A DNA stretch of 64,000 nucleotides from Mucilaginibacter sp. (GTDB taxonomy: Bacteria; Bacteroidota; Bacteroidia; Sphingobacteriales; Sphingobacteriaceae). A program made the translations under genes and the position numbers. The notes beneath the pieces are model-generated. The model searched no databases. It had not been told where the DNA came from and saw only the letters and a list, made by a program, of their open reading frames with translations. The DNA lies in NCBI RefSeq assembly GCF_028288205.1, contig NZ_JAQBOD010000016.1:1-64000 (forward strand), written 5' to 3'. The first letter of the stretch is position 1; every line of letters starts with the position of its first letter. This document shows, piece after piece, positions 1 to 64,000 of this stretch.

Positions 1-7
1 AAAAAAA

Positions 8-206
8 GTGTTTCACATCAGGTGTTTCACCCTATTTTTGCAAAAAACCATAAAACAGCATAAAATTCTTATTATGAGATATTTATACTATTTAACCTAA
101 AGCTTTTGTACTGTTTCAAAGTGTTTCACTCATTTTGTCAAATTGCTATATATCAATAGGTTAACCTAAAAGAGTGTTTCATGTGTTTCACTAATTTATG
201 AAACAC
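8..206. repeat. Cluster of GTGTTTCA octamers
   Basis: The word GTGTTTCA(C) occurs at 8-16, 22-30, 121-129, 174-181 and 183-191, with an inverted copy TGAAACAC at 199-206 and a decayed copy near 112. Two copies of TTAACCTAAA (about 92-99 and 161-170) lie among them. No coding region was recognised here. The copies are irregularly spaced, which suits protein binding sites or remnants of a repeat better than a simple tandem array. Any gene to the left lies outside the window. Confidence 0.55.
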
Positions 207-261
207 TTTGCCGCCCTTTTTTAACGTAATAACCGTTACTATCCCGGCCAGATAATGGCAC

Positions 262-298
262 CATCTGCACATTTGCACACCTGCATATTTGCACATTA
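262..298. repeat. Degenerate octamer tandem run
   Basis: Four successive 8-mers are visible: TGCACATT, TGCACACC, TGCATATT and TGCACATT. The same word family recurs at 26179-26302, 33864-33891 and 42815-42965. The TTTG at 288-291 inside this run doubles as the likely -33 box of the rlmD promoter. Confidence 0.7.
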
Positions 299-317
299 AA
301 AAATACCCTTACCTTTG
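288..317 (+). promoter_or_regulatory. Bacteroidota-type promoter of rlmD
   Basis: TTTG at 288-291, an 18-nt gap, then TACCTTTG at 310-317, which matches the TAnnTTTG -7 consensus of Bacteroidota. The ATG at 324 is only 6 nt further on, so the transcript would be leaderless or nearly so. This also rules out the upstream in-frame TTG at 315, which lies inside the -7 box. Confidence 0.65.
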
Positions 318-323
318 ACCGTA

Positions 324-1730
324 ATGAGCAGAGGAGCAAAGAACCAGGTTTTTGAAAACGTTACCATTATTGATATTGCCGAAGAGGGCAAGGGGATAGG
401 CAAGGCAGATGATTTTGTGTTGTTTGTTGAAAAAGCCGTACCCGGCGATGTGGTGGATGTGCAGGTGTACCGTAGTAAAAAGAACTTCGGCGAGGCTAAG
501 ATCATAGGCCTTAAACAACCCAGCGAACATCGTGTAGAACCTTTCTGCGAACATTTTGGCACCTGCGGCGGCTGCAAATGGCAGCACATGACGTATAATG
601 CCCAACTGCAATTCAAACAAAAATCAGTAAGCGACGCGCTGAGTCGCCTGGCTAAAATAGAGGTGGGCGATATGCTGCCCATAGTGCCCTCGCCCGCCGA
701 CAGGTACTACCGTAATAAGCTGGAGTTTACGTTCAGCAACAAACGCTGGCTGTACGATGGCGAGAGCCGCGAGGATGAAACGCTGAACATGAACGCGCTG
801 GGCTTTCACATCCCCGGCCGTTTTGATAAGATACTTGATGTGCACCACTGCTACCTGCAAGCCGACCCAAGTAACGATATCCGCAACCGTATTGATGAAT
901 TCGCCAAGCAAAAAGGATATACTTATTATGACCTGCGTAACCATACCGGCGCGCTGCGTAACCTAATTATCCGCACCAGCACCACCGGCGAACTGATGGT
1001 GATCGTAGTGTTCGCCTACCCAACCGAGGAGGAGGTGAACAAGCTAATGAATTTTGTTGAGGTAGAGTTCCCGGAGATAACCTCACTGCTATACATACTT
1101 AACGAAAAAAAGAACGATACCATTTTTGATCAGGATGTGGTAGCCTGGAATGGTCCGGAGTATATACATGAGGAGATGCTGGGCATTAAGTTCCGCATTG
1201 GACCGAAATCATTCTACCAAACCAACAGCATACAGGCCCTGCGCCTCTACGAAATAACCCGCGATTTCGCCGAATTTAAAGGCGACGAACTGGTGTATGA
1301 TCTGTACACCGGCGCGGGCACCATTGCCAACTTTATAGCTAGCCATGTGCGCGAGGTGGTGGGGGTAGAGTATGTTCCCAGCGCTATTGAAGACGCCAAA
1401 ATTAACAGCGCCATCAACAACATCACCAACACCAAATTTTATGCGGGTGATATGAAGGATGTGCTCTCTGCCGAGTTTGTGGCAGCGCACGGCAAGCCGG
1501 ATGTTATTATAACCGATCCGCCGCGGGCGGGCATGCACCCGGATGTGGTGGCGCGGCTAATGGAAATTGAAGCCGAAAAGATAGTTTACGTAAGCTGCAA
1601 TGCCGCCACCCAGGCCCGTGACCTGCTGGTGCTGAAAGAGAAATACGATACGGTGAAGATACAGCCGGTAGATATGTTTCCGCATACCCAGCATGTGGAG
1701 AATGTGTTGTTGTTGGTGTTGAGGGGTTAG
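324..1730 (+). CDS. rlmD: 23S rRNA (uracil-5-)-methyltransferase, RlmD/RumA type
   Basis: This is a SAM-dependent m5U methyltransferase of the TrmA/RlmD family, 468 aa, expected to modify a uridine of 23S rRNA. An N-terminal TRAM-like beta domain covers about residues 5-64. A Cys cluster of the [4Fe-4S] type follows (C75, C81, C84 in CEHFGTCGGCKWQ) with a later Cys near 176. The Rossmann core shows DLYTGAGT from residue 326, DPPRAG near 398 and the catalytic Cys425 in YVSCN. The ATG at 324 was chosen because the upstream TTG falls within the promoter. The stop codon runs directly into a heptamer repeat. The family is certain; the exact target base is inferred. Confidence 0.92.
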   Translation: MSRGAKNQVFENVTIIDIAEEGKGIGKADDFVLFVEKAVPGDVVDVQVYRSKKNFGEAKIIGLKQPSEHRVEPFCEHFGTCGGCKWQHMTYNAQLQFKQKSVSDALSRLAKIEVGDMLPIVPSPADRYYRNKLEFTFSNKRWLYDGESREDETLNMNALGFHIPGRFDKILDVHHCYLQADPSNDIRNRIDEFAKQKGYTYYDLRNHTGALRNLIIRTSTTGELMVIVVFAYPTEEEVNKLMNFVEVEFPEITSLLYILNEKKNDTIFDQDVVAWNGPEYIHEEMLGIKFRIGPKSFYQTNSIQALRLYEITRDFAEFKGDELVYDLYTGAGTIANFIASHVREVVGVEYVPSAIEDAKINSAINNITNTKFYAGDMKDVLSAEFVAAHGKPDVIITDPPRAGMHPDVVARLMEIEAEKIVYVSCNAATQARDLLVLKEKYDTVKIQPVDMFPHTQHVENVLLLVLRG

Positions 1731-1762
1731 AGATTGAAGATTAGAGATTAGTTAATTAGATA
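1731..1762. repeat. Degenerate heptamer run (AGATTAG word)
   Basis: AGATTGA, AGATTAG, AGATTAG and TTAATTAG follow the rlmD stop codon without a gap. The same word family forms the inverted pairs at 39027-39137 and 59013-59112 and a run at 14124-14152. Just after it, at 1793-1805, is ATCATGGTTCAGA, which recurs exactly at 4990-5002. Confidence 0.6.
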
Positions 1763-1811
1763 GCCAAATCAAGAAATCCATGAATCTTATAGATCATGGT
1801 TCAGATTATAT

Positions 1812-2207
1812 ATGGAACCGGAAGAATTGCTTAATGAGGGGCGCGGGGAAGCGCAAAAGCCGGCGGCTGATAGTCCGCTGGTTAGTTTACAGCGCGATTT
1901 GAAAATGTTTAGTGAATCCATCCACGAAGTGGCTGTGGAGATCATGGTGGAAGGGTTATCTAAGTACCCCATCTTCGTAGCGCATCAGCATGAAATTAAA
2001 CTGGGTGAATTGATATTAGACAGGTTCGAGCTAAACTCGGAGTGGAGCATACACGCCTCAACCCTTGAAGAGTTTTTGGAGCGGGGCATAGTTAAACCCG
2101 AATTGAAGCAACGCTTTATAGATACTTACAAAAGCCCCAAAGATTTTATGTGTGTATTTGTGGTAGTACCCGAAGGGGCAAACTTTGTGTTTGTGCCGTA
2201 TGAATAG
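1812..2207 (+). CDS. Conserved hypothetical protein, 131 aa
   Basis: I do not recognise a named domain. The protein is soluble and acidic, without a signal peptide or membrane segment. The N-terminal 25 residues look disordered (rich in E, G, A and P). A helical central part (about residues 27-100) contains SLQRDLKMFSESIHEVA, and the C-terminus is a hydrophobic strand pair (MCVFVVVPEGANFVFVPYE). Base composition and codon use resemble the neighbours. It lies between rlmD and a phosphoribosyltransferase on the same strand, with a 30-nt gap to the latter, so co-transcription is plausible. It looks like a real gene because it is collinear and ends in well-formed beta structure; the function is unknown. 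Confidence 0.7.
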   Translation: MEPEELLNEGRGEAQKPAADSPLVSLQRDLKMFSESIHEVAVEIMVEGLSKYPIFVAHQHEIKLGELILDRFELNSEWSIHASTLEEFLERGIVKPELKQRFIDTYKSPKDFMCVFVVVPEGANFVFVPYE

Positions 2208-2237
2208 GGATAGTATATTTACATGAATTAAAGCGCC

Positions 2238-2747
2238 ATGCCAGATCAACCCATACTTATATTAAATAAGCAGCAGATACAGCAAAAAATAGATCGTATT
2301 GCTTACCAGATACTGGAAGATAATTTCGACGAGAAAGAAATCATCATAGCCGGTATGCTGCCGCGCGGAGGCTTCCTGGCCACACGCCTTAAAAACGTGT
2401 TGGATAAGATAGCGCCGTTTAAAAGCATGGTGCTAACTATCGACCTCGACCGCTTCAGCAGCAGCCTTAACGCTAAGATAGATTTTGATATACAGCAGTG
2501 TAATAATAAGGTAGTTATTTTGGTAGATGATGTGCTTAACAGCGGTAAGTCGCTGGCTTATGGGTTCGGGGTTTTCCTGGATGTGCCGCTTAAAAAATTA
2601 CGCACCGTTGTACTGGTAGATCGTAACCATAAAAATTTCCCCATTACTACCGATTATTCGGGCATAGCACTATCTACCATTATTAAACAACACATTGATG
2701 TGGTGCTTAGCGAGAATGGGGAAGAGGATGCGGTTTATCTGAGGTAG
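2238..2747 (+). CDS. Phosphoribosyltransferase (PRTase type I, PyrR-like)
   Basis: Type I PRTase fold of 169 aa. The PRPP-binding loop is clear: VVILVDDVLNSGKSLAYG at about residues 93-111, with the two acidic residues and the small-residue loop typical of the family. An earlier GMLPRGGFLA (about residues 35-44) fits the loop that contacts pyrophosphate. Length and layout fit PyrR-like uracil phosphoribosyltransferase/regulators, but no pyrimidine gene is adjacent, so a regulatory role cannot be claimed. Such genes occur in Bacteroidota as stand-alone 'phosphoribosyltransferase family' members. The catalytic class is well supported; the base substrate is unknown. Confidence 0.8.
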   Translation: MPDQPILILNKQQIQQKIDRIAYQILEDNFDEKEIIIAGMLPRGGFLATRLKNVLDKIAPFKSMVLTIDLDRFSSSLNAKIDFDIQQCNNKVVILVDDVLNSGKSLAYGFGVFLDVPLKKLRTVVLVDRNHKNFPITTDYSGIALSTIIKQHIDVVLSENGEEDAVYLR

Positions 2748-2795
2748 AGCCCTATTTGATTGCTTGCGAATAGCTTATGCCGTAGCGCTCAATTG

Positions 2796-2935
2796 CCGTA
2801 GGCTGTACTTTTGTCTTTGACACAAAAGTAACCAAAAAGTCAAGTCAGGACGATCGCTTCCACTACACAGGCCAGACTCCCGGCCGCGCGCCCTGACAGC
2901 CCCACGCTTTTTTTGATTCTCATTAATTAGCAATT
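2796..2935. repeat. Intergenic repeat candidate with ACTTTTGT/ACAAAAGT hairpin
   Basis: The 2748-3030 gap has no supported gene. ACTTTTGT (from about 2807) pairs with ACAAAAGT (ending near 2828), followed by AACCAAAAAGTCAAG. This resembles a dispersed intergenic sequence I associate with Sphingobacteriaceae genomes, but there is no second copy in this window to prove it. A G+C-rich stretch (about 2875-2900 and 2980-2995) follows. Confidence 0.35.
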
Positions 2936-3030
2936 TTTTGGTTCTGTCCGAAACCGTCAGCCAAACAGCGCCTCCCGCGGCGAATGAGCGGGCGATGTTA
3001 TCGTGTACCCGAAGTATCATTCAAAACAAA

Positions 3031-3054
3031 AAGGCCAACCCTATGGTCAGCCTT
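3031..3054 (-). terminator. Rho-independent terminator of ettA
   Basis: On the minus strand, AAGGCTGACC, loop ATAG and GGTTGGCCTT form a 10-bp stem (with two G-U pairs) followed by TTTTTG. It begins 6 nt after the ettA stop codon. Confidence 0.8.
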
Positions 3055-3060
3055 TCTAAA

Positions 3061-4743
3061 TTACACCGTCAATTTCTTATACTTTATCCTTTTTGGCGCA
3101 ATATCACCTAAACGTTTTTTGCGGTTCTCTTCATAATCAGAGTAATTACCCTCAAAGAAATACACCTGCGAGTTACCCTCAAAAGCCAGTATGTGCGTGC
3201 ATATACGGTCCAAAAACCAACGGTCGTGGCTGATTACTACCGCGCAGCCGCCAAAGTTTTCTAAAGCTTCTTCTAAAGCACGCAGCGTATTTACGTCGAT
3301 ATCATTGGTAGGCTCATCCAGCAGCAAAACGTTGCTTCCTTTTTTTAGAGTGATAGATAAATGCACCCGGTTACGCTCGCCGCCCGATAGCACACCCACT
3401 TTTTTCTGCTGATCTGCTCCGTTAAAGTTAAAGCGCGATACATAGGCCCGGGAGTTTAGCGGACGGTTGCCTACCATAATGGTTTCCAGTCCGCCGGTTA
3501 CGTTTTCCCATACAGATTTGTTGGGGTCAAGGTCGTCATGCAGTTGGTCCACATAGCCCAAGTGCACGGTTTCGCCAACGCGGAAGGTGCCCGCATCGGG
3601 CTGGTCCTGCCCGGTAATTAAGCGGAACAGTGTGGTTTTACCTGCGCCATTTGGCCCTATGATACCTACAATTCCTGCAGGGGGTAGGGAGAAGTTCAGG
3701 TTATCAAACAATAATTTATCGCCATAACTTTTGCTTACGCCGTTGGCTTCTATAACGATGTTACCCAAACGCGGGCCGGGCGGAATAAACAGCTCCAGTT
3801 TTTCTTCGCGCTCTTTGGTTTCTTCGGAGGCTAATTTATCATAGTTGGATAGGCGGGCTTTCGATTTGGTGTGCCTGCCTTTCGGACCCATGCGCACCCA
3901 TTCCAGTTCGCGCTCTAATGCTTTTTGGCGCTTGCCTTCGGTTTTATCTTCCTGTGCCAGGCGTTTTGCTTTTTGGTCAAGCCATGAAGAATAATTGCCT
4001 TTCCATGGAATGCCCTCGCCGCGGTCAAGCTCCAGTATCCAGCCGGCAACATTGTCAAGGAAGTAACGATCGTGCGTTACAGCTATAACGGTGCCTTTAT
4101 ATTGTTTTAGATGCTGTTCCAGCCAATCAATAGATTCGGCATCAAGGTGGTTGGTAGGCTCATCCAGCAATAAAACATCAGGTTCTTTTAACAGTAACCT
4201 ACACAAAGCCACCCGGCGGCGCTCGCCTCCGGATAGTACCGATATTTTAGTATCAGGCTCAGGACAGCGCAAGGCATCCATGGCTCGTTCAAGTTTAACG
4301 TCCAGTTCCCAGGCGTTTACGGCATCTATCTGATCCTGCAGCTCGCCCTGGCGGGCCATCAGCTTATCCATTTTATCGGCATCGCTATAGTACTCTTCCA
4401 GGCCAAATTTTTCGTTTATCTCTTCGTATTCTTTTAGCAGTGCGGTGGTTTCGCTCACACCTTCTTCAACTACTTCGCGTACAGTTTTGTTGGGATCGAG
4501 CTCAGGCTCCTGGCTAAGGTAGCCAACAGTATAGCCCGGCGAAAACACAACCTCGCCAATATTTGTCTTATCTATGCCCGCGATAATTTTTAGCAGGGAC
4601 GATTTCCCCGACCCATTTAACCCTATAACGCCAATTTTAGCGCCATAAAAAAAGCTCAGGTAAATGTTTTTTAATACTGTTTTTTGCGGGGGATATACTT
4701 TGCTTACCCCGGCCATTGAAAATATGATCTTCTCGTCTGCCAC
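3061..4743 (-). CDS. ettA: Energy-dependent translational throttle protein EttA (ABC-F)
   Basis: Cytoplasmic ABC-F ATPase of 560 aa that binds the ribosomal E site and gates translation elongation according to ATP/ADP level. It has two ABC domains and no membrane segments. First Walker A is GLNGSGKSS (residues 41-49) with signature LSGGERRRVAL; second Walker A is GPNGAGKTT (about 340) with LSGGERNRVHL. The inter-domain linker is rich in charged helices (about 245-320), as in EttA. Length and order match the family closely. The start is GTG (GTG GCA GAC GAG). An octamer repeat lies immediately upstream of the start codon, and a strong terminator follows the gene, so it is probably monocistronic. 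Confidence 0.93.
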   Translation of the reverse strand: MADEKIIFSMAGVSKVYPPQKTVLKNIYLSFFYGAKIGVIGLNGSGKSSLLKIIAGIDKTNIGEVVFSPGYTVGYLSQEPELDPNKTVREVVEEGVSETTALLKEYEEINEKFGLEEYYSDADKMDKLMARQGELQDQIDAVNAWELDVKLERAMDALRCPEPDTKISVLSGGERRRVALCRLLLKEPDVLLLDEPTNHLDAESIDWLEQHLKQYKGTVIAVTHDRYFLDNVAGWILELDRGEGIPWKGNYSSWLDQKAKRLAQEDKTEGKRQKALERELEWVRMGPKGRHTKSKARLSNYDKLASEETKEREEKLELFIPPGPRLGNIVIEANGVSKSYGDKLLFDNLNFSLPPAGIVGIIGPNGAGKTTLFRLITGQDQPDAGTFRVGETVHLGYVDQLHDDLDPNKSVWENVTGGLETIMVGNRPLNSRAYVSRFNFNGADQQKKVGVLSGGERNRVHLSITLKKGSNVLLLDEPTNDIDVNTLRALEEALENFGGCAVVISHDRWFLDRICTHILAFEGNSQVYFFEGNYSDYEENRKKRLGDIAPKRIKYKKLTV

Positions 4744-4755
4744 CGTGTTTAATTA

Positions 4756-4788
4756 TTGAATATGTGAATTAGTGATTGAGTGAATAGG
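4756..4788. repeat. Degenerate octamer run (GAATTAGT word)
   Basis: Units GAATATGT, GAATTAGT, GATTGAGT and GAATAGG lie about 13 nt upstream of the ettA start. The word matches the inverted pair at 38382-38500 and the runs at 17291-17323 and 45797-45831. Confidence 0.6.
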
Positions 4789-5027
4789 CTTTTTTTGATA
4801 GGTAAATATCGATGCAAATATGGGCAATAGTATAGCTAAGTGCAAACCGAAAACTATAAACTAACCCATGCGAGAAATGTTCTGTTTTTTTGGCGTTACA
4901 TTTTTTATAAGTAGAATCACCTGACCTACCCCGACCCCCATTTAACCCCAACTAGGCTAAGGCAATCTGCTCATCCTCTAATCCTACGCATCATGGTTCA
5001 GACACCCTGCGCAACCGATATACTCAA

Positions 5028-5062
5028 ACTGCCAACTGCAAACGCCCACTGCAAACTAAACA
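5028..5062. repeat. Degenerate heptamer run (ACTGCAA word)
   Basis: ACTGCCA, ACTGCAA, ACGCCC, ACTGCAA and ACTAAAC form a 7-base periodic run within the long gene-free stretch 4744-5392. The rest of that stretch is AT-rich leader of clpC plus a second copy of ATCATGGTTCAGA (4990-5002). No coding region was recognised there. Confidence 0.5.
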
Positions 5063-5339
5063 CCCCATGCCGTAATGTCATCTCACCTGACTAAACTGCT
5101 TATTTTTCCACAATTGTGCAATTTCATTCCTTTTTTGGTTAAACTATTACTGTTTGTTCATATCAAACAGGTAGTTAACTACGTTATTAATGTAAAATTT
5201 ACACGCTGTTAACTAATTTTTAAAAGATAAATGTTGCATAAAGTTTAACTTTTAATAGATTGCACATCATAATAGTGTCTGTTTAATTGTTAAGTGAAAA
5301 AGTTGGCAACAATATTGTTGATAATTATGGAAAACAACG

Positions 5340-5376
5340 CGTTCTAACTGTAGAAACAAATTAATATATTAGAACG
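5340..5376 (+). promoter_or_regulatory. 8-bp inverted repeat upstream of clpC
   Basis: CGTTCTAA (5340-5347) and TTAGAACG (5369-5376) are perfect inverted copies separated by 21 nt, ending 16 nt before the clpC start codon. This could be an operator or a 5'-UTR hairpin. No known Bacteroidota heat-shock operator was recognised, so the role is open. Confidence 0.35.
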
Positions 5377-5392
5377 TATAATAAGAATATAT

Positions 5393-7927
5393 ATGGAAGC
5401 AAAATTTTCGCCACGGGTTAAGGATGTGATACAATACAGCAGGGAAGAGGCATTGCGCCTTGGGCATGACTATATTGGTACAGAGCACCTGCTACTTGGG
5501 CTTATCCGTGATGGTGACGGTGTAGCTATAAAGCTGCTTAGAGAACTGGCTGTTGATACGGCCAGATTGCGCCGTTCTGTCGAAGACGCTGTAAAAGGAA
5601 CTATAGGAACTAATGTACATATTGGCAGCATACCACTAACCAAACAAGCCGAAAAAGTATTAAAGATAACTTACCTGGAAGCTAAAATTTTTAAAAGCGA
5701 TGTAATAGGTACCGAGCATTTATTGTTATCTATTTTGCGCGATGAAGATAATATCGCATCGCAAATACTGATGCAGTTTAATGTTAATTACGAAGTGTTT
5801 AAAGGCGAGGTAGAATCGCATAAAAACAATGTGACCGATGAGATGCCCGGTTCATCAACCGGCGGTGAGGATGATTTTAAAGAAGAAGAAGCATTTAATC
5901 AGCCTAAAAAAGTATCAGACATTAAATCAAAAACCCCTGTATTGGACAACTTTGGCCGCGATTTAACTCGTGCTGCCGAAGATGGTAAACTTGATCCGAT
6001 TGTAGGCCGTGAGAAAGAAATTGAGCGTGTATCGCAAATTCTTTCTCGTCGTAAAAAGAACAACCCGATATTAATTGGTGAGCCGGGCGTTGGTAAATCT
6101 GCTATTGCCGAAGGTTTAGCTTTAAGAATTGTTCAGCGTAAGGTATCGCGTGTATTGTTTAACAAACGCGTGGTTACTTTAGACCTGGCTTCGTTAGTGG
6201 CAGGTACCAAATACCGCGGACAGTTTGAAGAGCGTATGAAAGCCGTTATGAACGAGCTGGAAAAATCGCCGGATGTTATTTTGTTTATTGACGAAATACA
6301 TACCATTGTTGGTGCAGGTGGTGCCTCAGGTTCGCTGGATGCATCGAATATGTTTAAACCGGCTTTGGCCCGTGGAGAGATACAATGTATTGGTGCCACA
6401 ACTTTAGATGAGTATCGCCAGTATATTGAGAAAGATGGAGCTTTAGACCGTCGTTTCCAGAAAGTAATGGTTGAGCCGGCTACGCCTGATGAAACTGTTG
6501 AAATACTAAACAGGATCAAAGAAAAATACGAAGAGCATCATGGTGTAACTTATACCGATGAAGCTATTGAGGCTTGTGTAGCTTTAACTACAAGATATAT
6601 TACAGACAGGTTCTTGCCGGACAAGGCTATTGATGCTTTGGATGAATCAGGATCGCGCGTTCACTTAACCAATATCCACGTTCCGCCGGAAATTTTGGAT
6701 ATTGAAAATAAGATTGAGCTGATTAAAGTTGAGAAAAATAAAGTAGTACGCAGCCAGAAATATGAAGAGGCCGCAAAACTGCGCGATACCGAAAAGCATT
6801 TGCTGGAAGAATTGGAGCAGGCTAAAGCGATATGGGAAGCCGAAACAAAATCAAAACGTTATACTGTAACTGAAGATAATGTTGCCGAGGTTGTATCTAT
6901 GATGACAGGTATACCTGTTCAAAAAGTAGGACAAACTGATAGTCAGAAATTGTTAAACATGAGCGGCACTATTGGCAACAAGATTATAGGCCAGGAAGAC
7001 GCGATAAAGAAACTGACCCGTGCCATACAACGCACACGTGCCGGATTAAAAGATCCTAAAAAGCCAATTGGCTCGTTTATTTTCTTAGGCCCTACAGGTG
7101 TTGGTAAAACAGAGCTGGCTAAAGAGCTTGCCCGTTTTATGTTTGATACCGAGGACGCGCTGATACAAATTGATATGAGCGAGTACATGGAAAAATTCGC
7201 TGTGTCTCGTTTAGTTGGAGCGCCTCCGGGCTATGTGGGTTATGAAGAAGGCGGACAATTGACAGAGAAAGTACGCCGCAAACCATACGCGGTTGTATTG
7301 CTTGATGAAATTGAAAAAGCTCACCCGGATGTATTTAACATACTATTGCAGGTGTTAGACGAAGGACAGTTAACTGATTCTTTGGGCCGTAAGGTTGATT
7401 TCAGAAACGCGATCATCATCATGACCTCGAACATTGGCGCGCGCCAGTTGAAAGATTTTGGACAAGGTGTAGGTTTTAACACTAATGCTAAAACAACACA
7501 GGCCGATTCGCACTCAAGAGGTGTGATAGAGAACGCTTTAAAACGTGCTTTCGCTCCGGAATTTTTAAACCGTATTGATGACGTTATTGTATTTAACTCG
7601 CTTGGCGAAGATGAAATATTTAAGATCATTGATATTGAGTTAGCTTCATTATTTGGCCGTGTTAACAGCTTAGGTTATAAAATTGAGCTGACCGAAGCAG
7701 CCAAAAAGTTTATTGCCGAAAAAGGATATGATTCGCAATTTGGCGCCCGCCCGTTAAAGCGCGCCATCCAAAAACATTTGGAGGACCCAATTGCCGAAGA
7801 AATACTAAAGGGCGAGATGCACGAAGGCGATACCATGATGGTTGACTACGATAAAGAAGCCGACGAGATAAAAATATCTCCTAAGAAGGCTTCTAATAAA
7901 AAGCCGAAACAGGAAGAGCAGAATTAA
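5393..7927 (+). CDS. clpC: ATP-dependent Clp protease ATP-binding subunit ClpC
   Basis: Hsp100 AAA+ unfoldase of 844 aa that feeds substrates to ClpP. Domain order: two N-terminal Clp repeats (about 1-145, each with a GTEHLLL motif), an acidic linker, AAA-1 with Walker [10 protein letters not shown] (about 228), a UVR/coiled-coil middle domain (about 440-480, [12 protein letters not shown]), AAA-2 with Walker [10 protein letters not shown] (about 565), and a C-terminal ClpB-D2-small-type domain. The UVR-type middle domain and N-domain separate it from ClpB and ClpA. The tail is lysine-rich. It has its own leader of about 600 bp and a strong terminator, suggesting a single-gene unit. Full length, no defects seen. 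Confidence 0.95.
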
Positions 7928-7942
7928 GCTTTCAATAATATG

Positions 7943-7974
7943 AAGAGCCCCCGAAGTCGGGGGCTCTTTTTGTT
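7943..7974 (+). terminator. Terminator of clpC
   Basis: AAGAGCCCCCGA (7943-7954) pairs with TCGGGGGCTCTT (7957-7968), a 12-bp GC-rich stem with a 2-nt nominal loop, followed by a T-rich tract. It starts 15 nt after the clpC stop codon. Confidence 0.9.
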
Positions 7975-8119
7975 TATATAATGGTGGATGTCGGAACTCC
8001 GTTAAAGAGTGGGCGTAAAGCCTTAACATGATGCCTCCGTTATTTTTTTTAAATTAATCAAACTAAATATTAAACCTTTTCGTTTTAAAATAATCTTAGA
8101 TACGGATAAATAACTTACT

Positions 8120-8518
8120 ATGAAAAAAATATTATCAATCGCATGCGTTGTCCTGATTGTGGCAGCATTAACATCCTGTAAAAAAACGTACGTAACTAAT
8201 GTTACACCTAATTCAACCTACCTGGTTACTATTCCGGCAAGCAGTTGGATGCAGACTACAGACGGTAAATCAGATTCGGTTTCTATTAAAGCGCCGGCAA
8301 TAGATAACTTTTTTAATAACAATGGCGCTACACTGGTTTATTTCTCTTTCTTTAAAGGAGTATACGAGCAAATACCGGAAGTTTATAATAATGTATCATA
8401 CAGCTACTTCCATTACACCGGTAACTTGGTATTATACTCGCAGCCAGTTGGCGGTGGCGTACCGGTTAAACCAACCAGTGATATTACGGTGAAGTTGGTA
8501 TTGATACCGTCTGAATAA
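8120..8518 (+). CDS. Small putative lipoprotein, unknown function
   Basis: 132-aa exported protein. The N-terminus MKKILSIACVVLIVAALTSC is a type II signal peptide with a lipobox-like LTSC; Cys20 would carry the lipid and is followed by KK. The mature part is beta-rich with many Tyr, Val, Ser and Thr residues and contains no motif I recognise. It is preceded by an AT-rich leader and followed by a strong terminator, so it is transcribed alone. Such short lipoproteins are common in Sphingobacteriaceae. Export and lipidation are well supported; the function is unknown. Confidence 0.75.
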   Translation: MKKILSIACVVLIVAALTSCKKTYVTNVTPNSTYLVTIPASSWMQTTDGKSDSVSIKAPAIDNFFNNNGATLVYFSFFKGVYEQIPEVYNNVSYSYFHYTGNLVLYSQPVGGGVPVKPTSDITVKLVLIPSE

Positions 8519-8538
8519 GAAATTTGCGTTAAAACAGG

Positions 8539-8568
8539 AAAGGCTAACCGTTTGGTTAGCCTTTTTTT
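8539..8568 (+). terminator. Terminator of the small lipoprotein gene
   Basis: AAAGGCTAACC (8539-8549), loop GTTT, GGTTAGCCTTT (8554-8564), then T residues. On the opposite strand the A-run could also serve fabI, whose stop lies 16 nt away, so it may be bidirectional. Confidence 0.85.
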
Positions 8569-8583
8569 ATCGACAAGTATTTT

Positions 8584-9396
8584 TTATTTCTCCATCTGCT
8601 CAATAACAGCCTGTGTTACTCCCGTAAAAGAGAACCCGCCATCATGAAAAAGATTTTGCATGGTAACCATTTTGGTTAGATCAGAGAATAAGGTAACAAC
8701 GTAATCGGCACATTGGTCCGCATCTGCATTACCAAGCGGACTCATTTTCTCTGCATAATTAATAAAGCCGTCAAATCCTTTAACGCCTGAGCCGGCAGTA
8801 GTGCGGGTTGGCGATTGCGATACGGTGTTAACACGCACATGTTTCTTGGTGCCATAATAGTAGCCAAAATTACGGGCAATGCTTTCCAGCACCGCTTTGT
8901 TATCGCTCATGTCATTGTAGTCAGGGAATACGCGTTGCGCGGCAATGTAGGTTAACGCTACAACAGATCCCCATTCGTTAATGGCATCCATTTTCATGGC
9001 AGTTTGCAACACGCGGTGCAAGCTTAATGCCGATATATCAAAACCCTTGTGGGTAAACTCGTAATTGTTTTCATAATAAGGAATGCCCTTGCGCACGTTG
9101 ACGCTCATTCCTATAGAGTGCAGGATAAAATCTACCGGGCCGCCAAAGTGCTCCATTGCTTGGGTAAACAGGGCTTCAATATCTGCAGCAACTGTAACGT
9201 CGGCAGGGATAACCGGGGCCTTGATCTCTTCGGCCAACTTATTTATGGTGCCCATGCGCAAAGCGATAGGAGCATTGGTTAATACAATTTCGGCGCCTTC
9301 GGCATAACAATGCTGGGCGGTTTTCCAGGCGATAGAGTTTTCATCCAGTGCGCCAAAAATGATTCCTTTTTTGCCTTTTAGTAAATTATAAGCCAT
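8584..9396 (-). CDS. fabI: Enoyl-[acyl-carrier-protein] reductase [NADH] FabI
   Basis: Divergent short-chain dehydrogenase of 270 aa that reduces enoyl-ACP in the last step of each fatty-acid elongation cycle. The cofactor site has the FabI form GKKGIIFGALDENSIAW (residues 8-24), not the plain SDR glycine motif. The catalytic Tyr/Lys region appears as YYGTKKHVRVNTVSQSPTRT (about 179-198). HSIGMS near 93 fits the NAD-binding strand. Length and order match FabI. A TACCTTTG promoter box lies 26 nt upstream of the ATG. It stands alone on the minus strand between two forward or unrelated units. Confidence 0.92.
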   Translation of the reverse strand: MAYNLLKGKKGIIFGALDENSIAWKTAQHCYAEGAEIVLTNAPIALRMGTINKLAEEIKAPVIPADVTVAADIEALFTQAMEHFGGPVDFILHSIGMSVNVRKGIPYYENNYEFTHKGFDISALSLHRVLQTAMKMDAINEWGSVVALTYIAAQRVFPDYNDMSDNKAVLESIARNFGYYYGTKKHVRVNTVSQSPTRTTAGSGVKGFDGFINYAEKMSPLGNADADQCADYVVTLFSDLTKMVTMQNLFHDGGFSFTGVTQAVIEQMEK

Positions 9397-9422
9397 GTTT
9401 TATTTTTTGTTTATAATGGTGG

Positions 9423-9430
9423 CAAAGGTA
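9423..9430 (-). promoter_or_regulatory. -7 element of the fabI promoter
   Basis: CAAAGGTA on the plus strand reads TACCTTTG on the minus strand, a perfect TAnnTTTG box ending 26 nt before the fabI ATG. The -33 TTTG is not clear. Confidence 0.5.
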
Positions 9431-9466
9431 GGTATTTCCACAATTACAATTAAATATAAAAAGCTG

Positions 9467-9551
9467 TCATATCGAACATAGTGAGAGATCTTATACATCA
9501 AGCTATGATTGCTCCTATAAGATTTCTCCTCGTACCTCGTCGAAATAACAA
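9467..9551. repeat. Imperfect inverted pair of the TCGTCGAAATGACA family
   Basis: The left arm CTGTCATATCGAACATAGTG..GATCTTATA (9467-9497) is an imperfect inverted copy of the right arm TATAAGATTTCTCCTCGTACC..GTCGAAATAACA (9517-9551). A further single copy with the same wording (ATTTCCTCGTTCCTCGTCGAAATGACA spread over 32652-32685) is present in this window, which supports a dispersed family. Confidence 0.6.
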
Positions 9552-9557
9552 TCTGTT

Positions 9558-9992
9558 TTAGTTTTGATAGGTAATTAACACGGAAAGATCCTCATTGCCT
9601 GCCGGTTTTAAGCCGTGACTGCTGCCGGGCAATGTGAGTATGGCATCGCCGGTAATAACAGGGATAGTTTTGCCGTTCATTTGCAGGTCGCCTTTGCCGC
9701 TTAGTATATAGTAAATTTCCTGCTGTTCCTGTAAGTGATATCCAATGGATGAACCCGGGTGCAATATCCGTTTACGAAAAGCCATCTTACCACCCTTAAA
9801 TTTACTAAAGAATGGGAATGCCGTTGTTTTACCCCCGCCATCATGCGGCCCCGCATCATCAATGGCAATGTCTTTTTCATGATTAAGTATGTAGCCGGTA
9901 TCCTGCTGTTTAAAAGCAAATCCCGCCAGGAAAAATAAGGAAAACGCTAAAACGGTGATGATAAAGGTGGGGAGATGAAATTTAATTTTCAT
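9558..9992 (-). CDS. Cupin-domain protein with N-terminal signal anchor
   Basis: 144 aa from the ATG at 9992. A hydrophobic segment (about residues 8-25, FIITVLAFSLFFLAGFAF) acts as signal peptide or anchor. The cupin_2 barrel has motif 1 as GYHLQEQQEIYYILSGKG and motif 2 as LTLPGSSHGLKPAG, with His/Glu residues in the positions of a metal site. Single-cupin proteins of this size bind small ligands or metals; the substrate is unknown. An alternative ATG 21 nt upstream (10013) would add seven residues before the hydrophobic stretch; the later start gives the more usual MKIKF signal start. It may share transcription with nothing, because recN reads toward it after a palindrome. Confidence 0.8.
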   Translation of the reverse strand: MKIKFHLPTFIITVLAFSLFFLAGFAFKQQDTGYILNHEKDIAIDDAGPHDGGGKTTAFPFFSKFKGGKMAFRKRILHPGSSIGYHLQEQQEIYYILSGKGDLQMNGKTIPVITGDAILTLPGSSHGLKPAGNEDLSVLITYQN

Positions 9993-10060
9993 AGTGTTAT
10001 ATTTAATTGTCATTTCTGAAATGACATAGGTTTTATATTAGTTATACTTTACACTATCGT

Positions 10061-10087
10061 TCCCCCTTTTTAGGGGGTTAGGGGGCC
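10061..10087. repeat. C-rich palindrome containing the recN stop codon
   Basis: CCCCC (10062-10066), TTTTTA, GGGGG (10073-10077), TTA, GGGGG. The minus-strand TAA stop of recN (10078-10080) lies inside the element, and RecN's last residues LLAP are encoded by it. The same kind of sequence carries the stop of lepB (32715-32735) and of a VOC gene (about 16450). Confidence 0.6.
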
Positions 10088-11733
10088 AACAATTCCCTCG
10101 CATTCTGCAACGCGCTTTCGCCCGGTTTATCGCCGCTTAGCATTTTGGCTATTTCTAAAATACGCTCGTTTTTGTCTAATTGTTTAATACGGGTATAGGT
10201 GGTTGCTGCTTCGTCATCTTTGTAAACAAAATAATGGCTATTACCCTTGCTGGCAATTTGCGGTAGGTGTGTAATGGTTATAACCTGTAAATTATTGGAT
10301 AACTGCTCCATGATCTGCCCCACTTTATTAGCCACTTCGCCGGATACTCCTGTATCTATCTCATCAAAAATTATAGTAGGCAATGCTGTGTTTTTAGCGA
10401 TAAGGGATTTAATGCTCAGCATCAATCGCGAAAGTTCTCCGCCTGATGCTACTTTACTCATTTCTGCCAGGGCATGACCCTTATTGGCCGAGAACAAGAA
10501 ACGTACTATATCAATCCCGTTCTTTGTTAACTCTGATACTGTTGTACACTCAATTTTAAGCGCCGAATTACTCATCCCCATTTCAGCCAAAGTTTGCAAC
10601 ACCTGATCCTCAATAACCGGGATGGCTTTTGATCTGTTTGCCGATAATTGAGCCGCCAATTCTTCCAATTCTTTTTTATCGGCATTAAGTTTCTGTTGTA
10701 ATTTCTCAATTACCTCGTCACCAAAAACGGCCTGTTGTATCTTGCCCGATAATTCATCCTGCAGCTCCAATAATTCGGCATTGGTGTTTACACGGTGTTT
10801 CTTCTGCAGGTTGTAGATCAGGCTAAGGCGGATATTGATATCTACAGCGCGGGCCTCATTGGTATGGGTGTGTTGCTCTATGTTTTCTATCTCGGCTGAA
10901 ATATCTTTTAGTTCAATAATGGTACTATTTAACCGTTCCTGCAATTCTTCAATTTGCGGGTTAAATTTTATTAGCGCGGCTAATTGTTGCCCGGCCTCAC
11001 GCAATTGCACCAGCGCGGCTGCATCACTATCCTGCATCAGGTAATTGGCGCCTAACAGGTTGCGTTTTATTTCTTCGGCATTGTTTAAGGCATATAGTTC
11101 CTGCTCTAATTGTTCCTGCTCGTGGGTTGACAGGCCGGCCTTTTCTAATTCATCATATTGAAACTGGTAATAATCCAGGTCGGCTTTAGCTTTATCGCTT
11201 TCGTCTATCAGTTGCTGTAGTTTAGCTGTGGATTTTTTATAAGCACGGAATTTGGTTTGATACTCACCCAGCAAATCCGGATGCTTAGCCACCGAATCAA
11301 CCACCAGTAATTGAAATTCAGGGTCGTTAATCTCGAGTGTAGCATGCTGCGAGTGTATGTCTATTAGCTTTTCGCCCAATAGTTTGAGCGAGTTTAAATT
11401 TACCGGTGTGTCATTAACAAAAGCACGTGATTTACCATCGGCAGATATTTCTCGCCTTAAAACGGTTTCGGCTTCGTAATCAAGGTCATTATCTTCAAAA
11501 AATGTTTTAAGATGAAAATCGGCAATTTTAAATGTGCCTTCAATAACGCATTTCTTTTGCTGGTTAAAAAAGTACCGGCTCTCTGCCCGTTGCCCTAAAA
11601 TAAGCGACAGCGCACCTAATATAATTGATTTACCCGCGCCGGTTTCGCCGGTGAGTATATTTAAACCACCATCAAAACTAATTTCAAGGTTATCAATAAG
11701 GGCATAATTACTTATACTGAGTTTTTGAAGCAT
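10078..11733 (-). CDS. recN: DNA repair protein RecN
   Basis: SMC-like ATPase of 551 aa acting in double-strand-break repair. Walker A GETGAGKS (about residues 29-36) sits in the N-terminal head. Two long coiled-coil arms follow (about 150-360, rich in Q, E, L and K). The C-terminal head carries the signature VASGGELSRLMLSIK and Walker B TIIFDEIDTGVSG. Length and order match bacterial RecN. A perfect 15-bp terminator-like hairpin lies upstream (belonging to the reverse-strand gene remnant before it). The C-terminal residues come from a repetitive palindrome, so the native tail may have been replaced. Confidence 0.94.
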   Translation of the reverse strand: MLQKLSISNYALIDNLEISFDGGLNILTGETGAGKSIILGALSLILGQRAESRYFFNQQKKCVIEGTFKIADFHLKTFFEDNDLDYEAETVLRREISADGKSRAFVNDTPVNLNSLKLLGEKLIDIHSQHATLEINDPEFQLLVVDSVAKHPDLLGEYQTKFRAYKKSTAKLQQLIDESDKAKADLDYYQFQYDELEKAGLSTHEQEQLEQELYALNNAEEIKRNLLGANYLMQDSDAAALVQLREAGQQLAALIKFNPQIEELQERLNSTIIELKDISAEIENIEQHTHTNEARAVDINIRLSLIYNLQKKHRVNTNAELLELQDELSGKIQQAVFGDEVIEKLQQKLNADKKELEELAAQLSANRSKAIPVIEDQVLQTLAEMGMSNSALKIECTTVSELTKNGIDIVRFLFSANKGHALAEMSKVASGGELSRLMLSIKSLIAKNTALPTIIFDEIDTGVSGEVANKVGQIMEQLSNNLQVITITHLPQIASKGNSHYFVYKDDEAATTYTRIKQLDKNERILEIAKMLSGDKPGESALQNARELLAP

Positions 11734-11800
11734 AAAAAAAGTATCCTTGTTTGGAGGATACTAAATTACAATTTAGGTTAAATAGTTAGGTAGTAAGTTT

Positions 11801-11835
11801 AATAAATAAAGAGGGCTCGCCCCTCTTTATTTATT
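11801..11835 (-). terminator. Strong hairpin terminator
   Basis: AATAAATAAAGAGGG (11801-11815), loop CTCGC, CCCTCTTTATTTATT (11821-11835): a perfect 15-bp inverted repeat ending in an AT-rich base. It lies just downstream of the small interrupted gene at 11871-12071 on the minus strand and upstream of recN. Confidence 0.8.
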
Positions 11836-11870
11836 AACTATAAACTGATCTTATTAAAAATAAGCATGGA

Positions 11871-12071
11871 TTACAGCACAATATTAATTACCTCGTCAAT
11901 TCTCGACATTAATTGTGCCTTTTGTTTTGTAGAAAAGTCTTTGGTCAATATATCTACGGCTTCAATAATTTTGATGCCGGTAAATTCATTTATGGCTTCA
12001 ATAGCTTTTTCGTTATCTAATTTTGATATGGCTGATAAAATAATTTCCTAAGTTATTTTATATTCTTCCAT
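11871..12071 (-). pseudogene. Small gene interrupted by an early in-frame stop
   Basis: Reading the minus strand from the ATG at 12071 gives MEEYKIT, then TAG (12048-12050), then 58 further in-frame codons with normal coding character (for example EIILSAISKLDNEKAIEAI and FTGIKIIEAVDILTK) ending in TAA at 11871. The downstream part has no early ATG; an internal ATG is too late to give a sensible protein. The total would be 66 aa, helical and acidic. A strong terminator follows. It could be a pseudogene, a sequencing error, or a shorter gene with a non-standard start. The segment NEFTGIKIIEAVD faintly recalls the L7/L12 C-terminal fold, which is only an impression. Confidence 0.5.
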
Positions 12072-12106
12072 TAGCTTACTTAGCCATATCTTTTATAAAA
12101 AATTAA

Positions 12107-14098
12107 TTACAATGGTGATCTTTCTGGTTTTTCAGGAGCCTCCGGCTTTTCCGGAACTTCTGGTACCGGCGCTGGCGGTACAGGGGCCTCAATTACTTCT
12201 TTGCCATCAATTTTTTTGATTTTTTTAAACTGTTTTATTTTTAGGTATTTCTTTGGTATTGGCGCATACTTGATCTTTGGATTATATACCGGCTCTTTTA
12301 TTTTAATTTCTGCCATCTTTTTTTTCCATTCAGGGCTGTCAAAGTATTTGCCCATATCTTCGCCGCTTTTCTGTATATCCTCTATTTGCTTTTTCCACTC
12401 GGGGCTATCATAGTATTTGCCCATGTCTTCGCCACTTTTCTGTATATCCTCAATTTGTTTTTTCCACTCAGGGCTGTCATAAAATTTGGCCATATCCTCG
12501 CCGCTTTTCTGCATTTCTTCTATATGCTTTTTCCATTCAGGGCTGTTAAACTGTTTAGCCATTTTTTCGCCTTGCAGTGCAACCAACTCTTGTTGCTTTT
12601 TAAACTGCTTGCTGTTAACCATTTTAGCCATCGCCATTGATTTCTCTACCAATACCTTTTGTTTCTGTTTCCATTCAGGGCTGTTAAATTTTTTGGCCAT
12701 TAGCAACCCTTGTTTTTTCATTAGTTCGGCTTGTTTTTTCCATTGGTCGCTTGTATATAATTTTTTCAAAGCGAACCGTGCAGAGTCATCCATTGCCATT
12801 TTTAAATCAACAGTATTACCTAAAAAATCGTTACGGTCTTCTACAGGTAGTTCATTTACAGAGTTGTATTCTTTCTTATTGCCTTTTTCGTCTTCAATTA
12901 CAATTTTATATTTTTTGTTTTTGATGGTGGTGTCATTTAGGCGGTTAAACCTGGTAGAGTCGTTATAATATTTAATACTCAAGCTTCTTTTATGCTTAAG
13001 TGGGGCAGCAGGCAAAGCAGGCGCCGCTACTGCAGGGGGAGCGCTGATAGCTGCTTTAATCATCTTTATGGCAGGGGCATTTTTAATAATTACCTTGCCA
13101 TTTTTAATTTCGGGGTTCAGCCAGGCTATGCTGCTAATACTACAGGTAAGGGCCAGTACGGTTATTAGTACGGGGCGTATATTTACGGTTTGTGTTTTAG
13201 TTTTCATGATGCGTTCAATTCTGTTTAACAATTCATACTTTTTTCTGGTAGCGGCAAGGGCCAGTTGCCACTGATGGTGTTTATTCTCCTCGAGTTTTAA
13301 AAGCGCTTGTGCATATATAAACGGACTACCGGTAACGTGCACAACTACGTCATCGCAGCAATTTTCTCTTTCTTCGTTAATAATTTTATTTACTAACCTG
13401 GCGAAAGGGTTAAAGAATAAAAGGATGCTCATAACCTGTTGTATAAAATTTAACAGGTAATCGTTCCTTTTAATATGGGCCAGTTCATGAAGCAATATGG
13501 CCTCAATTTCGTCGGTCGACAGGTAGCAGGTAATAGATAGCGGCAATAGGATAATTGGTTTAATAAAACCTGTAATACAGGGCACATCAACCCATTCGCT
13601 AAAAGCGGCTTGTACATTGTTTTTCACATCAAGCTTTGCGGATAGGCGTTTAATGGTGTTTTCAAAACCTGCATCACTAATATTTTGCCTTATACGGTAA
13701 ATGCTGTTCCAGGCAAGTGTTAATCTAAGTGTGTTAAATACTAAGCCAACAACATATAGCATTGTTAAGTAAGGCATATAATTAGATATGGTAAAGTAAA
13801 ACCGGTTAGCCGGCGCGCTTACCTCATGCATAATTGCAGGCAATGTTAATGGTGATATTTGCAGCGCCGTTGTTGATAGCCAGTTATAATTACCCAATTC
13901 TTTAAATAAGGTAACAATAAACCAGCCCAGCGTAATAGCAAGCGCGCTGTAGGCAACACGATATTTAACTGCCGATGACGTTGCCGGAAATGCCAGCACA
14001 AACAAGCGTAATGCTATATAAATAACTAACCCCTGCCACACCGAGTGGATAATGGTTATACCTAAAACCTGGCTGATGTTATAAAACAGATTTTCCAT
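12107..14098 (-). CDS. M56 family metallopeptidase (BlaR1/MecR1-like) with C-terminal 23-aa repeats
   Basis: Membrane zinc-peptidase sensor of 663 aa paired with the BlaI-type repressor just upstream. Membrane segments are at about residues 13-38, 50-66, 108-128, 215-235 and 308-327. The zinc motif is HELAH (204-208), with the downstream acidic NEERENCCDD (241-250). There is no penicillin-binding sensor domain. Instead residues about 448-594 hold seven copies of a 23-residue unit (consensus YDSPEWKKQIEDIQKSG plus EDMGKY), followed by a Pro/Glu tail (APVPPAPVPEVPEKP). The last copies are nearly identical at the DNA level. In the known family, peptidase activation leads to cleavage of BlaI; here the signal is unknown. 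Confidence 0.88.
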   Translation of the reverse strand: MENLFYNISQVLGITIIHSVWQGLVIYIALRLFVLAFPATSSAVKYRVAYSALAITLGWFIVTLFKELGNYNWLSTTALQISPLTLPAIMHEVSAPANRFYFTISNYMPYLTMLYVVGLVFNTLRLTLAWNSIYRIRQNISDAGFENTIKRLSAKLDVKNNVQAAFSEWVDVPCITGFIKPIILLPLSITCYLSTDEIEAILLHELAHIKRNDYLLNFIQQVMSILLFFNPFARLVNKIINEERENCCDDVVVHVTGSPFIYAQALLKLEENKHHQWQLALAATRKKYELLNRIERIMKTKTQTVNIRPVLITVLALTCSISSIAWLNPEIKNGKVIIKNAPAIKMIKAAISAPPAVAAPALPAAPLKHKRSLSIKYYNDSTRFNRLNDTTIKNKKYKIVIEDEKGNKKEYNSVNELPVEDRNDFLGNTVDLKMAMDDSARFALKKLYTSDQWKKQAELMKKQGLLMAKKFNSPEWKQKQKVLVEKSMAMAKMVNSKQFKKQQELVALQGEKMAKQFNSPEWKKHIEEMQKSGEDMAKFYDSPEWKKQIEDIQKSGEDMGKYYDSPEWKKQIEDIQKSGEDMGKYFDSPEWKKKMAEIKIKEPVYNPKIKYAPIPKKYLKIKQFKKIKKIDGKEVIEAPVPPAPVPEVPEKPEAPEKPERSPL

Positions 14099-14123
14099 AA
14101 TTTTAATTTTTACTTATTGCTAT

Positions 14124-14152
14124 GCCTAATCTCTAATTAGCTAATTTCTACT
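14124..14152. repeat. Heptamer run at the blaI 3' end
   Basis: CTAATCT, CTAATTAG, CTAATTT, CTA. The minus-strand TAG stop of blaI (14141-14143) and the last Asn codon are inside the run. It has the same word as the runs at 1731 and 39105-39137. Confidence 0.5.
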
Positions 14153-14515
14153 CTCAAATTGCTGCAAATATTTTTTGATCGCATCAATCTCGTCAGACGA
14201 TGCACGATGCTGACCAAGCGCCTGGATAACCAGGTCTGCGGTCGAGCCTTTAAATACAGTATCCAGAATTTTATCCAGCGCGGTATTCTGTGCCTGTTCG
14301 CGGCTTATCACTGCTGTATATACGTGGGTTTTAGAATTGGTGTCGCGTACAACCAAACCCTTATCAGCCATTATCTGCATTAGCTTAAGGGTGGTGGTAT
14401 ACCCGGCATCTTTGTTTTTTGCCAGCTCTTCATGCACGTCACGCACGGTGCATTGGCCTTTCTTCCAAATTACCTGTAATATTTCAAGCTCGCTTTCTGT
14501 TGGTTTCATTTCCAT
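14141..14515 (-). CDS. BlaI/MecI/CopY family transcriptional repressor
   Basis: Winged-helix repressor of 124 aa. PTESELEILQVIWKKGQCTVRDV (broken as residues 4-26) is the typical first helices and DNA-recognition region, followed by YTTTLKLMQIMADKGLV (about 39-55) and the wing. The C-terminal third is the dimerisation part. It lies 42 nt upstream of the M56 peptidase gene on the same strand, as in classic blaI-blaR1 pairs. Two 16-bp dyads of form TACGA-N6-TCGTA lie just upstream within its own promoter, so autorepression is likely. The family is clear; the target genes other than its own operon are unknown. Confidence 0.92.
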   Translation of the reverse strand: MEMKPTESELEILQVIWKKGQCTVRDVHEELAKNKDAGYTTTLKLMQIMADKGLVVRDTNSKTHVYTAVISREQAQNTALDKILDTVFKGSTADLVIQALGQHRASSDEIDAIKKYLQQFESRN

Positions 14516-14527
14516 ATTTTCCTGTTC

Positions 14528-14575
14528 TACGAATATCTTCGTACAAAGATGTACGATATATTTCGTATATGCAAA
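14528..14575 (-). promoter_or_regulatory. blaI promoter with paired BlaI-type operators
   Basis: TACGAATATCTTCGTA (14528-14543) and TACGATATATTTCGTA (14552-14567) are matching 16-bp dyads, 24 bp centre to centre. A third overlapping dyad, TCGTAC-N6-GTACGA, spans 14539-14556. Promoter boxes on the minus strand are TTTG (plus CAAA 14572-14575), a 20-nt gap, and CATCTTTG (plus CAAAGATG 14544-14551). One operator lies between -33 and -7, the other just downstream of -7, 12 nt from the ATG. Confidence 0.7.
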
Positions 14576-14708
14576 TAATATTTAAATTATTTTATAAAAA
14601 AATAGTTAAGTAATTATCGCTTATATATATAAGTCGTTTAAAAAGAAGAAATGTTACAGAAAAAAATATTTTTTGGAAAAAATATTCCCTTTGGTTGGTT
14701 GGCTTTGG

Positions 14709-14967
14709 TCCTTGCAGCAATGCAGGGCAATCGCTTTTAAAATTGCAGGCAGGCATAGCTCCAAAATACAAGTATTGGTTTGGCTAAAGCCCGCCTGTAA
14801 TTATAAACTTAACCAGGTTGGCTGAAGCCAACGGCAATGAAAAAACTATTTTTGCTATCATTGCAAAAGAATTAGCACCGGCTTTAGCCAAAAAATCGCC
14901 ATTTATGGGTAAATGACCTGTTTGGCACAGCCAATTTTAAAGGCGATTTCCTTGTGCAGCAATCCGG
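14709..14967. repeat. About 260-bp imperfect palindromic element
   Basis: The gap 14576-14982 has no supported gene. Outer arms 14709-14746 and 14930-14967 are imperfect inverted copies (GCAATCGCTTTTAAAATTG versus CAATTTTAAAGGCGATT). An inner perfect 13-mer TTTGGCTAAAGCC (14779-14791) pairs with GGCTTTAGCCAAA (14880-14892), and GTTGGCTGAAGCCAAC (14817-14832) is a central hairpin. It resembles a non-autonomous (MITE-like) element; no transposase is seen. Confidence 0.55.
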
Positions 14968-14982
14968 TTAGGGAAGGGTAGA

Positions 14983-16362
14983 TTATAAACCTGTAGTAAG
15001 TCTTCCTATAATCTGTTTAGCTGTAAGCTTCTCCTGCACGCCCGAAGTCATATCTTTAAAGGTAAGCATGCTGCTTTGCATTTCGTCACTGCCAATTACA
15101 ACCGTGTAAGGTATATTCTTATTATTGGCATAATCTAATTGTTTTTTGATTTTGGCGCCGGCAGGATAAAGTTCTGTGTTGATGTTATTATCGCGCAGCT
15201 GTTGTAATAACGGTAGGGCATACAGTTCACCATCCTTATCAAAACAACATATTAAAACCTGTGTACTTTGGTTGGCATCCGCCGGAAAAATATTAAGCTC
15301 TTCCATCACATCATAAATACGGTCGGCACCAAATGATATACCAACACCTGTTAGCCCCTTTAAGCCAAACATGCCGGTCAGATCATCATACCTTCCGCCG
15401 CCGCCAATACTGCCCATGGCAACCTCGTTGGTTTTAACTTCGAATATGGCGCCTGTGTAATAGTTCAGGCCACGGGCAAGGGTGATGTCTAATTCGATGG
15501 TGCCGTTTTGCAGTTTGAAGTTATCTATATAATTAAATACCTCTTCTATTTCATCGCATCCGGTTAGCCCAATTACAGAATCGGCAAGCGCGACGCGTAA
15601 ACTTTGCAGTTTTGTAGAGTTAGTACCTTCTAATAAAATAACCGGTTTTAATTTTTCAATGTCATCCGTTGTAAAGCCTTTTTCAAGTAGCTCTTTTATA
15701 ACATCATCCAGTCCAATTTTATCCAGTTTATCAATGGCTACAGTCAGGTCAATGATGTTATCAATTTTTCCTATAACTTCTGCTATTCCTGATAGGATTT
15801 TTCTATTATTAATTTTTATGCTAAAATCCTTTAATCCTAAACTACTTAAAGCCTCATCATAAATCAAAATAAACTCGGCCTCATTTAACAAAGAATCAGA
15901 TCCTACCACATCAGCATCGCATTGAAAAAACTCGCGGTAGCGCCCCTTCTGCGGCCTGTCTGCGCGCCAAACCGGCTGCACCTGGAAACGCTTGAAAGGG
16001 AAGGTGATCTCGTTTTGATGCTGTACTACGTAACGTGCGAAGGGAACAGTTAAGTCGTAACGCAGAGCTTTTTCAGAAATATCCTGAGTTATAAGTTGTG
16101 AGTTATGAGTTGTAAGTTTTTGTGGCTCGACCTTAGAAAGATAATCGCCACTATTCAATATCTTAAATATCAGCTTATCCCCTTCATCGCCATATTTTCC
16201 CATCAAGGTAGACAGGTTCTCCATCGACGGTGTTTCTATTTGCTGATAGCCATATTTGCGAAAAACGCCTTTAATGGTATCAAAAATAAAATTGCGTTTT
16301 ACCATTTCGGCAGGCGAAAAGTCGCGGGTTCCTTTAGGTACGGATGGTTTTATAGCGGCCAT
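14983..16362 (-). CDS. hisS: Histidine-tRNA ligase HisS
   Basis: Class II aminoacyl-tRNA synthetase, 459 aa from the ATG at 16362. Motif 1 region KPSVPKGTRDFSP opens the protein. Motif 2 is FQVQPVWRADRPQKGRYREF (about 127-146). The histidine-binding signature is ARGLNYYTGAIFE, and motif 3 is GVGISFGADRIYD. The C-terminal anticodon-binding domain (about 365-459) follows. The start was set by a TACATTTG promoter box 4 nt upstream of this ATG; the in-frame TTG 15 nt earlier lies in that box. Residues 81-93 (QKLTTHNSQLITQ) are encoded by a 35-nt run of heptamers that resembles intergenic repeats elsewhere in the window. Confidence 0.94.
   Translation of the reverse strand: MAAIKPSVPKGTRDFSPAEMVKRNFIFDTIKGVFRKYGYQQIETPSMENLSTLMGKYGDEGDKLIFKILNSGDYLSKVEPQKLTTHNSQLITQDISEKALRYDLTVPFARYVVQHQNEITFPFKRFQVQPVWRADRPQKGRYREFFQCDADVVGSDSLLNEAEFILIYDEALSSLGLKDFSIKINNRKILSGIAEVIGKIDNIIDLTVAIDKLDKIGLDDVIKELLEKGFTTDDIEKLKPVILLEGTNSTKLQSLRVALADSVIGLTGCDEIEEVFNYIDNFKLQNGTIELDITLARGLNYYTGAIFEVKTNEVAMGSIGGGGRYDDLTGMFGLKGLTGVGISFGADRIYDVMEELNIFPADANQSTQVLICCFDKDGELYALPLLQQLRDNNINTELYPAGAKIKKQLDYANNKNIPYTVVIGSDEMQSSMLTFKDMTSGVQEKLTAKQIIGRLTTGL
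16086..16120. repeat. Heptamer run inside the hisS coding region
   Basis: Five exact 7-base steps on the plus strand: GAGTTAT, AAGTTGT, GAGTTAT, GAGTTGT, AAGTTTT. On the minus strand the run is translated in hisS as residues about 81-93. Confidence 0.75.
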
Positions 16363-16366
16363 GCGG

Positions 16367-16374
16367 CAAATGTA
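16367..16374 (-). promoter_or_regulatory. -7 element of the hisS promoter
   Basis: CAAATGTA on the plus strand is TACATTTG on the minus strand, a TAnnTTTG match that ends 4 nt before the hisS ATG, implying a leaderless or nearly leaderless mRNA. The -33 box is not clear. Confidence 0.5.
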
Positions 16375-16383
16375 CAAAAAAAT

Positions 16384-16475
16384 CAGCCCCAGCCCCCTCT
16401 AAATCTCCCCCGGTAGGGGAGACTTTTGATTACTTTTTTTAAGCCCTCCCTACCGGGGAGGGTTTGGGTGGGGCC
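16384..16475. repeat. C-rich inverted element between hisS and the VOC gene
   Basis: CAGCCCCAGCCCCCTCTAAA with TCTCCCCCGGTAGGGGAGAC (16384-16423) and CCCTCCCTACCGGGGAGGG with TTTGGGTGGGGC (about 16443-16475) are inverted relatives around an AT-rich centre. The right half supplies the last codons (RPHPNPPR) and the TAG stop of the VOC gene at 16450. Confidence 0.6.
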
Positions 16476-16833
16476 TATACTCCAACAACTCCATCCTATT
16501 ACCAAACGGATCAATAAAAGTAAAGCGTATGCGGTTAGGTATTGCGGGCTCTTCGAATATCTGCACGCCATAATCCTCTAAATGCTTACGGGCGGCAGCC
16601 AGATCGCTTACCTCAAAAGCCGTATGGCGAAAGGTGCGCGCTATTGGTTTTTCTATGCCTACATGCAGTTCTATATCGGCAACTTTAAACCAATATCCGG
16701 GTACTTTAAAAACATGGTCGGGGCGTTGAATGGGGTCCAGACCCAAAACATCTTTATAAAACGCCCGTGCCTCTTCCAGCCTTTCGGGTGCTACGCAAAT
16801 GTTAATATGGTCGGTGCGTTTAAAGTTTATCAT
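16450..16833 (-). CDS. VOC family protein (glyoxalase/bleomycin-resistance fold)
   Basis: 127-aa single-module VOC protein with paired beta-alpha-beta-beta-beta units. The opening DHINICVAPERLEEARAFYKD holds the first His of a possible metal site (given here as residues 8-28 with His9). ELHVGIEKP and the closing FIDPFGNRMELLEYRP (with the terminal Glu) complete the usual metal triad region. The start overlaps the stop of the second VOC gene by 4 nt (ATGA), so the two are translationally coupled. The C-terminal RPHPNPPR is encoded by a C-rich repeat and is probably not native. The substrate is unknown. Confidence 0.85.
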   Translation of the reverse strand: MINFKRTDHINICVAPERLEEARAFYKDVLGLDPIQRPDHVFKVPGYWFKVADIELHVGIEKPIARTFRHTAFEVSDLAAARKHLEDYGVQIFEEPAIPNRIRFTFIDPFGNRMELLEYRPHPNPPR

Positions 16834-17213
16834 TGTTCTTCGTGTTCGGCAAAAGTAAGTACATAGCCGTTATTGTCTTTTATGGAAAACTCTGTAGCGC
16901 CATAAAAAGTTGTTTCCAATCCTTTTAATACGGTTACTTTATCTTTTATCTTTTCATAAAACCCACGTATGTCTTTCAGGTTGATATATAGCAATAATGA
17001 ACCACCATTTTGTCTTGATATTTCTGGCAGCTCATCAGCCAGGCTTTCATAAGTTTGAAACATCATAGTAACGCTGCCATTTGCCATCATGACCCATACA
17101 AGGTTGTCGCCTTCTTCGGGCACAGACATGGTTGTTTTGAAACCAAGCAGCTCATAAAAAGCAACGGTTGCTTTCATATCACTAACGAAAATATTGGGCG
17201 ATAAGCTTTCCAT
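16830..17213 (-). CDS. VOC family protein
   Basis: 127 aa, the first gene of a two-gene VOC operon on the minus strand. It begins SLSPNIFVSDMKATVAFYE, a typical VOC first strand and helix, and ends with FSIKDNNGYVLTFAEH, which has the usual N-G-Y-x-L-x-F closing strand. The middle part (TMMFQTYESLADELPEISR) matches VOC proteins that bind small organic ligands. The first metal-ligand position is Asn/Ser rather than His, so metal-dependent catalysis is uncertain. It overlaps the next gene by 4 nt. The specific reaction is unknown. Confidence 0.82.
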   Translation of the reverse strand: MESLSPNIFVSDMKATVAFYELLGFKTTMSVPEEGDNLVWVMMANGSVTMMFQTYESLADELPEISRQNGGSLLLYINLKDIRGFYEKIKDKVTVLKGLETTFYGATEFSIKDNNGYVLTFAEHEEQ

Positions 17214-17290
17214 AATTTTGTGTTGTTTGTTACCCGGTTATGACCAGATAAAGATAACGGATTTCCTAACTTTATCCCATTATAAAAAAA

Positions 17291-17323
17291 ACACTCATTC
17301 AATAATTCACTCAATCACTCATT
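17291..17323. repeat. Degenerate octamer run (CACTCATT word)
   Basis: ACTCATT, CAATAATT, CACTCAAT, CACTCATT immediately upstream of the ATG at 17331. It is the reverse complement of the word seen at 4756-4788 and in the left arm at 38382. Confidence 0.6.
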
Positions 17324-17330
17324 ATAAACC

Positions 17331-17678
17331 ATGGGAAAACTTATAGAAGATTTTGAGGCCTACCGCACCAAAATGAATGACAGGATAATGGAATCGTCAA
17401 ACACCAACATTAAACGATTCTTCGCTTTAGATACCACCACTTATGCCGATGGCGCGCTGGATGTAAAAACCAAGGAAATGCTGGGCCTGGTAGCATCAAT
17501 GGTGCTGCGTTGCGATGATTGTATTAAATACCACTTAGGCAAATGCCATGAAGCTGGCGTAAAGCATGATGAAATGAACGAGGTGTTTATGATAGCTAAT
17601 TTGGTTGGTGGGTCGATTGTTATTCCACATTATAGAAGAGCGGTAGAGTATTGGGATGAGTTGTGTTTGGAGTCTTAA
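17331..17678 (+). CDS. Carboxymuconolactone decarboxylase (AhpD-like) family protein
   Basis: 115-aa all-helical CMD-family protein. The AhpD-type redox motif is present as LRCDDCIKYHLGKCHEAG (about residues 62-79), with the CxxC pair and the following His, which suggests peroxidase or disulfide-reductase activity rather than lactone decarboxylation. Length is typical for a single-domain member. The last two codons (Glu-Ser) and the TAA stop belong to a heptamer repeat, so the C-terminus has been rewritten by the repeat or the repeat arose from it. An octamer run lies directly before the start. The partner protein is unknown. Confidence 0.87.
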   Translation: MGKLIEDFEAYRTKMNDRIMESSNTNIKRFFALDTTTYADGALDVKTKEMLGLVASMVLRCDDCIKYHLGKCHEAGVKHDEMNEVFMIANLVGGSIVIPHYRRAVEYWDELCLES

Positions 17679-18171
17679 GTCTGGAGTCTAAAGTCCTAAG
17701 TCTTTTACCTATTGGTTATTCAATATAAAATTGCGACTTTGTATTGTCAACCTAAGTCATTAAAAAATGAGCTCGTTTAGAGATTTGATCGCCTATAAAA
17801 AGTCATTTGCATTATCGATGGAAATTTTTTTCCTTACAAAAGGCTTTCCCAAAGAAGAAACTTACAGTCTTATTGACCAAATAAGGCGTTCGTCGAGGGC
17901 GGTTTTTGCTTGTATTGCAGAAGCTTACAAAAAGCGAAGATATCCTAATCATTTTGTTAGTAAACTTACAGACGCAGATATGGAAAATGGCGAAACCCAA
18001 TCCTGGCTTGATGCTTCATTGGCTTGTAGTTATATTACAAATGAAAAGTTTGTCGAATTAAATCAACAGGCCGAAGAAGTATCGCGTTTACTTACGTATA
18101 TGATAAACAATCCTGATAAATTTAAATAAAAATGACTCAAGACTTCAGACTCAAGACTTCAGACTTAAAAA
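17669..18171. repeat. Inverted pair of heptamer arms enclosing a four-helix-bundle gene
   Basis: Left arm 17669-17705: AGTCTTA, AGTCTGG, AGTCTAA, AGTCCTA, AGTCTTT. Right arm about 18135-18171: GACTCAA, GACTTCA, GACTCAA, GACTTCA, GACTTAA, which is the inverted form of the same word. Between them is the complete gene at 17767-18129. The left arm holds the stop codon of the preceding gene; the right arm is translated as the N-terminus of Tag. Confidence 0.7.
17767..18129 (+). CDS. Four-helix-bundle protein (23S rRNA IVP / S23 family)
   Basis: 120-aa helical protein of the S23/IVP family, relatives of which are encoded in 23S rRNA intervening sequences and, as Avd, in diversity-generating retroelements. 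The family hallmarks are clear: FPKEETYSLIDQIRRSSRAV (about residues 27-46), IAEAYKKRRYPNHFVSKLTD (about 50-69) and ENGETQSWLDASLAC (about 73-87). It is not in rRNA here; it sits alone between an AhpD-like gene and tag. Heptamer arms in inverted orientation flank it on both sides, which makes it look like cargo of a small element. The biochemical role of free-standing members is unknown; basic residues suggest nucleic-acid binding. Confidence 0.9.
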   Translation: MSSFRDLIAYKKSFALSMEIFFLTKGFPKEETYSLIDQIRRSSRAVFACIAEAYKKRRYPNHFVSKLTDADMENGETQSWLDASLACSYITNEKFVELNQQAEEVSRLLTYMINNPDKFK

Positions 18172-18707
18172 GATGCTCATGGCCCGGTACAGACCCGCTC
18201 TACCTAAAATATCACGACGAAGAATGGGGAAAAGTAACCCATGATGATAAAGTATTATTTGAGTTTTTAATACTCGAAGCAGCACAGGCCGGCTTAAGCT
18301 GGATAACCATTTTGCGAAGGCGCGAAGGCTATCGTAAGGCCTTCGCAAATTTTGATGTGCATAAAGTAGCCGCGTTTACTAATGAGGATGTGAAGCGTTT
18401 GATGCAGGATGCAGGCATTATCCGTAACCGGTTAAAAATCATCGCCGCTATTAAAAATGCCCAGCTGTTTTTAGAAGTGCAAAAGGAGTTTGGGTCGTTT
18501 GATAAATACCTGTACAGTTTTATGCCTGATAGTAAACCGATTATCAATAATTCCGGGATCACACCAGTTACCACCCCCATATCTGATGCCATAAGCAAGG
18601 ATATGAAAAAGCGGGGCTTTAAATTTTTTGGCAGTACCATTTGCTATGCGCACATGCAGGCAACGGGTATGGTTAATGACCACGTGCCGGGCTGTAGTTT
18701 TAAATAA
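18132..18707 (+). CDS. tag: DNA-3-methyladenine glycosylase I (Tag)
   Basis: Base-excision-repair glycosylase removing 3-methyladenine, 191 aa. The core begins at CSWPGTDPLYLKYHDEEWG (residues 16-34), which holds the first zinc-binding Cys and the substrate-pocket EEWG. SWITILRRREGYRKAFANFD follows, and the C-terminal zinc ligands are in ICYAHMQATGMVNDHVPGCS. The first 15 residues (MTQDFRLKTSDLKRC) are translated from the heptamer repeat and replace the very short N-terminus normal in this family; there is no other in-frame ATG before the core. The gene starts 2 nt after the four-helix-bundle gene's stop codon. Confidence 0.92.
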   Translation: MTQDFRLKTSDLKRCSWPGTDPLYLKYHDEEWGKVTHDDKVLFEFLILEAAQAGLSWITILRRREGYRKAFANFDVHKVAAFTNEDVKRLMQDAGIIRNRLKIIAAIKNAQLFLEVQKEFGSFDKYLYSFMPDSKPIINNSGITPVTTPISDAISKDMKKRGFKFFGSTICYAHMQATGMVNDHVPGCSFK

Positions 18708-18861
18708 CACTAATTGCACGAATTTTTTCGAATTACACGAATTAATGAGCTAATAAATGCCTTTCTTTAGTGGACATAAATGCTATTTTTGCGTAGATCA
18801 TTGTATGAATACGAAGCGAATTAGTAATTCGTGTAATTCGAAAAAATTCGTGCAATTAGTG
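18708..18861. repeat. Perfect 37-bp inverted repeat with 80-bp spacer
   Basis: Arm 18708-18744 (CACTAATTGCACGAATTTTT onwards) is the exact reverse complement of 18825-18861. The arms consist of AATTCG/AATTACACG-type words. The left arm follows the tag stop codon at once; the right arm ends 10 nt before the polA ATG. The spacer holds a promoter-like TATTTTTG. Confidence 0.85.
18762..18791 (+). promoter_or_regulatory. Candidate polA promoter inside the inverted-repeat spacer
   Basis: TTTC (18762-18765), an 18-nt gap, then TATTTTTG (18784-18791), a perfect TAnnTTTG box. Transcription from here would place the right 37-nt arm in the polA 5' leader without its partner. Confidence 0.45.
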
Positions 18862-18871
18862 AAGAAATTCA

Positions 18872-21682
18872 ATGAAGAAGTTATTTCTATTAGATGGTAT
18901 GGCCCTGATATACCGGGCGCATTTTGCTTTAAGTAAAACTCCGCGGTTTACTTCGGGAGGTTTAAATACTTCGGCAGTTATGGGTTTTACCAATACTTTG
19001 CTGGAGGTATTGAAAAAAGAAAAACCAACCCACATGGCCGTGGTATTTGATACGGATGCACCTACCGAGCGCCATACCGATTTTGCCGCTTACAAAGCAC
19101 ATCGCGAGTCGATGCCCGAAGATCTTTCGGCAGCCATTCCTTATATATTTAAATTGATACTGGGTTTTAACATCCCGGTTATTACATCTGATGGCTACGA
19201 AGCTGATGATATTATAGGCACCCTTGCCAAAAAGGCCGAGCAAAAGGGTTACCAGGTTTATTGCATGACACCTGATAAGGATTTTGCACAATTGGTGTCC
19301 GACAATATCTTCATTTACAAGCCTGCCCGCATGGGTAATGATATGGAGATATTGGGTGTTAAAGAGGTATTGGCTAAATGGGAAATTGAACGCCCTGAAC
19401 AGGTTATTGATATTTTGGGTTTATGGGGAGACGCGGTAGACGGTATTCCGGGTATTCCGGGTATCGGCGAAAAGACCGCTAAATTATTGATCAAACAATA
19501 TGGTTCAGTCGAAGAGATAATTAATCATAGTCACGAATTAAAAGGCAAACTGCGCGAAAATGTGGAGACATTTGCCGAGCAAGGTTTAATGTCGAAAAAG
19601 CTGGCTACCATCAACCTAAATTCGCCTGTTGAGTTGGATGAGGCCGGACTGGAAATGTGCGACCCAAGCAGGGAACTATTAGAACCCTTGTTTGCGGAGT
19701 TGGAGTTTAGAACTTTAGGCCGACGTGTTTTTGGTGATGATTTCAGCATTACCGAAATTAAAGCAGCAGGCACACAAATTGATCTGTTTGGCTCCCCTGT
19801 AGCCGAAGGTCGTACTACTATGACGGTTGATGTGCAGGATATAAAAGAACCTGAATTTGCAGCGGTATCAAAAAATATAAACAACGTTCCGCATCAATAT
19901 TACCTGGCGGATACTAAAGAAAAGCGGGCCGATCTCATCGCCTTGCTTAAAAAACAAAAAAGCTTCTGCTTTGATACCGAAACTACCGGCACCGATGCCA
20001 ATAACTGTGAGTTGGTAGGATTGTCATTTGCTATTAAAGCTGCCGAAGGTTGGTATGTACCTGTTCCTGTCGATCAGCAGGAGGTACAGGCCATTGTGAA
20101 CGAATTTAAGGAGGTGATGGAAGATGCCACTATTGGTAAGATTGGGCAAAACCTGAAGTTTGATATCCTGATGCTTAAATGGTATGACGTACAAATAAAA
20201 GGCGACTTGTTTGATACCATGATGGCGCATTATATCATTGACCCCGACACGCGCCACGGCATGGATGTGCTGAGTGAAAACTATTTAGGCTACAAGCCCG
20301 TTTCCATTACCGAATTGATTGGCCCCAAAGGCAAGAACCAGGGCAGCATGCGAGACGTGGAGATAGAGAAGATAAAAGAATATGCTGCGGAAGATGCCGA
20401 TATTACCCTGCAACTAAAAGAGATATTTGAACCAAAGATAAAAGCAGTTGGCGCTGATGACCTGTTACATAAAATTGAGAACCCACTGATATATGTATTG
20501 GCTGATATAGAGCACGAGGGTGTAAAAATTGACCATGACACCCTCCGCGAGTTTTCAAAGGACCTGGAAACAGATATAGCGGTTCTGGAAAAAACAGTTT
20601 ATGAAAAAGCAGGGGTGCGTTTCAATATCGCATCACCGAAACAACTGGGCGAAGTGCTGTTTGAAAAGCTAATGCTTGATCCTAAAGCCAAGAAAACCAA
20701 AACCGGCCAATACCAAACCGGCGAGGACGTGCTGCTGGCATTAGCTAACAAAAGCGATATTGTACGCGATATATTAGATTATCGCCAGTTACAAAAACTA
20801 AAGTCGACGTATGTTGATGCTTTACCGCAAATGGTAAATCAAAAAACCGGACGGGTGCATACCAGCTACAACCAGGCAGTAGCGGCAACCGGGCGTTTAA
20901 GCTCAACCAATCCCAACCTGCAAAATATTCCTATCCGTACCGAGCGTGGGCGCGAAGTGCGTAAGGCATTTATTCCGCGCGATAGCGGGCACAGTATTGT
21001 ATCTGCGGATTATTCGCAAATAGAGCTGCGCATTATTGCCGAAATAAGCAAGGACGAAAATATGATGGATGCCTTTGTGCGTAACATCGATATCCATACG
21101 GCCACTGCCGCCAATGTTTATGGTATAGCGGTTGAAGATGTGGACAGTACCCAGCGCCGCAATGCCAAAGCGGTAAACTTTGGTATCATATATGGGCAGT
21201 CGGCATTTGGCTTATCACAAAATTTAGGTATCCCGCGTAAGGAGGCTGCCGAAATTATAGAAAACTACTTTGCCCAGTTTCCCGGCATTAAACGGTATAT
21301 GAACGATACCATGAACTTTGCCCGCGAAAATGGCTTTGTAACCACCCTGATGGGCCGCAGGCGTTACCTGCGCGATATAAATTCGGCCAACCAAACCGTG
21401 CGCGGCTTTGCCGAACGAAATGCCATTAACGCGCCTATACAGGGCTCGGCGGCTGATATGATAAAGATAGCCATGATCAATATCCACCGTGAGTTTAAAG
21501 AGCAAAAGTTGGATAGTCGAATGACCATGCAGGTGCATGATGAGTTGGTGTTTGATGTGCCGCATCATGAAATTGAGATTGTTAAGCCTATTATTATGCA
21601 TAATATGAAAAATGCTATAAAAACTATAGTGCCTATTATTGTTGAGATTGGTACGGGATTGAATTGGTTGGAGGCGCATTGA
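18872..21682 (+). CDS. polA: DNA polymerase I
   Basis: Family A polymerase of 936 aa for Okazaki-fragment processing and repair synthesis. The N-terminal 5' nuclease domain (about 1-290) includes EADDIIGTLA and GIPGIPGIGEKTA. The 3'-5' proofreading domain appears intact: FDTETTGTD with D368 and E370, and a later YAAEDADITLQL. The polymerase domain shows motif A DYSQIELRIIA (about 713), motif B RRNAKAVNFGIIYGQSA, and motif C MQVHDELVFDVP (about 890). All catalytic acids are present. The start codon is 10 nt after a long inverted repeat. It is probably transcribed from its own promoter within that repeat. Confidence 0.96.
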   Translation: MKKLFLLDGMALIYRAHFALSKTPRFTSGGLNTSAVMGFTNTLLEVLKKEKPTHMAVVFDTDAPTERHTDFAAYKAHRESMPEDLSAAIPYIFKLILGFNIPVITSDGYEADDIIGTLAKKAEQKGYQVYCMTPDKDFAQLVSDNIFIYKPARMGNDMEILGVKEVLAKWEIERPEQVIDILGLWGDAVDGIPGIPGIGEKTAKLLIKQYGSVEEIINHSHELKGKLRENVETFAEQGLMSKKLATINLNSPVELDEAGLEMCDPSRELLEPLFAELEFRTLGRRVFGDDFSITEIKAAGTQIDLFGSPVAEGRTTMTVDVQDIKEPEFAAVSKNINNVPHQYYLADTKEKRADLIALLKKQKSFCFDTETTGTDANNCELVGLSFAIKAAEGWYVPVPVDQQEVQAIVNEFKEVMEDATIGKIGQNLKFDILMLKWYDVQIKGDLFDTMMAHYIIDPDTRHGMDVLSENYLGYKPVSITELIGPKGKNQGSMRDVEIEKIKEYAAEDADITLQLKEIFEPKIKAVGADDLLHKIENPLIYVLADIEHEGVKIDHDTLREFSKDLETDIAVLEKTVYEKAGVRFNIASPKQLGEVLFEKLMLDPKAKKTKTGQYQTGEDVLLALANKSDIVRDILDYRQLQKLKSTYVDALPQMVNQKTGRVHTSYNQAVAATGRLSSTNPNLQNIPIRTERGREVRKAFIPRDSGHSIVSADYSQIELRIIAEISKDENMMDAFVRNIDIHTATAANVYGIAVEDVDSTQRRNAKAVNFGIIYGQSAFGLSQNLGIPRKEAAEIIENYFAQFPGIKRYMNDTMNFARENGFVTTLMGRRRYLRDINSANQTVRGFAERNAINAPIQGSAADMIKIAMINIHREFKEQKLDSRMTMQVHDELVFDVPHHEIEIVKPIIMHNMKNAIKTIVPIIVEIGTGLNWLEAH

Positions 21683-21755
21683 TAATTATACCCTTTTGTC
21701 ATCCTGCATAGTTCTTCACTACGTTACCTATAATGTGTTTGTTTAAACCTTGTCA

Positions 21756-21786
21756 GACTTGCGAAATTTTTAAAACTTCGCAAGTC
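21756..21786. repeat. Hairpin GACTTGCGAA..TTCGCAAGTC
   Basis: A 10-bp perfect stem around ATTTTTAAAAC, downstream of polA and preceded by AACCTTGTCA. A hairpin of similar build, GATTTG..CAAATC around TTTTAAAA, lies at 50123-50153. The rest of the 21683-22035 gap is AT-rich leader of glgA without a gene. It could act as a terminator, although a T-tract is lacking. Confidence 0.5.
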
Positions 21787-21984
21787 CTCAAAACGTCATT
21801 TCACCTTCAGAATTTTGTGGAATTTTACAATACAGAATGGCAATTTCCTAGCACTATCGCACAGTCAATTACAATAATAAAAATTTCTAATCCATAAAAA
21901 AGACTTATAATTCATAAATAGCAATTAAACTGCCATTTAGGTTAAATATTTATATCGTTAAAAACACATTTTTCAAATTATGTG

Positions 21985-22017
21985 TTTGTTTATTTGCGGG
22001 AATGTTTAGTATCTTAA
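21985..22017 (+). promoter_or_regulatory. Candidate promoter of glgA
   Basis: TTTG (21985-21988), a 21-nt gap, then TATCTTAA (22010-22017), a 6-of-8 match to TAnnTTTG, 18 nt before the glgA ATG. Confidence 0.35.
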
Positions 22018-22035
22018 TCCCTGTATAAAACCCCG

Positions 22036-23463
22036 ATGAGAATATTTCACCTAAGTGCCGAATGTTACCCCGTTGCCAAAGTTGGCGGCCTTGCCGATGT
22101 TGTTGGCGCGTTACCTAAATACCAAAATTTAGCAGGGTTAAACGCGGCGGTTGTTATGCCTTATTACGACCGTAAATTTGTTCGCGAAAATGTATTTGAT
22201 ACGGTTTTCCAGGGAGCGACATTATTGGGTACCCGCAGGTTATATTTTGAAATACTGAAAGAAAAAACAGATAAGCTGGGATTTGAGCTTTACCTGGTAA
22301 AGATCCCCGGTTTATTAGACCGCGAAAATATTTATAGCTACCCGGACGAAACAGAGCAATTTATCGCTTTTCAGATAGCCTTTTTAGATTGGATAAGCTA
22401 CTCGCAGCAATCGCCGGATATTATTCATTGCCATGACCATCATTCAGGATTAGTGCCGTTTTTACTGCAGCACTCTAAATTGTATACAAGGCTGGCCAAA
22501 ACGGCTACCGTGTTTACTATACATAATGGCCAGTATCACGGCGCTTTTGGCTGGGATAGGTTGTCATATCTGCCGGAAATTGACCTTACCAAAACCGGCT
22601 TGCTTGATTGGAGCGGTGGTATTAATCCGTTAGCATCGGCAGTAAGGTGTGCCTCAAGGTATACTACCGTATCGCCAAGCTATTTAGAAGAACTGACTGT
22701 GAGTTCTAATGGATTAGAATTTTTATTCTTTTTAGAACGGGCCAGGGGCATCGGCATCATTAACGGTATTGATACCGAAGTATGGAACCCGGCAACTGAC
22801 CCAATGATTGTAGAGAAATACACGTCGGCTAAGATCGCCGCAGGCAAACAAAAAAACAAAGAGGCGCTATGCACACGTTTTAACCTTGACCCCGCTAAAC
22901 CTTTAATATCATTTATTGGCCGGTTAGTTGTTGAAAAAGGGGCCGACCTATTGGCCGAAGCCATTGAAACAAGCCTGGCCGAATTTGAAGGAAAAGTTAC
23001 CTTCCTGGTGTTAGGCACAGGTGAGCCCGAAATGGAAAAAGATCTGCAGGAGGTAAAAGAAAAATTCCCTGCAGACTGTAATGTTTACATTGGCTATAAT
23101 GAAGAGCTGGCACACCTGGTATATGCCGGATCAGACTTTTTGCTGATGCCGTCGCGGGTTGAACCCTGTGGGCTTAATCAATTATACGCTATGCGTTATG
23201 GCACCATGCCTATGGTAAGAAGCACCGGCGGATTAAAAGATACCGTTATTGATTTTGGCGATGCAGGAGGATATGGCATACGCTACAACAATGCCAGCGT
23301 AACAGATATTTGCTATGCAATTAGCCGCGCGGTAGTACTTTACAAGGATGAAAAAAAACTACAACTATTACATAAGCGGATGATGGCCCTTGATTTTTCG
23401 TGGGATGTATCTGCCAAACAATATATGGAACTGTACAAAAGTTTAAAACCCACAACAATATGA
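22036..23463 (+). CDS. glgA: Glycogen synthase (GT5)
   Basis: ADP-glucose-dependent starch/glycogen synthase of 475 aa, GT5 family. The N-terminal ADP-glucose loop reads KVGGLADVVGALPK (residues 15-28). Other conserved parts are TIHNGQYHGAFGWD, the GT-B hinge FIGRLVVEKGADLL (about 294-307) and the C-terminal nucleotide-binding stretch PSRVEPCGLNQLYAMRYGT followed by STGGLKDTV. The last codons overlap glgC by 4 nt (ATGA), so the two genes are one operon and translationally coupled. Together they make ADP-glucose and polymerise it. No branching enzyme or phosphorylase gene is adjacent. Confidence 0.93.
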   Translation: MRIFHLSAECYPVAKVGGLADVVGALPKYQNLAGLNAAVVMPYYDRKFVRENVFDTVFQGATLLGTRRLYFEILKEKTDKLGFELYLVKIPGLLDRENIYSYPDETEQFIAFQIAFLDWISYSQQSPDIIHCHDHHSGLVPFLLQHSKLYTRLAKTATVFTIHNGQYHGAFGWDRLSYLPEIDLTKTGLLDWSGGINPLASAVRCASRYTTVSPSYLEELTVSSNGLEFLFFLERARGIGIINGIDTEVWNPATDPMIVEKYTSAKIAAGKQKNKEALCTRFNLDPAKPLISFIGRLVVEKGADLLAEAIETSLAEFEGKVTFLVLGTGEPEMEKDLQEVKEKFPADCNVYIGYNEELAHLVYAGSDFLLMPSRVEPCGLNQLYAMRYGTMPMVRSTGGLKDTVIDFGDAGGYGIRYNNASVTDICYAISRAVVLYKDEKKLQLLHKRMMALDFSWDVSAKQYMELYKSLKPTTI

Positions 23464-24722
23464 CATCAAAAGTAATTTGCATTGTACTTGGCGGGGGCCA
23501 GGGCAGCCGCTTGTATCCGCTTACGGCAACACGTTCAAAACCGGCTGTGCCTATAGCGGGTAAATATCGCCTGGTAGATATTCCAATATCAAATTGCTTG
23601 CATTCGGGTATTACACGTATTTATGTATTAACGCAGTTTAATTCCGCGTCATTAAATAAACATATAAAAAACACTTATCATTTTAGCAGTTTCAGCGAGG
23701 CCTTTGTTGATATTTTAGCCGCCGAGCAAACCCCTACAAGCGGCGGGTGGTTCCAGGGTACAGCCGATGCGGTAAGACAAAGCCTGCACCATTTGGCAGT
23801 GCATGAATTTGATTATGTGCTTATACTATCAGGCGACCAGTTATACCAAATGGATTTTGATGAAATGATAGGTCAGCACGTTGCAAAAGGTGCTGATATA
23901 TCAATAGCAACCATACCGGTGCACATTAATGATGTACCCGGATTTGGCATATTGCAAACTAACGAAGAGAGTTTTGTAACCGCGTTTGTTGAGAAACCTA
24001 AAACAGGTTTTGATAAGCTGGTATCAGAAGTAAGCCCCGAAATGGAAGCACAGGGAAGGATCTACCTGGCATCAATGGGTATATATATATTTAATGGCAA
24101 GCTTTTATATGAATTGTTGCAAGGCAATGAAAGTACAGATTTTGGTAAAGAGATAATCCCGCAGGCTATAAATGAGCATAAGGTATTAAGCTATCAGTAT
24201 GAAGGCTATTGGACGGATATTGGTACCATCTCATCATTCTTTGATGCCAACCTGGGCCTTACAGATGATATACCGCAGTTTAACTTGTTTGATAAAAATT
24301 ACATTTTCACAAGGGCTCGCATGCTACCACCGTCGAAGATATCTGGCACACATATGGAGAAGGCAATTATTGCCGATGGCTGTATTATTAACGCCAGCCA
24401 TGTTATTCGCTCTATAATTGGTATACGTACACGCATTGGTTTTGATACCACTATTGAGAATTGCTATGTAATGGGTAGTGATAATTATCAAACATTAGAG
24501 CAGATAGAAGAATCAAAAGAGAAAGACATCCCTATTATGGGTATTGGCGACAGGTGCCGGATAAAAAATGCTATCATAGATAAAAACACTTATATAGGTA
24601 ATGATGTTTGCATAAACTGCGGCGACCTGTTACCCAACGGCGACTATGCTACGCATACCATACAAGATGGAATAGCTATTATTAAAAAGCGGGCAATTAT
24701 ACCTAACGGGACAATTATTTAA
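23460..24722 (+). CDS. glgC: Glucose-1-phosphate adenylyltransferase
   Basis: Makes ADP-glucose from glucose-1-phosphate and ATP, the committed step of glycogen synthesis; 420 aa from the ATG at 23460. The nucleotidyltransferase signature GGGQGSRLYPLT (about 10-21) is followed by RSKPAVPIAGKYRLVDIP. The sugar-phosphate site includes VEKPK, and the C-terminal left-handed beta-helix (about 290-420) has repeated I/V-G-x-x hexapeptides such as IIADGCIINASHVIRSI. The start overlaps the glgA stop codon. A longer reading frame exists upstream but lies inside glgA and is not credible. Confidence 0.94.
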   Translation: MTSKVICIVLGGGQGSRLYPLTATRSKPAVPIAGKYRLVDIPISNCLHSGITRIYVLTQFNSASLNKHIKNTYHFSSFSEAFVDILAAEQTPTSGGWFQGTADAVRQSLHHLAVHEFDYVLILSGDQLYQMDFDEMIGQHVAKGADISIATIPVHINDVPGFGILQTNEESFVTAFVEKPKTGFDKLVSEVSPEMEAQGRIYLASMGIYIFNGKLLYELLQGNESTDFGKEIIPQAINEHKVLSYQYEGYWTDIGTISSFFDANLGLTDDIPQFNLFDKNYIFTRARMLPPSKISGTHMEKAIIADGCIINASHVIRSIIGIRTRIGFDTTIENCYVMGSDNYQTLEQIEESKEKDIPIMGIGDRCRIKNAIIDKNTYIGNDVCINCGDLLPNGDYATHTIQDGIAIIKKRAIIPNGTII

Positions 24723-24792
24723 TTTAAAAAACATTTTTCAACCACTCATAGTTGTTAACATTAGGAACTGTAAAAAACTAAAATTAAAAACT

Positions 24793-24981
24793 ATGAAAAA
24801 GGCACTTTGCATGATCGCTTTAGCAGCGATCTCTTACGGCACTGTTTATGCGGCAATACCGGTACAAGTCAGAGATACCACCAAGGTAAAAATTAAAAGT
24901 AAAGCCGGTAAAACTAAGATCAAGAAAAAAGCAGTGAAGAAAGATACTACAATGAGGAAGGATACTGCAATGAAAATGTAG
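24793..24981 (+). CDS. Small secreted lysine-rich protein
   Basis: 62 aa: a signal peptide (MKKALCMIALAAISYGTVYA) and a mature part of about 40 residues made almost only of Lys, Thr, Val, Asp and Met (DTTKVKIKSKAGKTKIKKK, then KKDTTMRKDTAMKM). It has no known domain. A 70-nt leader separates it from glgC and a long hairpin terminator follows at once, so it is an independent small gene. The mature peptide is strongly basic; binding to polysaccharide, DNA or membrane is possible but not shown. The signal peptide and terminator argue that it is real. Confidence 0.7.
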   Translation: MKKALCMIALAAISYGTVYAAIPVQVRDTTKVKIKSKAGKTKIKKKAVKKDTTMRKDTAMKM

Positions 24982-24986
24982 TATCA

Positions 24987-25040
24987 ATTACTAAACAAAA
25001 AAGCTTTACGTAATAGTAAAGGCTTTTTTGTTTAGTAATT
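24987..25040 (+). terminator. Long hairpin terminator
   Basis: AATTACTAAACAAAAAAGC.. (24987-25010) pairs with GTAAAGGCTTTTTTGTTTAG.. (25016-25040); the stem is about 24 bp with one bulge and contains a T-run. It follows the small secreted protein gene and is symmetrical enough to work for the minus strand too. Confidence 0.8.
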
Positions 25041-25090
25041 GGGTGTATACTAATTTAAAGGAAAGTCGCGAAGCAGTATCGCCCTTAATT

Positions 25091-25765
25091 TTACAAGTCT
25101 ATCTCTTCGCCTATAGCAGGCAATTTAATATTGATACCTGCTTTTATAAATTTTTCTAATGCTTCGTCTTTATCAATAGCAATAACCGGGAAAGTATCAT
25201 AATGCACACCGATAACATTTTTACAATTAATAAAGCCGGTTGCTTTTATGGCATCATCAATGCCCATGGTATAGTTATCGCCAATGGGTAAAAAGGCCCA
25301 GTCAAGGTTCTCATCTTCCAGCAGCTTCATGTCATAAGTAAGCGCGGTATCACCTGCATAATATATTTTTTTACCTTCAGCATAAATAACAAATCCCGCC
25401 GGGTTACCACCGGCCGCGCCATCCGGCATAGTGCTGGAGTGCACTGCATTAACCATCTTAACCCGCCCAAAATCAAAGTTAAAACCGCCACCAATGTTCA
25501 TGCCGTGCGCCTCTATACCTTGCGCACCCAGCCAGCCGGCTATTTCGGCAATACAGATCACTTTGGCGCCACTGCTTTTTTGGATGGCCACCAAATCTGC
25601 AATATGGTCGCCGTGGCCGTGCGATATCAGTATGTAATCGGGCTTCAAGCTGTGTATATCAATATGGCTGGCTGCCGGGTTAGGGGTGATAAAAGGATCG
25701 AACAATAGCTTTTTTCCTTCTGTTTCAATCATTATTGTTGATTGTCCGTAATAGGTAGTTTTCAT
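25091..25765 (-). CDS. Metal-dependent hydrolase, UPF0173 (MBL fold)
   Basis: Metallo-beta-lactamase-fold hydrolase of 224 aa. The zinc motif is ISHGHGDHIADL (about residues 46-57). A second conserved His is in AVHSSTMPDG, an Asp in YYAGDTALTYDM (about 135-146), and the last His in VIGVHYDTFPVI. The order and length match the UPF0173/YtkL group. The physiological substrate of this group is not known. The gene is alone on the minus strand downstream of YbaB's unit (gap about 96 nt) and converges with the glgC side across the long terminator. Confidence 0.88.
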   Translation of the reverse strand: MKTTYYGQSTIMIETEGKKLLFDPFITPNPAASHIDIHSLKPDYILISHGHGDHIADLVAIQKSSGAKVICIAEIAGWLGAQGIEAHGMNIGGGFNFDFGRVKMVNAVHSSTMPDGAAGGNPAGFVIYAEGKKIYYAGDTALTYDMKLLEDENLDWAFLPIGDNYTMGIDDAIKATGFINCKNVIGVHYDTFPVIAIDKDEALEKFIKAGINIKLPAIGEEIDL

Positions 25766-25861
25766 AACAGGTAATATTTATTTTAATAATATCGAATAAT
25801 AAATATTTAAACGCCTAATATCAAAGTAACATTTCATCATTCAAAATTTGATATTAAAATA

Positions 25862-26167
25862 TTACTTTCCAAACATCCCGCCCATACCACCAAGCATATC
25901 TTTGGTTATGGCGGCCATTTCACTTTGGCTTACATTATCAGCCTGTTCCATCGCTTTGTTAATGGCAGTTATCAGTAATTCTTCAATTTCTTCCTTATCG
26001 GCATCTTTATAAAAATCAGGATCAATAGTTATTGATTGTATAACTTTGTTGCCCGTAGCGCTAACGCTAATCTTCCCGCCTTCAACAGAACCGGTTACGG
26101 TGATAACATCTAACCGTTTTTTTACTTCGCCAGCCTTTTGCTGAACTTCAAATAGTTTATCGAACAT
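25862..26167 (-). CDS. YbaB/EbfC family nucleoid-associated protein
   Basis: Small DNA-binding dimer of about 101 aa from the ATG at 26167. It has the typical N-terminal helix FDKLFEVQQKAGEVKKRLD, a central antiparallel sheet (VTGSVEGGKISVSATGNKV, then SITIDPDFYK) and a C-terminal helix (EELLITAINKAMEQAD), and ends in a Met/Gly tail (MLGGMGGMFGK). An extension to 26194 is possible in frame but would be encoded by the octamer repeat, so the later ATG was preferred. In many bacteria this gene lies by dnaX-recR; here it does not. Confidence 0.9.
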   Translation of the reverse strand: MFDKLFEVQQKAGEVKKRLDVITVTGSVEGGKISVSATGNKVIQSITIDPDFYKDADKEEIEELLITAINKAMEQADNVSQSEMAAITKDMLGGMGGMFGK

Positions 26168-26178
26168 ATTGCTTTTAA

Positions 26179-26302
26179 ATGTGCAGATATGCAAATGTGC
26201 GTATGTGCAAATGATTTGTATGCATCACATTTACTATCTGGTTGTTAATTATTTACTTCATTAAGTATTTGCACATCTGCATATCTACGCATCTGCACAT
26301 CG
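26179..26302. repeat. Inverted pair of octamer arms (ATGTGCAG/ATGTGCAA words)
   Basis: Left arm 26179-26217 (ATGTGCAG, ATATGCAA, ATGTGCGT, ATGTGCAA) and right arm 26265-26302 (TTTGCACATCTGCATATCTA and on) are inverted relatives with a 47-nt spacer. They fill the space between the ybaB start and the stop of the serine hydrolase gene. Confidence 0.75.
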
Positions 26303-26304
26303 GC

Positions 26305-27525
26305 CTAATCCTCACTCGTATCGCCATTGCCTTTATAGGCGCTTTTTCTAACAATTGGCATGCCTGTGGCTTTAAACAGGTCGTCTAACTTTAACAAACT
26401 GCCGTTGGATAAGTTTGTTAGCAGCACAATAGTAATATCGTCTTTAATATCACGCAGATATATATGCCTGAACCCGTGCCACCAACCGGTATGGTAAATT
26501 ACCTGCTGCCCGGGCGCCTGGAATATGCGCCAGCCATAGCCATAGTTAAAGTGACCATGTACCCAGGGATTACGCGGTGTATAGGCCGAATCCATAGTTG
26601 ATTGTTTTAACAATTTGCCCGCACGTAGGGCACGGTCATAAATATACAAGTCGCCAACGGTGCTGTATATGCCTTTGTCGCCAACCGGTCCATCCAAAAA
26701 ATTTTGCGCTACCGAATAGCGCCATTGCCCCCTGTCATGCCCTACCACATCAACCGGTATTTTATCATAAGTAGCTTTAGAATATACATCTGTATGTCCC
26801 ATACCGGCCGGTTTAAAAATATTCTCTTTCATAAACTGGGCATAAGGCATACCGCTTACTTTTTCAATAATAGAGCCCAGCACCATAAAGTTAGAGTTGT
26901 TGTATAAAAACGTTTTATTAGGCGTGTTAAAACGGGCCGGTTTGTATTTGGCAATCATGGCCATCGCGTCTTTATTAGACAAGCCTATTTTTTGTATGCG
27001 GTGCTCTTTCCTGTAAATATCATCCACAAAATAAACATAGTTCATCATGCCCGACCGGTGTGTAAGCAACAGGCGAATAGTTACTCCGTCATATGGGAAA
27101 TCAGGAAAAAAATCTTTTACATTTTGATCGAGCTTTAATTTGCCGCGTTCCATCAGCATTAATATGGCGGTACTGGTCATGGTTTTGGTAACCGACGCCA
27201 GCTCGAACCTCGAATTTATTTTTAAGCTATCGCGATGCAGGTAATCGGCCCAGCCTATGGCTTTCTCATATATTATTTTGCCATGCCTGGCAACTAACAC
27301 ATTGCCATTAAAGCCCCGGGTTTTATGCAGGATTTGCATAACTTCATCTATCTTTTTATTCTCATTTTTAGGATCATACGCTAACAAAGCTTTTACATCT
27401 AACGGTTTGCTTTTTTCTGCGGGGGCAGCAGCGGAGGTGCCATTTTCGCCCGGTTTAGACGAGCAGGACGCTAATAAAAATATGGATGCGGTAAAAGTTA
27501 GAAGGCTTTGATTAACTAATCTCAT
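26305..27525 (-). CDS. Serine hydrolase, beta-lactamase class C/PBP4-like, lipoprotein
   Basis: 406-aa exported protein. The N-terminus ends in a lipobox, LLASCSSK (Cys21), after a hydrophobic signal. The beta-lactamase-fold motifs are SVTK (catalytic Ser/Lys, about residue 112-115), YNN in FLYNNSNF (the Tyr of the YxN motif), and HTG in YHTGWWHGF (the KTG equivalent). These fit class C-like D-peptidases/esterases rather than true beta-lactamases. It probably acts at the periplasmic or outer-membrane face. Nothing in the neighbourhood points to resistance. The gene begins about 115 nt before a divergent TPR gene. Confidence 0.88.
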   Translation of the reverse strand: MRLVNQSLLTFTASIFLLASCSSKPGENGTSAAAPAEKSKPLDVKALLAYDPKNENKKIDEVMQILHKTRGFNGNVLVARHGKIIYEKAIGWADYLHRDSLKINSRFELASVTKTMTSTAILMLMERGKLKLDQNVKDFFPDFPYDGVTIRLLLTHRSGMMNYVYFVDDIYRKEHRIQKIGLSNKDAMAMIAKYKPARFNTPNKTFLYNNSNFMVLGSIIEKVSGMPYAQFMKENIFKPAGMGHTDVYSKATYDKIPVDVVGHDRGQWRYSVAQNFLDGPVGDKGIYSTVGDLYIYDRALRAGKLLKQSTMDSAYTPRNPWVHGHFNYGYGWRIFQAPGQQVIYHTGWWHGFRHIYLRDIKDDITIVLLTNLSNGSLLKLDDLFKATGMPIVRKSAYKGNGDTSED

Positions 27526-27639
27526 AAATAAAATACTATCACTATAAACGAATGCGAAAGTTGGAAATTATATACCGGGCTGAAACTAAAGTTTTAAACA
27601 TTTTTCTTGTTTTAGTTAATAACCTTATAATTTTAAAAC

Positions 27640-28527
27640 ATGCAACTATGGTTAAGAACATTTTTAGGCTTTTTGTTTTTAAGCAACGCTTTTTTTGCAT
27701 TTGCGCAGGATAAGCCCGATGCCGATGACCCGGCAGCAAACTATAAAACCGCGCTTTCGTTAATTAACGCTAATAAAGGGAAAGAGGGTATCCCATATCT
27801 GGAAAAAGTAATTAAAACTTCATCGGCCTATACCGCCGCCGCCTATAGTTTATTAGGTGGCGTTTATGATAACGACCATCAGCCCGAAAAAGCGATAGCG
27901 GCTTATAAAGATGGATTAAAAGCCTATCCGCAAGACCAAAGCCTGCATTATAATTTAGGCCTGGCCTATTTCCGCGGCAAACAATATGGCAATGCCGAAA
28001 CCGAAGCTATCGAAGCCATAAAACTCGACCCGAAACATGCCAATAGTCAGCGTATGTATGCTTTGGTAACTTTTCATCAAAATAAACGGGTAAATGCATT
28101 GTTAGGCTTTTGCAGTTTCTTATTGCTGGAGCCTAATACACAGCGATCTGCGGAGGCATTTACCAATATGCAAAGCATTTTAAAAGGCGGCACATTAAAA
28201 GAAGACGGTACAGGTATTTTAGCTGCCGATGATATAAAAGAAAGGGCCATATTAAACGCGGGCCTAACCGCAATAACCACATCGGCGCAAGCCAAAAAAC
28301 TAATCGGCACAGCTTTGTTGGAGTATGAGTTAAAAGCCATATTCACCTTAGCCGGGCAAAACGCCGATAAGAAAATCGACAAGACTTTTTTTGATAAGTT
28401 TTACGCCGCTTATTTTTATAAGCTGGCGCAGAGCGGCAACATGCCTGCATTTACAAAGTTAGTAGCTAACAAGGAAATGGGTGCGGGTTTGATGGAATGG
28501 GTGAAAGTGACGGAGAGAGGATTTTAA
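27640..28527 (+). CDS. TPR-repeat protein with signal peptide
   Basis: 295-aa secreted or periplasmic protein. The signal peptide MQLWLRTFLGFLFLSNAFFA ends before QDKPDADD. Residues about 30-165 form tetratricopeptide repeats (ALSLINANKGKEGIPYLEKV, AAYSLLGGVYDNDHQPEKAI, SLHYNLGLAYFRGKQYGNAE). The C-terminal half is helical without a known domain. TPRs mediate protein-protein contacts; the partner is unknown. Its stop codon overlaps the stop of the convergent gene at 28524 by 3-4 nt, so there is no room for a dedicated terminator between them. Confidence 0.85.
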   Translation: MQLWLRTFLGFLFLSNAFFAFAQDKPDADDPAANYKTALSLINANKGKEGIPYLEKVIKTSSAYTAAAYSLLGGVYDNDHQPEKAIAAYKDGLKAYPQDQSLHYNLGLAYFRGKQYGNAETEAIEAIKLDPKHANSQRMYALVTFHQNKRVNALLGFCSFLLLEPNTQRSAEAFTNMQSILKGGTLKEDGTGILAADDIKERAILNAGLTAITTSAQAKKLIGTALLEYELKAIFTLAGQNADKKIDKTFFDKFYAAYFYKLAQSGNMPAFTKLVANKEMGAGLMEWVKVTERGF

Positions 28528-28976
28528 TTGCTTTGCTCGAAGTACAGGATTGCTGTGTCATAAATTTTTTCATTATCTCCCTTAATGTATTGTAATCCAA
28601 TACGTATACTATCACCATGATCTGTTTCATATTTAAACTTTATATAAAGGGATGATGAATACCTTCCCGATACTGTTGTTACTTCCTTGACATCACTCCA
28701 TTTTATGGACACGTCTTTTATGTAAGAAATAATTTCTTCTGAATTTATTTCTAAAGCGATTTTATTTTGGAATGCAGGAATAAAATATTTGACAAACAGA
28801 TAAACAAACATTGCGATAAGCAAAAGGTCAACAAATAAAATCAACCCCCAATTAACAAAATCACCTATAACTATAAATTTAATTAAATGGGGTATAGACA
28901 TTCCAACAATTGTTGCTAAAAGGACGACAAAAAATATGCAATTTGCTTTGCTGTAAGGATATCGAATAGGTTCCAT
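28524..28976 (-). CDS. Small membrane protein of unknown function, 150 aa
   Basis: Starts at the ATG at 28976 (MEPIRYPYSKANC). Two membrane segments (about residues 12-35, IFFVVLLATIVGMSIPHLI, and 43-65, NWGLILFVDLLLIAMFVYLF) precede a soluble C-terminal domain of about 85 residues with alternating strands (SEEIISYIKDVSIKWSDVKEV, IKFKYETDHGDSIRIGL). The layout recalls bacterial PH-like or DUF-type proteins with N-terminal transmembrane pairs, but I cannot name the family. A longer in-frame reading to 29144 would be translated from the REP-like element and is not credible. It ends by overlapping the convergent TPR gene. Confidence 0.72.
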   Translation of the reverse strand: MEPIRYPYSKANCIFFVVLLATIVGMSIPHLIKFIVIGDFVNWGLILFVDLLLIAMFVYLFVKYFIPAFQNKIALEINSEEIISYIKDVSIKWSDVKEVTTVSGRYSSSLYIKFKYETDHGDSIRIGLQYIKGDNEKIYDTAILYFEQSN

Positions 28977-29012
28977 ATTAGTTATGAATCTAAGGTACGA
29001 ATAATAGAAGTT

Positions 29013-29177
29013 AAACCAACCCTCTTTCCCGCTTGCGGAAGAGAGGGTCGCGCTCGAAGAGCCGCGGGGTGAGTCCTCGCCGACGGCATTAGCGATAATA
29101 AACGCGCACCGTTTACTCACCCGGTCTTTGCTACGCTCGACCACCCTCTCTTCGCCTTTGGCGGAAAGAGGGTTAAA
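29013..29177. repeat. REP-like element A (tail-to-tail half elements)
   Basis: Hairpin ACCCTCTTTCCCGCTTGCGG.. (29019-29048), then GGGGTGAGTCC.. (29066 on), then GTTTACTCACCCGG (29111 on), then hairpin ACCCTCTCTTCGCCTTTGG.. (29143-29173). The two halves point with their ACTCAC cores inward, the opposite of copies B and C. The element ends on the stop codon of the beta-galactosidase gene. Confidence 0.75.
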
Positions 29178-32423
<3,246 letters not shown>

Positions 32424-32560
32424 TTACGCGAGAAAATAAAGTAACCTATTTTTACTTAAATTTTGATGAAAATAATGCGCAAACGATGTAGGAGAGATCA
32501 ACAAGCCTCTTTCCGCGCAGCGGATACCTGCGATAGCATAACATATTCCACCAACTTTTT

Positions 32561-32613
32561 GGTGACACCATTTTGCCAGTGTATACGGGTGTATATACTT
32601 GTAGGTGCCTACA
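32561..32613. repeat. GGTGACACC element, copy 1
   Basis: GGTGACACCATTTTGCCAGT and onwards (32561-32598) matches 57154-57187 at roughly nine of ten positions. It is followed by the small palindrome TGTAGGTGCCTACA (32600-32613). It lies in the 309-nt gap 32412-32720, which holds no recognised gene. Confidence 0.65.
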
Positions 32614-32651
32614 TCCTTAAGTAACTTAAGTATGCACGCACAAATAGCAAT

Positions 32652-32685
32652 TGTATAGATTTCCTCGTTCCTCGTCGAAATGACA
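32652..32685. repeat. TCGTCGAAATGACA element, single copy
   Basis: TGTATAGATTTCCTCGTTCC followed by TCGTCGAAATGACA. Same wording as the pair at 9467-9551. Confidence 0.55.
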
Positions 32686-32714
32686 TTAGCTTAGATAACT
32701 AAGTTGCAACAACT

Positions 32715-32735
32715 CCCCCTTTAGGGGGCCGGGGG
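32715..32735. repeat. C-rich palindrome containing a lepB stop codon
   Basis: CCCCC (32715-32719), TTTA, GGGGG (32724-32728), then CCGGGGGG. The minus-strand TAA stop of lepB (32721-32723) is in the loop, and its last residues RPPAP are translated from the right half. Confidence 0.6.
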
Positions 32736-33827
32736 GCGAAACAGCCTGTTCCATCTTATCTTATGCCAAAAATCAGCCTCGGTGTCTATGCTCATCCAGA
32801 TAAATATGGCCTTGCCTACAATATGATCTTCGGGGACAAACCCCCAGTAGCGCGAATCTTCAGAGTTATGGCGGTTATCGCCCATCATCCAGTAATAGTT
32901 TAATTTAAAGGTATAAGTTTCTGCTTTTTTACCATTGATGAGAATGTCTCTACCTATCACCTCAACCTTATTGTTTTCATAAACGGTAATAGCACGCCGG
33001 TATATAGGGAAAGTAAGATCGTTTAGTTTTATGGTCCAGCCTTTTTTAGGAATAATAATGGGGCCCATATTATCAGAGTTCCATCTAAAAGAAGGATCCT
33101 TAGGGAAAACATCCGGTTCATAAACACCCCTAAATTGAGTACTTTCTTTTACTGACCTGATGTTTTTCAACTCCTTTAGTGCAGCGGCAGATTGCCTGGT
33201 CATAAACAGCTCGTAGTCTTGGTCTGTATATTTATACCGTAATTCAATGCTCAGATCTTTCATAACCTGTTCACTAATTGGCGTGCCGTTAGTTTGCACC
33301 ATATAACCGGGTTTGCTGTTTACAGGATTTGATGCAGCTTTGCCATTTATATAAACTTGTGCATCAATTATGTTTAAGGTATCGCCCGGTGTAGCCTGGC
33401 AGCGTTTAATGTAGTTTTCCCTTTTATCAACCGGCCTATAGTAAGGCGAATCGGCATCCATAGGATAATTAAAAACTACAATGTCGCCTTTTTTTACGTT
33501 GCTAAAACCGGGCAGGCGGTAGTAAGGTAATTGTATCCCATCCCAATAAGCTTTGGTATTTATTATTGGCATGGTATGGTGCGCAAACGGAAATGCAACC
33601 GGTGTTATAGGCGTGCGCGGGCCATAGCTTATCTTGCTAACAAAAAGGTAATCGCCTATTAAAAGGGTATTCTCCATTGATCCGCTTGGGATCACGTAAG
33701 CCTCAATAAAAAACATACGGATAAGCACTGCTGCTAAAATAGCAAAGGCAAAAGCGTCAACCCACTCGCGGGTAGAACTCCTTTGCCTTTTTTTTATGCT
33801 GCGTTTTTTCCGGAATGCCAGGTTCAT
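32721..33827 (-). CDS. lepB: Signal peptidase I (second tandem copy)
   Basis: S26 membrane protease of 368 aa, which removes signal peptides from exported proteins. One N-terminal membrane segment (about residues 24-44). Catalytic Ser50 in PSGSMENTL, and the general-base Lys in YIKRCQATPGD (about 141). A box E-like MMGDNRHNSEDSRYWGFV (about 316-333) is intact. About 90 residues separate Ser and Lys boxes, longer than in small SPases, and a further insertion of about 130 residues lies between GD(x)T and MMGDN. It is a clear duplicate of the adjacent upstream gene (shared order and near-identical motif segments). The C-terminal RPPAP is repeat-encoded. Confidence 0.93.
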   Translation of the reverse strand: MNLAFRKKRSIKKRQRSSTREWVDAFAFAILAAVLIRMFFIEAYVIPSGSMENTLLIGDYLFVSKISYGPRTPITPVAFPFAHHTMPIINTKAYWDGIQLPYYRLPGFSNVKKGDIVVFNYPMDADSPYYRPVDKRENYIKRCQATPGDTLNIIDAQVYINGKAASNPVNSKPGYMVQTNGTPISEQVMKDLSIELRYKYTDQDYELFMTRQSAAALKELKNIRSVKESTQFRGVYEPDVFPKDPSFRWNSDNMGPIIIPKKGWTIKLNDLTFPIYRRAITVYENNKVEVIGRDILINGKKAETYTFKLNYYWMMGDNRHNSEDSRYWGFVPEDHIVGKAIFIWMSIDTEADFWHKIRWNRLFRPPAP

Positions 33828-33863
33828 GAAAGCAATATGCAGCTTTTAGGGTAATTTTTAATT

Positions 33864-33891
33864 ATCTGCATACCTATAATCTGCACATCTT
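33864..33891. repeat. Octamer run (ATCTGCAC word) between the two lepB genes
   Basis: ATCTGCAT, ACCTATA, ATCTGCAC, ATCTT. It touches the stop codon of the upstream lepB gene (33890-33892, TAA on the minus strand). No partner arm was found. Confidence 0.5.
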
Positions 33892-35005
33892 AATGTATTC
33901 CCCTAAATAACCTGCTCCATCTTATTTTACTAAAGAAAGGTGCTTCATCATCCCAGCTCATCCATATAAACAGTGCCTTACCAACAATATGATCCTCGGG
34001 TACAAAACCCCAGTAACGTGAATCTAACGAATCATGACGGTTATCGCCCATCATCCAATAGTAATTCATTTTAAAGGTGTAGCTATCAGCCTTTTTACCA
34101 TTTATTAAGATATCATTGCCCACTTGTTGCAGCGTATTATGTTCGTACACCGTTATAGCGCGACGATAAATAGGAAGGGTAAGGCTATCCAGTTTTACGG
34201 TCCAGCCTTTTTTAGGTATAATAATCGGTCCGTAATTATCTACGTTCCATTTAAATTTATGATCTGTTGGATAACGCGGATCGTATGGGAACACACCAAA
34301 CTCGCCTCCGCCTTTTGGTTGGATATTGGCGGTAACAGACTTAACATTCGAATATTTTCTTAAGGCATCGGCCGCTTCTGTCGTCATGGTAGGTGAAGTA
34401 GCACCTTCATAATTAGAAACATGAAGCTCCTGCAATATTTGCGGGTTAAGATCCATACCTGTTGAAGAAATGGTGTAATCTGTTTGCTCGCCCGGTGGGT
34501 TTGGCGCGGCTTTGCCATTTACATACACCTGCGCGTTAACCAAACTTAGTGTATCGCCGGGTGTGCCCTGGCAGCGTTTAATATAATTTTCGCGTTTATC
34601 AACCGGGCGATAATAAGGCGAGTCGGCTTCCATCGGGTAGTTAAATACTACTACATCGCCTTTTTTTATGTCGCTAAAACCCGGTAAACGGTGGTAATTC
34701 AATTCAAGGCCATCCCAATAAGCTTTGGTATTAATAAGCGGCATGGTATGGTGCGCAAACGGAAACGCAATTGGCGTCATAGGTGTACGCGGGCCATAAT
34801 TTAGCTTGCTTACAAATAAAAAATCACCAACAAGCAGTGATCTTTCCATTGATGGGGTAGGTATAGTATAGGCTTCAATAAAAAAGGTTCTGATAAGCGT
34901 AGCGGCTATAACAGCAAATAAAATAGCATCAACCCACTCGCGTGTTTTGGTTTTCTTTTTTGCGGGTGTGTTTGTTTTGTTTTTATTCCAGAATTTCCAG
35001 TTCAT
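33890..35005 (-). CDS. lepB: Signal peptidase I (first tandem copy)
   Basis: 371 aa, S26 family. N-terminal membrane segment about residues 25-46. Catalytic Ser52 in PTPSMERSL, general-base Lys in YIKRCQGTPGD (about 143), and MMGDNRHDSLDSRYWGFV near the C-terminus. All boxes are intact, so it should be active. It starts 32 nt after the dapB stop and belongs to the reverse-strand parA-parB-DUF5683-dapB-lepB-lepB group. It differs from its paralogue mainly in the inserted middle region, which suggests either subfunctionalisation or relaxed constraint there. Other Bacteroidota also carry lepB beside dapB. Confidence 0.93.
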   Translation of the reverse strand: MNWKFWNKNKTNTPAKKKTKTREWVDAILFAVIAATLIRTFFIEAYTIPTPSMERSLLVGDFLFVSKLNYGPRTPMTPIAFPFAHHTMPLINTKAYWDGLELNYHRLPGFSDIKKGDVVVFNYPMEADSPYYRPVDKRENYIKRCQGTPGDTLSLVNAQVYVNGKAAPNPPGEQTDYTISSTGMDLNPQILQELHVSNYEGATSPTMTTEAADALRKYSNVKSVTANIQPKGGGEFGVFPYDPRYPTDHKFKWNVDNYGPIIIPKKGWTVKLDSLTLPIYRRAITVYEHNTLQQVGNDILINGKKADSYTFKMNYYWMMGDNRHDSLDSRYWGFVPEDHIVGKALFIWMSWDDEAPFFSKIRWSRLFRGIH

Positions 35006-35037
35006 TATCTTCTAATATTGTGGTAAAGTAAATATAG

Positions 35038-35784
35038 TTAGGCTAAATCAAACATATCTTCTACAGAAAAAAAGCCTTTTTTATCCTGTACCCACTCGGC
35101 AGCCAACACGGCCCCAAGAGCAAAGCCGTTACGATTATGTGCGGTATGCTTAAGTTCTATGGTATCAACTTCCGAATCATAAATAACGGTGTGAGTACCC
35201 GGTACGCTATCTATACGGTATGATTCAATAAGTACATCATCAACCTTAGCATTATCATCAGCAGGGTTATTTGTATCGGTCAAAATATTTACCCACTGCT
35301 TTTTTGCATCCAGATTTTCTATTATGCCTTCGGCAATAGTTATAGCGGTGCCGCTTGGTGCATCCAGCTTTTGTATGTGGTGTATCTCTTCAACCTGTAC
35401 TTCGTAATAAGGATGCTTGTTCATTAATTTTGCCAGTATACGGTTAATATGAAAAAATATATTAACGCCTACGCTAAAATTGGTGGCATATATAAATGAG
35501 TTATCACCCTCCTGGCATTGTTGTTTTATTTTTGGCATCTGATCATACCAACCAGTAGTGCCCACAACAATAGGTACACCCGCGTTAAAGCAATGCTCAA
35601 TATTACCTAATACAGTTGCAGGGGTGCTAAATTCAATCGCCACATCGGCTTTTTGAAGATTTTCAGCGGTGAGGTCGTGCTGATTATCGTGGTCAATTTT
35701 TAATACTATTTCATGTTTACGGTCAATGGCTATTTTTTCAATGATTTTACCCATTTTGCCATAACCTAATAATGCAATCTTCAT
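35038..35784 (-). CDS. dapB: 4-hydroxy-tetrahydrodipicolinate reductase
   Basis: Lysine/diaminopimelate pathway enzyme that reduces HTPA to tetrahydrodipicolinate with NAD(P)H; 248 aa. The N-terminal Rossmann motif is LLGYGKMGKIIE (residues 4-15). The loop VVGTTGWYD (about 72-80) lies near the nucleotide, and the catalytic and substrate-binding stretch is VEEIHHIQKLDAPSGTA (about 127-143) with the conserved His and Lys. Bacteroidota members are of this short type. It lies between the DUF5683 gene (44 nt upstream) and lepB (32 nt downstream). Confidence 0.94.
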   Translation of the reverse strand: MKIALLGYGKMGKIIEKIAIDRKHEIVLKIDHDNQHDLTAENLQKADVAIEFSTPATVLGNIEHCFNAGVPIVVGTTGWYDQMPKIKQQCQEGDNSFIYATNFSVGVNIFFHINRILAKLMNKHPYYEVQVEEIHHIQKLDAPSGTAITIAEGIIENLDAKKQWVNILTDTNNPADDNAKVDDVLIESYRIDSVPGTHTVIYDSEVDTIELKHTAHNRNGFALGAVLAAEWVQDKKGFFSVEDMFDLA

Positions 35785-35828
35785 TTGTTATTGTACTTTT
35801 ATTTAGGCGGAGGAGCTAATGCCTCCTT

Positions 35829-36506
35829 TTATTTGAGCGTAAAGGTAAGTTTTATACCCGGAATAAATGAACCATTAAAATTTTGAGCATACATAGGCGG
35901 ATCCATGGTAATTGGCGTTACTTTAAAGGTAAAATCCTTATCCATAGAGTAGGAGTGTATAAACTTAGCATCAATATAAGCATCAATAGCCTGTATGCCC
36001 CATCCGGCAACAAAGCCCAATACACTTATATCCCGGTAACGCGCGTAACCCCTTACCGCATCATTAATAGCCGTTACAGAAGCATTCGTATATTGAGGGT
36101 ATACATTATAATACTTATCGCCGGGTACCGGTTCTGTTCCCTTTTGCCGGTATTTGGCTATAGCAAGTGTTTCCTGGTAGTATTTTTCATTAAATACGTA
36201 GGCCCATGCAATAAGCCCAAGTCCGGCATAAATTACCGGTACCTTCCACCATTGGTGATTGTATAATTGACCCCATCCTGGTATCATTAACGAATGTATT
36301 ACTGCTTTATGCGGGCTATGGTTAGTATCGGGATGATAAACTTTGTCGGATGTTATTTTAGGGATAAAGGGTTTTGATTTTAATGAATCTTTTTTAGCCT
36401 GTATGCTATCAGCTTTAGTTTTTTTAATAGGTATTGCAGGCTCTTGTGCTAATGCGGCAAAAGCAAACCCGGTAATTAATCCAATAATTAATAAATACTT
36501 TTGCAT
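35829..36506 (-). CDS. DUF5683 domain-containing membrane protein
   Basis: 225 aa from the ATG at 36506, one base after the parB stop codon, so the genes are tightly coupled. The signal peptide (MQKYLLIIGLITGFAFAALA) is followed by a Lys/Pro/Ser-rich linker and the DUF5683 core, with HKAVIHSLMIPGWGQLYNHQ (about 83-102), a hydrophobic segment VIYAGLGLIAWAYVF, and the second half YRDISVLGFVAGWGIQAID. The GWGQxYN signature is typical of this Bacteroidota family. It is conserved next to parAB in the phylum, but its function is unknown. An earlier start would overlap parB by more than 60 nt and add no conserved sequence. Confidence 0.88.
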   Translation of the reverse strand: MQKYLLIIGLITGFAFAALAQEPAIPIKKTKADSIQAKKDSLKSKPFIPKITSDKVYHPDTNHSPHKAVIHSLMIPGWGQLYNHQWWKVPVIYAGLGLIAWAYVFNEKYYQETLAIAKYRQKGTEPVPGDKYYNVYPQYTNASVTAINDAVRGYARYRDISVLGFVAGWGIQAIDAYIDAKFIHSYSMDKDFTFKVTPITMDPPMYAQNFNGSFIPGIKLTFTLK

Positions 36507-36507
36507 T

Positions 36508-37422
36508 TTACCAATCCAACATTTCAAGAATGCGGCCCAGATCATCTTCGGATAAAAAAGGAATTTCAATAATGCCGTTGCCTTTGTTGTTCATTTTTAG
36601 CTTAACCCTGGTGCTAAATTTAGATGCAAGATCATCTTGTATCTTTTGTATTTGAAACGATATCGGCTCGGGCTGCTTGCCTTCCTTTTTTATCCGTGAG
36701 CTTTGCAACTCGCGAACCATCTCTTCCACTTTACGAACGGATAAACCTTGCTGAATGATATGTTTGTGAATATATATTTGTTTAGCCGGATCCTCAACAG
36801 TTATTAAAGCACGTGCATGACCCATGCTAATGGCGCCATCCCTGATAGAAGCTTGTATAGAAGGGGGCAGTTTTAATAACCTCAAATAGTTGGTTACAGT
36901 CGAGCGGTTTTTACTTACACGCTCGCCTAGCTCTTCTTGTTTTAAGTTACACTCGTCCAGCATGCGCTGAAAACTCAGGGCAACTTCAATAGCATTAAGG
37001 TTTTCACGCTGGATGTTTTCTATCAGCGCCATTTCCAGCATTTGCTGGTCGTTGGCGGTACGCACATATGCGGGGATATGTGTTAAGCCGGCCATTTTTG
37101 ATGCCCTTAAACGGCGCTCGCCCGATATTAGCTGGAATTTATGCGCGTTAACACGCCGTACGGTTATTGGCTGTATAAGCCCTTGCAATTTTATAGAGTC
37201 GGCCAGGTCAGACAGGGCCTGTTCGTCAAAATCAGTACGGGGCTGGAACGGGTTAACTTCTATTTCTGATAACTTAATATCATTTACAGACCCCAGGCTA
37301 TTAACCTCTGAATTTGAACTAACGTTATTATTGTTTGATTTTTTGTAGGGGAGTACATTATCAGAATCATTTAACAGCGCGCTTAATCCCTTTCCTAAAG
37401 CATTTCTTTTTTCTGCACTCAT
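36508..37422 (-). CDS. parB: Chromosome-partitioning protein ParB
   Basis: 304-aa centromere-binding CTPase-fold protein. It opens with the typical MSAEKRNALGKGLSALL. The N-terminal domain has the phosphate-binding motif GERRLRASKMAG (about 118-129), followed by the helix-turn-helix region (LNAIEVALSFQRMLDE, then SKNRSTVTNYLRLL). The C-terminal dimerisation domain is LASKFSTRVKLKMNNKG and onward. The Lys-rich segment in between is a linker. It is one base from the parA stop and one base from the DUF5683 start. No parS site (TGTTTCACGTGAAACA) was recognised in the window, but a remote parS is usual. Confidence 0.94.
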   Translation of the reverse strand: MSAEKRNALGKGLSALLNDSDNVLPYKKSNNNNVSSNSEVNSLGSVNDIKLSEIEVNPFQPRTDFDEQALSDLADSIKLQGLIQPITVRRVNAHKFQLISGERRLRASKMAGLTHIPAYVRTANDQQMLEMALIENIQRENLNAIEVALSFQRMLDECNLKQEELGERVSKNRSTVTNYLRLLKLPPSIQASIRDGAISMGHARALITVEDPAKQIYIHKHIIQQGLSVRKVEEMVRELQSSRIKKEGKQPEPISFQIQKIQDDLASKFSTRVKLKMNNKGNGIIEIPFLSEDDLGRILEMLDW

Positions 37423-37423
37423 G

Positions 37424-38227
37424 TTATACGGTTTCTGTTGTTGCTTTTAGTTCGTCTTTAACCAAACCGTTTTTGCGGATAATTTCGCGGGCCAGATTAA
37501 GGTAATTGATAGCACCTTTACAGGTAGCATCATGCATAATAACAGATACACCAAAACTTGGCGCTTCGCTTAAGCGTGTGTTACGCTGTATAATGGTATC
37601 AAATACCATATCTTCAAAATGGGTCCTGACTTCTTCGACCACCTGGTTTGACAGGCGCAGCCTAACATCATACATAGTTAGCAAAATGCCTTCAATTTCC
37701 AGATCGGGGTTTAAACGGTTTTGAACTATCTTAACCGTATTTAATAGCTTACCTAATCCTTCTAATGCAAAATATTCGCATTGTACAGGTATTATAACAG
37801 AGTCGGCAGCGGTTAAAGCGTTAATAGTAATTAAGCCTAATGATGGAGAGCAATCAATAATAATAAAATCGTATTCATCACGAATCTTATTAAAAACCTC
37901 CTGCATTTTATACTCGCGGCTTTCCAGATTTATCATTTCAATTTCTGCACCAACTAAATCAATATGCGCGGGTAACAAATCAAGATTGGGTGTATCGGTT
38001 TTTATAATAGCATCATGCGGATCAACCTGGTTAATGATACACTCATAAATACTGTTTTTTATATTGCGTGGATCAAACCCGATACCTGATGTGGCATTGG
38101 CCTGCGGATCGGCATCAACTAATAATGTTCTGTATTCTAATACGGCTAAACTTGCAGCCAGGTTAATGGAAGAGGTAGTTTTACCTACGCCGCCTTTTTG
38201 ATTGGCTAAAGCAATTATCTTACTCAT
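37424..38227 (-). CDS. parA: Chromosome-partitioning ATPase ParA (Soj)
   Basis: 267-aa deviant-Walker ATPase that drives ParB-parS segregation. The deviant Walker A is KGGVGKTTSSINLA (about residues 10-23), Walker A' is LLVDADPQANATSG (about 35-48), and Walker B is FIIIDCSPSLGLIT (about 120-133). No N-terminal DNA-binding domain is present, as in chromosomal Soj proteins. It is the first gene of the reverse-strand cluster. The 278-nt region upstream contains the inverted octamer arms of 38382-38500 and leads to the divergent FMN reductase gene. Confidence 0.95.
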   Translation of the reverse strand: MSKIIALANQKGGVGKTTSSINLAASLAVLEYRTLLVDADPQANATSGIGFDPRNIKNSIYECIINQVDPHDAIIKTDTPNLDLLPAHIDLVGAEIEMINLESREYKMQEVFNKIRDEYDFIIIDCSPSLGLITINALTAADSVIIPVQCEYFALEGLGKLLNTVKIVQNRLNPDLEIEGILLTMYDVRLRLSNQVVEEVRTHFEDMVFDTIIQRNTRLSEAPSFGVSVIMHDATCKGAINYLNLAREIIRKNGLVKDELKATTETV

Positions 38228-38381
38228 TCTCTATCTTGAATTTTTTATAACAGTGTACTAACAACGAAAAATAAAAATATAAAAATTTCTACCTTCGGGG
38301 AAACTTTTTACCAAGCGCTAAGATATATATTTAAATAACTGAGAAATCCACAGTTTTTGGCAATTTACAAACATATTGTGT

Positions 38382-38500
38382 GGAATGAGTGATTGATGGA
38401 ATGAGCGAATTAGTGAATAAATGATTTTCTTACTTGTTTTAATTCAATAATTTGCACCCGTTAACATTTACTCAATCATTCATTCGCTAATTCATTCATT
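38382..38500. repeat. Inverted pair of octamer arms (GAATGAGT / ACTCAATC words)
   Basis: Left arm 38382-38423: GAATGAGT, GATTGATG, GAATGAGC, GAATTAGT, GAATAAAT. Right arm 38469-38500 is its inverted relative (ACTCAATC, ATTCATTC, GCTAATTC, ATTCATT). The spacer is 45 nt. The right arm ends 5 nt before the ATG of the reductase gene. Confidence 0.75.
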
Positions 38501-38505
38501 AAAAA

Positions 38506-39027
38506 ATGATAACTATTATATCCGCAACCAACCGGCCCGGCAGCTCAACCCTTAAAGTGGCACGATATTACCAAAAAAGATTGCTTGAAACAGAGGTAGA
38601 AGCAGGAATGCTATCTTTAGCACAATTGCCAGCAAATTTATTAGAGACTGATCTATATGGAAAAAGGAGCGCCGAATTTCAAAAAATACAAGATATAGTT
38701 ACCGCGACCGATAAGTTTATCTTCATTATTCCTGAATATAATGGCAGCTTTCCGGGGGTGTTAAAGATTTTTATTGATGCCTGCTCTTTTCCTGAAAGCT
38801 TTTATGATAAAAAGGCCGCGCTTGTAGGGATCTCATCAGGCAAATATGGTAATATACGTGGCATAGACCATTTTACAGGCGTATGCCATTATTTGCATTT
38901 AAACATAATGCCTTTAAAACTGCATATAGCTAATATCAAAACAGAATTTAATGAATATAGCGACCTGTTTAAAGAGGATACGGTAAAGTTTACTAACGAG
39001 CAGATAGAGAAGTTTATTAAGTTTTAG
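38506..39027 (+). CDS. NAD(P)H-dependent FMN reductase family protein
   Basis: 173-aa flavodoxin-fold reductase. The FMN phosphate loop is ATNRPGSSTLKVARYY (residues 6-21). The flavin contact motif is FIIPEYNGSFPGVLKIFID (about 83-101), the classic PEYN-S signature. A later VGISSGKYGNIRG fits the conserved third loop. Typical members reduce FMN, quinones or azo/chromate compounds; the substrate here is unknown. Its TAG stop codon is the first base triplet of the heptamer run at 39027. The ATG is directly preceded by an octamer arm. Confidence 0.9.
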   Translation: MITIISATNRPGSSTLKVARYYQKRLLETEVEAGMLSLAQLPANLLETDLYGKRSAEFQKIQDIVTATDKFIFIIPEYNGSFPGVLKIFIDACSFPESFYDKKAALVGISSGKYGNIRGIDHFTGVCHYLHLNIMPLKLHIANIKTEFNEYSDLFKEDTVKFTNEQIEKFIKF

Positions 39028-39137
39028 AGATTAAAGATTAAAGATTAAAGATTAAAGATTAAAGGTACATTATGTTAAGTTGGATATAATTATCAAAAAG
39101 ACAAGCCTAATCTTTAATCTCTAATTAACTAATCTTT
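39027..39137. repeat. Inverted pair of heptamer arms (AGATTAA word)
   Basis: Left arm 39027-39066 is five near-perfect AGATTAA units. Right arm 39105-39137 is TAATCTT, TAATCTC, TAATTAAC, TAATCTT, the inverted relative. The spacer is 38 nt. The pair fills most of the space between two convergent genes and could act as a bidirectional terminator. Confidence 0.8.
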
Positions 39138-39154
39138 GCCGACAGGCCTAATCT

Positions 39155-39844
39155 CTATTTACCCGTTATCAATTTCGCCATTCCGAAAGCTGCAGCCGCG
39201 GCTAATGCGCCAATTATTAATACTTTAAAAGCACCTGATATAGGTGGTTGCCCGGTTACCTTACTTTTAAAATAGCCGAAAACAAAAAGGCACACCATAG
39301 TTATAGCACAAGAGTATACCAGGGCTATTTGCGAATTAGCTTCAAAAAAATAAGGTGATAATGGAATAATGCCACCCAATATATAAGACAGCCCAATAGT
39401 TACCGCGCTTTGTGTTGCCCGGTTAGCTTGTGGCTCCTCCAGTCCCAGTTCATAACGCATCATAAAATCAACCCATTTATCTTTATCCTTCGCCATTTCA
39501 TCAGCTACCTGGGTTTGCAGCGCGTCAGATAAGCCAAAACCTGCAAATACCTCTTTCACTTCTGCTTTTTCCTCTTCGGGTACGCGCTCAACTTCATCGT
39601 ATTCGCGTTTTAATTCGGCAGCATAATGATCAGCTTCGGTACGGCCGGCTAAAAATCCGCCCAGACCCATAGCTATTGATCCGGCAACAATTTCTGCTAC
39701 ACCCGCTGTTATGATAATTCCTGAAGAATTTACCGCTCCGCTCAGGCCCGCAGCCAATGCAAAGGGTACGGTTAAACCATCAGACATGCCAATAACAATA
39801 TCGCGAATGGTGTCAGAGCTTTTTAAATGATGTTCATGATGCAT
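39155..39844 (-). CDS. VIT1/CCC1 family transporter
   Basis: 229-aa integral membrane protein of the VIT/CCC1 family, which exports Fe2+/Mn2+ from the cytosol. The N-terminus DTIRDIVIGMSDGLTVPFAL (about 11-30) and GLSGAVNSSGIIITAG form TM1-TM2 with the metal-binding acidic residues. SIAMGLGGFLAGRTEADHYA leads to a cytoplasmic charged helical domain (about 65-130, rich in E and K) that includes EEEKAEVKEVFAG, the metal-binding region of this family. Three more TM segments end the protein. It is divergent from a TonB-dependent receptor, which may be functionally linked, but no proof exists. Confidence 0.9.
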   Translation of the reverse strand: MHHEHHLKSSDTIRDIVIGMSDGLTVPFALAAGLSGAVNSSGIIITAGVAEIVAGSIAMGLGGFLAGRTEADHYAAELKREYDEVERVPEEEKAEVKEVFAGFGLSDALQTQVADEMAKDKDKWVDFMMRYELGLEEPQANRATQSAVTIGLSYILGGIIPLSPYFFEANSQIALVYSCAITMVCLFVFGYFKSKVTGQPPISGAFKVLIIGALAAAAAFGMAKLITGK

Positions 39845-40119
39845 AGTTTAAATGTACCTGCATTAAAAGTATTATCCACGCAAAAAATGCAATTTATCAT
39901 TGGTCTGAATAAGTGAGTTTCTTCCAAACAAAAATACCCGGCAGTGCCTTAAAGTATGGGGCATAATATAGCTAATTCGGACAATAGCATTTGGCGGGTA
40001 AGCGCAATATGTTTGCATTTCAATAAAATATTATAACGTATCTAATATCTTACAATCAGATTAACCCTTTTATTAACTAAAGGGCCTATTTTTGCTTACA
40101 CCCCTAAATTATAAATGCA

Positions 40120-42192
40120 GTGCTAAAAATTTACTATACCCTTGTTCTGATCTTTGTTGTTGGTTCAATTGCCGGCGCACAAACAAAGAAAACCGATACC
40201 ACAAAAAAATTAAATACAGTAACCGTTAGGGGCTATCTTTCAGATCAGCCTATGTTGAATGTGCCGGCTTCTGTAAGCGTTATATCACCCGCGCAATTAA
40301 AATTACAGCCCGATAATTCATTAGTATCAGTTATGAATACTATTCCTGGTATACGCATGGAAGAACGCTCGCCGGGTAGTTACCGCTTATCCATTAGGGG
40401 TAGTTTACTGCGTTCGCCATTTGGCATACGCGATGTTAAGATCTATTATGACGAATTACCGCTTACAGATGCAGGCGGCAACACCTATTTAAACTCCATT
40501 GATTTTAACGGTGTACAGGGCATAGAGGTATTAAAAGGCCCGGATGGCAGTTTATTTGGCGCCAACTCTGGCGGTGTGGTTTTATTGAACCCGGTTAACC
40601 GTTATGACAATACTAATTTTGTAACATTCGGCTTAAACGGCGGCTCGTATGGGTTGGTGCATGAAAACGTTGGATTGCAAAATGTCAATAAAAACAACCA
40701 GTTCAATTTTAATCAGTCTTACGAGACTTATCATGGCTACAGGGTACATAGCGACATGCACCGCCAATATTTTCAAGCAAGTGATAAGATAACTTACGGC
40801 GGTAACAACTCATTAAAAATATTAGGCTTTTATTCAGACCTGAGCTACGAAACGCCCGGCGGTTTAACCCAGGCGCAGGCCGATGCCGATCCTACCGCGG
40901 CCAGACCGTCAACACCTGCCGTACCCGGAGCTTTAAAACAAAATGCAGGCATTACCAATAAAATGACTTATGGTGGCGCGGTTAATGAATGGCATATTAC
41001 CGACCATATCCGCAATATATTTGCGGTGTATGGCGCTTATGTAAACTTTACCAATCCGTTCATCACTAATTACGAGCAACGATACGAGCGTACTTACGGT
41101 ATGCGCACCTATTTTGAATTTACCGGCACGCCGCAAAAAACATATAGCTGGAAAGCCAACATAGGATTAGAGTGGGAGCAAACTAATGCTGATAATAACG
41201 ATTATGGCAACCGCGCAGGTATTAGAGATACCGCCCAAAGTTTAGACAGGGTTAACGTAAACCAGCATTTTATATTTGCCCGTTACCAGGCCAACTTAAT
41301 TAAACGCCTGCAAATAGAAGCTGCCGCCAGTTTAAACTTTTATGGATACGATTTTAAAAACGTGTATCCGCGTATGCAAACTGCTTTTACCAATAATACA
41401 TTCTCGCCACAAATTATGCCGCGTGTGGCGCTGTCTTACCAGGTAGTAAATAATTTTATATGGAGGGCATCAGTAAGCAGGGGATATTCAACACCAACGT
41501 CTGCAGAGATACGCCCATCAAATAATATCATCAATACTTCATTGACTGCGCAATACGGCTGGAACTACGAAACCGGTTTCCGCCTGCGTAATAATGATGA
41601 GAGCATGTTGCTGGATGTATCTGCTTTTTATTATCGTCTTAACAATGCCATTGTGCGCCGCCTTAACCCGAACGGGACAGAATATTATACCAACTCGGGC
41701 GATATTAAACAACCCGGGCTGGAGCTATATTTTACCGACTGGATAATTAAACAAAACGATAATGGCTTTATAAGAGGCTTACAGATCAACGAGTCGCTTA
41801 CCATAAGCAAATTTACTTTTGGCAATTATCATGATGCTACCACCAGTTACCAGGGTAAAGAGCTAACTGGTGTGCCGCGCGATGTTACTGTGGAAAGTGT
41901 GCAGGTAAAATTCCCGGAATCTTTATATCTATATGTGGAGCACAATTATACCGCACGTATCCCGCTTAATGAGGCCAATACTTTCTTTGCTCCGCATTAT
42001 AATTTAGTAAAGGCAAAAATGGGGTGGCAATATAAACTAAATGATAAATCGCGCCTTGAAATATACGCGGGGGTTGATAATCTGCTTAATGAAAAGTATA
42101 GTTTGGGTGATGACCTGGATGCAGTGGGAAATCGTTTTTATAATCCATCGCCATTGCGTAATTATTATGCCGGCTTTAACGTGAAATTTTAG
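40120..42192 (+). CDS. TonB-dependent outer-membrane receptor
   Basis: 690-aa outer-membrane transporter. The start is GTG (GTG CTA AAA); an ATG 5 nt upstream is out of frame and quickly stops. The signal peptide (MLKIYYTLVLIFVVGSIAGA) is followed by a plug domain (about 35-165: VSVISPAQLKLQPDNSLVSV, IRGSLLRSPFGIRDVKIYYD, IEVLKGPDGSLFGANSGG) and a 22-strand-type beta-barrel ending in aromatic YAGFNVKF. There is no N-terminal carboxypeptidase-like or SusC extension, so it belongs to the siderophore/vitamin type. A BtuF-like half protein lies next to it, so iron or cobalamin uptake is possible. Confidence 0.9.
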   Translation: MLKIYYTLVLIFVVGSIAGAQTKKTDTTKKLNTVTVRGYLSDQPMLNVPASVSVISPAQLKLQPDNSLVSVMNTIPGIRMEERSPGSYRLSIRGSLLRSPFGIRDVKIYYDELPLTDAGGNTYLNSIDFNGVQGIEVLKGPDGSLFGANSGGVVLLNPVNRYDNTNFVTFGLNGGSYGLVHENVGLQNVNKNNQFNFNQSYETYHGYRVHSDMHRQYFQASDKITYGGNNSLKILGFYSDLSYETPGGLTQAQADADPTAARPSTPAVPGALKQNAGITNKMTYGGAVNEWHITDHIRNIFAVYGAYVNFTNPFITNYEQRYERTYGMRTYFEFTGTPQKTYSWKANIGLEWEQTNADNNDYGNRAGIRDTAQSLDRVNVNQHFIFARYQANLIKRLQIEAAASLNFYGYDFKNVYPRMQTAFTNNTFSPQIMPRVALSYQVVNNFIWRASVSRGYSTPTSAEIRPSNNIINTSLTAQYGWNYETGFRLRNNDESMLLDVSAFYYRLNNAIVRRLNPNGTEYYTNSGDIKQPGLELYFTDWIIKQNDNGFIRGLQINESLTISKFTFGNYHDATTSYQGKELTGVPRDVTVESVQVKFPESLYLYVEHNYTARIPLNEANTFFAPHYNLVKAKMGWQYKLNDKSRLEIYAGVDNLLNEKYSLGDDLDAVGNRFYNPSPLRNYYAGFNVKF

Positions 42193-42199
42193 TGGGTTA

Positions 42200-42240
42200 G
42201 CAATAAGAGCACTCTTTTTAAATAAGACAGCTCTTATTGC
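42200..42240. terminator. Hairpin after the TonB receptor
   Basis: GCAATAAGAGC (42200-42210) pairs exactly with GCTCTTATTGC (42230-42240) across a 19-nt loop. No T-tract follows, so it is a possible rather than typical terminator. It lies 8 nt after the stop codon. Confidence 0.4.
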
Positions 42241-42343
42241 TCAGGTTGATATTACTGTATTTGGTAACGCAGGAATTTTGGTTTTATTGCGACTCGCTAA
42301 AAAAATAAATCAGGAGATCATGAGGCACTTCTTCATTTACTAT

Positions 42344-42811
42344 TTATATAGAAAACTTTATCCAACCTTCATCTTCATATCCAAAAATAAATTGTTTAGG
42401 ATTGATGATCTCTGCCAATAGCTCAATAGAATTAACCTTATTTTCAGATGGATTATCGAAAAAATATTTACTTCCGTTGGCAATGTAAAGTCGGTTGTTT
42501 TTAACAGCCTTGAGGTTAACAAAGCCGGGTAGTTGTAATAGATGGTCAATATGCTTCATACTTTGCTCAATGGTATATCCTCTAAGCATCACAATCATAA
42601 TATCAGGATCGTTTTGAGTAATGGTATTCCAATCTGCAGGAGACAGCATAGGTACCGCCGCGCCGCCTGCAATGTTTAAAAGTTCATCGTCCTGCCAAAA
42701 CATTAATGGATCAAGCCCTTCTATACAAGCAACGGTTGGTTTTTGCTCAATAAATTTAAGCTTGTGTTTAATTAGGTCAATACGTTCCTGTAATTCTTCT
42801 GTTAGCTCCAT
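42344..42811 (-). CDS. BtuF-like substrate-binding protein, C-terminal lobe only
   Basis: 155 aa from the ATG at 42811. The sequence corresponds to the second half of ABC-type cobalamin/Fe-siderophore binding proteins: ERIDLIKHKLKF (the end of the backbone helix), PTVACIEGLDPLMFWQDD, LSPADWNTITQNDPDIMIVM, GYTIEQSMKHIDHLLQLPGF and AVKNNRLYIANGSKYFFD. The usual length is about 260-300 residues; here the N-terminal lobe and signal peptide are absent. An octamer repeat arm begins 4 nt upstream of the ATG, and the sequence beyond it does not encode the missing half. It may be a pseudogene remnant or a cytoplasmic half-protein; no ABC permease is adjacent. Confidence 0.75.
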   Translation of the reverse strand: MELTEELQERIDLIKHKLKFIEQKPTVACIEGLDPLMFWQDDELLNIAGGAAVPMLSPADWNTITQNDPDIMIVMLRGYTIEQSMKHIDHLLQLPGFVNLKAVKNNRLYIANGSKYFFDNPSENKVNSIELLAEIINPKQFIFGYEDEGWIKFSI

Positions 42812-42814
42812 TTG

Positions 42815-42965
42815 ATGTGCAGATATGCGGATGTGCAAATGTGCAGATTTTTTTGATGAAGAATAATTACAAAATGTCATTTAGAACGTGGGTGACGAAT
42901 GGCAATCACGTTAATAATTTAATAACATCATTTACACATCCGTGCATTTGCAAATCTGCACATCC
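42815..42965. repeat. Inverted pair of octamer arms (ATGTGCAG words)
   Basis: Left arm 42815-42849 (ATGTGCAG, ATATGCGG, ATGTGCAA, ATGTGCAG) and right arm 42931-42965 (TTTACACATCCGTGCATTTG and on) are inverted relatives with an 81-nt spacer. The pair separates the BtuF-like half gene from the LysE gene. It shares its word with 26179-26302. Confidence 0.75.
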
Positions 42966-42979
42966 AAAACATATCTTTG
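42947..42979 (+). promoter_or_regulatory. Promoter of the LysE gene
   Basis: TTTG (42947-42950, inside the octamer arm), a 21-nt gap, then TATCTTTG (42972-42979), a perfect TAnnTTTG box ending 5 nt before the ATG at 42985. The transcript would be leaderless or nearly so. Confidence 0.55.
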
Positions 42980-42984
42980 CGCCG

Positions 42985-43638
42985 ATGATCTTCCTAACAT
43001 TTTTCCTCGGGCTAATAGCTAACTTTATTGGCTATATACCGCCCGGAAACATCAATCTTACCCTAATACGTATCACTATAAATCGTGGCTTTAAACAGGC
43101 CATGCACTTTATTATTGCTTTCTCATGTGTTGAGTTTTTCTTTACCTTTTTTATTATGCAGGCAGCCAAATGGCTATCGGCACAGGTTAGGCTGGATGTA
43201 GTTATTGATTGGGTAATGGCCGCGTTGTTTTTTACATTGGGGATAATTACCTGGTTAAGCCGCAAAAAACCACCCGAAACCAATTATGCCGAACACGACA
43301 GTATTAAATATGGTATCTTGTTGGGTTTTATTAATCCGATGCAGGTACCTTTCTGGATCATTACCGGAACGTACTTAATCACCCATGAATGGATACTGGA
43401 CGGGATGCTGGCTTTAGTTATATTTAGTATAGGCTCTGCCGCAGGCGCATTTTTATGCTTGTTTTTGTATGCCCGGTTCGCGCAGTATATACAAAGCAAA
43501 TTCGCTTTAAGCACAAGGGTTATTAATACAGCTATTGCTATATTATTTTTTGCTTTATTCGGCTATCATGTAGTGAAAAGAGTGTATTTGGCTATTGTGC
43601 CGAAAGAGAATAAAATAATAGCACACCGCGATAGCTAA
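42985..43638 (+). CDS. LysE family translocator
   Basis: 217-aa inner-membrane exporter of the LysE/RhtB family with six membrane segments. The start at 42985 gives the standard opening MIFLTFFLGLIANFIGYIPP, followed by GNINLTLIRITINRGFKQA, the G-x-x-L-x-x-x-R-G-F pattern of the family. The remaining membrane segments include VIDWVMAALFFTLGIITWLS and MLALVIFSIGSAAGAFLCLF. Longer readings upstream are encoded by the repeat pair and are not credible. The substrate (amino acid or related compound) is unknown. It converges with the next gene by a 4-nt overlap of stops. Confidence 0.87.
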   Translation: MIFLTFFLGLIANFIGYIPPGNINLTLIRITINRGFKQAMHFIIAFSCVEFFFTFFIMQAAKWLSAQVRLDVVIDWVMAALFFTLGIITWLSRKKPPETNYAEHDSIKYGILLGFINPMQVPFWIITGTYLITHEWILDGMLALVIFSIGSAAGAFLCLFLYARFAQYIQSKFALSTRVINTAIAILFFALFGYHVVKRVYLAIVPKENKIIAHRDS

Positions 43639-44687
43639 TTCTGCGAACTTCTGCTTTTCAAATTCCATATCCTCTCTGCCTTACGTCCTATCAGCCAAAA
43701 AGAGGCGGCCAGTATAGCAAAGAACAGGGTTTTGTTAGTATGGTCCCAAAAATATTCGAAGTATTTGGTGTAGATGAAAATGATAAGAAAGGTTATACCA
43801 AACTCGCGCGATATATCATCTTTGTTTTTTAGTCCGTATAACAGGAAGCCACCCGCTACACACATGGAAATTATCCCCCAGTAAAATAAGCTAATCTGCC
43901 GTATATGGTACCATTTATCCAAATTGCCATAGTTGCCAAAAATGCTTAGCAACCATAACGATATAAATAGATACAACAATCCCACCACATAAGTATGCTC
44001 CCAGAAATAAGCAAACCAATTGCGTGATCTTAAAATATGGCAGGCGCTAACCAGTACTACACCAAACAGCACAAAACGTAACGGATAATTCATACCTAAA
44101 AAGTAATCACTCCAATGAGTTTGGAAACCGGTTTCTGTACCGAACCAACTGCCCAGCGATACTAACGCGAACAACCATATTAATCTTGAATTCATCCGCC
44201 AGCCTAAAAAGCCATAAACAAAAACAGATAATAAGAAAAGTAAAGAATAATGCCCCGAGCCCCTATCCAGCGTTTTACCGAGGTAGGCAATGCAGCAGGC
44301 GGTAAACAATATGCCGGTAAAAACTACGGCCTCGTTACTGAATATTTTTTCCGGATAAAGCCTTTCCCTTCGTCGTCCCCAATAAAACAGGAATGCGGCC
44401 GATATAGCCGAGCCAATGCTGATGATAATATCGGGTGTATAATATAAATGCTTGAGCCAGTTAACCACCACATCGTTAACTATCAGGAAAGCGAACGAAG
44501 CGCCGCCGCATATCAAAGCTATCCAAAACGAATATTTAGCCAGCCGCATCCAGTCGAAACCCTTAACCTCATACGAATTGCGCAATTTTTCGGCCTGTTC
44601 ATCACTAACCAAACCCTCCTTTTCCCAATAAGAAATGGTGCTGTTTAAAAAATCACTTTCGGGTTTGTCTATGTTTAGTTTGTTCAT
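43635..44687 (-). CDS. Multi-spanning membrane protein, DUF2157-like
   Basis: 350 aa. A short soluble N-terminal helical part (about 10-45: LNSTISYWEKEGLVSDEQAE) is followed by about nine membrane helices (for example FWIALICGGASFAFLIVN, AISAAFLFYWGRRRERLYP, LFLLSVFVYGFLGWRMN). The N-terminal pattern W-x-x-E-G-L-x-S-x-x-Q-A-x-x-L is that of DUF2157, often found in Bacteroidota membrane proteins of unknown role; some relatives carry a GDYXXLXY protein. I cannot name the function. It ends 4 nt inside the convergent LysE gene and lies 117 nt downstream of ribF on the same strand. Confidence 0.72.
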   Translation of the reverse strand: MNKLNIDKPESDFLNSTISYWEKEGLVSDEQAEKLRNSYEVKGFDWMRLAKYSFWIALICGGASFAFLIVNDVVVNWLKHLYYTPDIIISIGSAISAAFLFYWGRRRERLYPEKIFSNEAVVFTGILFTACCIAYLGKTLDRGSGHYSLLFLLSVFVYGFLGWRMNSRLIWLFALVSLGSWFGTETGFQTHWSDYFLGMNYPLRFVLFGVVLVSACHILRSRNWFAYFWEHTYVVGLLYLFISLWLLSIFGNYGNLDKWYHIRQISLFYWGIISMCVAGGFLLYGLKNKDDISREFGITFLIIFIYTKYFEYFWDHTNKTLFFAILAASFWLIGRKAERIWNLKSRSSQN

Positions 44688-44804
44688 TGGTCATTGTGTC
44701 ATTGGTCCTTGATTTTTCTTTTTCAATAACCATGCTATAACTTAAACAAAGCTATTAATTAAAATTCCAGAATTTAAAACAATCAAATGAATATGCAATT
44801 TCAA

Positions 44805-45734
44805 CTAATGACTAAGTAAACTAATTACATCTTCCTTATCCTTTGCTATCTGCACCTTCAAGTCATCCAGCCCGGCAAATTTAATATCGCCCCGCACAAA
44901 ATGGTGGAATTCCATGCGGATGGTTTCATTGTATATCTCATTATTAAAGTCGAACAGGTTAACTTCAATATTACGATTCATGCCATTAATGGTAGGGCGA
45001 CTGCCTATATAGGCCATGCCTTTATATTCAATATCATTTAACTGCACTTTAACCGCGAAGATGCCATCCGCAGGTATAAGTTTGTATTTTTCTTCTATTT
45101 GGATATTAGCTGTAGGGTAGCCAATTTGCCGACCTATCTGGTCGCCGCGGATAACTTTGCCGGTAAGAAAAAACGGGTAGCCCAAAAAGGTATTTGCCAG
45201 CTGGATATTATCGCCCAATATGGCTTCGCGTATACGGGTAGAGCTTACAGCTACATCATTAATATCCTGCTCGGGTATCTCTATCACCTCAAAACCATAA
45301 ACCGGCGAGAGTTGCAGCAAATCGCTTAACCCGCCGCGGCGGTCCTTGCCAAAACGGTGATCGTAGCCTATTACTATCTTTTTTGTTCCGATTTTATTAA
45401 CCAGTATATCGCGGATATAATCTTCGGCGTTCTGGTTAGAAAAATCGCGCGAAAACGGGGTAATAATTAAATGGTCAACACCTAATTGCTCCAGCAATGC
45501 GGCCTTTTCATTAATGGTGTTAATGAGCTTGATGCTTTCATCCTCAGGATGTAATATCATCCGCGGATGCGGAAAAAAAGTTAGGATAACCGTTTCGCCG
45601 CCAGTGGCATCGGCCAATTCTTTTATTCGTGATATAATTTTTCGGTGCCCCAGGTGTACTCCGTCAAAAGTGCCAATGGTAACAACGGCATTTTTAACAG
45701 GCTTAAATTCATCAATATGATGGTAGATTTTCAT
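44805..45734 (-). CDS. ribF: Bifunctional riboflavin kinase/FAD synthetase
   Basis: Makes FMN and FAD from riboflavin; 309 aa. The N-terminal adenylyltransferase has the HxGH motif in TIGTFDGVHLGHRKIIS (about residues 19-35) and the later SSTRIREAI (about 165-173). The C-terminal riboflavin kinase has GRQIGYPTANIQIEEKY (about 198-214), with the P-T-x-N nucleotide motif, and MEFHHFVRGDIKF near the end. Both activities should be present. It follows truB on the minus strand (84-nt gap that is filled by two repeat runs), the common truB-ribF order. Confidence 0.95.
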   Translation of the reverse strand: MKIYHHIDEFKPVKNAVVTIGTFDGVHLGHRKIISRIKELADATGGETVILTFFPHPRMILHPEDESIKLINTINEKAALLEQLGVDHLIITPFSRDFSNQNAEDYIRDILVNKIGTKKIVIGYDHRFGKDRRGGLSDLLQLSPVYGFEVIEIPEQDINDVAVSSTRIREAILGDNIQLANTFLGYPFFLTGKVIRGDQIGRQIGYPTANIQIEEKYKLIPADGIFAVKVQLNDIEYKGMAYIGSRPTINGMNRNIEVNLFDFNNEIYNETIRMEFHHFVRGDIKFAGLDDLKVQIAKDKEDVISLLSH

Positions 45735-45737
45735 TTT

Positions 45738-45831
45738 TAGAAGGTAAAAGGTAAAAGCTGAAAAGGTAAAAGGTTTTTCACTTCCAGACTTTTATAATTC
45801 AATAACTCACTAATTCAATCATTCAATAATT
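45738..45831. repeat. Two adjacent repeat runs between truB and ribF
   Basis: Run 1 (about 45738-45776): AAGGTAA, AAGGTAA, AAGCTGA, AAAGGTAA, AAGG. Run 2 (about 45797-45831): TAATTCAA, TAACTCAC, TAATTCAA, TCATTCAA, TAATTAC. They use different words and are not inverted copies of each other. Run 2 contains the minus-strand TGA stop of truB (45819-45821) and its last Ile-Ile-Glu codons. Confidence 0.65.
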
Positions 45832-46535
45832 ACTTTTTGTTCTTTTATCACACTCACCAGCTCTGTCACTTCCCAGGCATCTTTCAGCTGATAGTTGCCG
45901 CTGCGGGTGCGTACTAAATTGGTTAGGTACGCCCCATTGTTTAAAGCCTTGCCAAAATCATTCACCAGCGACCGTATATAAGTACCCTTGCTGCATACCA
46001 CGCGGAAATCAATCTCGGGCAGCTCGATGCGGGTTATTTCAAAATCGATTATGGTAACATTGCGCAAGCGCAGTTCTACTTCTTCGCCCCGACGTGCTTT
46101 TTCATATAAACGCTCGCCATCAATTTTTATGGCAGAGTGCGCGGGTGGATATTGTTGTATGTCGCCCATAAATTGTTTACAAGCATTACGTATCTGGTCG
46201 TTGTTAAGGTTGCTTGTATCAAAAGTTTCATCTACCTCTGTTTCCATATCGTACGATGGGGTAGTAGCGCCCAATATCATGGTGCCGGTGTATTCTTTTT
46301 CTTCGGCCTGGAAGGTATCTATCTGTTTGGTCATTTTGCCGGTGCAGATAATTAACAGCCCCGTAGCCAGTGGATCAAGCGTACCGGCATGGCCCACCTT
46401 TAATTTTAATGGCTTGAACGAATTGCGCAGTTTGCCCACCACATCAAAGCTGGTCCATTGGTATGGTTTATTAACCAGCAGTAATTCGCCTTCGGCAAAA
46501 TTGAATTGTTTGTTTTTTGGTAGTGCGGTATCCAA
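45819..46535 (-). CDS. truB: tRNA pseudouridine(55) synthase
   Basis: Isomerises U55 of tRNA. The catalytic Asp is in VGHAGTLDPLATGLLII (the GTLDP motif). NKPYQWTSFDVVGKLR opens the core, and the C-terminal half holds RSLVNDFGKALNNGAYLTNL, the usual YIRSL...GxxA-L pattern. No PUA domain is present, as in other Bacteroidota. The start is uncertain: a TACCTTTG promoter box (plus CAAAGGTA 46557-46564) covers the in-frame TTG at 46559, so the next TTG at 46535 was chosen; no ATG precedes the core. The last codons are repeat-encoded. Confidence 0.9.
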   Translation of the reverse strand: MDTALPKNKQFNFAEGELLLVNKPYQWTSFDVVGKLRNSFKPLKLKVGHAGTLDPLATGLLIICTGKMTKQIDTFQAEEKEYTGTMILGATTPSYDMETEVDETFDTSNLNNDQIRNACKQFMGDIQQYPPAHSAIKIDGERLYEKARRGEEVELRLRNVTIIDFEITRIELPEIDFRVVCSKGTYIRSLVNDFGKALNNGAYLTNLVRTRSGNYQLKDAWEVTELVSVIKEQKVIIE

Positions 46536-46603
46536 GGCGTTTGTTTTATTTTGGGGCAAAGGTAAGATTTAATTTTTTTTGCTTTGTTTACGAAAAGGGC
46601 TGA

Positions 46604-47743
46604 TTACAGCAACAATATATCAATCCTATGCGCATGCACCATCTCCAACTGTGGTGCCCACGCAAAAATAGTAAACTTACCATCCTGCGAGGCTACAAGA
46701 GCAACAGCATCCCGCTGATCGTAAATAAACTGCGCGGCAGCCAGGTGGCGTGTGCCGCCATTTTGGCCCGGGTGCATAAGCGTTGGGGCGCCGTCAAGCA
46801 TAGGCTCGGTGGTAATGATCTGGTCCACAGGCAAGCTCATGCCCGAACGTGCTACTTTTGCGCCGAATGCCAGCAGCTCATAATTACGGTTAATTATTGT
46901 AGCGCCATCTACCGCGGTAAACCCGCCAACTATATCTATTGCCCGCAGCAATGCTTCCTGCCAGTCGGTTTTGGTGCGTTCGCATTTATCCTGTTGCATG
47001 AGCTTGGTAATACCTGTAAAGGTTGGCACAACCGGGTAGGATATAGGGTGAATTATAGACTCCTGCCAGGTATTGGAATGTTCGGGCACTATCAACACCA
47101 AACCACCGCGGCCGTGGATGCGCATGGATGCTGCCAGCTCTACCATAATATTTACAGAGCCATCAACAAACGGTGAAGGCATGCCAAGTAAGGAATCTAT
47201 AATGGCCGGGCAGTTAAGCAGGCTGGTATTTTGCTCATCGATAATTTTTATCTCGTCGCCTTTTAATACGGCTATGTTCACAAACTTGCCAAAACCATCA
47301 GTACGGCTATGTTTGATAACCAGCAGCCCCGGCTCTACCACCTCCAATACAAAGCAAATATCCGGTATAGCCAGGGTAGTGCCCCAAACGTATAACTGAT
47401 CATCCTCATACCAAACGCCTAAGTGTATGCCCGGGCTTTCAACCGCCGGAGCTAATTTGGTTAGGTTATGCGGGGTTAGGCGTATGTGGTTACCAAATAT
47501 CAATGGCTGACTTGCTTGCTCGGGTGATAGCAATGCCAGCGAAATTTTTGGCGCATGGCCCTCTTCTTTGCGCAAGCTTGCCCAAAAAGTAACATCAATA
47601 ATGGCCTCTATAATAGATGCCTGGGGCTCGTGGGCCAGGTGCTTTGCACCTTGTTGGCGCGCCGCTGCCAGGTGCGTTGTAAAATGCGCCTCGATGGTTG
47701 CAGCCACCATACGTGCAGCTATATAGGTTGGTTCTGACAGCAT
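46604..47743 (-). CDS. DisA_N/DAC-like protein with DACNV-type sensor region
   Basis: 379 aa, cytoplasmic, no membrane segments. The C-terminal half resembles the diadenylate cyclase (DAC) fold: an N-terminal helix and strand LAASMRIHGRGGLVLIVPE (about 203-221), the DGA motif in FTAVDGATIINR (D279-A281), and GGTRHLAAAQFI (R332-H333), where canonical enzymes have RHR. DAVALVASQDGKFTIF closes the domain as in DisA. The N-terminal about 170 residues match the putative sensor domain called DACNV in public annotation, as I recall it. Synthesis of c-di-AMP or a related nucleotide is possible, but the Leu in place of the second Arg leaves activity unproven. Confidence 0.75.
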   Translation of the reverse strand: MLSEPTYIAARMVAATIEAHFTTHLAAARQQGAKHLAHEPQASIIEAIIDVTFWASLRKEEGHAPKISLALLSPEQASQPLIFGNHIRLTPHNLTKLAPAVESPGIHLGVWYEDDQLYVWGTTLAIPDICFVLEVVEPGLLVIKHSRTDGFGKFVNIAVLKGDEIKIIDEQNTSLLNCPAIIDSLLGMPSPFVDGSVNIMVELAASMRIHGRGGLVLIVPEHSNTWQESIIHPISYPVVPTFTGITKLMQQDKCERTKTDWQEALLRAIDIVGGFTAVDGATIINRNYELLAFGAKVARSGMSLPVDQIITTEPMLDGAPTLMHPGQNGGTRHLAAAQFIYDQRDAVALVASQDGKFTIFAWAPQLEMVHAHRIDILLL

Positions 47744-47845
47744 TTGTTAGTTATGTTTAAGCCTTAGCCATTATACCTCAAAAATATCTTTAATGTTTTA
47801 AAGGTACGCAACATACATAAGTAAAATTTGACTTATACAGACCTT

Positions 47846-48502
47846 TTATAAATGTATATACCCTAACTTATTCAGATCAAAAATGCTTTTAGTTAAATAC
47901 GTTTTGCCATCTTTTAATAAATATACACTATCACTTATATCAAGTAAATGACCGTACATATGATCTGTTATCAGGAAACCTTTGTTCAATTTCTCTTCTA
48001 AAAGAAACTCCTTTATCTTTTCAATTTGAATAGGGTTTAAATGCGTAAAAGGTTCATCCAGCATAGCAAATAATGATGGTGTTTTGGCAATAATATAAAT
48101 TTCGAGTGTACGCCATTGCCCGCCCGAAAGCTGGCTTACGTTCGAATTGTATTTCCCTATAAATTCAGGGAACCTGTTTCCAAAATCAGCGTAGGCTAAT
48201 TTAAAATCATCCAATACTTTTTTTACTGTAAGTGCTTTAGGGATGATATTAAATTGAGGCAGATATAGTAACAAATGAGGGCGTCTACCTGCGTTTCTAA
48301 TTACTCTACCATCAAACCTTACAGAATTGCTTGAAGAATTTAATGTACCCAGCAAAATATTCATCAGGCAGCTTTTGCCCTGTCCATTTCGGCCCAGCAG
48401 GCCCGTAATTTTTCCGGTTTCGCATTTTAAATATACATCTGATAAAATACTTCTTAATCCAAAATCAAGCTGGATGCCATCTGCTTCAAGGGTATGTATC
48501 AT
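47846..48502 (-). CDS. ABC transporter ATP-binding protein
   Basis: 218-aa single ATPase domain. Walker A GLLGRNGQGKSCLMNILLG (about residues 34-52), signature LSGGQWRTLEI (about 124-134), and Walker B SLFAMLDEPFTHLNP (about 145-159), where the Asp-Glu pair and D-loop are present. The Trp after LSGGQ is unusual. It is preceded by a 102-aa membrane protein whose stop overlaps its start by 4 nt, so they are translated together. Too small and simple to assign a substrate; no ligand-binding protein is adjacent. The gene starts a two-gene unit between the DAC-like gene and an esterase gene. Confidence 0.87.
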   Translation of the reverse strand: MIHTLEADGIQLDFGLRSILSDVYLKCETGKITGLLGRNGQGKSCLMNILLGTLNSSSNSVRFDGRVIRNAGRRPHLLLYLPQFNIIPKALTVKKVLDDFKLAYADFGNRFPEFIGKYNSNVSQLSGGQWRTLEIYIIAKTPSLFAMLDEPFTHLNPIQIEKIKEFLLEEKLNKGFLITDHMYGHLLDISDSVYLLKDGKTYLTKSIFDLNKLGYIHL

Positions 48503-48807
48503 ATAGTTTTACAGGCAGTAATGTATATGGCAAGCCAAAGTAAAAAATCAAACACAGAAGTAGGTATCCCTAACATCCATTTTGTAACGCCCAGGTTTTG
48601 ATAATAATATAATTCCTGCTTTTTGTAATGTATAGCTGTATAAAATATCATAGCCAGGGTGATGATCTTATACCAAAAAAATATTCCCGCTAAGTCATGC
48701 GCCTTTGTGCCATAACTCCAATGTAGATAAACACAACTAAGGGTTACCAGAAAATTTGGTAAAAAAATTCCGCTATAAAATCTGCTGATGAGGGTTAAGG
48801 TGCGCAT
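48499..48807 (-). CDS. Small membrane protein paired with the ABC ATPase
   Basis: 102 aa with three probable membrane segments (about residues 11-29 FYSGIFLPNFLVTLSCVYL, 35-56 with AGIFFWYKIITLAMIFYTAI, and 82-100 VFDFLLWLAIYITA). The last residues overlap the ATPase gene's start by 4 nt (ATGA), as in ABC operons. It is much shorter than ordinary ABC permeases (about 250-300 residues), so it may be a half-permease that oligomerises, or an accessory subunit. I recognise no named family. It is preceded by duplicated ATTGTTACCCA words (about 48837-48858), which could be operator sites for the divergent units. Confidence 0.65.
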   Translation of the reverse strand: MRTLTLISRFYSGIFLPNFLVTLSCVYLHWSYGTKAHDLAGIFFWYKIITLAMIFYTAIHYKKQELYYYQNLGVTKWMLGIPTSVFDFLLWLAIYITACKTI

Positions 48808-48928
48808 TAGTTGTGATAACGCAATTATTGGGTGTTAATTGTTACCCAATTGTTACCCACCACAATACTTCAAACTTTACTTCAAACATTCTATATTTAC
48901 CTATCCAATTAATAACCGACACAATACC

Positions 48929-50011
48929 ATGCTCAATATCAGTCCTAAAACAAAAATAATAACCCTGTGCCTTATATTATTCATAAAGGCATCCACCTTA
49001 TTTGCCCAAACAGAAAATTACCCGCCTGCAGAACAGGTTGCGCGCGATTTTAAAGCATTGCTAAACCGGTCCGCGGTTGATTTTAAGGCAACATTTACCA
49101 ACGTGCGTATGGATTCCATCGAAGTAGATAAAGGCGCTATCTATACCGAAGAAACAGAGAAAATGCCCATTCTGATTTATAAGCCGGTTATTAAGGGGCA
49201 AACCAAATTTCCGGTGGTGATATTTTTGCATGGTACCGGCGGCACAAAAGATGAGGGGGATATTAAAGACATATTTACCAAACTGGCCAAATTGGGTATT
49301 ATGGGTGTTGCTATTGATGCCCGATATCATGGCCAGCGTATCGCGGGCGGCGCGCATGGCAGTAAAGAATATACCGAGGCGGCCTATCAAGCTTATAAAA
49401 CAAATGATAAAACACATCATGCCTACCCGTTCTTGTATGATACTGCTTATGATCTGTGGCGCCTGGTTGATTACCTGATTACCCGCCCCGATGTAAAAGC
49501 CGACCGTATTGGCATGGGCGGAATATCTATGGGAGGTATTGAAACATGGATGGCGGCATCTGTTGATACCCGTATCCGTACAGCGGTATTGGGTATTTCT
49601 GTACAAAGCTTTAAATGGTCGTTAGAGAATAACCAGTGGCAGGGCCGCGCCGGCACTATTGGCGACGCGCATAAAAAAGCGGCCCGCGATATGGGCGACT
49701 CCACATTAAATAAAACCAATGTAAAAGCCGTATGGGATAAAATATTACCGGGCATAACCGGCGAGTTTGATTGCCCGTCAATGATCCGCCTGTTTGCGCC
49801 GAGGCCATTGCTGATACTAAGCAAGGATAAGGATCCTAATAATCCATACCCCGGCGCACAGATAGGGTTTGCCTATGCAACCGAAGCTTACAAGGCACAA
49901 AAAGCTTCCAATAAATTAAACATAGTTATCCAGCCAAATATGGGCCATGTTTTTAATGATGAGGATGCCTGGATAAGTATTGAGTGGTTTGCCAAGTATT
50001 TGTTGAATTAA
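48929..50011 (+). CDS. Alpha/beta hydrolase (acetyl-xylan-esterase/dienelactone-hydrolase type), secreted
   Basis: 360 aa from the ATG at 48929, with a signal peptide (MLNISPKTKIITLCLILFIK, ASTLFAQ). The alpha/beta fold is clear: oxyanion-loop HGTGGTKDEG (about 102-111), nucleophile elbow GMGGISMGGIE (Ser about 199), an acidic partner after RPLLILSKDKDPNN (about 298-311), and the catalytic His in NMGHVFNDEDAW near residue 340. The 30 codons upstream of this ATG lack signal-peptide character. Secreted Bacteroidota members act on acetylated glycans or peptides, but the substrate is unknown. A REP-like element lies just after the stop codon. Confidence 0.85.
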   Translation: MLNISPKTKIITLCLILFIKASTLFAQTENYPPAEQVARDFKALLNRSAVDFKATFTNVRMDSIEVDKGAIYTEETEKMPILIYKPVIKGQTKFPVVIFLHGTGGTKDEGDIKDIFTKLAKLGIMGVAIDARYHGQRIAGGAHGSKEYTEAAYQAYKTNDKTHHAYPFLYDTAYDLWRLVDYLITRPDVKADRIGMGGISMGGIETWMAASVDTRIRTAVLGISVQSFKWSLENNQWQGRAGTIGDAHKKAARDMGDSTLNKTNVKAVWDKILPGITGEFDCPSMIRLFAPRPLLILSKDKDPNNPYPGAQIGFAYATEAYKAQKASNKLNIVIQPNMGHVFNDEDAWISIEWFAKYLLN

Positions 50012-50042
50012 GATCAGGGCGTAGTGATATGCGCCGGGGGGC

Positions 50043-50243
50043 AAACGCGCACCGTTGACTCACCCCGCGACCCTTCGTGCGCGACCCTTTCTTCCGCAAG
50101 CCGCAAAGAGGGTAACTGAGTAGATTTGTCAACTTTTTAAAAGTTGGCAAATCTTTTGACTAAAGAAAAAACAACCCTCTTTCCGCCAAAGGCGAAGAGA
50201 GGGTCAGCAAGCGTAGCGATGTCGGGGTGAGTAACCGCCCGCC
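50043..50243. repeat. REP-like element B (head-to-head half elements)
   Basis: GCAAACGCGCACCGTTGACT.. CACCCC.. (50042-50070), hairpin CCCTTTCTTCCGCAAGCC.. (50085-50113), a central hairpin GATTTG..CAAATC (50123-50153), hairpin ACCCTCTTTCCGCCAAAGG.. (50174-50203), and GGGGTGAGTAACCGCC.. (50224-50243). The halves point with ACTCAC cores outward, like copy C. It fills the gap between the esterase and GLPGLI genes. Confidence 0.75.
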
Positions 50244-50258
50244 ATATTAATTACTTAC

Positions 50259-51038
50259 TTATAACAAAAATGCCTTATAATAAGATTGTGCATAGTTGCC
50301 CCAGCTTTTCATAGCTCCGTCAAGCGTTGCCCTGAAAGTTTTGTTGGTAGCTACTTTGCCCTTTTTAGGGGGTATTAGTGTAGTTTCGGGTATTTTTATA
50401 TCATTTACTTTGGTGGCGCGCCAAATAATATTTTCGTGCGGCAGGGCCACTTGCAATATCATCCCCGGTAAGCCGGTAAAAGATTCGGGCCCGCCCGAAA
50501 CCAGTATTTTATCAGTATAAAATGCCACCACATAAACCGAGTCTAATATCAGCGCGTTGGCTCTACGACAAGTATAGCCGGCAATTTCACGGGTTTCGTC
50601 GGTAATTTTCCAGTTAATTTTACGTGTGCTGTCCTTTAGCAAAAAGGTTTCTTCAAAAACCCCTTTCTGTGCCACGCTGCTACTTGTTGCCACATCAGTA
50701 TAAATGGTATTGCTTTGCTCGGCCGCAACTACATAACCGAATGAGCTGTTTTGATTCTCGGTTGGAGTAGGTACAAATAAGGTTTTATTGTAGCCAAACG
50801 TTAATGTGCTTTTTAGCACTTTAAATTGGGGCTGCGTTTTTTTTAACTGCTCAAACACAGGCTTCATATAGGCTTCATTATCCTTATTGACGTTCCTGCT
50901 AAAAATGGCATAAATATTTGAACTTTTTTCAAACTCAATAGTGCCCGAAGTAATGAAATGCGAATCCTGCGCAAGTACGAAATTGCCCGACAGCAGTAAA
51001 AAGCAAATTATTGTAATTAATATATTTTTCATAGCCAT
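50259..51038 (-). CDS. GLPGLI family protein
   Basis: 259-aa exported protein with a signal peptide (MAMKNILITIICFLLLSGNF, then VLAQ). The family motif is present as FTGLPGMILQV (about residues 190-200), where GLPGMI stands for GLPGLI. It is rich in beta strands and Lys/Thr. GLPGLI proteins are Bacteroidota-specific and often follow an outer-membrane beta-barrel protein gene; here the upstream gene on the same strand is exactly such a protein, with only 2 nt between them. They are probably co-transcribed and work together at the outer membrane. The biochemical role is unknown. Confidence 0.88.
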   Translation of the reverse strand: MAMKNILITIICFLLLSGNFVLAQDSHFITSGTIEFEKSSNIYAIFSRNVNKDNEAYMKPVFEQLKKTQPQFKVLKSTLTFGYNKTLFVPTPTENQNSSFGYVVAAEQSNTIYTDVATSSSVAQKGVFEETFLLKDSTRKINWKITDETREIAGYTCRRANALILDSVYVVAFYTDKILVSGGPESFTGLPGMILQVALPHENIIWRATKVNDIKIPETTLIPPKKGKVATNKTFRATLDGAMKSWGNYAQSYYKAFLL

Positions 51039-51040
51039 AA

Positions 51041-53830
51041 TTATTTTGTTGCTGGCGCCCCTCCGCCCATTTTTGTAAAATCCCAGGTAACTGATAACAT
51101 AAAATATCTCCTTATGGTGTTATAACTTGTTTCGGTTATCATACCACCATAGGCGTTTCGGTTGTATCCTATGTTTTGGTTAAGCAGGTCATTGCCTGTG
51201 ATAGATAGCTTAAGATTATTCTCTTTTAAAAAAGCCTTGCTTAAAGTTGCGTTCAGGTTAGAGTGATACACTTCCTGGTTAAACACTTCTGATTTGCCGG
51301 TATAAGAGAAGTCAAGATCAGAGCTAATCTGCATTTTACCCGGCAGGTAAATATTTATATAGCTATAACCATAAAAGCCCCTGCTGTTATTGCTGCTACC
51401 GGCTTTTTGTAATGATGATTCGCTTATATTATAACGGGGGCCAAAACTGAAGTAAAAATCATACTTCTTTTGCATGTATTTGCTGATGTCTAACCCTCCC
51501 GAATAGCTTGAGCTGTTGGTAGTGTTTAACACATTGTTAACCATATTATAAGAAACATTTGAATTGATACTTGTGTTAAGCCCGATATTAATATCCGGAC
51601 CTGCTATTTTACGTCTTACACCACCATATATATAATAGTTATGCGGCGTTTTACCGCTAAGGTTAAAAAATTGTGAGGTTGTTTTACCCGCGGCATCGGT
51701 AGTGGTATTGCTTACAATTTGGTTTATAGTATAATTATAGCTGCCTTGTATATACACACTTTGCCCGCTTAATACCTTATAAGAGTTATATCCCCCGCTA
51801 AAATTATTGGTGAATGATGGCCTCAGATCAGGGTTACCTAAAGTAATATACAAGGGGTTATTGTTATTTTTTAATGGTTGTATCTGGTTTATAGACGGCT
51901 GGTTTGTATTGCCATTATAGTTAAGCCGTATAGATTGCTGTTGCGAAAATTTATATTGATAGCTGGCCTGTGGGCTCCAGTTAATAAACTGCCTTTTAAA
52001 AATATCGCCGGTATATTCATCAATTTGCTTGTAGGTAACATCAGATGCGCGGGTGCCAAAATTTAAAACAGTTTTGCCTTTATTATAATTAAATATGGCC
52101 CCCACTTGATTGGCCAACTGATCAAACTTAAAGTTGTTGCTAAAGGCAGGATCAAGTATATCATAGTTTCCGCCGGACGATTTGTTGAATGATTTCTGAT
52201 CGGAAATACTATTATTAATATTCATGCCATAATTAACTATAAGCGAGAAGTATTTAGAAAGAGGCTCGGTATAAGTTATATTAGAATTGAACACTTTATT
52301 ACGGTTTAAGCCGGTTTTATACTGGTCTATATGTTGTGTACTATCCACCGCGCCGGTTACTGTGTTATAGAAATTAGCGTCTGATTTTAAATAGTTTTTG
52401 GTATCATTATTATTTATCGATTCACTTAACAAAACAGAAAATGTGCGACCTTTTTTCTTTAGCTTTTTAGTGTAAAAAGCGCTTGCGTTATAATTATGCT
52501 GGTCGGCATTATTGTTAAGATCGCGGGTGCTGTTATTCAGCAAAGTATCAGTCCCTCTTGTGCTTGAATACGCATAGTCGGTTTTGCTTTTTGTATTTCT
52601 ATAGGTAGCATCAAAAGTTAATTTAAGGTTTGATGTAGTATCAAAAGTAACCTGGTAAATCCCATCAACTTTTTGCCTGAAGGTAGAGTTATGAAAGGTT
52701 TGGTTCTCCACACTGTTTATTACACTATTAGGCAGGTTGTTCTGTGTCCTGGTAGTTTTTGTGCCATCAATATCAAGTGTGCCAAGTTTATAATTGGCGT
52801 TTATTGATTGTTTATCGGTGTTCCATTTATTATCATAGTGTACACCACCTGTAGTAGCTTTTGGTATGCCCTGGCCGTTATAGTTAAGGTCATTGCCACT
52901 GCCAGAAAAATATATATTGCCATTATCAGCAACCTGTACATTACCACCGTCGCCATATTTTTGGTTATCATCCCAGCTAAGGCCGGTTTTGCCGGTATTG
53001 GCCCTGGTACCGTAAATAGAGAATTTCTTTTTCCCTTTAAATTTATTAAACAAAAGCTGGCTCTCATAATGGTCCTGGTTACCTATGCCGCTATACAGTT
53101 TGCCAAAATAGCCGTTCTTAGAGTCTTCCTTCAGTTTAATATTAATGGTTTTGGTTTTTTGGCCATCGTCAATACCGGTAAAGGTGGCCTGGTCGCTTTT
53201 CTTGTCGTAAAGCTGCACTTTATCTACCATGTCGGCACGTATATTTTTAGTAACCAGGGTAGGGTCATCACCAAAAAACTCCTCGCCGTCAACCAGTACC
53301 TTACTTACCGTTTGTCCTTGAGCAGTTATTTTGCCGTCTTTGTCAACCTGTATGCCCGGCAGTTGTTTTAACAGGTCCTCAACCTTGGCATTTGGTTGTG
53401 TAACATAGGCATTTGCATTAAATTCGGTAGTATCACCTTTTATTTTTATGGCTCTAACAGATCCTTTAATAATAACATCCTGCAGCAGGCGCGCTTTAAG
53501 TATCATATTGAGCTTGCCAAAATCATGCGATGGCTGTACTTTTTCATCTAACGTAAATCCTTCGGTATAATCGGCATAACCGGGGTATGATAGTACCAGT
53601 ATAAATTTACCTATAGCAAGATCATTAATGGCAAAAGATCCGTCGGGTTTTGCCCGTGTAAATTTGCGCAGGATAGAATCTTTGGCATTTAACACCATAA
53701 TAGTGGCGTTTGTTAAAACTCTCTTTTCAGCGGTATCAACTGTAGAGCCTTTGATGGAATAAGAGCTTTGCGCTTTTACTGTTAACGCGAATAGCAAAAG
53801 CAAAACTATGGACGAAATTGTGATTTTCAT
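51041..53830 (-). CDS. Outer-membrane beta-barrel protein with CarboxypepD_reg-like domain (TonB-receptor-like)
   Basis: 929 aa with a signal peptide (MKITISSIVLLLLFALTVKA). An Ig-like/carboxypeptidase-regulatory fold (about 22-110: SYSIKGSTVDTAEKRVLT, KPDGSFAINDLAIGKFILVL) is followed by a plug-like segment (VEDLLKQLPGIQVDKDGKIT, then KVLVDGEEFFGDDPTLVTKN) and a long barrel of OMP_b-brl_3 type ending in LSVTWDFTKMGGGA. It is of the kind paired with GLPGLI genes. Transport specificity is unknown; SusC-type specificity loops and a SusD partner are absent. The 373-nt region upstream is empty of genes. Confidence 0.9.
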   Translation of the reverse strand: MKITISSIVLLLLFALTVKAQSSYSIKGSTVDTAEKRVLTNATIMVLNAKDSILRKFTRAKPDGSFAINDLAIGKFILVLSYPGYADYTEGFTLDEKVQPSHDFGKLNMILKARLLQDVIIKGSVRAIKIKGDTTEFNANAYVTQPNAKVEDLLKQLPGIQVDKDGKITAQGQTVSKVLVDGEEFFGDDPTLVTKNIRADMVDKVQLYDKKSDQATFTGIDDGQKTKTINIKLKEDSKNGYFGKLYSGIGNQDHYESQLLFNKFKGKKKFSIYGTRANTGKTGLSWDDNQKYGDGGNVQVADNGNIYFSGSGNDLNYNGQGIPKATTGGVHYDNKWNTDKQSINANYKLGTLDIDGTKTTRTQNNLPNSVINSVENQTFHNSTFRQKVDGIYQVTFDTTSNLKLTFDATYRNTKSKTDYAYSSTRGTDTLLNNSTRDLNNNADQHNYNASAFYTKKLKKKGRTFSVLLSESINNNDTKNYLKSDANFYNTVTGAVDSTQHIDQYKTGLNRNKVFNSNITYTEPLSKYFSLIVNYGMNINNSISDQKSFNKSSGGNYDILDPAFSNNFKFDQLANQVGAIFNYNKGKTVLNFGTRASDVTYKQIDEYTGDIFKRQFINWSPQASYQYKFSQQQSIRLNYNGNTNQPSINQIQPLKNNNNPLYITLGNPDLRPSFTNNFSGGYNSYKVLSGQSVYIQGSYNYTINQIVSNTTTDAAGKTTSQFFNLSGKTPHNYYIYGGVRRKIAGPDINIGLNTSINSNVSYNMVNNVLNTTNSSSYSGGLDISKYMQKKYDFYFSFGPRYNISESSLQKAGSSNNSRGFYGYSYINIYLPGKMQISSDLDFSYTGKSEVFNQEVYHSNLNATLSKAFLKENNLKLSITGNDLLNQNIGYNRNAYGGMITETSYNTIRRYFMLSVTWDFTKMGGGAPATK

Positions 53831-54203
53831 TTTGGCAGATGTAGGTTTTAGGCTTGGTTTGTTAAATATTTATCATAGTATTTAATTATAATGCAAGGTA
53901 TGATGCCGATTCGCGTCGGCTAAATAATTGTGATGAAACACCTTTATAGTGGGACGAATCATCATTTATATTTAGTAATATTTTGAAACATAAATAAGGC
54001 TACACCATGCGGTGGCCGCATAGTAAAGGCATTGTGACTTTCATTTTTTAGGGTATTAAGTATTAGTATAAGGTTATTGGTATTGATAAGGCTAATATAT
54101 AACTAAAAATTTAGTAATATAAAATATTTAACATTTTTAACACTTAACTGTCTATAAGACACCATAAAAACTAAAGTGTTACATATTGCCACTAAGGTTT
54201 AAT
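53831..54203. other. Gene-free AT-rich stretch
   Basis: I see no supported gene, known repeat family or RNA here. One small hairpin, ATGCGG-TGG-CCGCAT, lies at 54007-54021. It is flanked by two minus-strand genes: the right one ends into it and the left one starts from it, so it should contain the promoter of the outer-membrane protein gene, but no clean TAnnTTTG was identified. Confidence 0.5.
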
Positions 54204-54899
54204 TTAATGCTGCAATTGATGAAATGATTTTCCGTTTAGCGTTACCGTAGCGCTGTCTGTATAATTATAATTAGCGTTTGCAATTGTGTTAAACAGTTTC
54301 AGATCGCTTTTGCCGATGATATTGAAACTGGCAGCTTTGATCTGGTTATCGCTATGGATAGTTAGTATAGCTTTGCTATCGCCGGTACTTGCATTTAATT
54401 TATCCAACGAGTTTTTGTTTAACTCAATTTCTGTAAACTTATTTGCGCGGATAGTCATCATATCCTGGGTAAAGCCGCTAATGGTAGTTTTACCATCTGT
54501 AAATTGCCAGTCGGGTAAAATATGCGGGGTTGTAGTTATAACGCTGACAGCAGGGCAGATAATAGTAATGCCTGATTGATAATAACGAGCATTTTTATCT
54601 TTATTATCAATATAAAGGGTATTGTTACGTTGGGTAATAACCACCTTGTCTTTTAACCACTTATTTATCCAAATTTCAAATTTAGGGCCCTTTTCAATGT
54701 TTATGTTAAGCGAGTTGCCAACCTTGTTTTCTACCGCGGTAAAACTATTTAATGCCGTATGTTCCATATTATAAAAGCGTTTTTTGTAATCGCCTTTAAC
54801 ATATTCGGCTTTTAATTGAAAATCATATATAACTAAATAGGCAAACATTATAAATGTTGCTGCAAGCAGTAATTTATTACTTGTTTTCATGATAAGCAT
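54204..54899 (-). CDS. Exported protein of unknown function, last gene of the ABC/GntR unit
   Basis: 231 aa (228 if the second ATG at 54890 is used). The N-terminal hydrophobic segment (LLLAATFIMFAYLVIYDF) is a signal anchor. The mature part is a repeated beta-strand protein with many Asn, Thr, Ser and Ile residues (FTAVENKVGNSLNINIEKGP, LNASTGDSKAILTIHSDN, LFNTIANANYNYTDSATVTL), which recalls the single-stranded right-handed beta-helix of putative adhesin (head-GIN) domains, but I cannot confirm it. It begins right after the GntR stop codon (2 nt), so the four genes 56889 to 54204 form one operon. Confidence 0.68.
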   Translation of the reverse strand: MLIMKTSNKLLLAATFIMFAYLVIYDFQLKAEYVKGDYKKRFYNMEHTALNSFTAVENKVGNSLNINIEKGPKFEIWINKWLKDKVVITQRNNTLYIDNKDKNARYYQSGITIICPAVSVITTTPHILPDWQFTDGKTTISGFTQDMMTIRANKFTEIELNKNSLDKLNASTGDSKAILTIHSDNQIKAASFNIIGKSDLKLFNTIANANYNYTDSATVTLNGKSFHQLQH

Positions 54900-54901
54900 T
54901 T

Positions 54902-55276
54902 TTAATTGTTGTAATTTTTTAATTTGAAATCTTCATAGCGTTTTTGCACCTCATCCAGGCTAATATCAAGCAGGTAAAGGCTCCTGAAAAAGTCAGGAAG
55001 CTCCTGTTGCATAAAACGCTCTTTGCGTATACTCTTTATTTTTTCGATAGCGTCGGCCGTTACAAACAGGCCAAGGCCGCGCTTATTAAATATAATTTCA
55101 TGCTGCTGTAAATATTCATAGGCACGCATTACCGTGTTAGGGTTTACCTGCAGCTCTACAGCCAGTTCACGTACAGATGGTACTTTTTCTTCGGGTAACC
55201 ATTTGCCCAATGTTATATGCTCGCTCACATAATCTGCAATTTGCAGGTATATAGCTTCCTTATCTTTAAAATTCAT
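54902..55276 (-). CDS. GntR family regulator (YtrA-type)
   Basis: 124-aa winged-helix repressor without a large ligand domain, i.e. the YtrA subfamily. The DNA-binding half is clear: YLQIADYVSEHITLGKWLPE (about 10-29), then EKVPSVRELAVELQVNPNTV and MRAYEYLQQHEIIFNKRGLG. The C-terminal 45 residues form a dimerisation hairpin. YtrA-type regulators control ABC transporter operons and usually precede them; here the gene lies after the ATPase and permease genes in the same operon. It ends 2 nt before the next gene. Effector unknown. Confidence 0.9.
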   Translation of the reverse strand: MNFKDKEAIYLQIADYVSEHITLGKWLPEEKVPSVRELAVELQVNPNTVMRAYEYLQQHEIIFNKRGLGLFVTADAIEKIKSIRKERFMQQELPDFFRSLYLLDISLDEVQKRYEDFKLKNYNN

Positions 55277-55277
55277 A

Positions 55278-56057
55278 TTATATTTCCTTTTCCTTTAACC
55301 TGAAGAATGCACTTACCCAAAATACAACCACCACTATACCTATAATTACCAGGTTGGTATTCTGCATACTATCGGTAGGCGGTATGTTCCAATAGTTTTT
55401 GCCCTCAATGTAATATGCCTGGGCGTATGCTACACCATGCAGATCTTTCACACCCGTTACCAGGTGCAATAAAGGCTCGTTAATTATTGCAAAAACTATG
55501 ATGTAGATAAAAAAAACAAAGGCGGTTTTAATAAAGTGCATCTTCTCAAAGAATATAGCTCCCCAAATAGCAAATGCGTGAAATATCGCAAATATTAAAA
55601 AGCCGACTAACGCTCTTTGGTCAGTGTCAAAAATATTGATCAGCTTGTTTGGCTCATGAACAGGCGGGACACTAACACTGATAATTGCCCAATCAACAAC
55701 ATAAAATACGCCAATCAGTACCAGCTGAAATATGATATATGAATATATCCACGATACCAGGAATTTTTCGAGGTGTGATGCAGGTAGGGTAAGTACCCCT
55801 GTGGCTTTTCTTTTATTTCCCAACTCTGTAAATGTTAAGCTGGTAAATATGCCGCCGGCACCTGCTATCAAATAAATAAACATGATTGATTGCAACTGCA
55901 GGGGTAAGCGCCCCCCGCCGGTGTAAGCTGCAAAGCCCATCAAGGCAGCGGCTATGCCTGCCAACACAGCCGTAGATAACAAGTTTGTTTTTGCATGCTC
56001 CAAACTATGCTTTTTAAAAAGCAGCATAAAACGTTTTAAGTTAAATATATTATTCAT
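55278..56057 (-). CDS. ABC transporter permease
   Basis: 259-aa membrane protein with about six membrane segments (LLSTAVLAGIAAALMGFA, LQSIMFIYLIAGAGGIFT, WIYSYIIFQLVLIGVFYVV, FLIFAIFHAFAIWGAIFF, TAFVFFIYIIVFAIINE, LVIIGIVVVVFWVSAFF). It is of the ABC-2/YtrC-like kind, which pairs with one ATPase. Its start overlaps the stop of the ATPase gene (56050-56057) by 8 nt, so the two are translated together. The substrate is unknown; YtrA-regulated systems respond to cell-envelope stress in other bacteria, which is only an analogy. Confidence 0.85.
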   Translation of the reverse strand: MNNIFNLKRFMLLFKKHSLEHAKTNLLSTAVLAGIAAALMGFAAYTGGGRLPLQLQSIMFIYLIAGAGGIFTSLTFTELGNKRKATGVLTLPASHLEKFLVSWIYSYIIFQLVLIGVFYVVDWAIISVSVPPVHEPNKLINIFDTDQRALVGFLIFAIFHAFAIWGAIFFEKMHFIKTAFVFFIYIIVFAIINEPLLHLVTGVKDLHGVAYAQAYYIEGKNYWNIPPTDSMQNTNLVIIGIVVVVFWVSAFFRLKEKEI

Positions 56058-56889
56058 GGCCGGGTTTGTTTAGGATATCTATTAGTTGTGTGTTGTTAGT
56101 GATGATGGCATTAAACAGCAACTCCATATCAACTTTATTGTAGCTGTTGTCGTTATTTTCTGTTATGGCATTAAGGCCCATCATACCTTCTTCTGCATAA
56201 ATATAATCTGTGCCGGTTGTTGGGATAATGCTGAAGCTTATTCTTTCTGCAATTTCGTCGAGGCTTTTGGCAACCACAATTTGTTGGTTATGCAGTACCA
56301 ATACAGCATCTATCAAGTTATCCAGATCGCGCACCTGGTGGGTTGATATAATGATGCAACGATTTTCTGTTAAAGCCGCTGCAATTATTTTGCGGAACTG
56401 GGTTTTCGACGGGATATCTAAACCATTAGTAGGCTCGTCCATCACTAACAAGGATGTATTGGTTGATAAGCCAAAAGCAATGATCACTTTTTTTTGCTGA
56501 CCGAATGATAGTTTGGTTAACAGCTTATCTGTGGGTACATCAAACTCTTTAAGAATAGTTATATACTGCCCGTGATCAAATTTAGGATAAAAGTGCGCGG
56601 TGCTATCAGCAAATTGTTTGGCATTTACGGCCGGTAGGTATACCTCTTCGGGTACAAAAAATAGTTCCTGTAAAAAGGAGGGTAATCTTTTATCGGAACT
56701 TATACCGTTTACTGTGCAAGTGCCTGCCCATGGAAAAACCAGCCCGGCTATATTTTTAAGCAGGGTAGATTTACCCGCGCCATTCATACCAAGCAAGCCA
56801 TAAATATGGCCGGGTTGCAGGGTCAGGTTTAAATTATCAAATAATTTTTGCTTGCCGTACCCAAAAGTTAACTGAGAAATTTTTATCAT
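56050..56889 (-). CDS. ABC transporter ATP-binding protein
   Basis: 279-aa ATPase, the first gene of the four-gene operon. Walker A GLLGMNGAGKSTLLKNIAG (about 31-49), signature LSFGQQKKVIIAFGLS (about 132-147, a common variant of LSGGQ in this class) and Walker B LLVMDEPTNGLDIPS (about 152-166), with the H-loop His in IISTHQVRDL. The C-terminal 80 residues are an accessory domain typical of ABC-2-type exporters. Upstream is a REP-like element and the start of the divergent ftcD unit. Full length, no defect seen. Confidence 0.92.
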   Translation of the reverse strand: MIKISQLTFGYGKQKLFDNLNLTLQPGHIYGLLGMNGAGKSTLLKNIAGLVFPWAGTCTVNGISSDKRLPSFLQELFFVPEEVYLPAVNAKQFADSTAHFYPKFDHGQYITILKEFDVPTDKLLTKLSFGQQKKVIIAFGLSTNTSLLVMDEPTNGLDIPSKTQFRKIIAAALTENRCIIISTHQVRDLDNLIDAVLVLHNQQIVVAKSLDEIAERISFSIIPTTGTDYIYAEEGMMGLNAITENNDNSYNKVDMELLFNAIITNNTQLIDILNKPGHE

Positions 56890-56976
56890 ATTAGTGTATT
56901 AGTTAAATAGTACACTGCAAATGTAAATAATGATTTTACATTACCAAATATTTTTAGAAATATTTGATGTGTGGTG

Positions 56977-57129
56977 GGCGCGCCGTTTACTCACCCCGGC
57001 GTTGCTTCGCTCGCCGACCCTCTTCGCCTTTGGCGGAAAGAGGGTAACCCGAATTAAAAACCCTCTTTCCCGCTTGCGGAAGAGAGGGTGGTCCAGCGAA
57101 GCGTAGACCGGGTGAGTAAACGGCGCGCG
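56977..57129. repeat. REP-like element C (head-to-head half elements)
   Basis: GGCGCGCCGTTTACTCACCC (56977-56996), hairpin ACCCTCTTCGCCTTTGGCGG.. (57016-57046), hairpin ACCCTCTTTCCCGCTTGCGG.. (57060-57089) and GGGTGAGTAAACGGCGCGC (57110-57128), the inverted form of the start. The cleanest copy in the window, between divergent units. Confidence 0.8.
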
Positions 57130-57153
57130 TTACGCAAACTATTTATAAAAAAT

Positions 57154-57214
57154 GGTGACACCGTTTTGCCAGTGTATATGGGTGTATACGGTGTATACAC
57201 TTACCGTATACACC
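57154..57214. repeat. GGTGACACC element, copy 2, with GGTGTATACGG hairpin
   Basis: GGTGACACCGTTTTGCCAGT and on (57154-57187) matches the copy at 32561. It is followed by an 11-bp perfect stem, GGTGTATACGG (57181-57191) and CCGTATACACC (57204-57214). Confidence 0.7.
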
Positions 57215-57252
57215 TACACTTTTAAAACAATGATCTAAATTGCATTAGCAAT

Positions 57253-58260
57253 ATGAAACAGATAATAGAGTGTGTACCTAATTTTAGCGAAGGTGTTGAT
57301 CATGACATCATCAATAGCATTACCGGCGAGATTGGCTCGGTTACAGGTGTGAAATTGTTAAATGTTGACCCCGGCAAGGGGGCCAACCGCACTGTAATCA
57401 CTTTTGCCGGCGAACCTGAAGCAGTAATTGAAGCAGCATTCCTGGCCATAAAAAAAGCAGGCGGGCTAATTGATATGCGCACCCAAAAGGGCGAACACCC
57501 AAGGATGGGCGCAACAGATGTATGCCCGCTTATACCCATCAGCAACATCACTTTAGATGAAACTGCCGGATACGCTAAACAGTTGGCAAAGCGTGTGGGC
57601 GAAGATTTACAGATACCGGTTTATTTATATGAGCACGCTCAGCCCAATAAAGCGCGCAGCAATTTGGCAGCTATAAGGGCAGGAGAATATGAAGGATTTT
57701 TTAAAAAGATAAAACTACCCAATTGGCAACCCGATTTTGGTCCGGCCGAAATGGATGCCCAACGAGGAGCCACCGTAATTGGTGCGCGCGATTTTTTAAT
57801 AGCTTATAATATTAACCTGGATACCCAATCAACCAATATAGCCAACGAAATAGCTTGCGAGGTAAGAGAAACCGGCAGAATTGTTACAAATGAAAATGGA
57901 AAACAACGAATCCACGGAACATTAAAACACGTAAAAGCTATAGGCTGGTATATTAAAGAGTATGAAATGGCCCAGGTATCTATGAATTTAACAAACATAG
58001 CAGTAACCCCAATCCACATTGTGTTTGATGAGGTAAGCGCCAAAGCAGCGGCCCACGGGGTTAATGTAACCGGTAGCGAATTAATAGGCATGATACCGCT
58101 AAAAGCTATGCTGGATGCAGGTAATTATTTTCGGCTTAAAGAGGGTAAGCCACAAACGGCAAATGAACGTAAACTCATTGAAAACGCTATAAAAGCAATG
58201 GGCCTGGATCAGTTAGCACCATTTGACCCACAGAAGAGGATAATAGAGTATTTGCTTTAA
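57253..58260 (+). CDS. ftcD: Glutamate formimidoyltransferase
   Basis: Transfers the formimino group from formiminoglutamate to tetrahydrofolate in histidine degradation; 335 aa. The N-terminal half opens with QIIECVPNFSEGVDHDIINS (residues 3-22), with the conserved NFSEG. The active-site region is EHPRMGATDVCPLIP (about 82-96) with His83 as base, and VYLYEHA follows. The C-terminal half has YIKEYEMAQVSMNLTNIAV. The cyclodeaminase domain found fused in some relatives is absent, so this is a single-function enzyme. No hut genes are adjacent. Confidence 0.93.
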   Translation: MKQIIECVPNFSEGVDHDIINSITGEIGSVTGVKLLNVDPGKGANRTVITFAGEPEAVIEAAFLAIKKAGGLIDMRTQKGEHPRMGATDVCPLIPISNITLDETAGYAKQLAKRVGEDLQIPVYLYEHAQPNKARSNLAAIRAGEYEGFFKKIKLPNWQPDFGPAEMDAQRGATVIGARDFLIAYNINLDTQSTNIANEIACEVRETGRIVTNENGKQRIHGTLKHVKAIGWYIKEYEMAQVSMNLTNIAVTPIHIVFDEVSAKAAAHGVNVTGSELIGMIPLKAMLDAGNYFRLKEGKPQTANERKLIENAIKAMGLDQLAPFDPQKRIIEYLL

Positions 58261-58397
58261 ATTGGTCATACTGTTTTCTAATTAGGCTCAACATTAACCT
58301 AATTGTTTATTTTTTAAATTTATATTATAATATTTTTTATTTTTAATGATAAATGCAATAATTTCGAAACCCCGCACTTTGAAAATTCTATAAAAGA

Positions 58398-59012
58398 ATG
58401 ACCGCCATCACAAAAAGTATTAAGCATTTCTTGTTTGTTGTGTTGTTGCTATGGCTGGTTGCACCTGCGTTTGCACAGGTAAAACCCGCTGTAAAGGGTC
58501 AGTTTAAAAATTTTTATAACTCATTAGCCGAGGTAAACCTAAACTTTACTTTCCCCGAAGGGTTTAAAGAGATCAAGCCCGTTAATACCGAAAGCCTCCC
58601 GTTTGATTATGCGATGGAAATTCCGGATGCCGATTTTGAGATATGGTTTCGTATCAACACCCAAAAAGAAGATGAAAAGTTTTTAAGTGATAAAAATATA
58701 CACGTAACCAATCCCGACTCTTTGTATGTAAGCCTGGCACAAGACCAGATATCGGCCTTTACATCTGAAAAGGTCTATTTTAAAAGAGCCCTGCCGCCAT
58801 ATATCCTGGATAGGTATAATGCTGATACAGGTGCTACTTACCTATTTAACCTTAACGACTCGCCAATTACCAAGCATTATAAATATGCCTTATTGATTAT
58901 GCTCCAAAAAAATAAAATGGGCACAGTTATGGCTATTTGTTTCACTAATGAAAAGGGCCCCGATTTTTTTAAAAACATGAACAAGGCCGGTAACTGCCTT
59001 AAGTTTAAGTAA
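58398..59012 (+). CDS. Secreted protein of unknown function, 204 aa
   Basis: The signal peptide (HFLFVVLLLWLVAPAFAQ, ending about residue 27) is followed by a soluble domain with alternating strands and helices (for example LNFTFPEGFKEIKPVN, FEIWFRINTQKEDEKFLSDK, YALLIMLQKNKMGTVMAICF). It contains one late Cys pair (Cys in ICFTN and in GNCLKF) that may form a disulphide bond. I recognise no named family. The 137-nt gap to ftcD and the repeat pair directly after its stop codon suggest an independent unit. Codon use is as in its neighbours. Confidence 0.7.
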   Translation: MTAITKSIKHFLFVVLLLWLVAPAFAQVKPAVKGQFKNFYNSLAEVNLNFTFPEGFKEIKPVNTESLPFDYAMEIPDADFEIWFRINTQKEDEKFLSDKNIHVTNPDSLYVSLAQDQISAFTSEKVYFKRALPPYILDRYNADTGATYLFNLNDSPITKHYKYALLIMLQKNKMGTVMAICFTNEKGPDFFKNMNKAGNCLKFK

Positions 59013-59112
59013 TAGTTAGTGATTAGTTAATTAGAGGTTGGAGAGATTAGTATGAAAGTGCTAAAAATCAGGCATTCAACTAATCTTTAATTGCTAATCT
59101 TCAATCTTTAAC
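59013..59112. repeat. Inverted pair of heptamer arms (AATTAGA / AATCTTT words)
   Basis: Left arm 59013-59050 (AGTTAGTG, ATTAGTT, AATTAGA, GGTTGGA, GAGATTAG) and right arm 59077-59112 (ACTAATCTTTAATTGCTAAT and on) are inverted relatives. Both begin or end with ATAGTTA/TAACTAT. The spacer is 26 nt. It could terminate the preceding gene. Confidence 0.7.
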
Positions 59113-59218
59113 TATAATGTTGATAAGTTAACAGATTTGAATTAGAAGTTCGGGTACTAAACTTTATTTTTGTTGTAAGGAGGCTCCTGTCTCCATATTT
59201 AAAATACAAGTATAAAAC

Positions 59219-61105
59219 ATGGCAGAAGCAGTAAATTATAGTGAAGACAGCATACGGTCGCTTGATTGGAAAGAACATATCCGCCTGCGCCCCGGAATGT
59301 ACATTGGCAAGTTGGGCGATGGCTCGGCTTATGATGACGGGATATATGTATTACTGAAAGAAATAGTAGATAACTCGATAGATGAGTTTGTAATGGGCTC
59401 GGGCAAAACTATCGAGATCAATATAAGCGACCATAAAGTTACCGTGCGCGATTATGGCCGTGGCATACCGCTGGGTAAGGTAATAGATTGTGTATCAAAA
59501 ATTAATACCGGTGGTAAATATGATAGCAAGGCGTTTCAAAAATCGGTAGGTTTAAATGGTGTGGGTACCAAGGCGGTTAATGCGCTTTCAACATCGTTCA
59601 TTGTACAATCCTACCGGGATGGCCGCACCAAAATTGCCGAATTTGAAAAAGGCGAATTAATAAAGGACGAGCCGGAAAAAGAAACCACACAACGTAATGG
59701 CACTGCCATAAACTTTTATCCTGATGAAACCATTTTCAGGAATTACCATTTTATTCCGGAATTTATAGATAGCATGATCTGGAACTATGTGTTCCTAAAC
59801 TCTGGGCTGACCATTAATTTTAACAATCAAAAATATTTCTCGGAGCGTGGGCTGTACGACCTGCTTACCAAGAATACCGATGTTGAAACACTGCGTTATC
59901 CTATCATCCACCTAAAAGGCGAGGATATAGAAATTGCCATGACCCATGGGCAGCAATACGGGGAAGAATATTATTCTTTTGTAAATGGCCAGCATACCAC
60001 ACAGGGTGGTACGCACCAGGCAGCTTTTCGCGAAGCGGTAGTAAAAACAATTCGTGAGTTTTACAAAAAAGAATTTGATGCTTCTGATGTTAGGGCATCC
60101 ATCGTATCGGCAATCGCTATAAAAGTGCAGGAACCGGTGTTCGAGTCGCAAACAAAAACCAAATTAGGTTCACAAAACATTGGTCCGGAAGGGCCATCTG
60201 TTCGTGGTTTCATTAACGATTTTGTTAAAAAGGAATTAGATAACTACCTGCATAAAAACCCCGTAGCTGCTGATGCCTTGTTAAAACGCATCATGCAATC
60301 AGAACGTGAGCGTAAAGACATTGCCGGTATTAAGAAACTGGCTAATGAGCGGGCCAAAAAGGCATCGCTGCACAACCGTAAACTGCGCGATTGCAAGCTG
60401 CATTTTGATGATACTCACGAACGTAAGCAGGATACCACCCTGTTTATTACGGAGGGTGACTCGGCCAGCGGATCCATCACCAAATCGCGCGATGTGCAAA
60501 CGCAAGCCGTATTTAGTTTAAAGGGTAAGCCACTTAACTGCTACGGGCTAACCAAAAAGGTGGTATATGAAAACGAAGAATTTAACCTGCTGCAACATGC
60601 TCTAAATATTGAGGATGGCCTTGATCAGCTTCGCTACAACAATATAGTAATAGCTACCGATGCAGATGTAGATGGTATGCACATCCGCTTGTTGCTGATG
60701 ACGTTCTTTTTGCAATTCTTCCCGGACCTGGTAAAAGCCGGGCATGTGTTTATATTGCAAACGCCACTGTTCAGAGTTCGCAATAAAAAAGAAACCATTT
60801 ATTGCTATAGTGACGAAGAGCGCCGTAACGCCATTGCCAAATTAGGTGTAAAACCAGAGATAACCCGCTTTAAAGGTTTAGGTGAAATATCGCCGGATGA
60901 GTTTGGGCTGTTTATAGGCAAGGATATTCGCCTTGACCCGGTTATACTTAAAGATGCCAACATTAAAGGCTTGCTGGAATACTTTATGGGGAAAAATACA
61001 CCTGCAAGGCAGCAGCATATTATTGGTAATTTAAGGGTAGAGAAGGATGATGAAAGCGTGAACCCGACGATTGTTGAGGATGATGAGTTGCCGATAGCGA
61101 GTTAG
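59219..61105 (+). CDS. parE: DNA topoisomerase IV subunit B (type IIA)
   Basis: 628-aa GHKL ATPase/TOPRIM subunit. The ATPase site has [18 protein letters not shown] (about 41-58) and [20 protein letters not shown]. The transducer domain follows. The TOPRIM part shows [11 protein letters not shown] (about 414-424), [12 protein letters not shown] (about 478-489) and [13 protein letters not shown]. The length and the short C-terminus place it with ParE-like proteins rather than long GyrB. In related genomes parC often follows; here the next gene is cdd, so the A subunit must be encoded elsewhere. The ParE versus GyrB choice is by length and layout. Confidence 0.88.
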
Positions 61106-61108
61106 ACT

Positions 61109-61142
61109 ATGATTTTTAAGATTTGAGGATTGCCAAGATTCT
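61109..61142. repeat. Degenerate run of AGATTT/GATTGCC words after parE
   Basis: TATGATTTTTA, AGATTTGAGG, ATTGCCAAG, ATTCTTTG immediately after the parE stop. The period is 9-11, so it is a looser member of the same kind of repeat. Confidence 0.35.
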
Positions 61143-61270
61143 TTGCATTGAAAGGATAATAAATAAAGAAGAGTATTCAATTGTAGTTACTTATTATAAA
61201 TAATTACTTATCTTGTTTCCCCGCTCTTTTAAAGATGCAGGGGAATTGCTTTTTATAAACTTAAAAGAAC

Positions 61271-61297
61271 TCTCTCCTTTAGGGAGGGCAGGGTGAG
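61271..61297. repeat. C-rich palindrome upstream of cdd
   Basis: CTCTCC-TTTA-GGGAGGGCAGGGTGAG, the same kind as the CCCCC-TTTA-GGGGG elements at 10061 and 32715. It ends 6 nt before the cdd ATG. Confidence 0.5.
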
Positions 61298-61302
61298 ACT
61301 AA

Positions 61303-61788
61303 ATGACTAACCGCGAAATAAAAATATCTTTCCAGGAATATACTTCCGTAAAGGAGCTTGATACAGACGACCAAAGCTTATGCAATGAAGCTGTTAAAGC
61401 AATGGTAAACTCTCATTCGCCTTATTCAAAATTCAGGGTAGGCGCGGCATTGCGGTTACAAAGCGGTAAAATAATACATGGCAGTAACCAGGAAAATGTA
61501 GCTTATCCATCAGGTTTATGTGCAGAGCGGGTTGCCCTGTTTTACTGGGGGGCCAATCACCCCGATGACCCGATAGAAAGTATGGCCGTAACAGCACATA
61601 CAGATGAGTTTATCCTGAATAAACCGGTAACTTCATGTGGCTCCTGTTTGCAGGTAATAGCCGAGTATGAGAAGAAACAAAATAAGCCTATAAAAACAAT
61701 ACTATTTTGTAAAGACGGCCCTGTTTGGGTAACCCGTGGTATAGAAAGTTTTTTACCATTTTTATTTTTTGAAGACAGATTATCTTAA
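61303..61788 (+). CDS. cdd: Cytidine deaminase
   Basis: 161-aa tetrameric zinc enzyme that converts cytidine and deoxycytidine to uridine. HGSNQENVAYPSGLCAERVA (about residues 53-72) holds the first zinc Cys and the catalytic Glu of C-A-E. The second zinc pair is in VTSCGSCLQVI (about 105-115), where the usual P-C-G-x-C is S-C-G-S-C. SPYSKFRVGAAL (about 39-50) is the usual substrate loop. All zinc and catalytic residues appear present. It probably forms a two-gene unit with the SGNH hydrolase 6 nt downstream. Confidence 0.93.
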   Translation: MTNREIKISFQEYTSVKELDTDDQSLCNEAVKAMVNSHSPYSKFRVGAALRLQSGKIIHGSNQENVAYPSGLCAERVALFYWGANHPDDPIESMAVTAHTDEFILNKPVTSCGSCLQVIAEYEKKQNKPIKTILFCKDGPVWVTRGIESFLPFLFFEDRLS

Positions 61789-61793
61789 AGATT

Positions 61794-62456
61794 ATGAAAT
61801 TAAAATTAACGCTGCTTTTAACTGTTTTTGTTTTTTGTACAAAGTTGTATGCGCAAACGGGTTTCCCTTATGATGCAGAGATACGTGCTTACAGGCACCA
61901 GGATAGCCTGAATTTTCCAAAGCCCAATGGTATACTGTTTATAGGTGCTTCATCTATACGGTTATGGAGTGATCTTCAGCAGCGTTTTAGTGGTGCGCCA
62001 ATAGTTCAGCGTGGGGTTGGGGGTTCAGAGTTATCACAGTGGGTAGCTTATTATACCCCTTACGTATTGTTCCCATATCATCCGCGTAAAATATTTTTAT
62101 ATGCCGGCGAGAATGATATTGCCACAGGAGGTAAAACAGCGCAATCTGTGTTCGATTCGTTCACCAAAATATACGATATGATAAGGCAACAATTGCCTGA
62201 TGTTGAATTTTATTATTTATCTATCAAAGAAAGCCCAAGCAGGTTAAAATATACAGCTGATTTTATAACAGCTAATAAATTGATAAAGGCCTACATCAGC
62301 ACAAAACCCAAAACCTATTTTATTGATGTAGCCACTACGGTGTTAAACCCGCAAACCATGATGCCCGATTCATCCCTGTATAAAAAAGACATGCTTCACT
62401 TAAATAATAAGGGCTATGATAAATGGCAGGTTATTTTGCAGGATTACGTAAAATAA
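61794..62456 (+). CDS. SGNH/GDSL hydrolase, secreted
   Basis: 220 aa with a signal peptide (MKLKLTLLLTVFVFCTKLYA). The SGNH blocks are block I ILFIGASSIRLWSD (catalytic Ser in GASS), block II GVGGSELSQW (Gly oxyanion hole), block III FLYAGENDI (Asn) and block V DMLHLNNKGYDKW (Asp and His). These are complete, so it should be an active esterase/lipase of the GDSL-like family. The start is only 6 nt after the cdd stop codon, so the two share a transcript although no metabolic link is obvious. Substrate unknown. Confidence 0.88.
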   Translation: MKLKLTLLLTVFVFCTKLYAQTGFPYDAEIRAYRHQDSLNFPKPNGILFIGASSIRLWSDLQQRFSGAPIVQRGVGGSELSQWVAYYTPYVLFPYHPRKIFLYAGENDIATGGKTAQSVFDSFTKIYDMIRQQLPDVEFYYLSIKESPSRLKYTADFITANKLIKAYISTKPKTYFIDVATTVLNPQTMMPDSSLYKKDMLHLNNKGYDKWQVILQDYVK

Positions 62457-62470
62457 CTTAAACAAAAAAA

Positions 62471-62490
62471 GGCCTCCGCAAACGGAGGCC
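62471..62490 (-). terminator. Terminator between convergent genes
   Basis: GGCCTCCG (62471-62478), loop CAAA, CGGAGGCC (62483-62490). The A-run on the plus side gives a T-run on the minus strand, so it mainly serves the minus-strand gene at 62521. Confidence 0.8.
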
Positions 62491-62520
62491 TCCAGCTATA
62501 TAAACAAAACTAAACTAAAT

Positions 62521-62949
62521 TTAAGAAGGTACGTTTTCGATCTTAGTGATCTTCCAGTCCGGACGGTTAAGTGAAATAGTGATCAGGTTAGTGCGTACAT
62601 AACCACCATATTGCAGTTCTAACTTTACAATCATTCCCTCTCGGGTATCTTCAATTACTGTGGTAGTATATTTACAGCCCTGCTCAACATTTTCTGATGC
62701 TTTAAAAGATGCAAGGATACGTTTTTTGTTTAAAGTAGTTACATTGTTACCGCGGGTCATAATGTATTGAATGTTATCATCCAAAATCTCATTAAGACCC
62801 TCTGTTTTACCGTGTACTACTGCATTAACATAAATATTTAAAACTTCATTTTTTGTTAATGTAGCTGGAGTGGGTTTATTTGCAGCGTTGGCAACTGTGC
62901 CAGTAACTAATAATGCTAAACCGAGCATAATTGATTTTAAATTTTTCAT
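62521..62949 (-). CDS. Secreted NTF2-like/lumazine-binding-like protein
   Basis: 142 aa with a signal peptide (MKNLKSIMLGLALLVTGTVA, then NAANK). The mature part has the cone-shaped alpha+beta layout of NTF2-like proteins: helix ALTKNEVLNIYVNAVVHGKT-like region (about 30-50), then strands (NIQYIMTRGNNVTTLNK, TTTVIEDTREGMIVKLELQY, NLITISLNRPDWKITKIENV). I assign it to this fold with moderate confidence; no catalytic residues are evident. It is transcribed alone on the minus strand. Members of this kind in Bacteroidota are usually annotated as putative lumazine-binding or NTF2-like; the function is unknown. Confidence 0.7.
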   Translation of the reverse strand: MKNLKSIMLGLALLVTGTVANAANKPTPATLTKNEVLNIYVNAVVHGKTEGLNEILDDNIQYIMTRGNNVTTLNKKRILASFKASENVEQGCKYTTTVIEDTREGMIVKLELQYGGYVRTNLITISLNRPDWKITKIENVPS

Positions 62950-63101
62950 AATATTAGATTTTTTGGTTAATTATTTTATATCCATAGGACATCATCAGCA
63001 TTCGAAACGTTACAAAAAATAATATATTTATTAATCATTTAACTAAAACTTAACATTTGCCCTATTTTTACCATGAGCATATTTGATTGATTATTTATAG
63101 C

Positions 63102-63608
63102 ATGATTGAGTTCAATACCATCATTTTACAGTTTGCAGAACAGGGCGAAAAAACCGGGTGGAGCTATATTGAAATTCCGGCAGATTTGGCGCAGCAATTA
63201 AAGCCGGGTAACAAAAAATCATTCAGGGTATGTGGCATGTTGGATGGCATGACGGTAAAAGGTATGGCTTTAATGCCCATGGGGCAAGGCAATTTTATTA
63301 TGGCGCTTAAGGCAGATATAAGAAAAGGCATTCGCAAAAATGCAGGCGCTATGCTGCAGGTAAAGCTGGAAGAAGATAAAGATTATAAAGTTGACGTGCC
63401 CGATGATTTGCAGGAGTGTTTTGATTTTGAGCCCGAGGCCTTGGAGTTTTTTAACAGCCTTGCAAAATCGCACCGCGATTATTTTATAAAATGGATAGAG
63501 GGCGCCAAGACCAGCGAGACGCGCAACAAGCGTATTGTTAATACAATAAATGCTATGCTGCGTAAATGGCCCTATAATGTGATGATAAGGGAGATGAGAA
63601 AGGCGTAG
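63102..63608 (+). CDS. YdeI/OmpD-associated family protein (DUF1905-like N-terminus)
   Basis: 168 aa from the ATG at 63102 (MIEFNTIILQF). The N-terminal about 90 residues form the DUF1905-like barrel (GEKTGWSYIEIPADLAQQLK, FRVCGMLDGMTVKGMALMPM). The C-terminal part is the YdeI-type helix pair (LEFFNSLAKSHRDYFIKWIE, then AKTSETRNKRIVNTINAM), with the S-H-R-D-Y-x-x-W-I motif of the family. Family members are linked to bacteriocin protection in other bacteria, but the role is not established. An in-frame ATG 15 nt earlier exists but adds no conserved residues. Confidence 0.85.
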   Translation: MIEFNTIILQFAEQGEKTGWSYIEIPADLAQQLKPGNKKSFRVCGMLDGMTVKGMALMPMGQGNFIMALKADIRKGIRKNAGAMLQVKLEEDKDYKVDVPDDLQECFDFEPEALEFFNSLAKSHRDYFIKWIEGAKTSETRNKRIVNTINAMLRKWPYNVMIREMRKA

Positions 63609-63688
63609 AGGCTGTGCGAATGTTTATAATTTTCAGGTGGCATTTTCCTGCTAAGTATTATCTTTACCCTGTATGCTGTTTTAAACAC

Positions 63689-63722
63689 AAAGGGCGCCAA
63701 GAAGGCGCAAAGGGCACTGAGA
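63689..63722. repeat. CACAAAGGGCGCC-type degenerate octamer run
   Basis: CACAAAGG, GCGCCAAG, AAGGCGCAAAGG, GCACTGAG, ending 4 nt before the ATG of the GxxExxY gene. It has the same kind of build as the other 7/8-base runs but is GC-richer. Confidence 0.6.
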
Positions 63723-63725
63723 ATT

Positions 63726-64000
63726 ATGCAAGTTGAAAATGATTTAGCTACAGAGGTTATTGGAGCTGCCATAAGTGTGCATAAAGTGTTTGGTCCCGGA
63801 TTGTTGGAATCAGCATATAAAGAATGCCTCTATTATGAATTATTAAAAAAAGGATTATATGTAGAAAAAGAAAACCTCTACCACTTATTTATGAAGAAAT
63901 TAAATTGGAATGTGGGTATCGGTTAGATTTATTAGTTGAAAATAAATTAATTATTGAAATAAAAGCAGTTGAAGGATTAAATGATATTCATTTAGCGCAA
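63726..64000 (+). pseudogene. GxxExxY protein gene, frameshifted and cut by the window end
   Basis: Frame 1 gives MQVENDLATEVIGAAISVHK, then VFGPGLLESAYKECLYYELL, with the name motif GPGLLESAY (G-x-x-E-x-x-Y). After VEKEN (near 63875) the expected continuation is in the -1 frame: PLPLIYEEIKLECGYRLDLL, then VENKLIIEIKAVEGLNDIHL, which runs to the window end. The original frame stops at 63926. One base seems missing in an A-rich stretch (about 63871-63876). GxxExxY proteins are PDDEXK-like; here the E-x-K part (IIEIKAVE) is in the shifted frame. It could be a sequencing error, a real pseudogene, or recoding. Confidence 0.8.

Follow-up and report, generated by a model that had tools for sequence, protein, structure and literature searches.

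Why a small four-helix-bundle gene stands between two runs of one heptamer in opposite orientation, with both runs reaching into the neighboring genes, is the question raised by a locus in Mucilaginibacter sp. The window, by which we mean the whole 64,000-nt stretch of contig NZ_JAQBOD010000016.1 that was analyzed, contains the following features at this locus:

17331-17678, plus strand: AhpD/CMD-family gene, the upstream neighbor, with its stop codon inside the left arm
17666-17706, plus strand: left arm, an AGTCTNN heptamer array
17767-18129, plus strand: IVP/S23 four-helix-bundle gene, 120 aa (PF05635, 101.5 bits; model pLDDT 97.6)
18130-18170, minus strand: right arm, the left-arm heptamer in opposite orientation, inside the opening codons of tag
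18132-18707, plus strand: tag (DNA-3-methyladenine glycosylase I), the downstream neighbor

A sequence-only reading of this locus had described an S23-family gene between inverted heptamer arms that are fused to both neighbors, with no rRNA present. We confirmed this layout. The arms are 41 nt each, 80% complementary, 423 nt apart and of period 7, and they scored 42 when the left flank was aligned by Smith-Waterman with the reverse complement of the right flank (300 nt each); only one of 66 other window ORFs of at least 100 aa reached a score of 28, and that one scored 30. The fusion to the neighbors is as listed, the right arm lying within approximately the first 13 codons of tag. An Rfam search at gathering score, covering 3.3 kb around each of the seven IVP genes of this genome, matched no family and so detected no rRNA.

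The window protein scored 101.5 bits against PF05635, well above the cut-off of 33.8, which places it in the IVP/S23 family; its score against bAvd was 32.4 bits, under the cut-off. In a Foldseek search the structural model aligned with 2gsc (TMq 0.85-0.89), 2rld (0.78-0.82), and then Avd 4dwl, so that the modeled protein has the fold of the pentamer subunit, the pentamer state itself being predicted. The Pfam and NCBIfam models that matched were IVP, bAvd, four helix bundle protein, two hypothetical-protein subfamilies, and Avd, with no transposase model among them, and no catalytic domain or motif was found in IVP by Pfam, NCBIfam, or Foldseek. When this genome was searched for bAvd paralogues, the window gene alone matched, below the cut-off.

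The sequence-only reading had also pointed to the reverse transcriptase that Avd binds in DGRs. Avd is homologous in fold to IVP (4dwl), with weak bAvd and Avd HMM scores for the window protein. IVP genes were present in all 31 genomes examined (1 to 12 each), whereas PF00078 (RVT_1) had no match in 14 of these 31, namely this genome (95% complete, 0 matches) and 13 others. The reverse transcriptase of a DGR is thus missing from the matches in this genome, and we dropped dependence on such an enzyme.

Arms around IVP genes are the rule and not a coincidence. At a Smith-Waterman threshold of 28, used throughout, all seven IVP genes of this genome had inverted short-period arms, with seven different repeats. 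Over this genome and its relatives, arms were observed at 91 of 109 IVP genes (18 lay below the threshold) as against 14 of 327 swapped flanks, a count in which AhpD-tag orthologues are each included, as are two overlapping readings of one locus. Arms were also seen, among the matches listed, at 62 of 92 IVP genes in named genomes (30 below the threshold) and at 14 of 19 in viral contigs, compared with 15 of 333 swapped flanks for these two sets together. Genes less than 150 nt from a contig end and identical copies had been removed from all three of these surveys. The named-genome set is mostly Bacteroidota, with three Clostridia contigs and one Peregrinibacteria contig. Plasmids gave arms at 12 of 15 loci, 13 of the 15 being cyanobacterial; this figure comes from 15 of 32 records and is one without a swapped-flank control. 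The expected enrichment around family members was therefore borne out. Two short loci, L020 and L034, were omitted before counting.

Both arms face inward with identical sequence, as transposon ends do. Among 101 de-duplicated loci, the best period was 7 in 73 and 8 in 16, and the left arm contained more AG than CT in 91. (The 101- and 85-locus sets are de-duplicated, with an arm score of at least 28 and a protein of 91-169 aa, so that one gene of this genome, L007, drops out.) In the openly licensed PMC literature, we found no paper on heptamer arms around free-standing IVP genes and no role assigned to such genes. In three of the cyanobacterial plasmids (L264, L269, and L272), the IVP gene lies inside a CRISPR operon, as cas6-IVP-cas4 in two and cas10-IVP-cmr3 in one, and a figure legend on CRISPR-linked genes in PMC10910872 carries the label "23S rRNA IVP"; co-insertion may explain this link.

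We compared arms with proteins at loci whose flanking genes differ. Below 45% protein identity, arm similarity stayed at the baseline of 0.26-0.29, but it rose to 0.58 at 65-70% identity and to 0.80 at 70-80%. Among 85 independent loci (median aligned arm, 31 nt), the 33 pairs with at least 60% protein identity had a mean arm similarity of 0.654 as against 0.281 overall, a value reached by 0 of 2,000 permutations, whose maximum was 0.359. Paralogues within this genome (15 pairs from six genes) remained at baseline, 0.292, so the match of protein to repeat is not due to genome composition. Related IVPs at unrelated loci share a repeat, which suggests that the repeat travels with the protein and that the two are paired.

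A second locus of the window's clade was found in three genomes (L421, L422, and L426), where the IVPs are 81-83% identical to that of the window and have AGTCT arms; the flanks of these three loci resemble one another, not AhpD-tag. One genome, G005, contains both loci, with copies that are 85% identical, the second carrying two internal stops. The window-clade unit thus appears to have moved between loci. No near-identical copies were caught at different places, the IVPs of this genome being at most 37% identical (six of seven compared), and the empty sites, which lie between genes, have diverged too far to fix the element ends or target duplications. Of the small mobile unit envisaged earlier, the gene with its inverted short-period arms stands as observed, and mobility is suggested by the second locus and by the repeat shared across unrelated loci.

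At AhpD-tag itself, the AGTCT element was present in 14 of 70 loci examined, these 70 having been read out of 128 genomes with a match, and two of the 14 were broken (L041 and L292). The IVPs at AhpD-tag form one clade (support 98/94) that splits as the Tag tree does, with modest support (64/82); this tree holds 48 loci, after three short Tag rows (L052, L059, and L285) were dropped. Loci with gene-less remnants of another repeat fall between the two groups that carry the AGTCT element. Judging from these trees, the AhpD-tag element appears to be old and vertically inherited, with many losses. The sequence-only reading had named AhpD-tag loci with arms that never held the gene as evidence against itself, and loci with arms minus the gene were indeed found, at five of the 48 Tag-tree loci. 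Their arms are built of another repeat, of AGTTGGC type, and they fit gene-less derivatives like those seen elsewhere in this genome. These loci (L066, L282, L294, L297, and L305) carry inverted AGTTGGC/AGTTTGC arms at the site that the AGTCT element occupies in other species. Separately, we observed the AGTTGGC/AGTTTGC repeat at L033 and L036, the outside IVPs that lie nearest in the tree. At L423 and L425, a glyoxalase-type gene replaces AhpD beside the IVP-tag unit, with the order inverted and the left arm at the breakpoint; these arms may be former inversion sites.

That reading had further suggested that the protein "recognises or writes" the repeat. The pairing described above is in keeping with recognition; writing found no support, since orthologous left arms are alike at 0.50 and right arms at 0.69, as against 0.47 between the two arms of one element. 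Same-side likeness among orthologues that equals or exceeds the likeness within an element fits vertical descent.

The repeats also occur without the gene. This genome contained 52 AGTCT-array hits (six of them the window element's own arms) compared with 2 in the control, and 138 AAAGGT hits compared with 0; these counts, like those for the GATGTGCA pattern and for the other genomes below, include overlapping hits within one array. When 14 gene-less AGTCT places were fetched, none had a match to the window IVP, and nine formed hairpins (arm score at least 30) with loops of 7-26 nt. Gene-less repeats of other types lie in the window:

26179-26300, no strand assigned: gene-less inverted octamer pair of GATGTGCA type, with its right edge 4 nt from a stop codon
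42811-42967, no strand assigned: gene-less inverted octamer pair of GATGTGCA type, with no long-ORF stop codon nearby
39023-39069, plus strand: solo heptamer array GATTAAA, by eye of the type that flanks L001, an IVP gene of this genome
45737-45764, plus strand: solo heptamer array AAAGGTA, of the type that flanks L002, another IVP gene of this genome

The pair at 26179-26300 is a probable mini-element of another repeat family. There are 34 GATGTGCA places in this genome, 10 of which are inverted pairs; no cognate IVP for the octamer was found in this genome, and it does flank IVPs of other species (L125 and L126). Four more repeats were seen in the window. Between the tag stop codon and polA, at 18708-18861, a 37-nt inverted repeat of perfect complementarity (AATTCGTG-type, period 8-9), its halves 80 nt apart, probably represents another gene-less repeat family. 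A heptamer array at 16085-16118 lies within the hisS coding sequence, where it adds LTTHNSQLITQ and is tolerated in an essential enzyme. Positions 56978-57128 hold a G+C-rich inverted repeat of 46 nt (83% complementary, 59-nt spacer) that is unlike the heptamer families, and positions 12321-12546 hold a 69-bp tandem repeat of 3.3 copies in the coding region of a minus-strand ORF of 663 aa.

We then followed repeat counts across 149 genomes of the same genus. All 21 genomes with the window's IVP clade (at least 77% identity) held at least 22 AGTCT hits, with a median of 66, as against a median of 6 in the 126 genomes without it, 36 of which had zero; this comparison leaves out G118 and G132, whose genes are broken and which the adjusted regression scores as without the AGTCT-IVP. 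Likewise, the 32 genomes with the AAAGGT-IVP clade had a median of 53.5 AAAGGT hits compared with 11 in the others. The two repeat counts correlate at 0.57 (149 genomes). Without adjustment, the AGTCT median was 61 in genomes with the AGTCT-IVP alone, 23 in those with the AAAGGT-IVP alone, and 4.5 in those with neither; for AAAGGT, the median was 50 in genomes with the AAAGGT-IVP alone, 21 in those with the AGTCT-IVP alone, and 10 in those with neither. After adjustment for the count of the other repeat, the own-IVP terms gave t values of 5.4 and 5.5 and the other-IVP terms -1.9 and -1.4, values that overstate independence because the 149 genomes are related. After adjustment, each of the two repeats thus seems to become commoner where its own IVP clade occurs, and not where the other's does. 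There were contrary cases: G045 and G111 had 285 and 329 AGTCT hits, yet at E 1e-30 the window's IVP matched nothing in either.

On 73 of the 88 sides that could be tested, no more than 15 nt separated the outer arm edge from the neighbor's stop codon, as against a fraction of 0.15 (by length) or 0.56 (each gap once) predicted by random placement in control gaps. Among 82 loci with both neighbors, insertions between co-directional genes followed the operon in 62 of 68 cases and opposed it in 6 (p 8e-13). The nine gene-less AGTCT hairpins with an arm score of at least 30 were similarly placed, six within 11 nt and seven within 15 nt of a stop codon, as was one of the two octamer hairpins of the window (4 nt). 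The arms may themselves supply stop codons: 7 mod 3 is 1, so a stop inside the repeat reaches every frame within three units.

Conservation was compared in 12 of the 14 AhpD-tag elements (66 pairs; the broken L041 and L292 were left out), with arm borders set by a simple motif rule. At 80-85% IVP identity (37 pairs), the values were 0.32 for fourfold-like sites, 0.38 for the spacer, 0.50 for the left arm, and 0.68 for the right arm, which is partly coding (tag). The arms are conserved where synonymous sites are saturated. That protein and arms have both been kept argues for a function after insertion, and the strong conservation of the protein is as compatible with a host role as with a selfish one.

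The link that the sequence-only reading drew to 23S rRNA intervening sequences (IVSs) was upheld by heptamers in two of them. Passages of Warrier et al. (2016; PMC4990558) describe tandem heptamers beside the ORF of the Coxiella IVS, a 28-bp terminal stem, and excision by RNase III, and call the origin of IVSs unclear. We found by Rfam that an IVP locus on an Azospirillum plasmid lies inside 23S rRNA, with approximately two heptamers in the left arm, which continues into the beginning of the ORF, and approximately four in the right arm. The window element shares with IVSs the S23 family and an ORF between inverted arms with heptamers. However, an IVS sits in rRNA, whereas the window unit sits between protein genes, and its repeat is clade-specific and scattered as gene-less hairpins. 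Given the heptamers of Coxiella and Azospirillum, classical IVSs look like copies of this unit at one of its landing sites (one IVS sequence examined), and the best reading of these sequences is that 23S rRNA IVSs would be a special case of the IVP unit.

REP/RAYT systems (REPtrons) consist of a single gene between inverted repeats together with many gene-less cognate palindromes, and RAYT is an HUH Y1 transposase. The window's repeat has the same layout of a flanked gene and dispersed gene-less cognate palindromes, and another repeat has the palindromes as well. In contrast to RAYT, IVP is a four-helix bundle without a known transposase fold and no HUH Y1 enzyme, and the ends of the IVP unit are arrays of 7-nt units; since the proteins are unrelated, the unit is REP/RAYT-like but no member of that group. 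Passages of another paper report TAACTGA heptamer repeats in Beggiatoaceae, cyanobacteria, and some Bacteroidetes as intergenic arrays of unexplained origin (PMC4679880). The reverse complement of TAACTGA fits the AGNNNNN of IVP arms, and we considered such arrays as solo arms of IVP elements. This was negative: 80 of 104 (TAACTGA)3 stretches in viral contigs yielded a single IVP gene, which lay more than 400 nt from the array. A known anti-phage defense system was rejected, as PADLOC returned 0 families for three IVPs of this genome at E<=1. The protein family and the IVS form were already known; we did not find the clade-specific repeat code, the dispersed cognate hairpins, or the stop-codon placement in the openly licensed PMC literature.

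We consider it probable that the window carries one copy of a widespread mobile unit, made up of an IVP/S23 gene and of inward-facing, clade-specific arrays of 6-8 nt (mostly 7 nt) units that form its ends; the protein would bind its matched repeat, and the unit would spread in a REP/RAYT-like way and settle at stop codons. The pair of gene and repeat looks like a mobile element of an unrecognized type, akin to the inserts of rRNA genes, and the best reading of the sequence comparisons is a putatively mobile, REP/RAYT-like unit of paired gene and repeat, built on a protein without a known transposase fold. IVP, a pentamer in a solved relative, would bind tandem AGNNNNN units, and by binding its own units, protein and repeat would remain matched. 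Recognition would then spread or maintain, in cis or in trans, the cassette and the gene-less hairpins that share its repeat, much as in REP/RAYT systems. Copies would settle beside stop codons in operons, along the direction of transcription, at sites where the transcript tolerates the unit: in an operon just past a stop codon, or in a loop of 23S rRNA. Tolerance may come from processing of the stem, as in 23S rRNA intervening sequences. A bolder version, held tentatively and rated somewhat below an even chance, makes the IVP/S23 proteins mobilizers of a new class of mobile element, whose pentamer would read AGNNNNN at approximately one heptamer per subunit and move cassette and hairpins to operon stop codons, possibly at the RNA level, with no domain known from transposases, recombinases, or reverse transcriptases; the IVSs of 23S rRNA would be members that landed there.

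The main rival is a non-mobile RNA-processing cassette adopted by the host, in which the arm stem is cut in the operon transcript, IVP binds or regulates, the clade-specific repeats serve regulation, and spread is passive. The 62:6 operon orientation, the position at stop codons, and the purifying selection on protein and arms would all agree with this, as would the predicted RNA fold of the window element (-134.5 kcal/mol, z -5.5) and the excision of the Coxiella IVS by RNase III described in PMC4990558. However, arm mismatches had no G-U sense bias (90 sense-type versus 114 antisense-type; p=0.11, 101 loci), so that the wobble test gave no sense-strand signature of RNA-level pairing, and processing leaves unexplained both the number of gene-less hairpins that tracks the cognate IVP and the repeats common to unrelated loci. 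We regard such a cassette as rather unlikely.

Doubtful to a greater degree is an IVP that is a passenger between two hairpins, while an unlinked enzyme (a transposase, an integrase, or a reverse transcriptase) moves the repeats. The protein has no catalytic domain that we found, gene-less arrays outnumber genes, and some genomes have arrays and no match to the cognate IVP, all of which a passenger would explain; yet repeat counts track their own IVP clade and not the other's after adjustment, and a reverse transcriptase as the mover is at odds with the 14 of 31 IVP-bearing genomes in which RVT_1 had no match. The heptamers might instead have arisen by local expansion of sequence that the host already had where the element inserted, such as the natural tag start ATGACTMAAGACTTAA, with an IVP that has no sequence preference. 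Element-free tag starts (L042 and L055) do resemble the heptamer, and target-derived heptamers were the first idea to come from the AhpD-tag alignment. That idea is out, because related IVPs keep the same repeat amid different flanks, and the repeat is dispersed through the genome; we hold local expansion to be very improbable.

Because one IVP clade goes with one repeat, binding assays can directly test the idea of a mobile unit with a matched repeat. A protein-repeat code, if true, would give free-standing IVP genes a role, would explain at least some of the scattered heptamer and octamer repeats of Bacteroidota genomes, and would give 23S rRNA intervening sequences a parent family.
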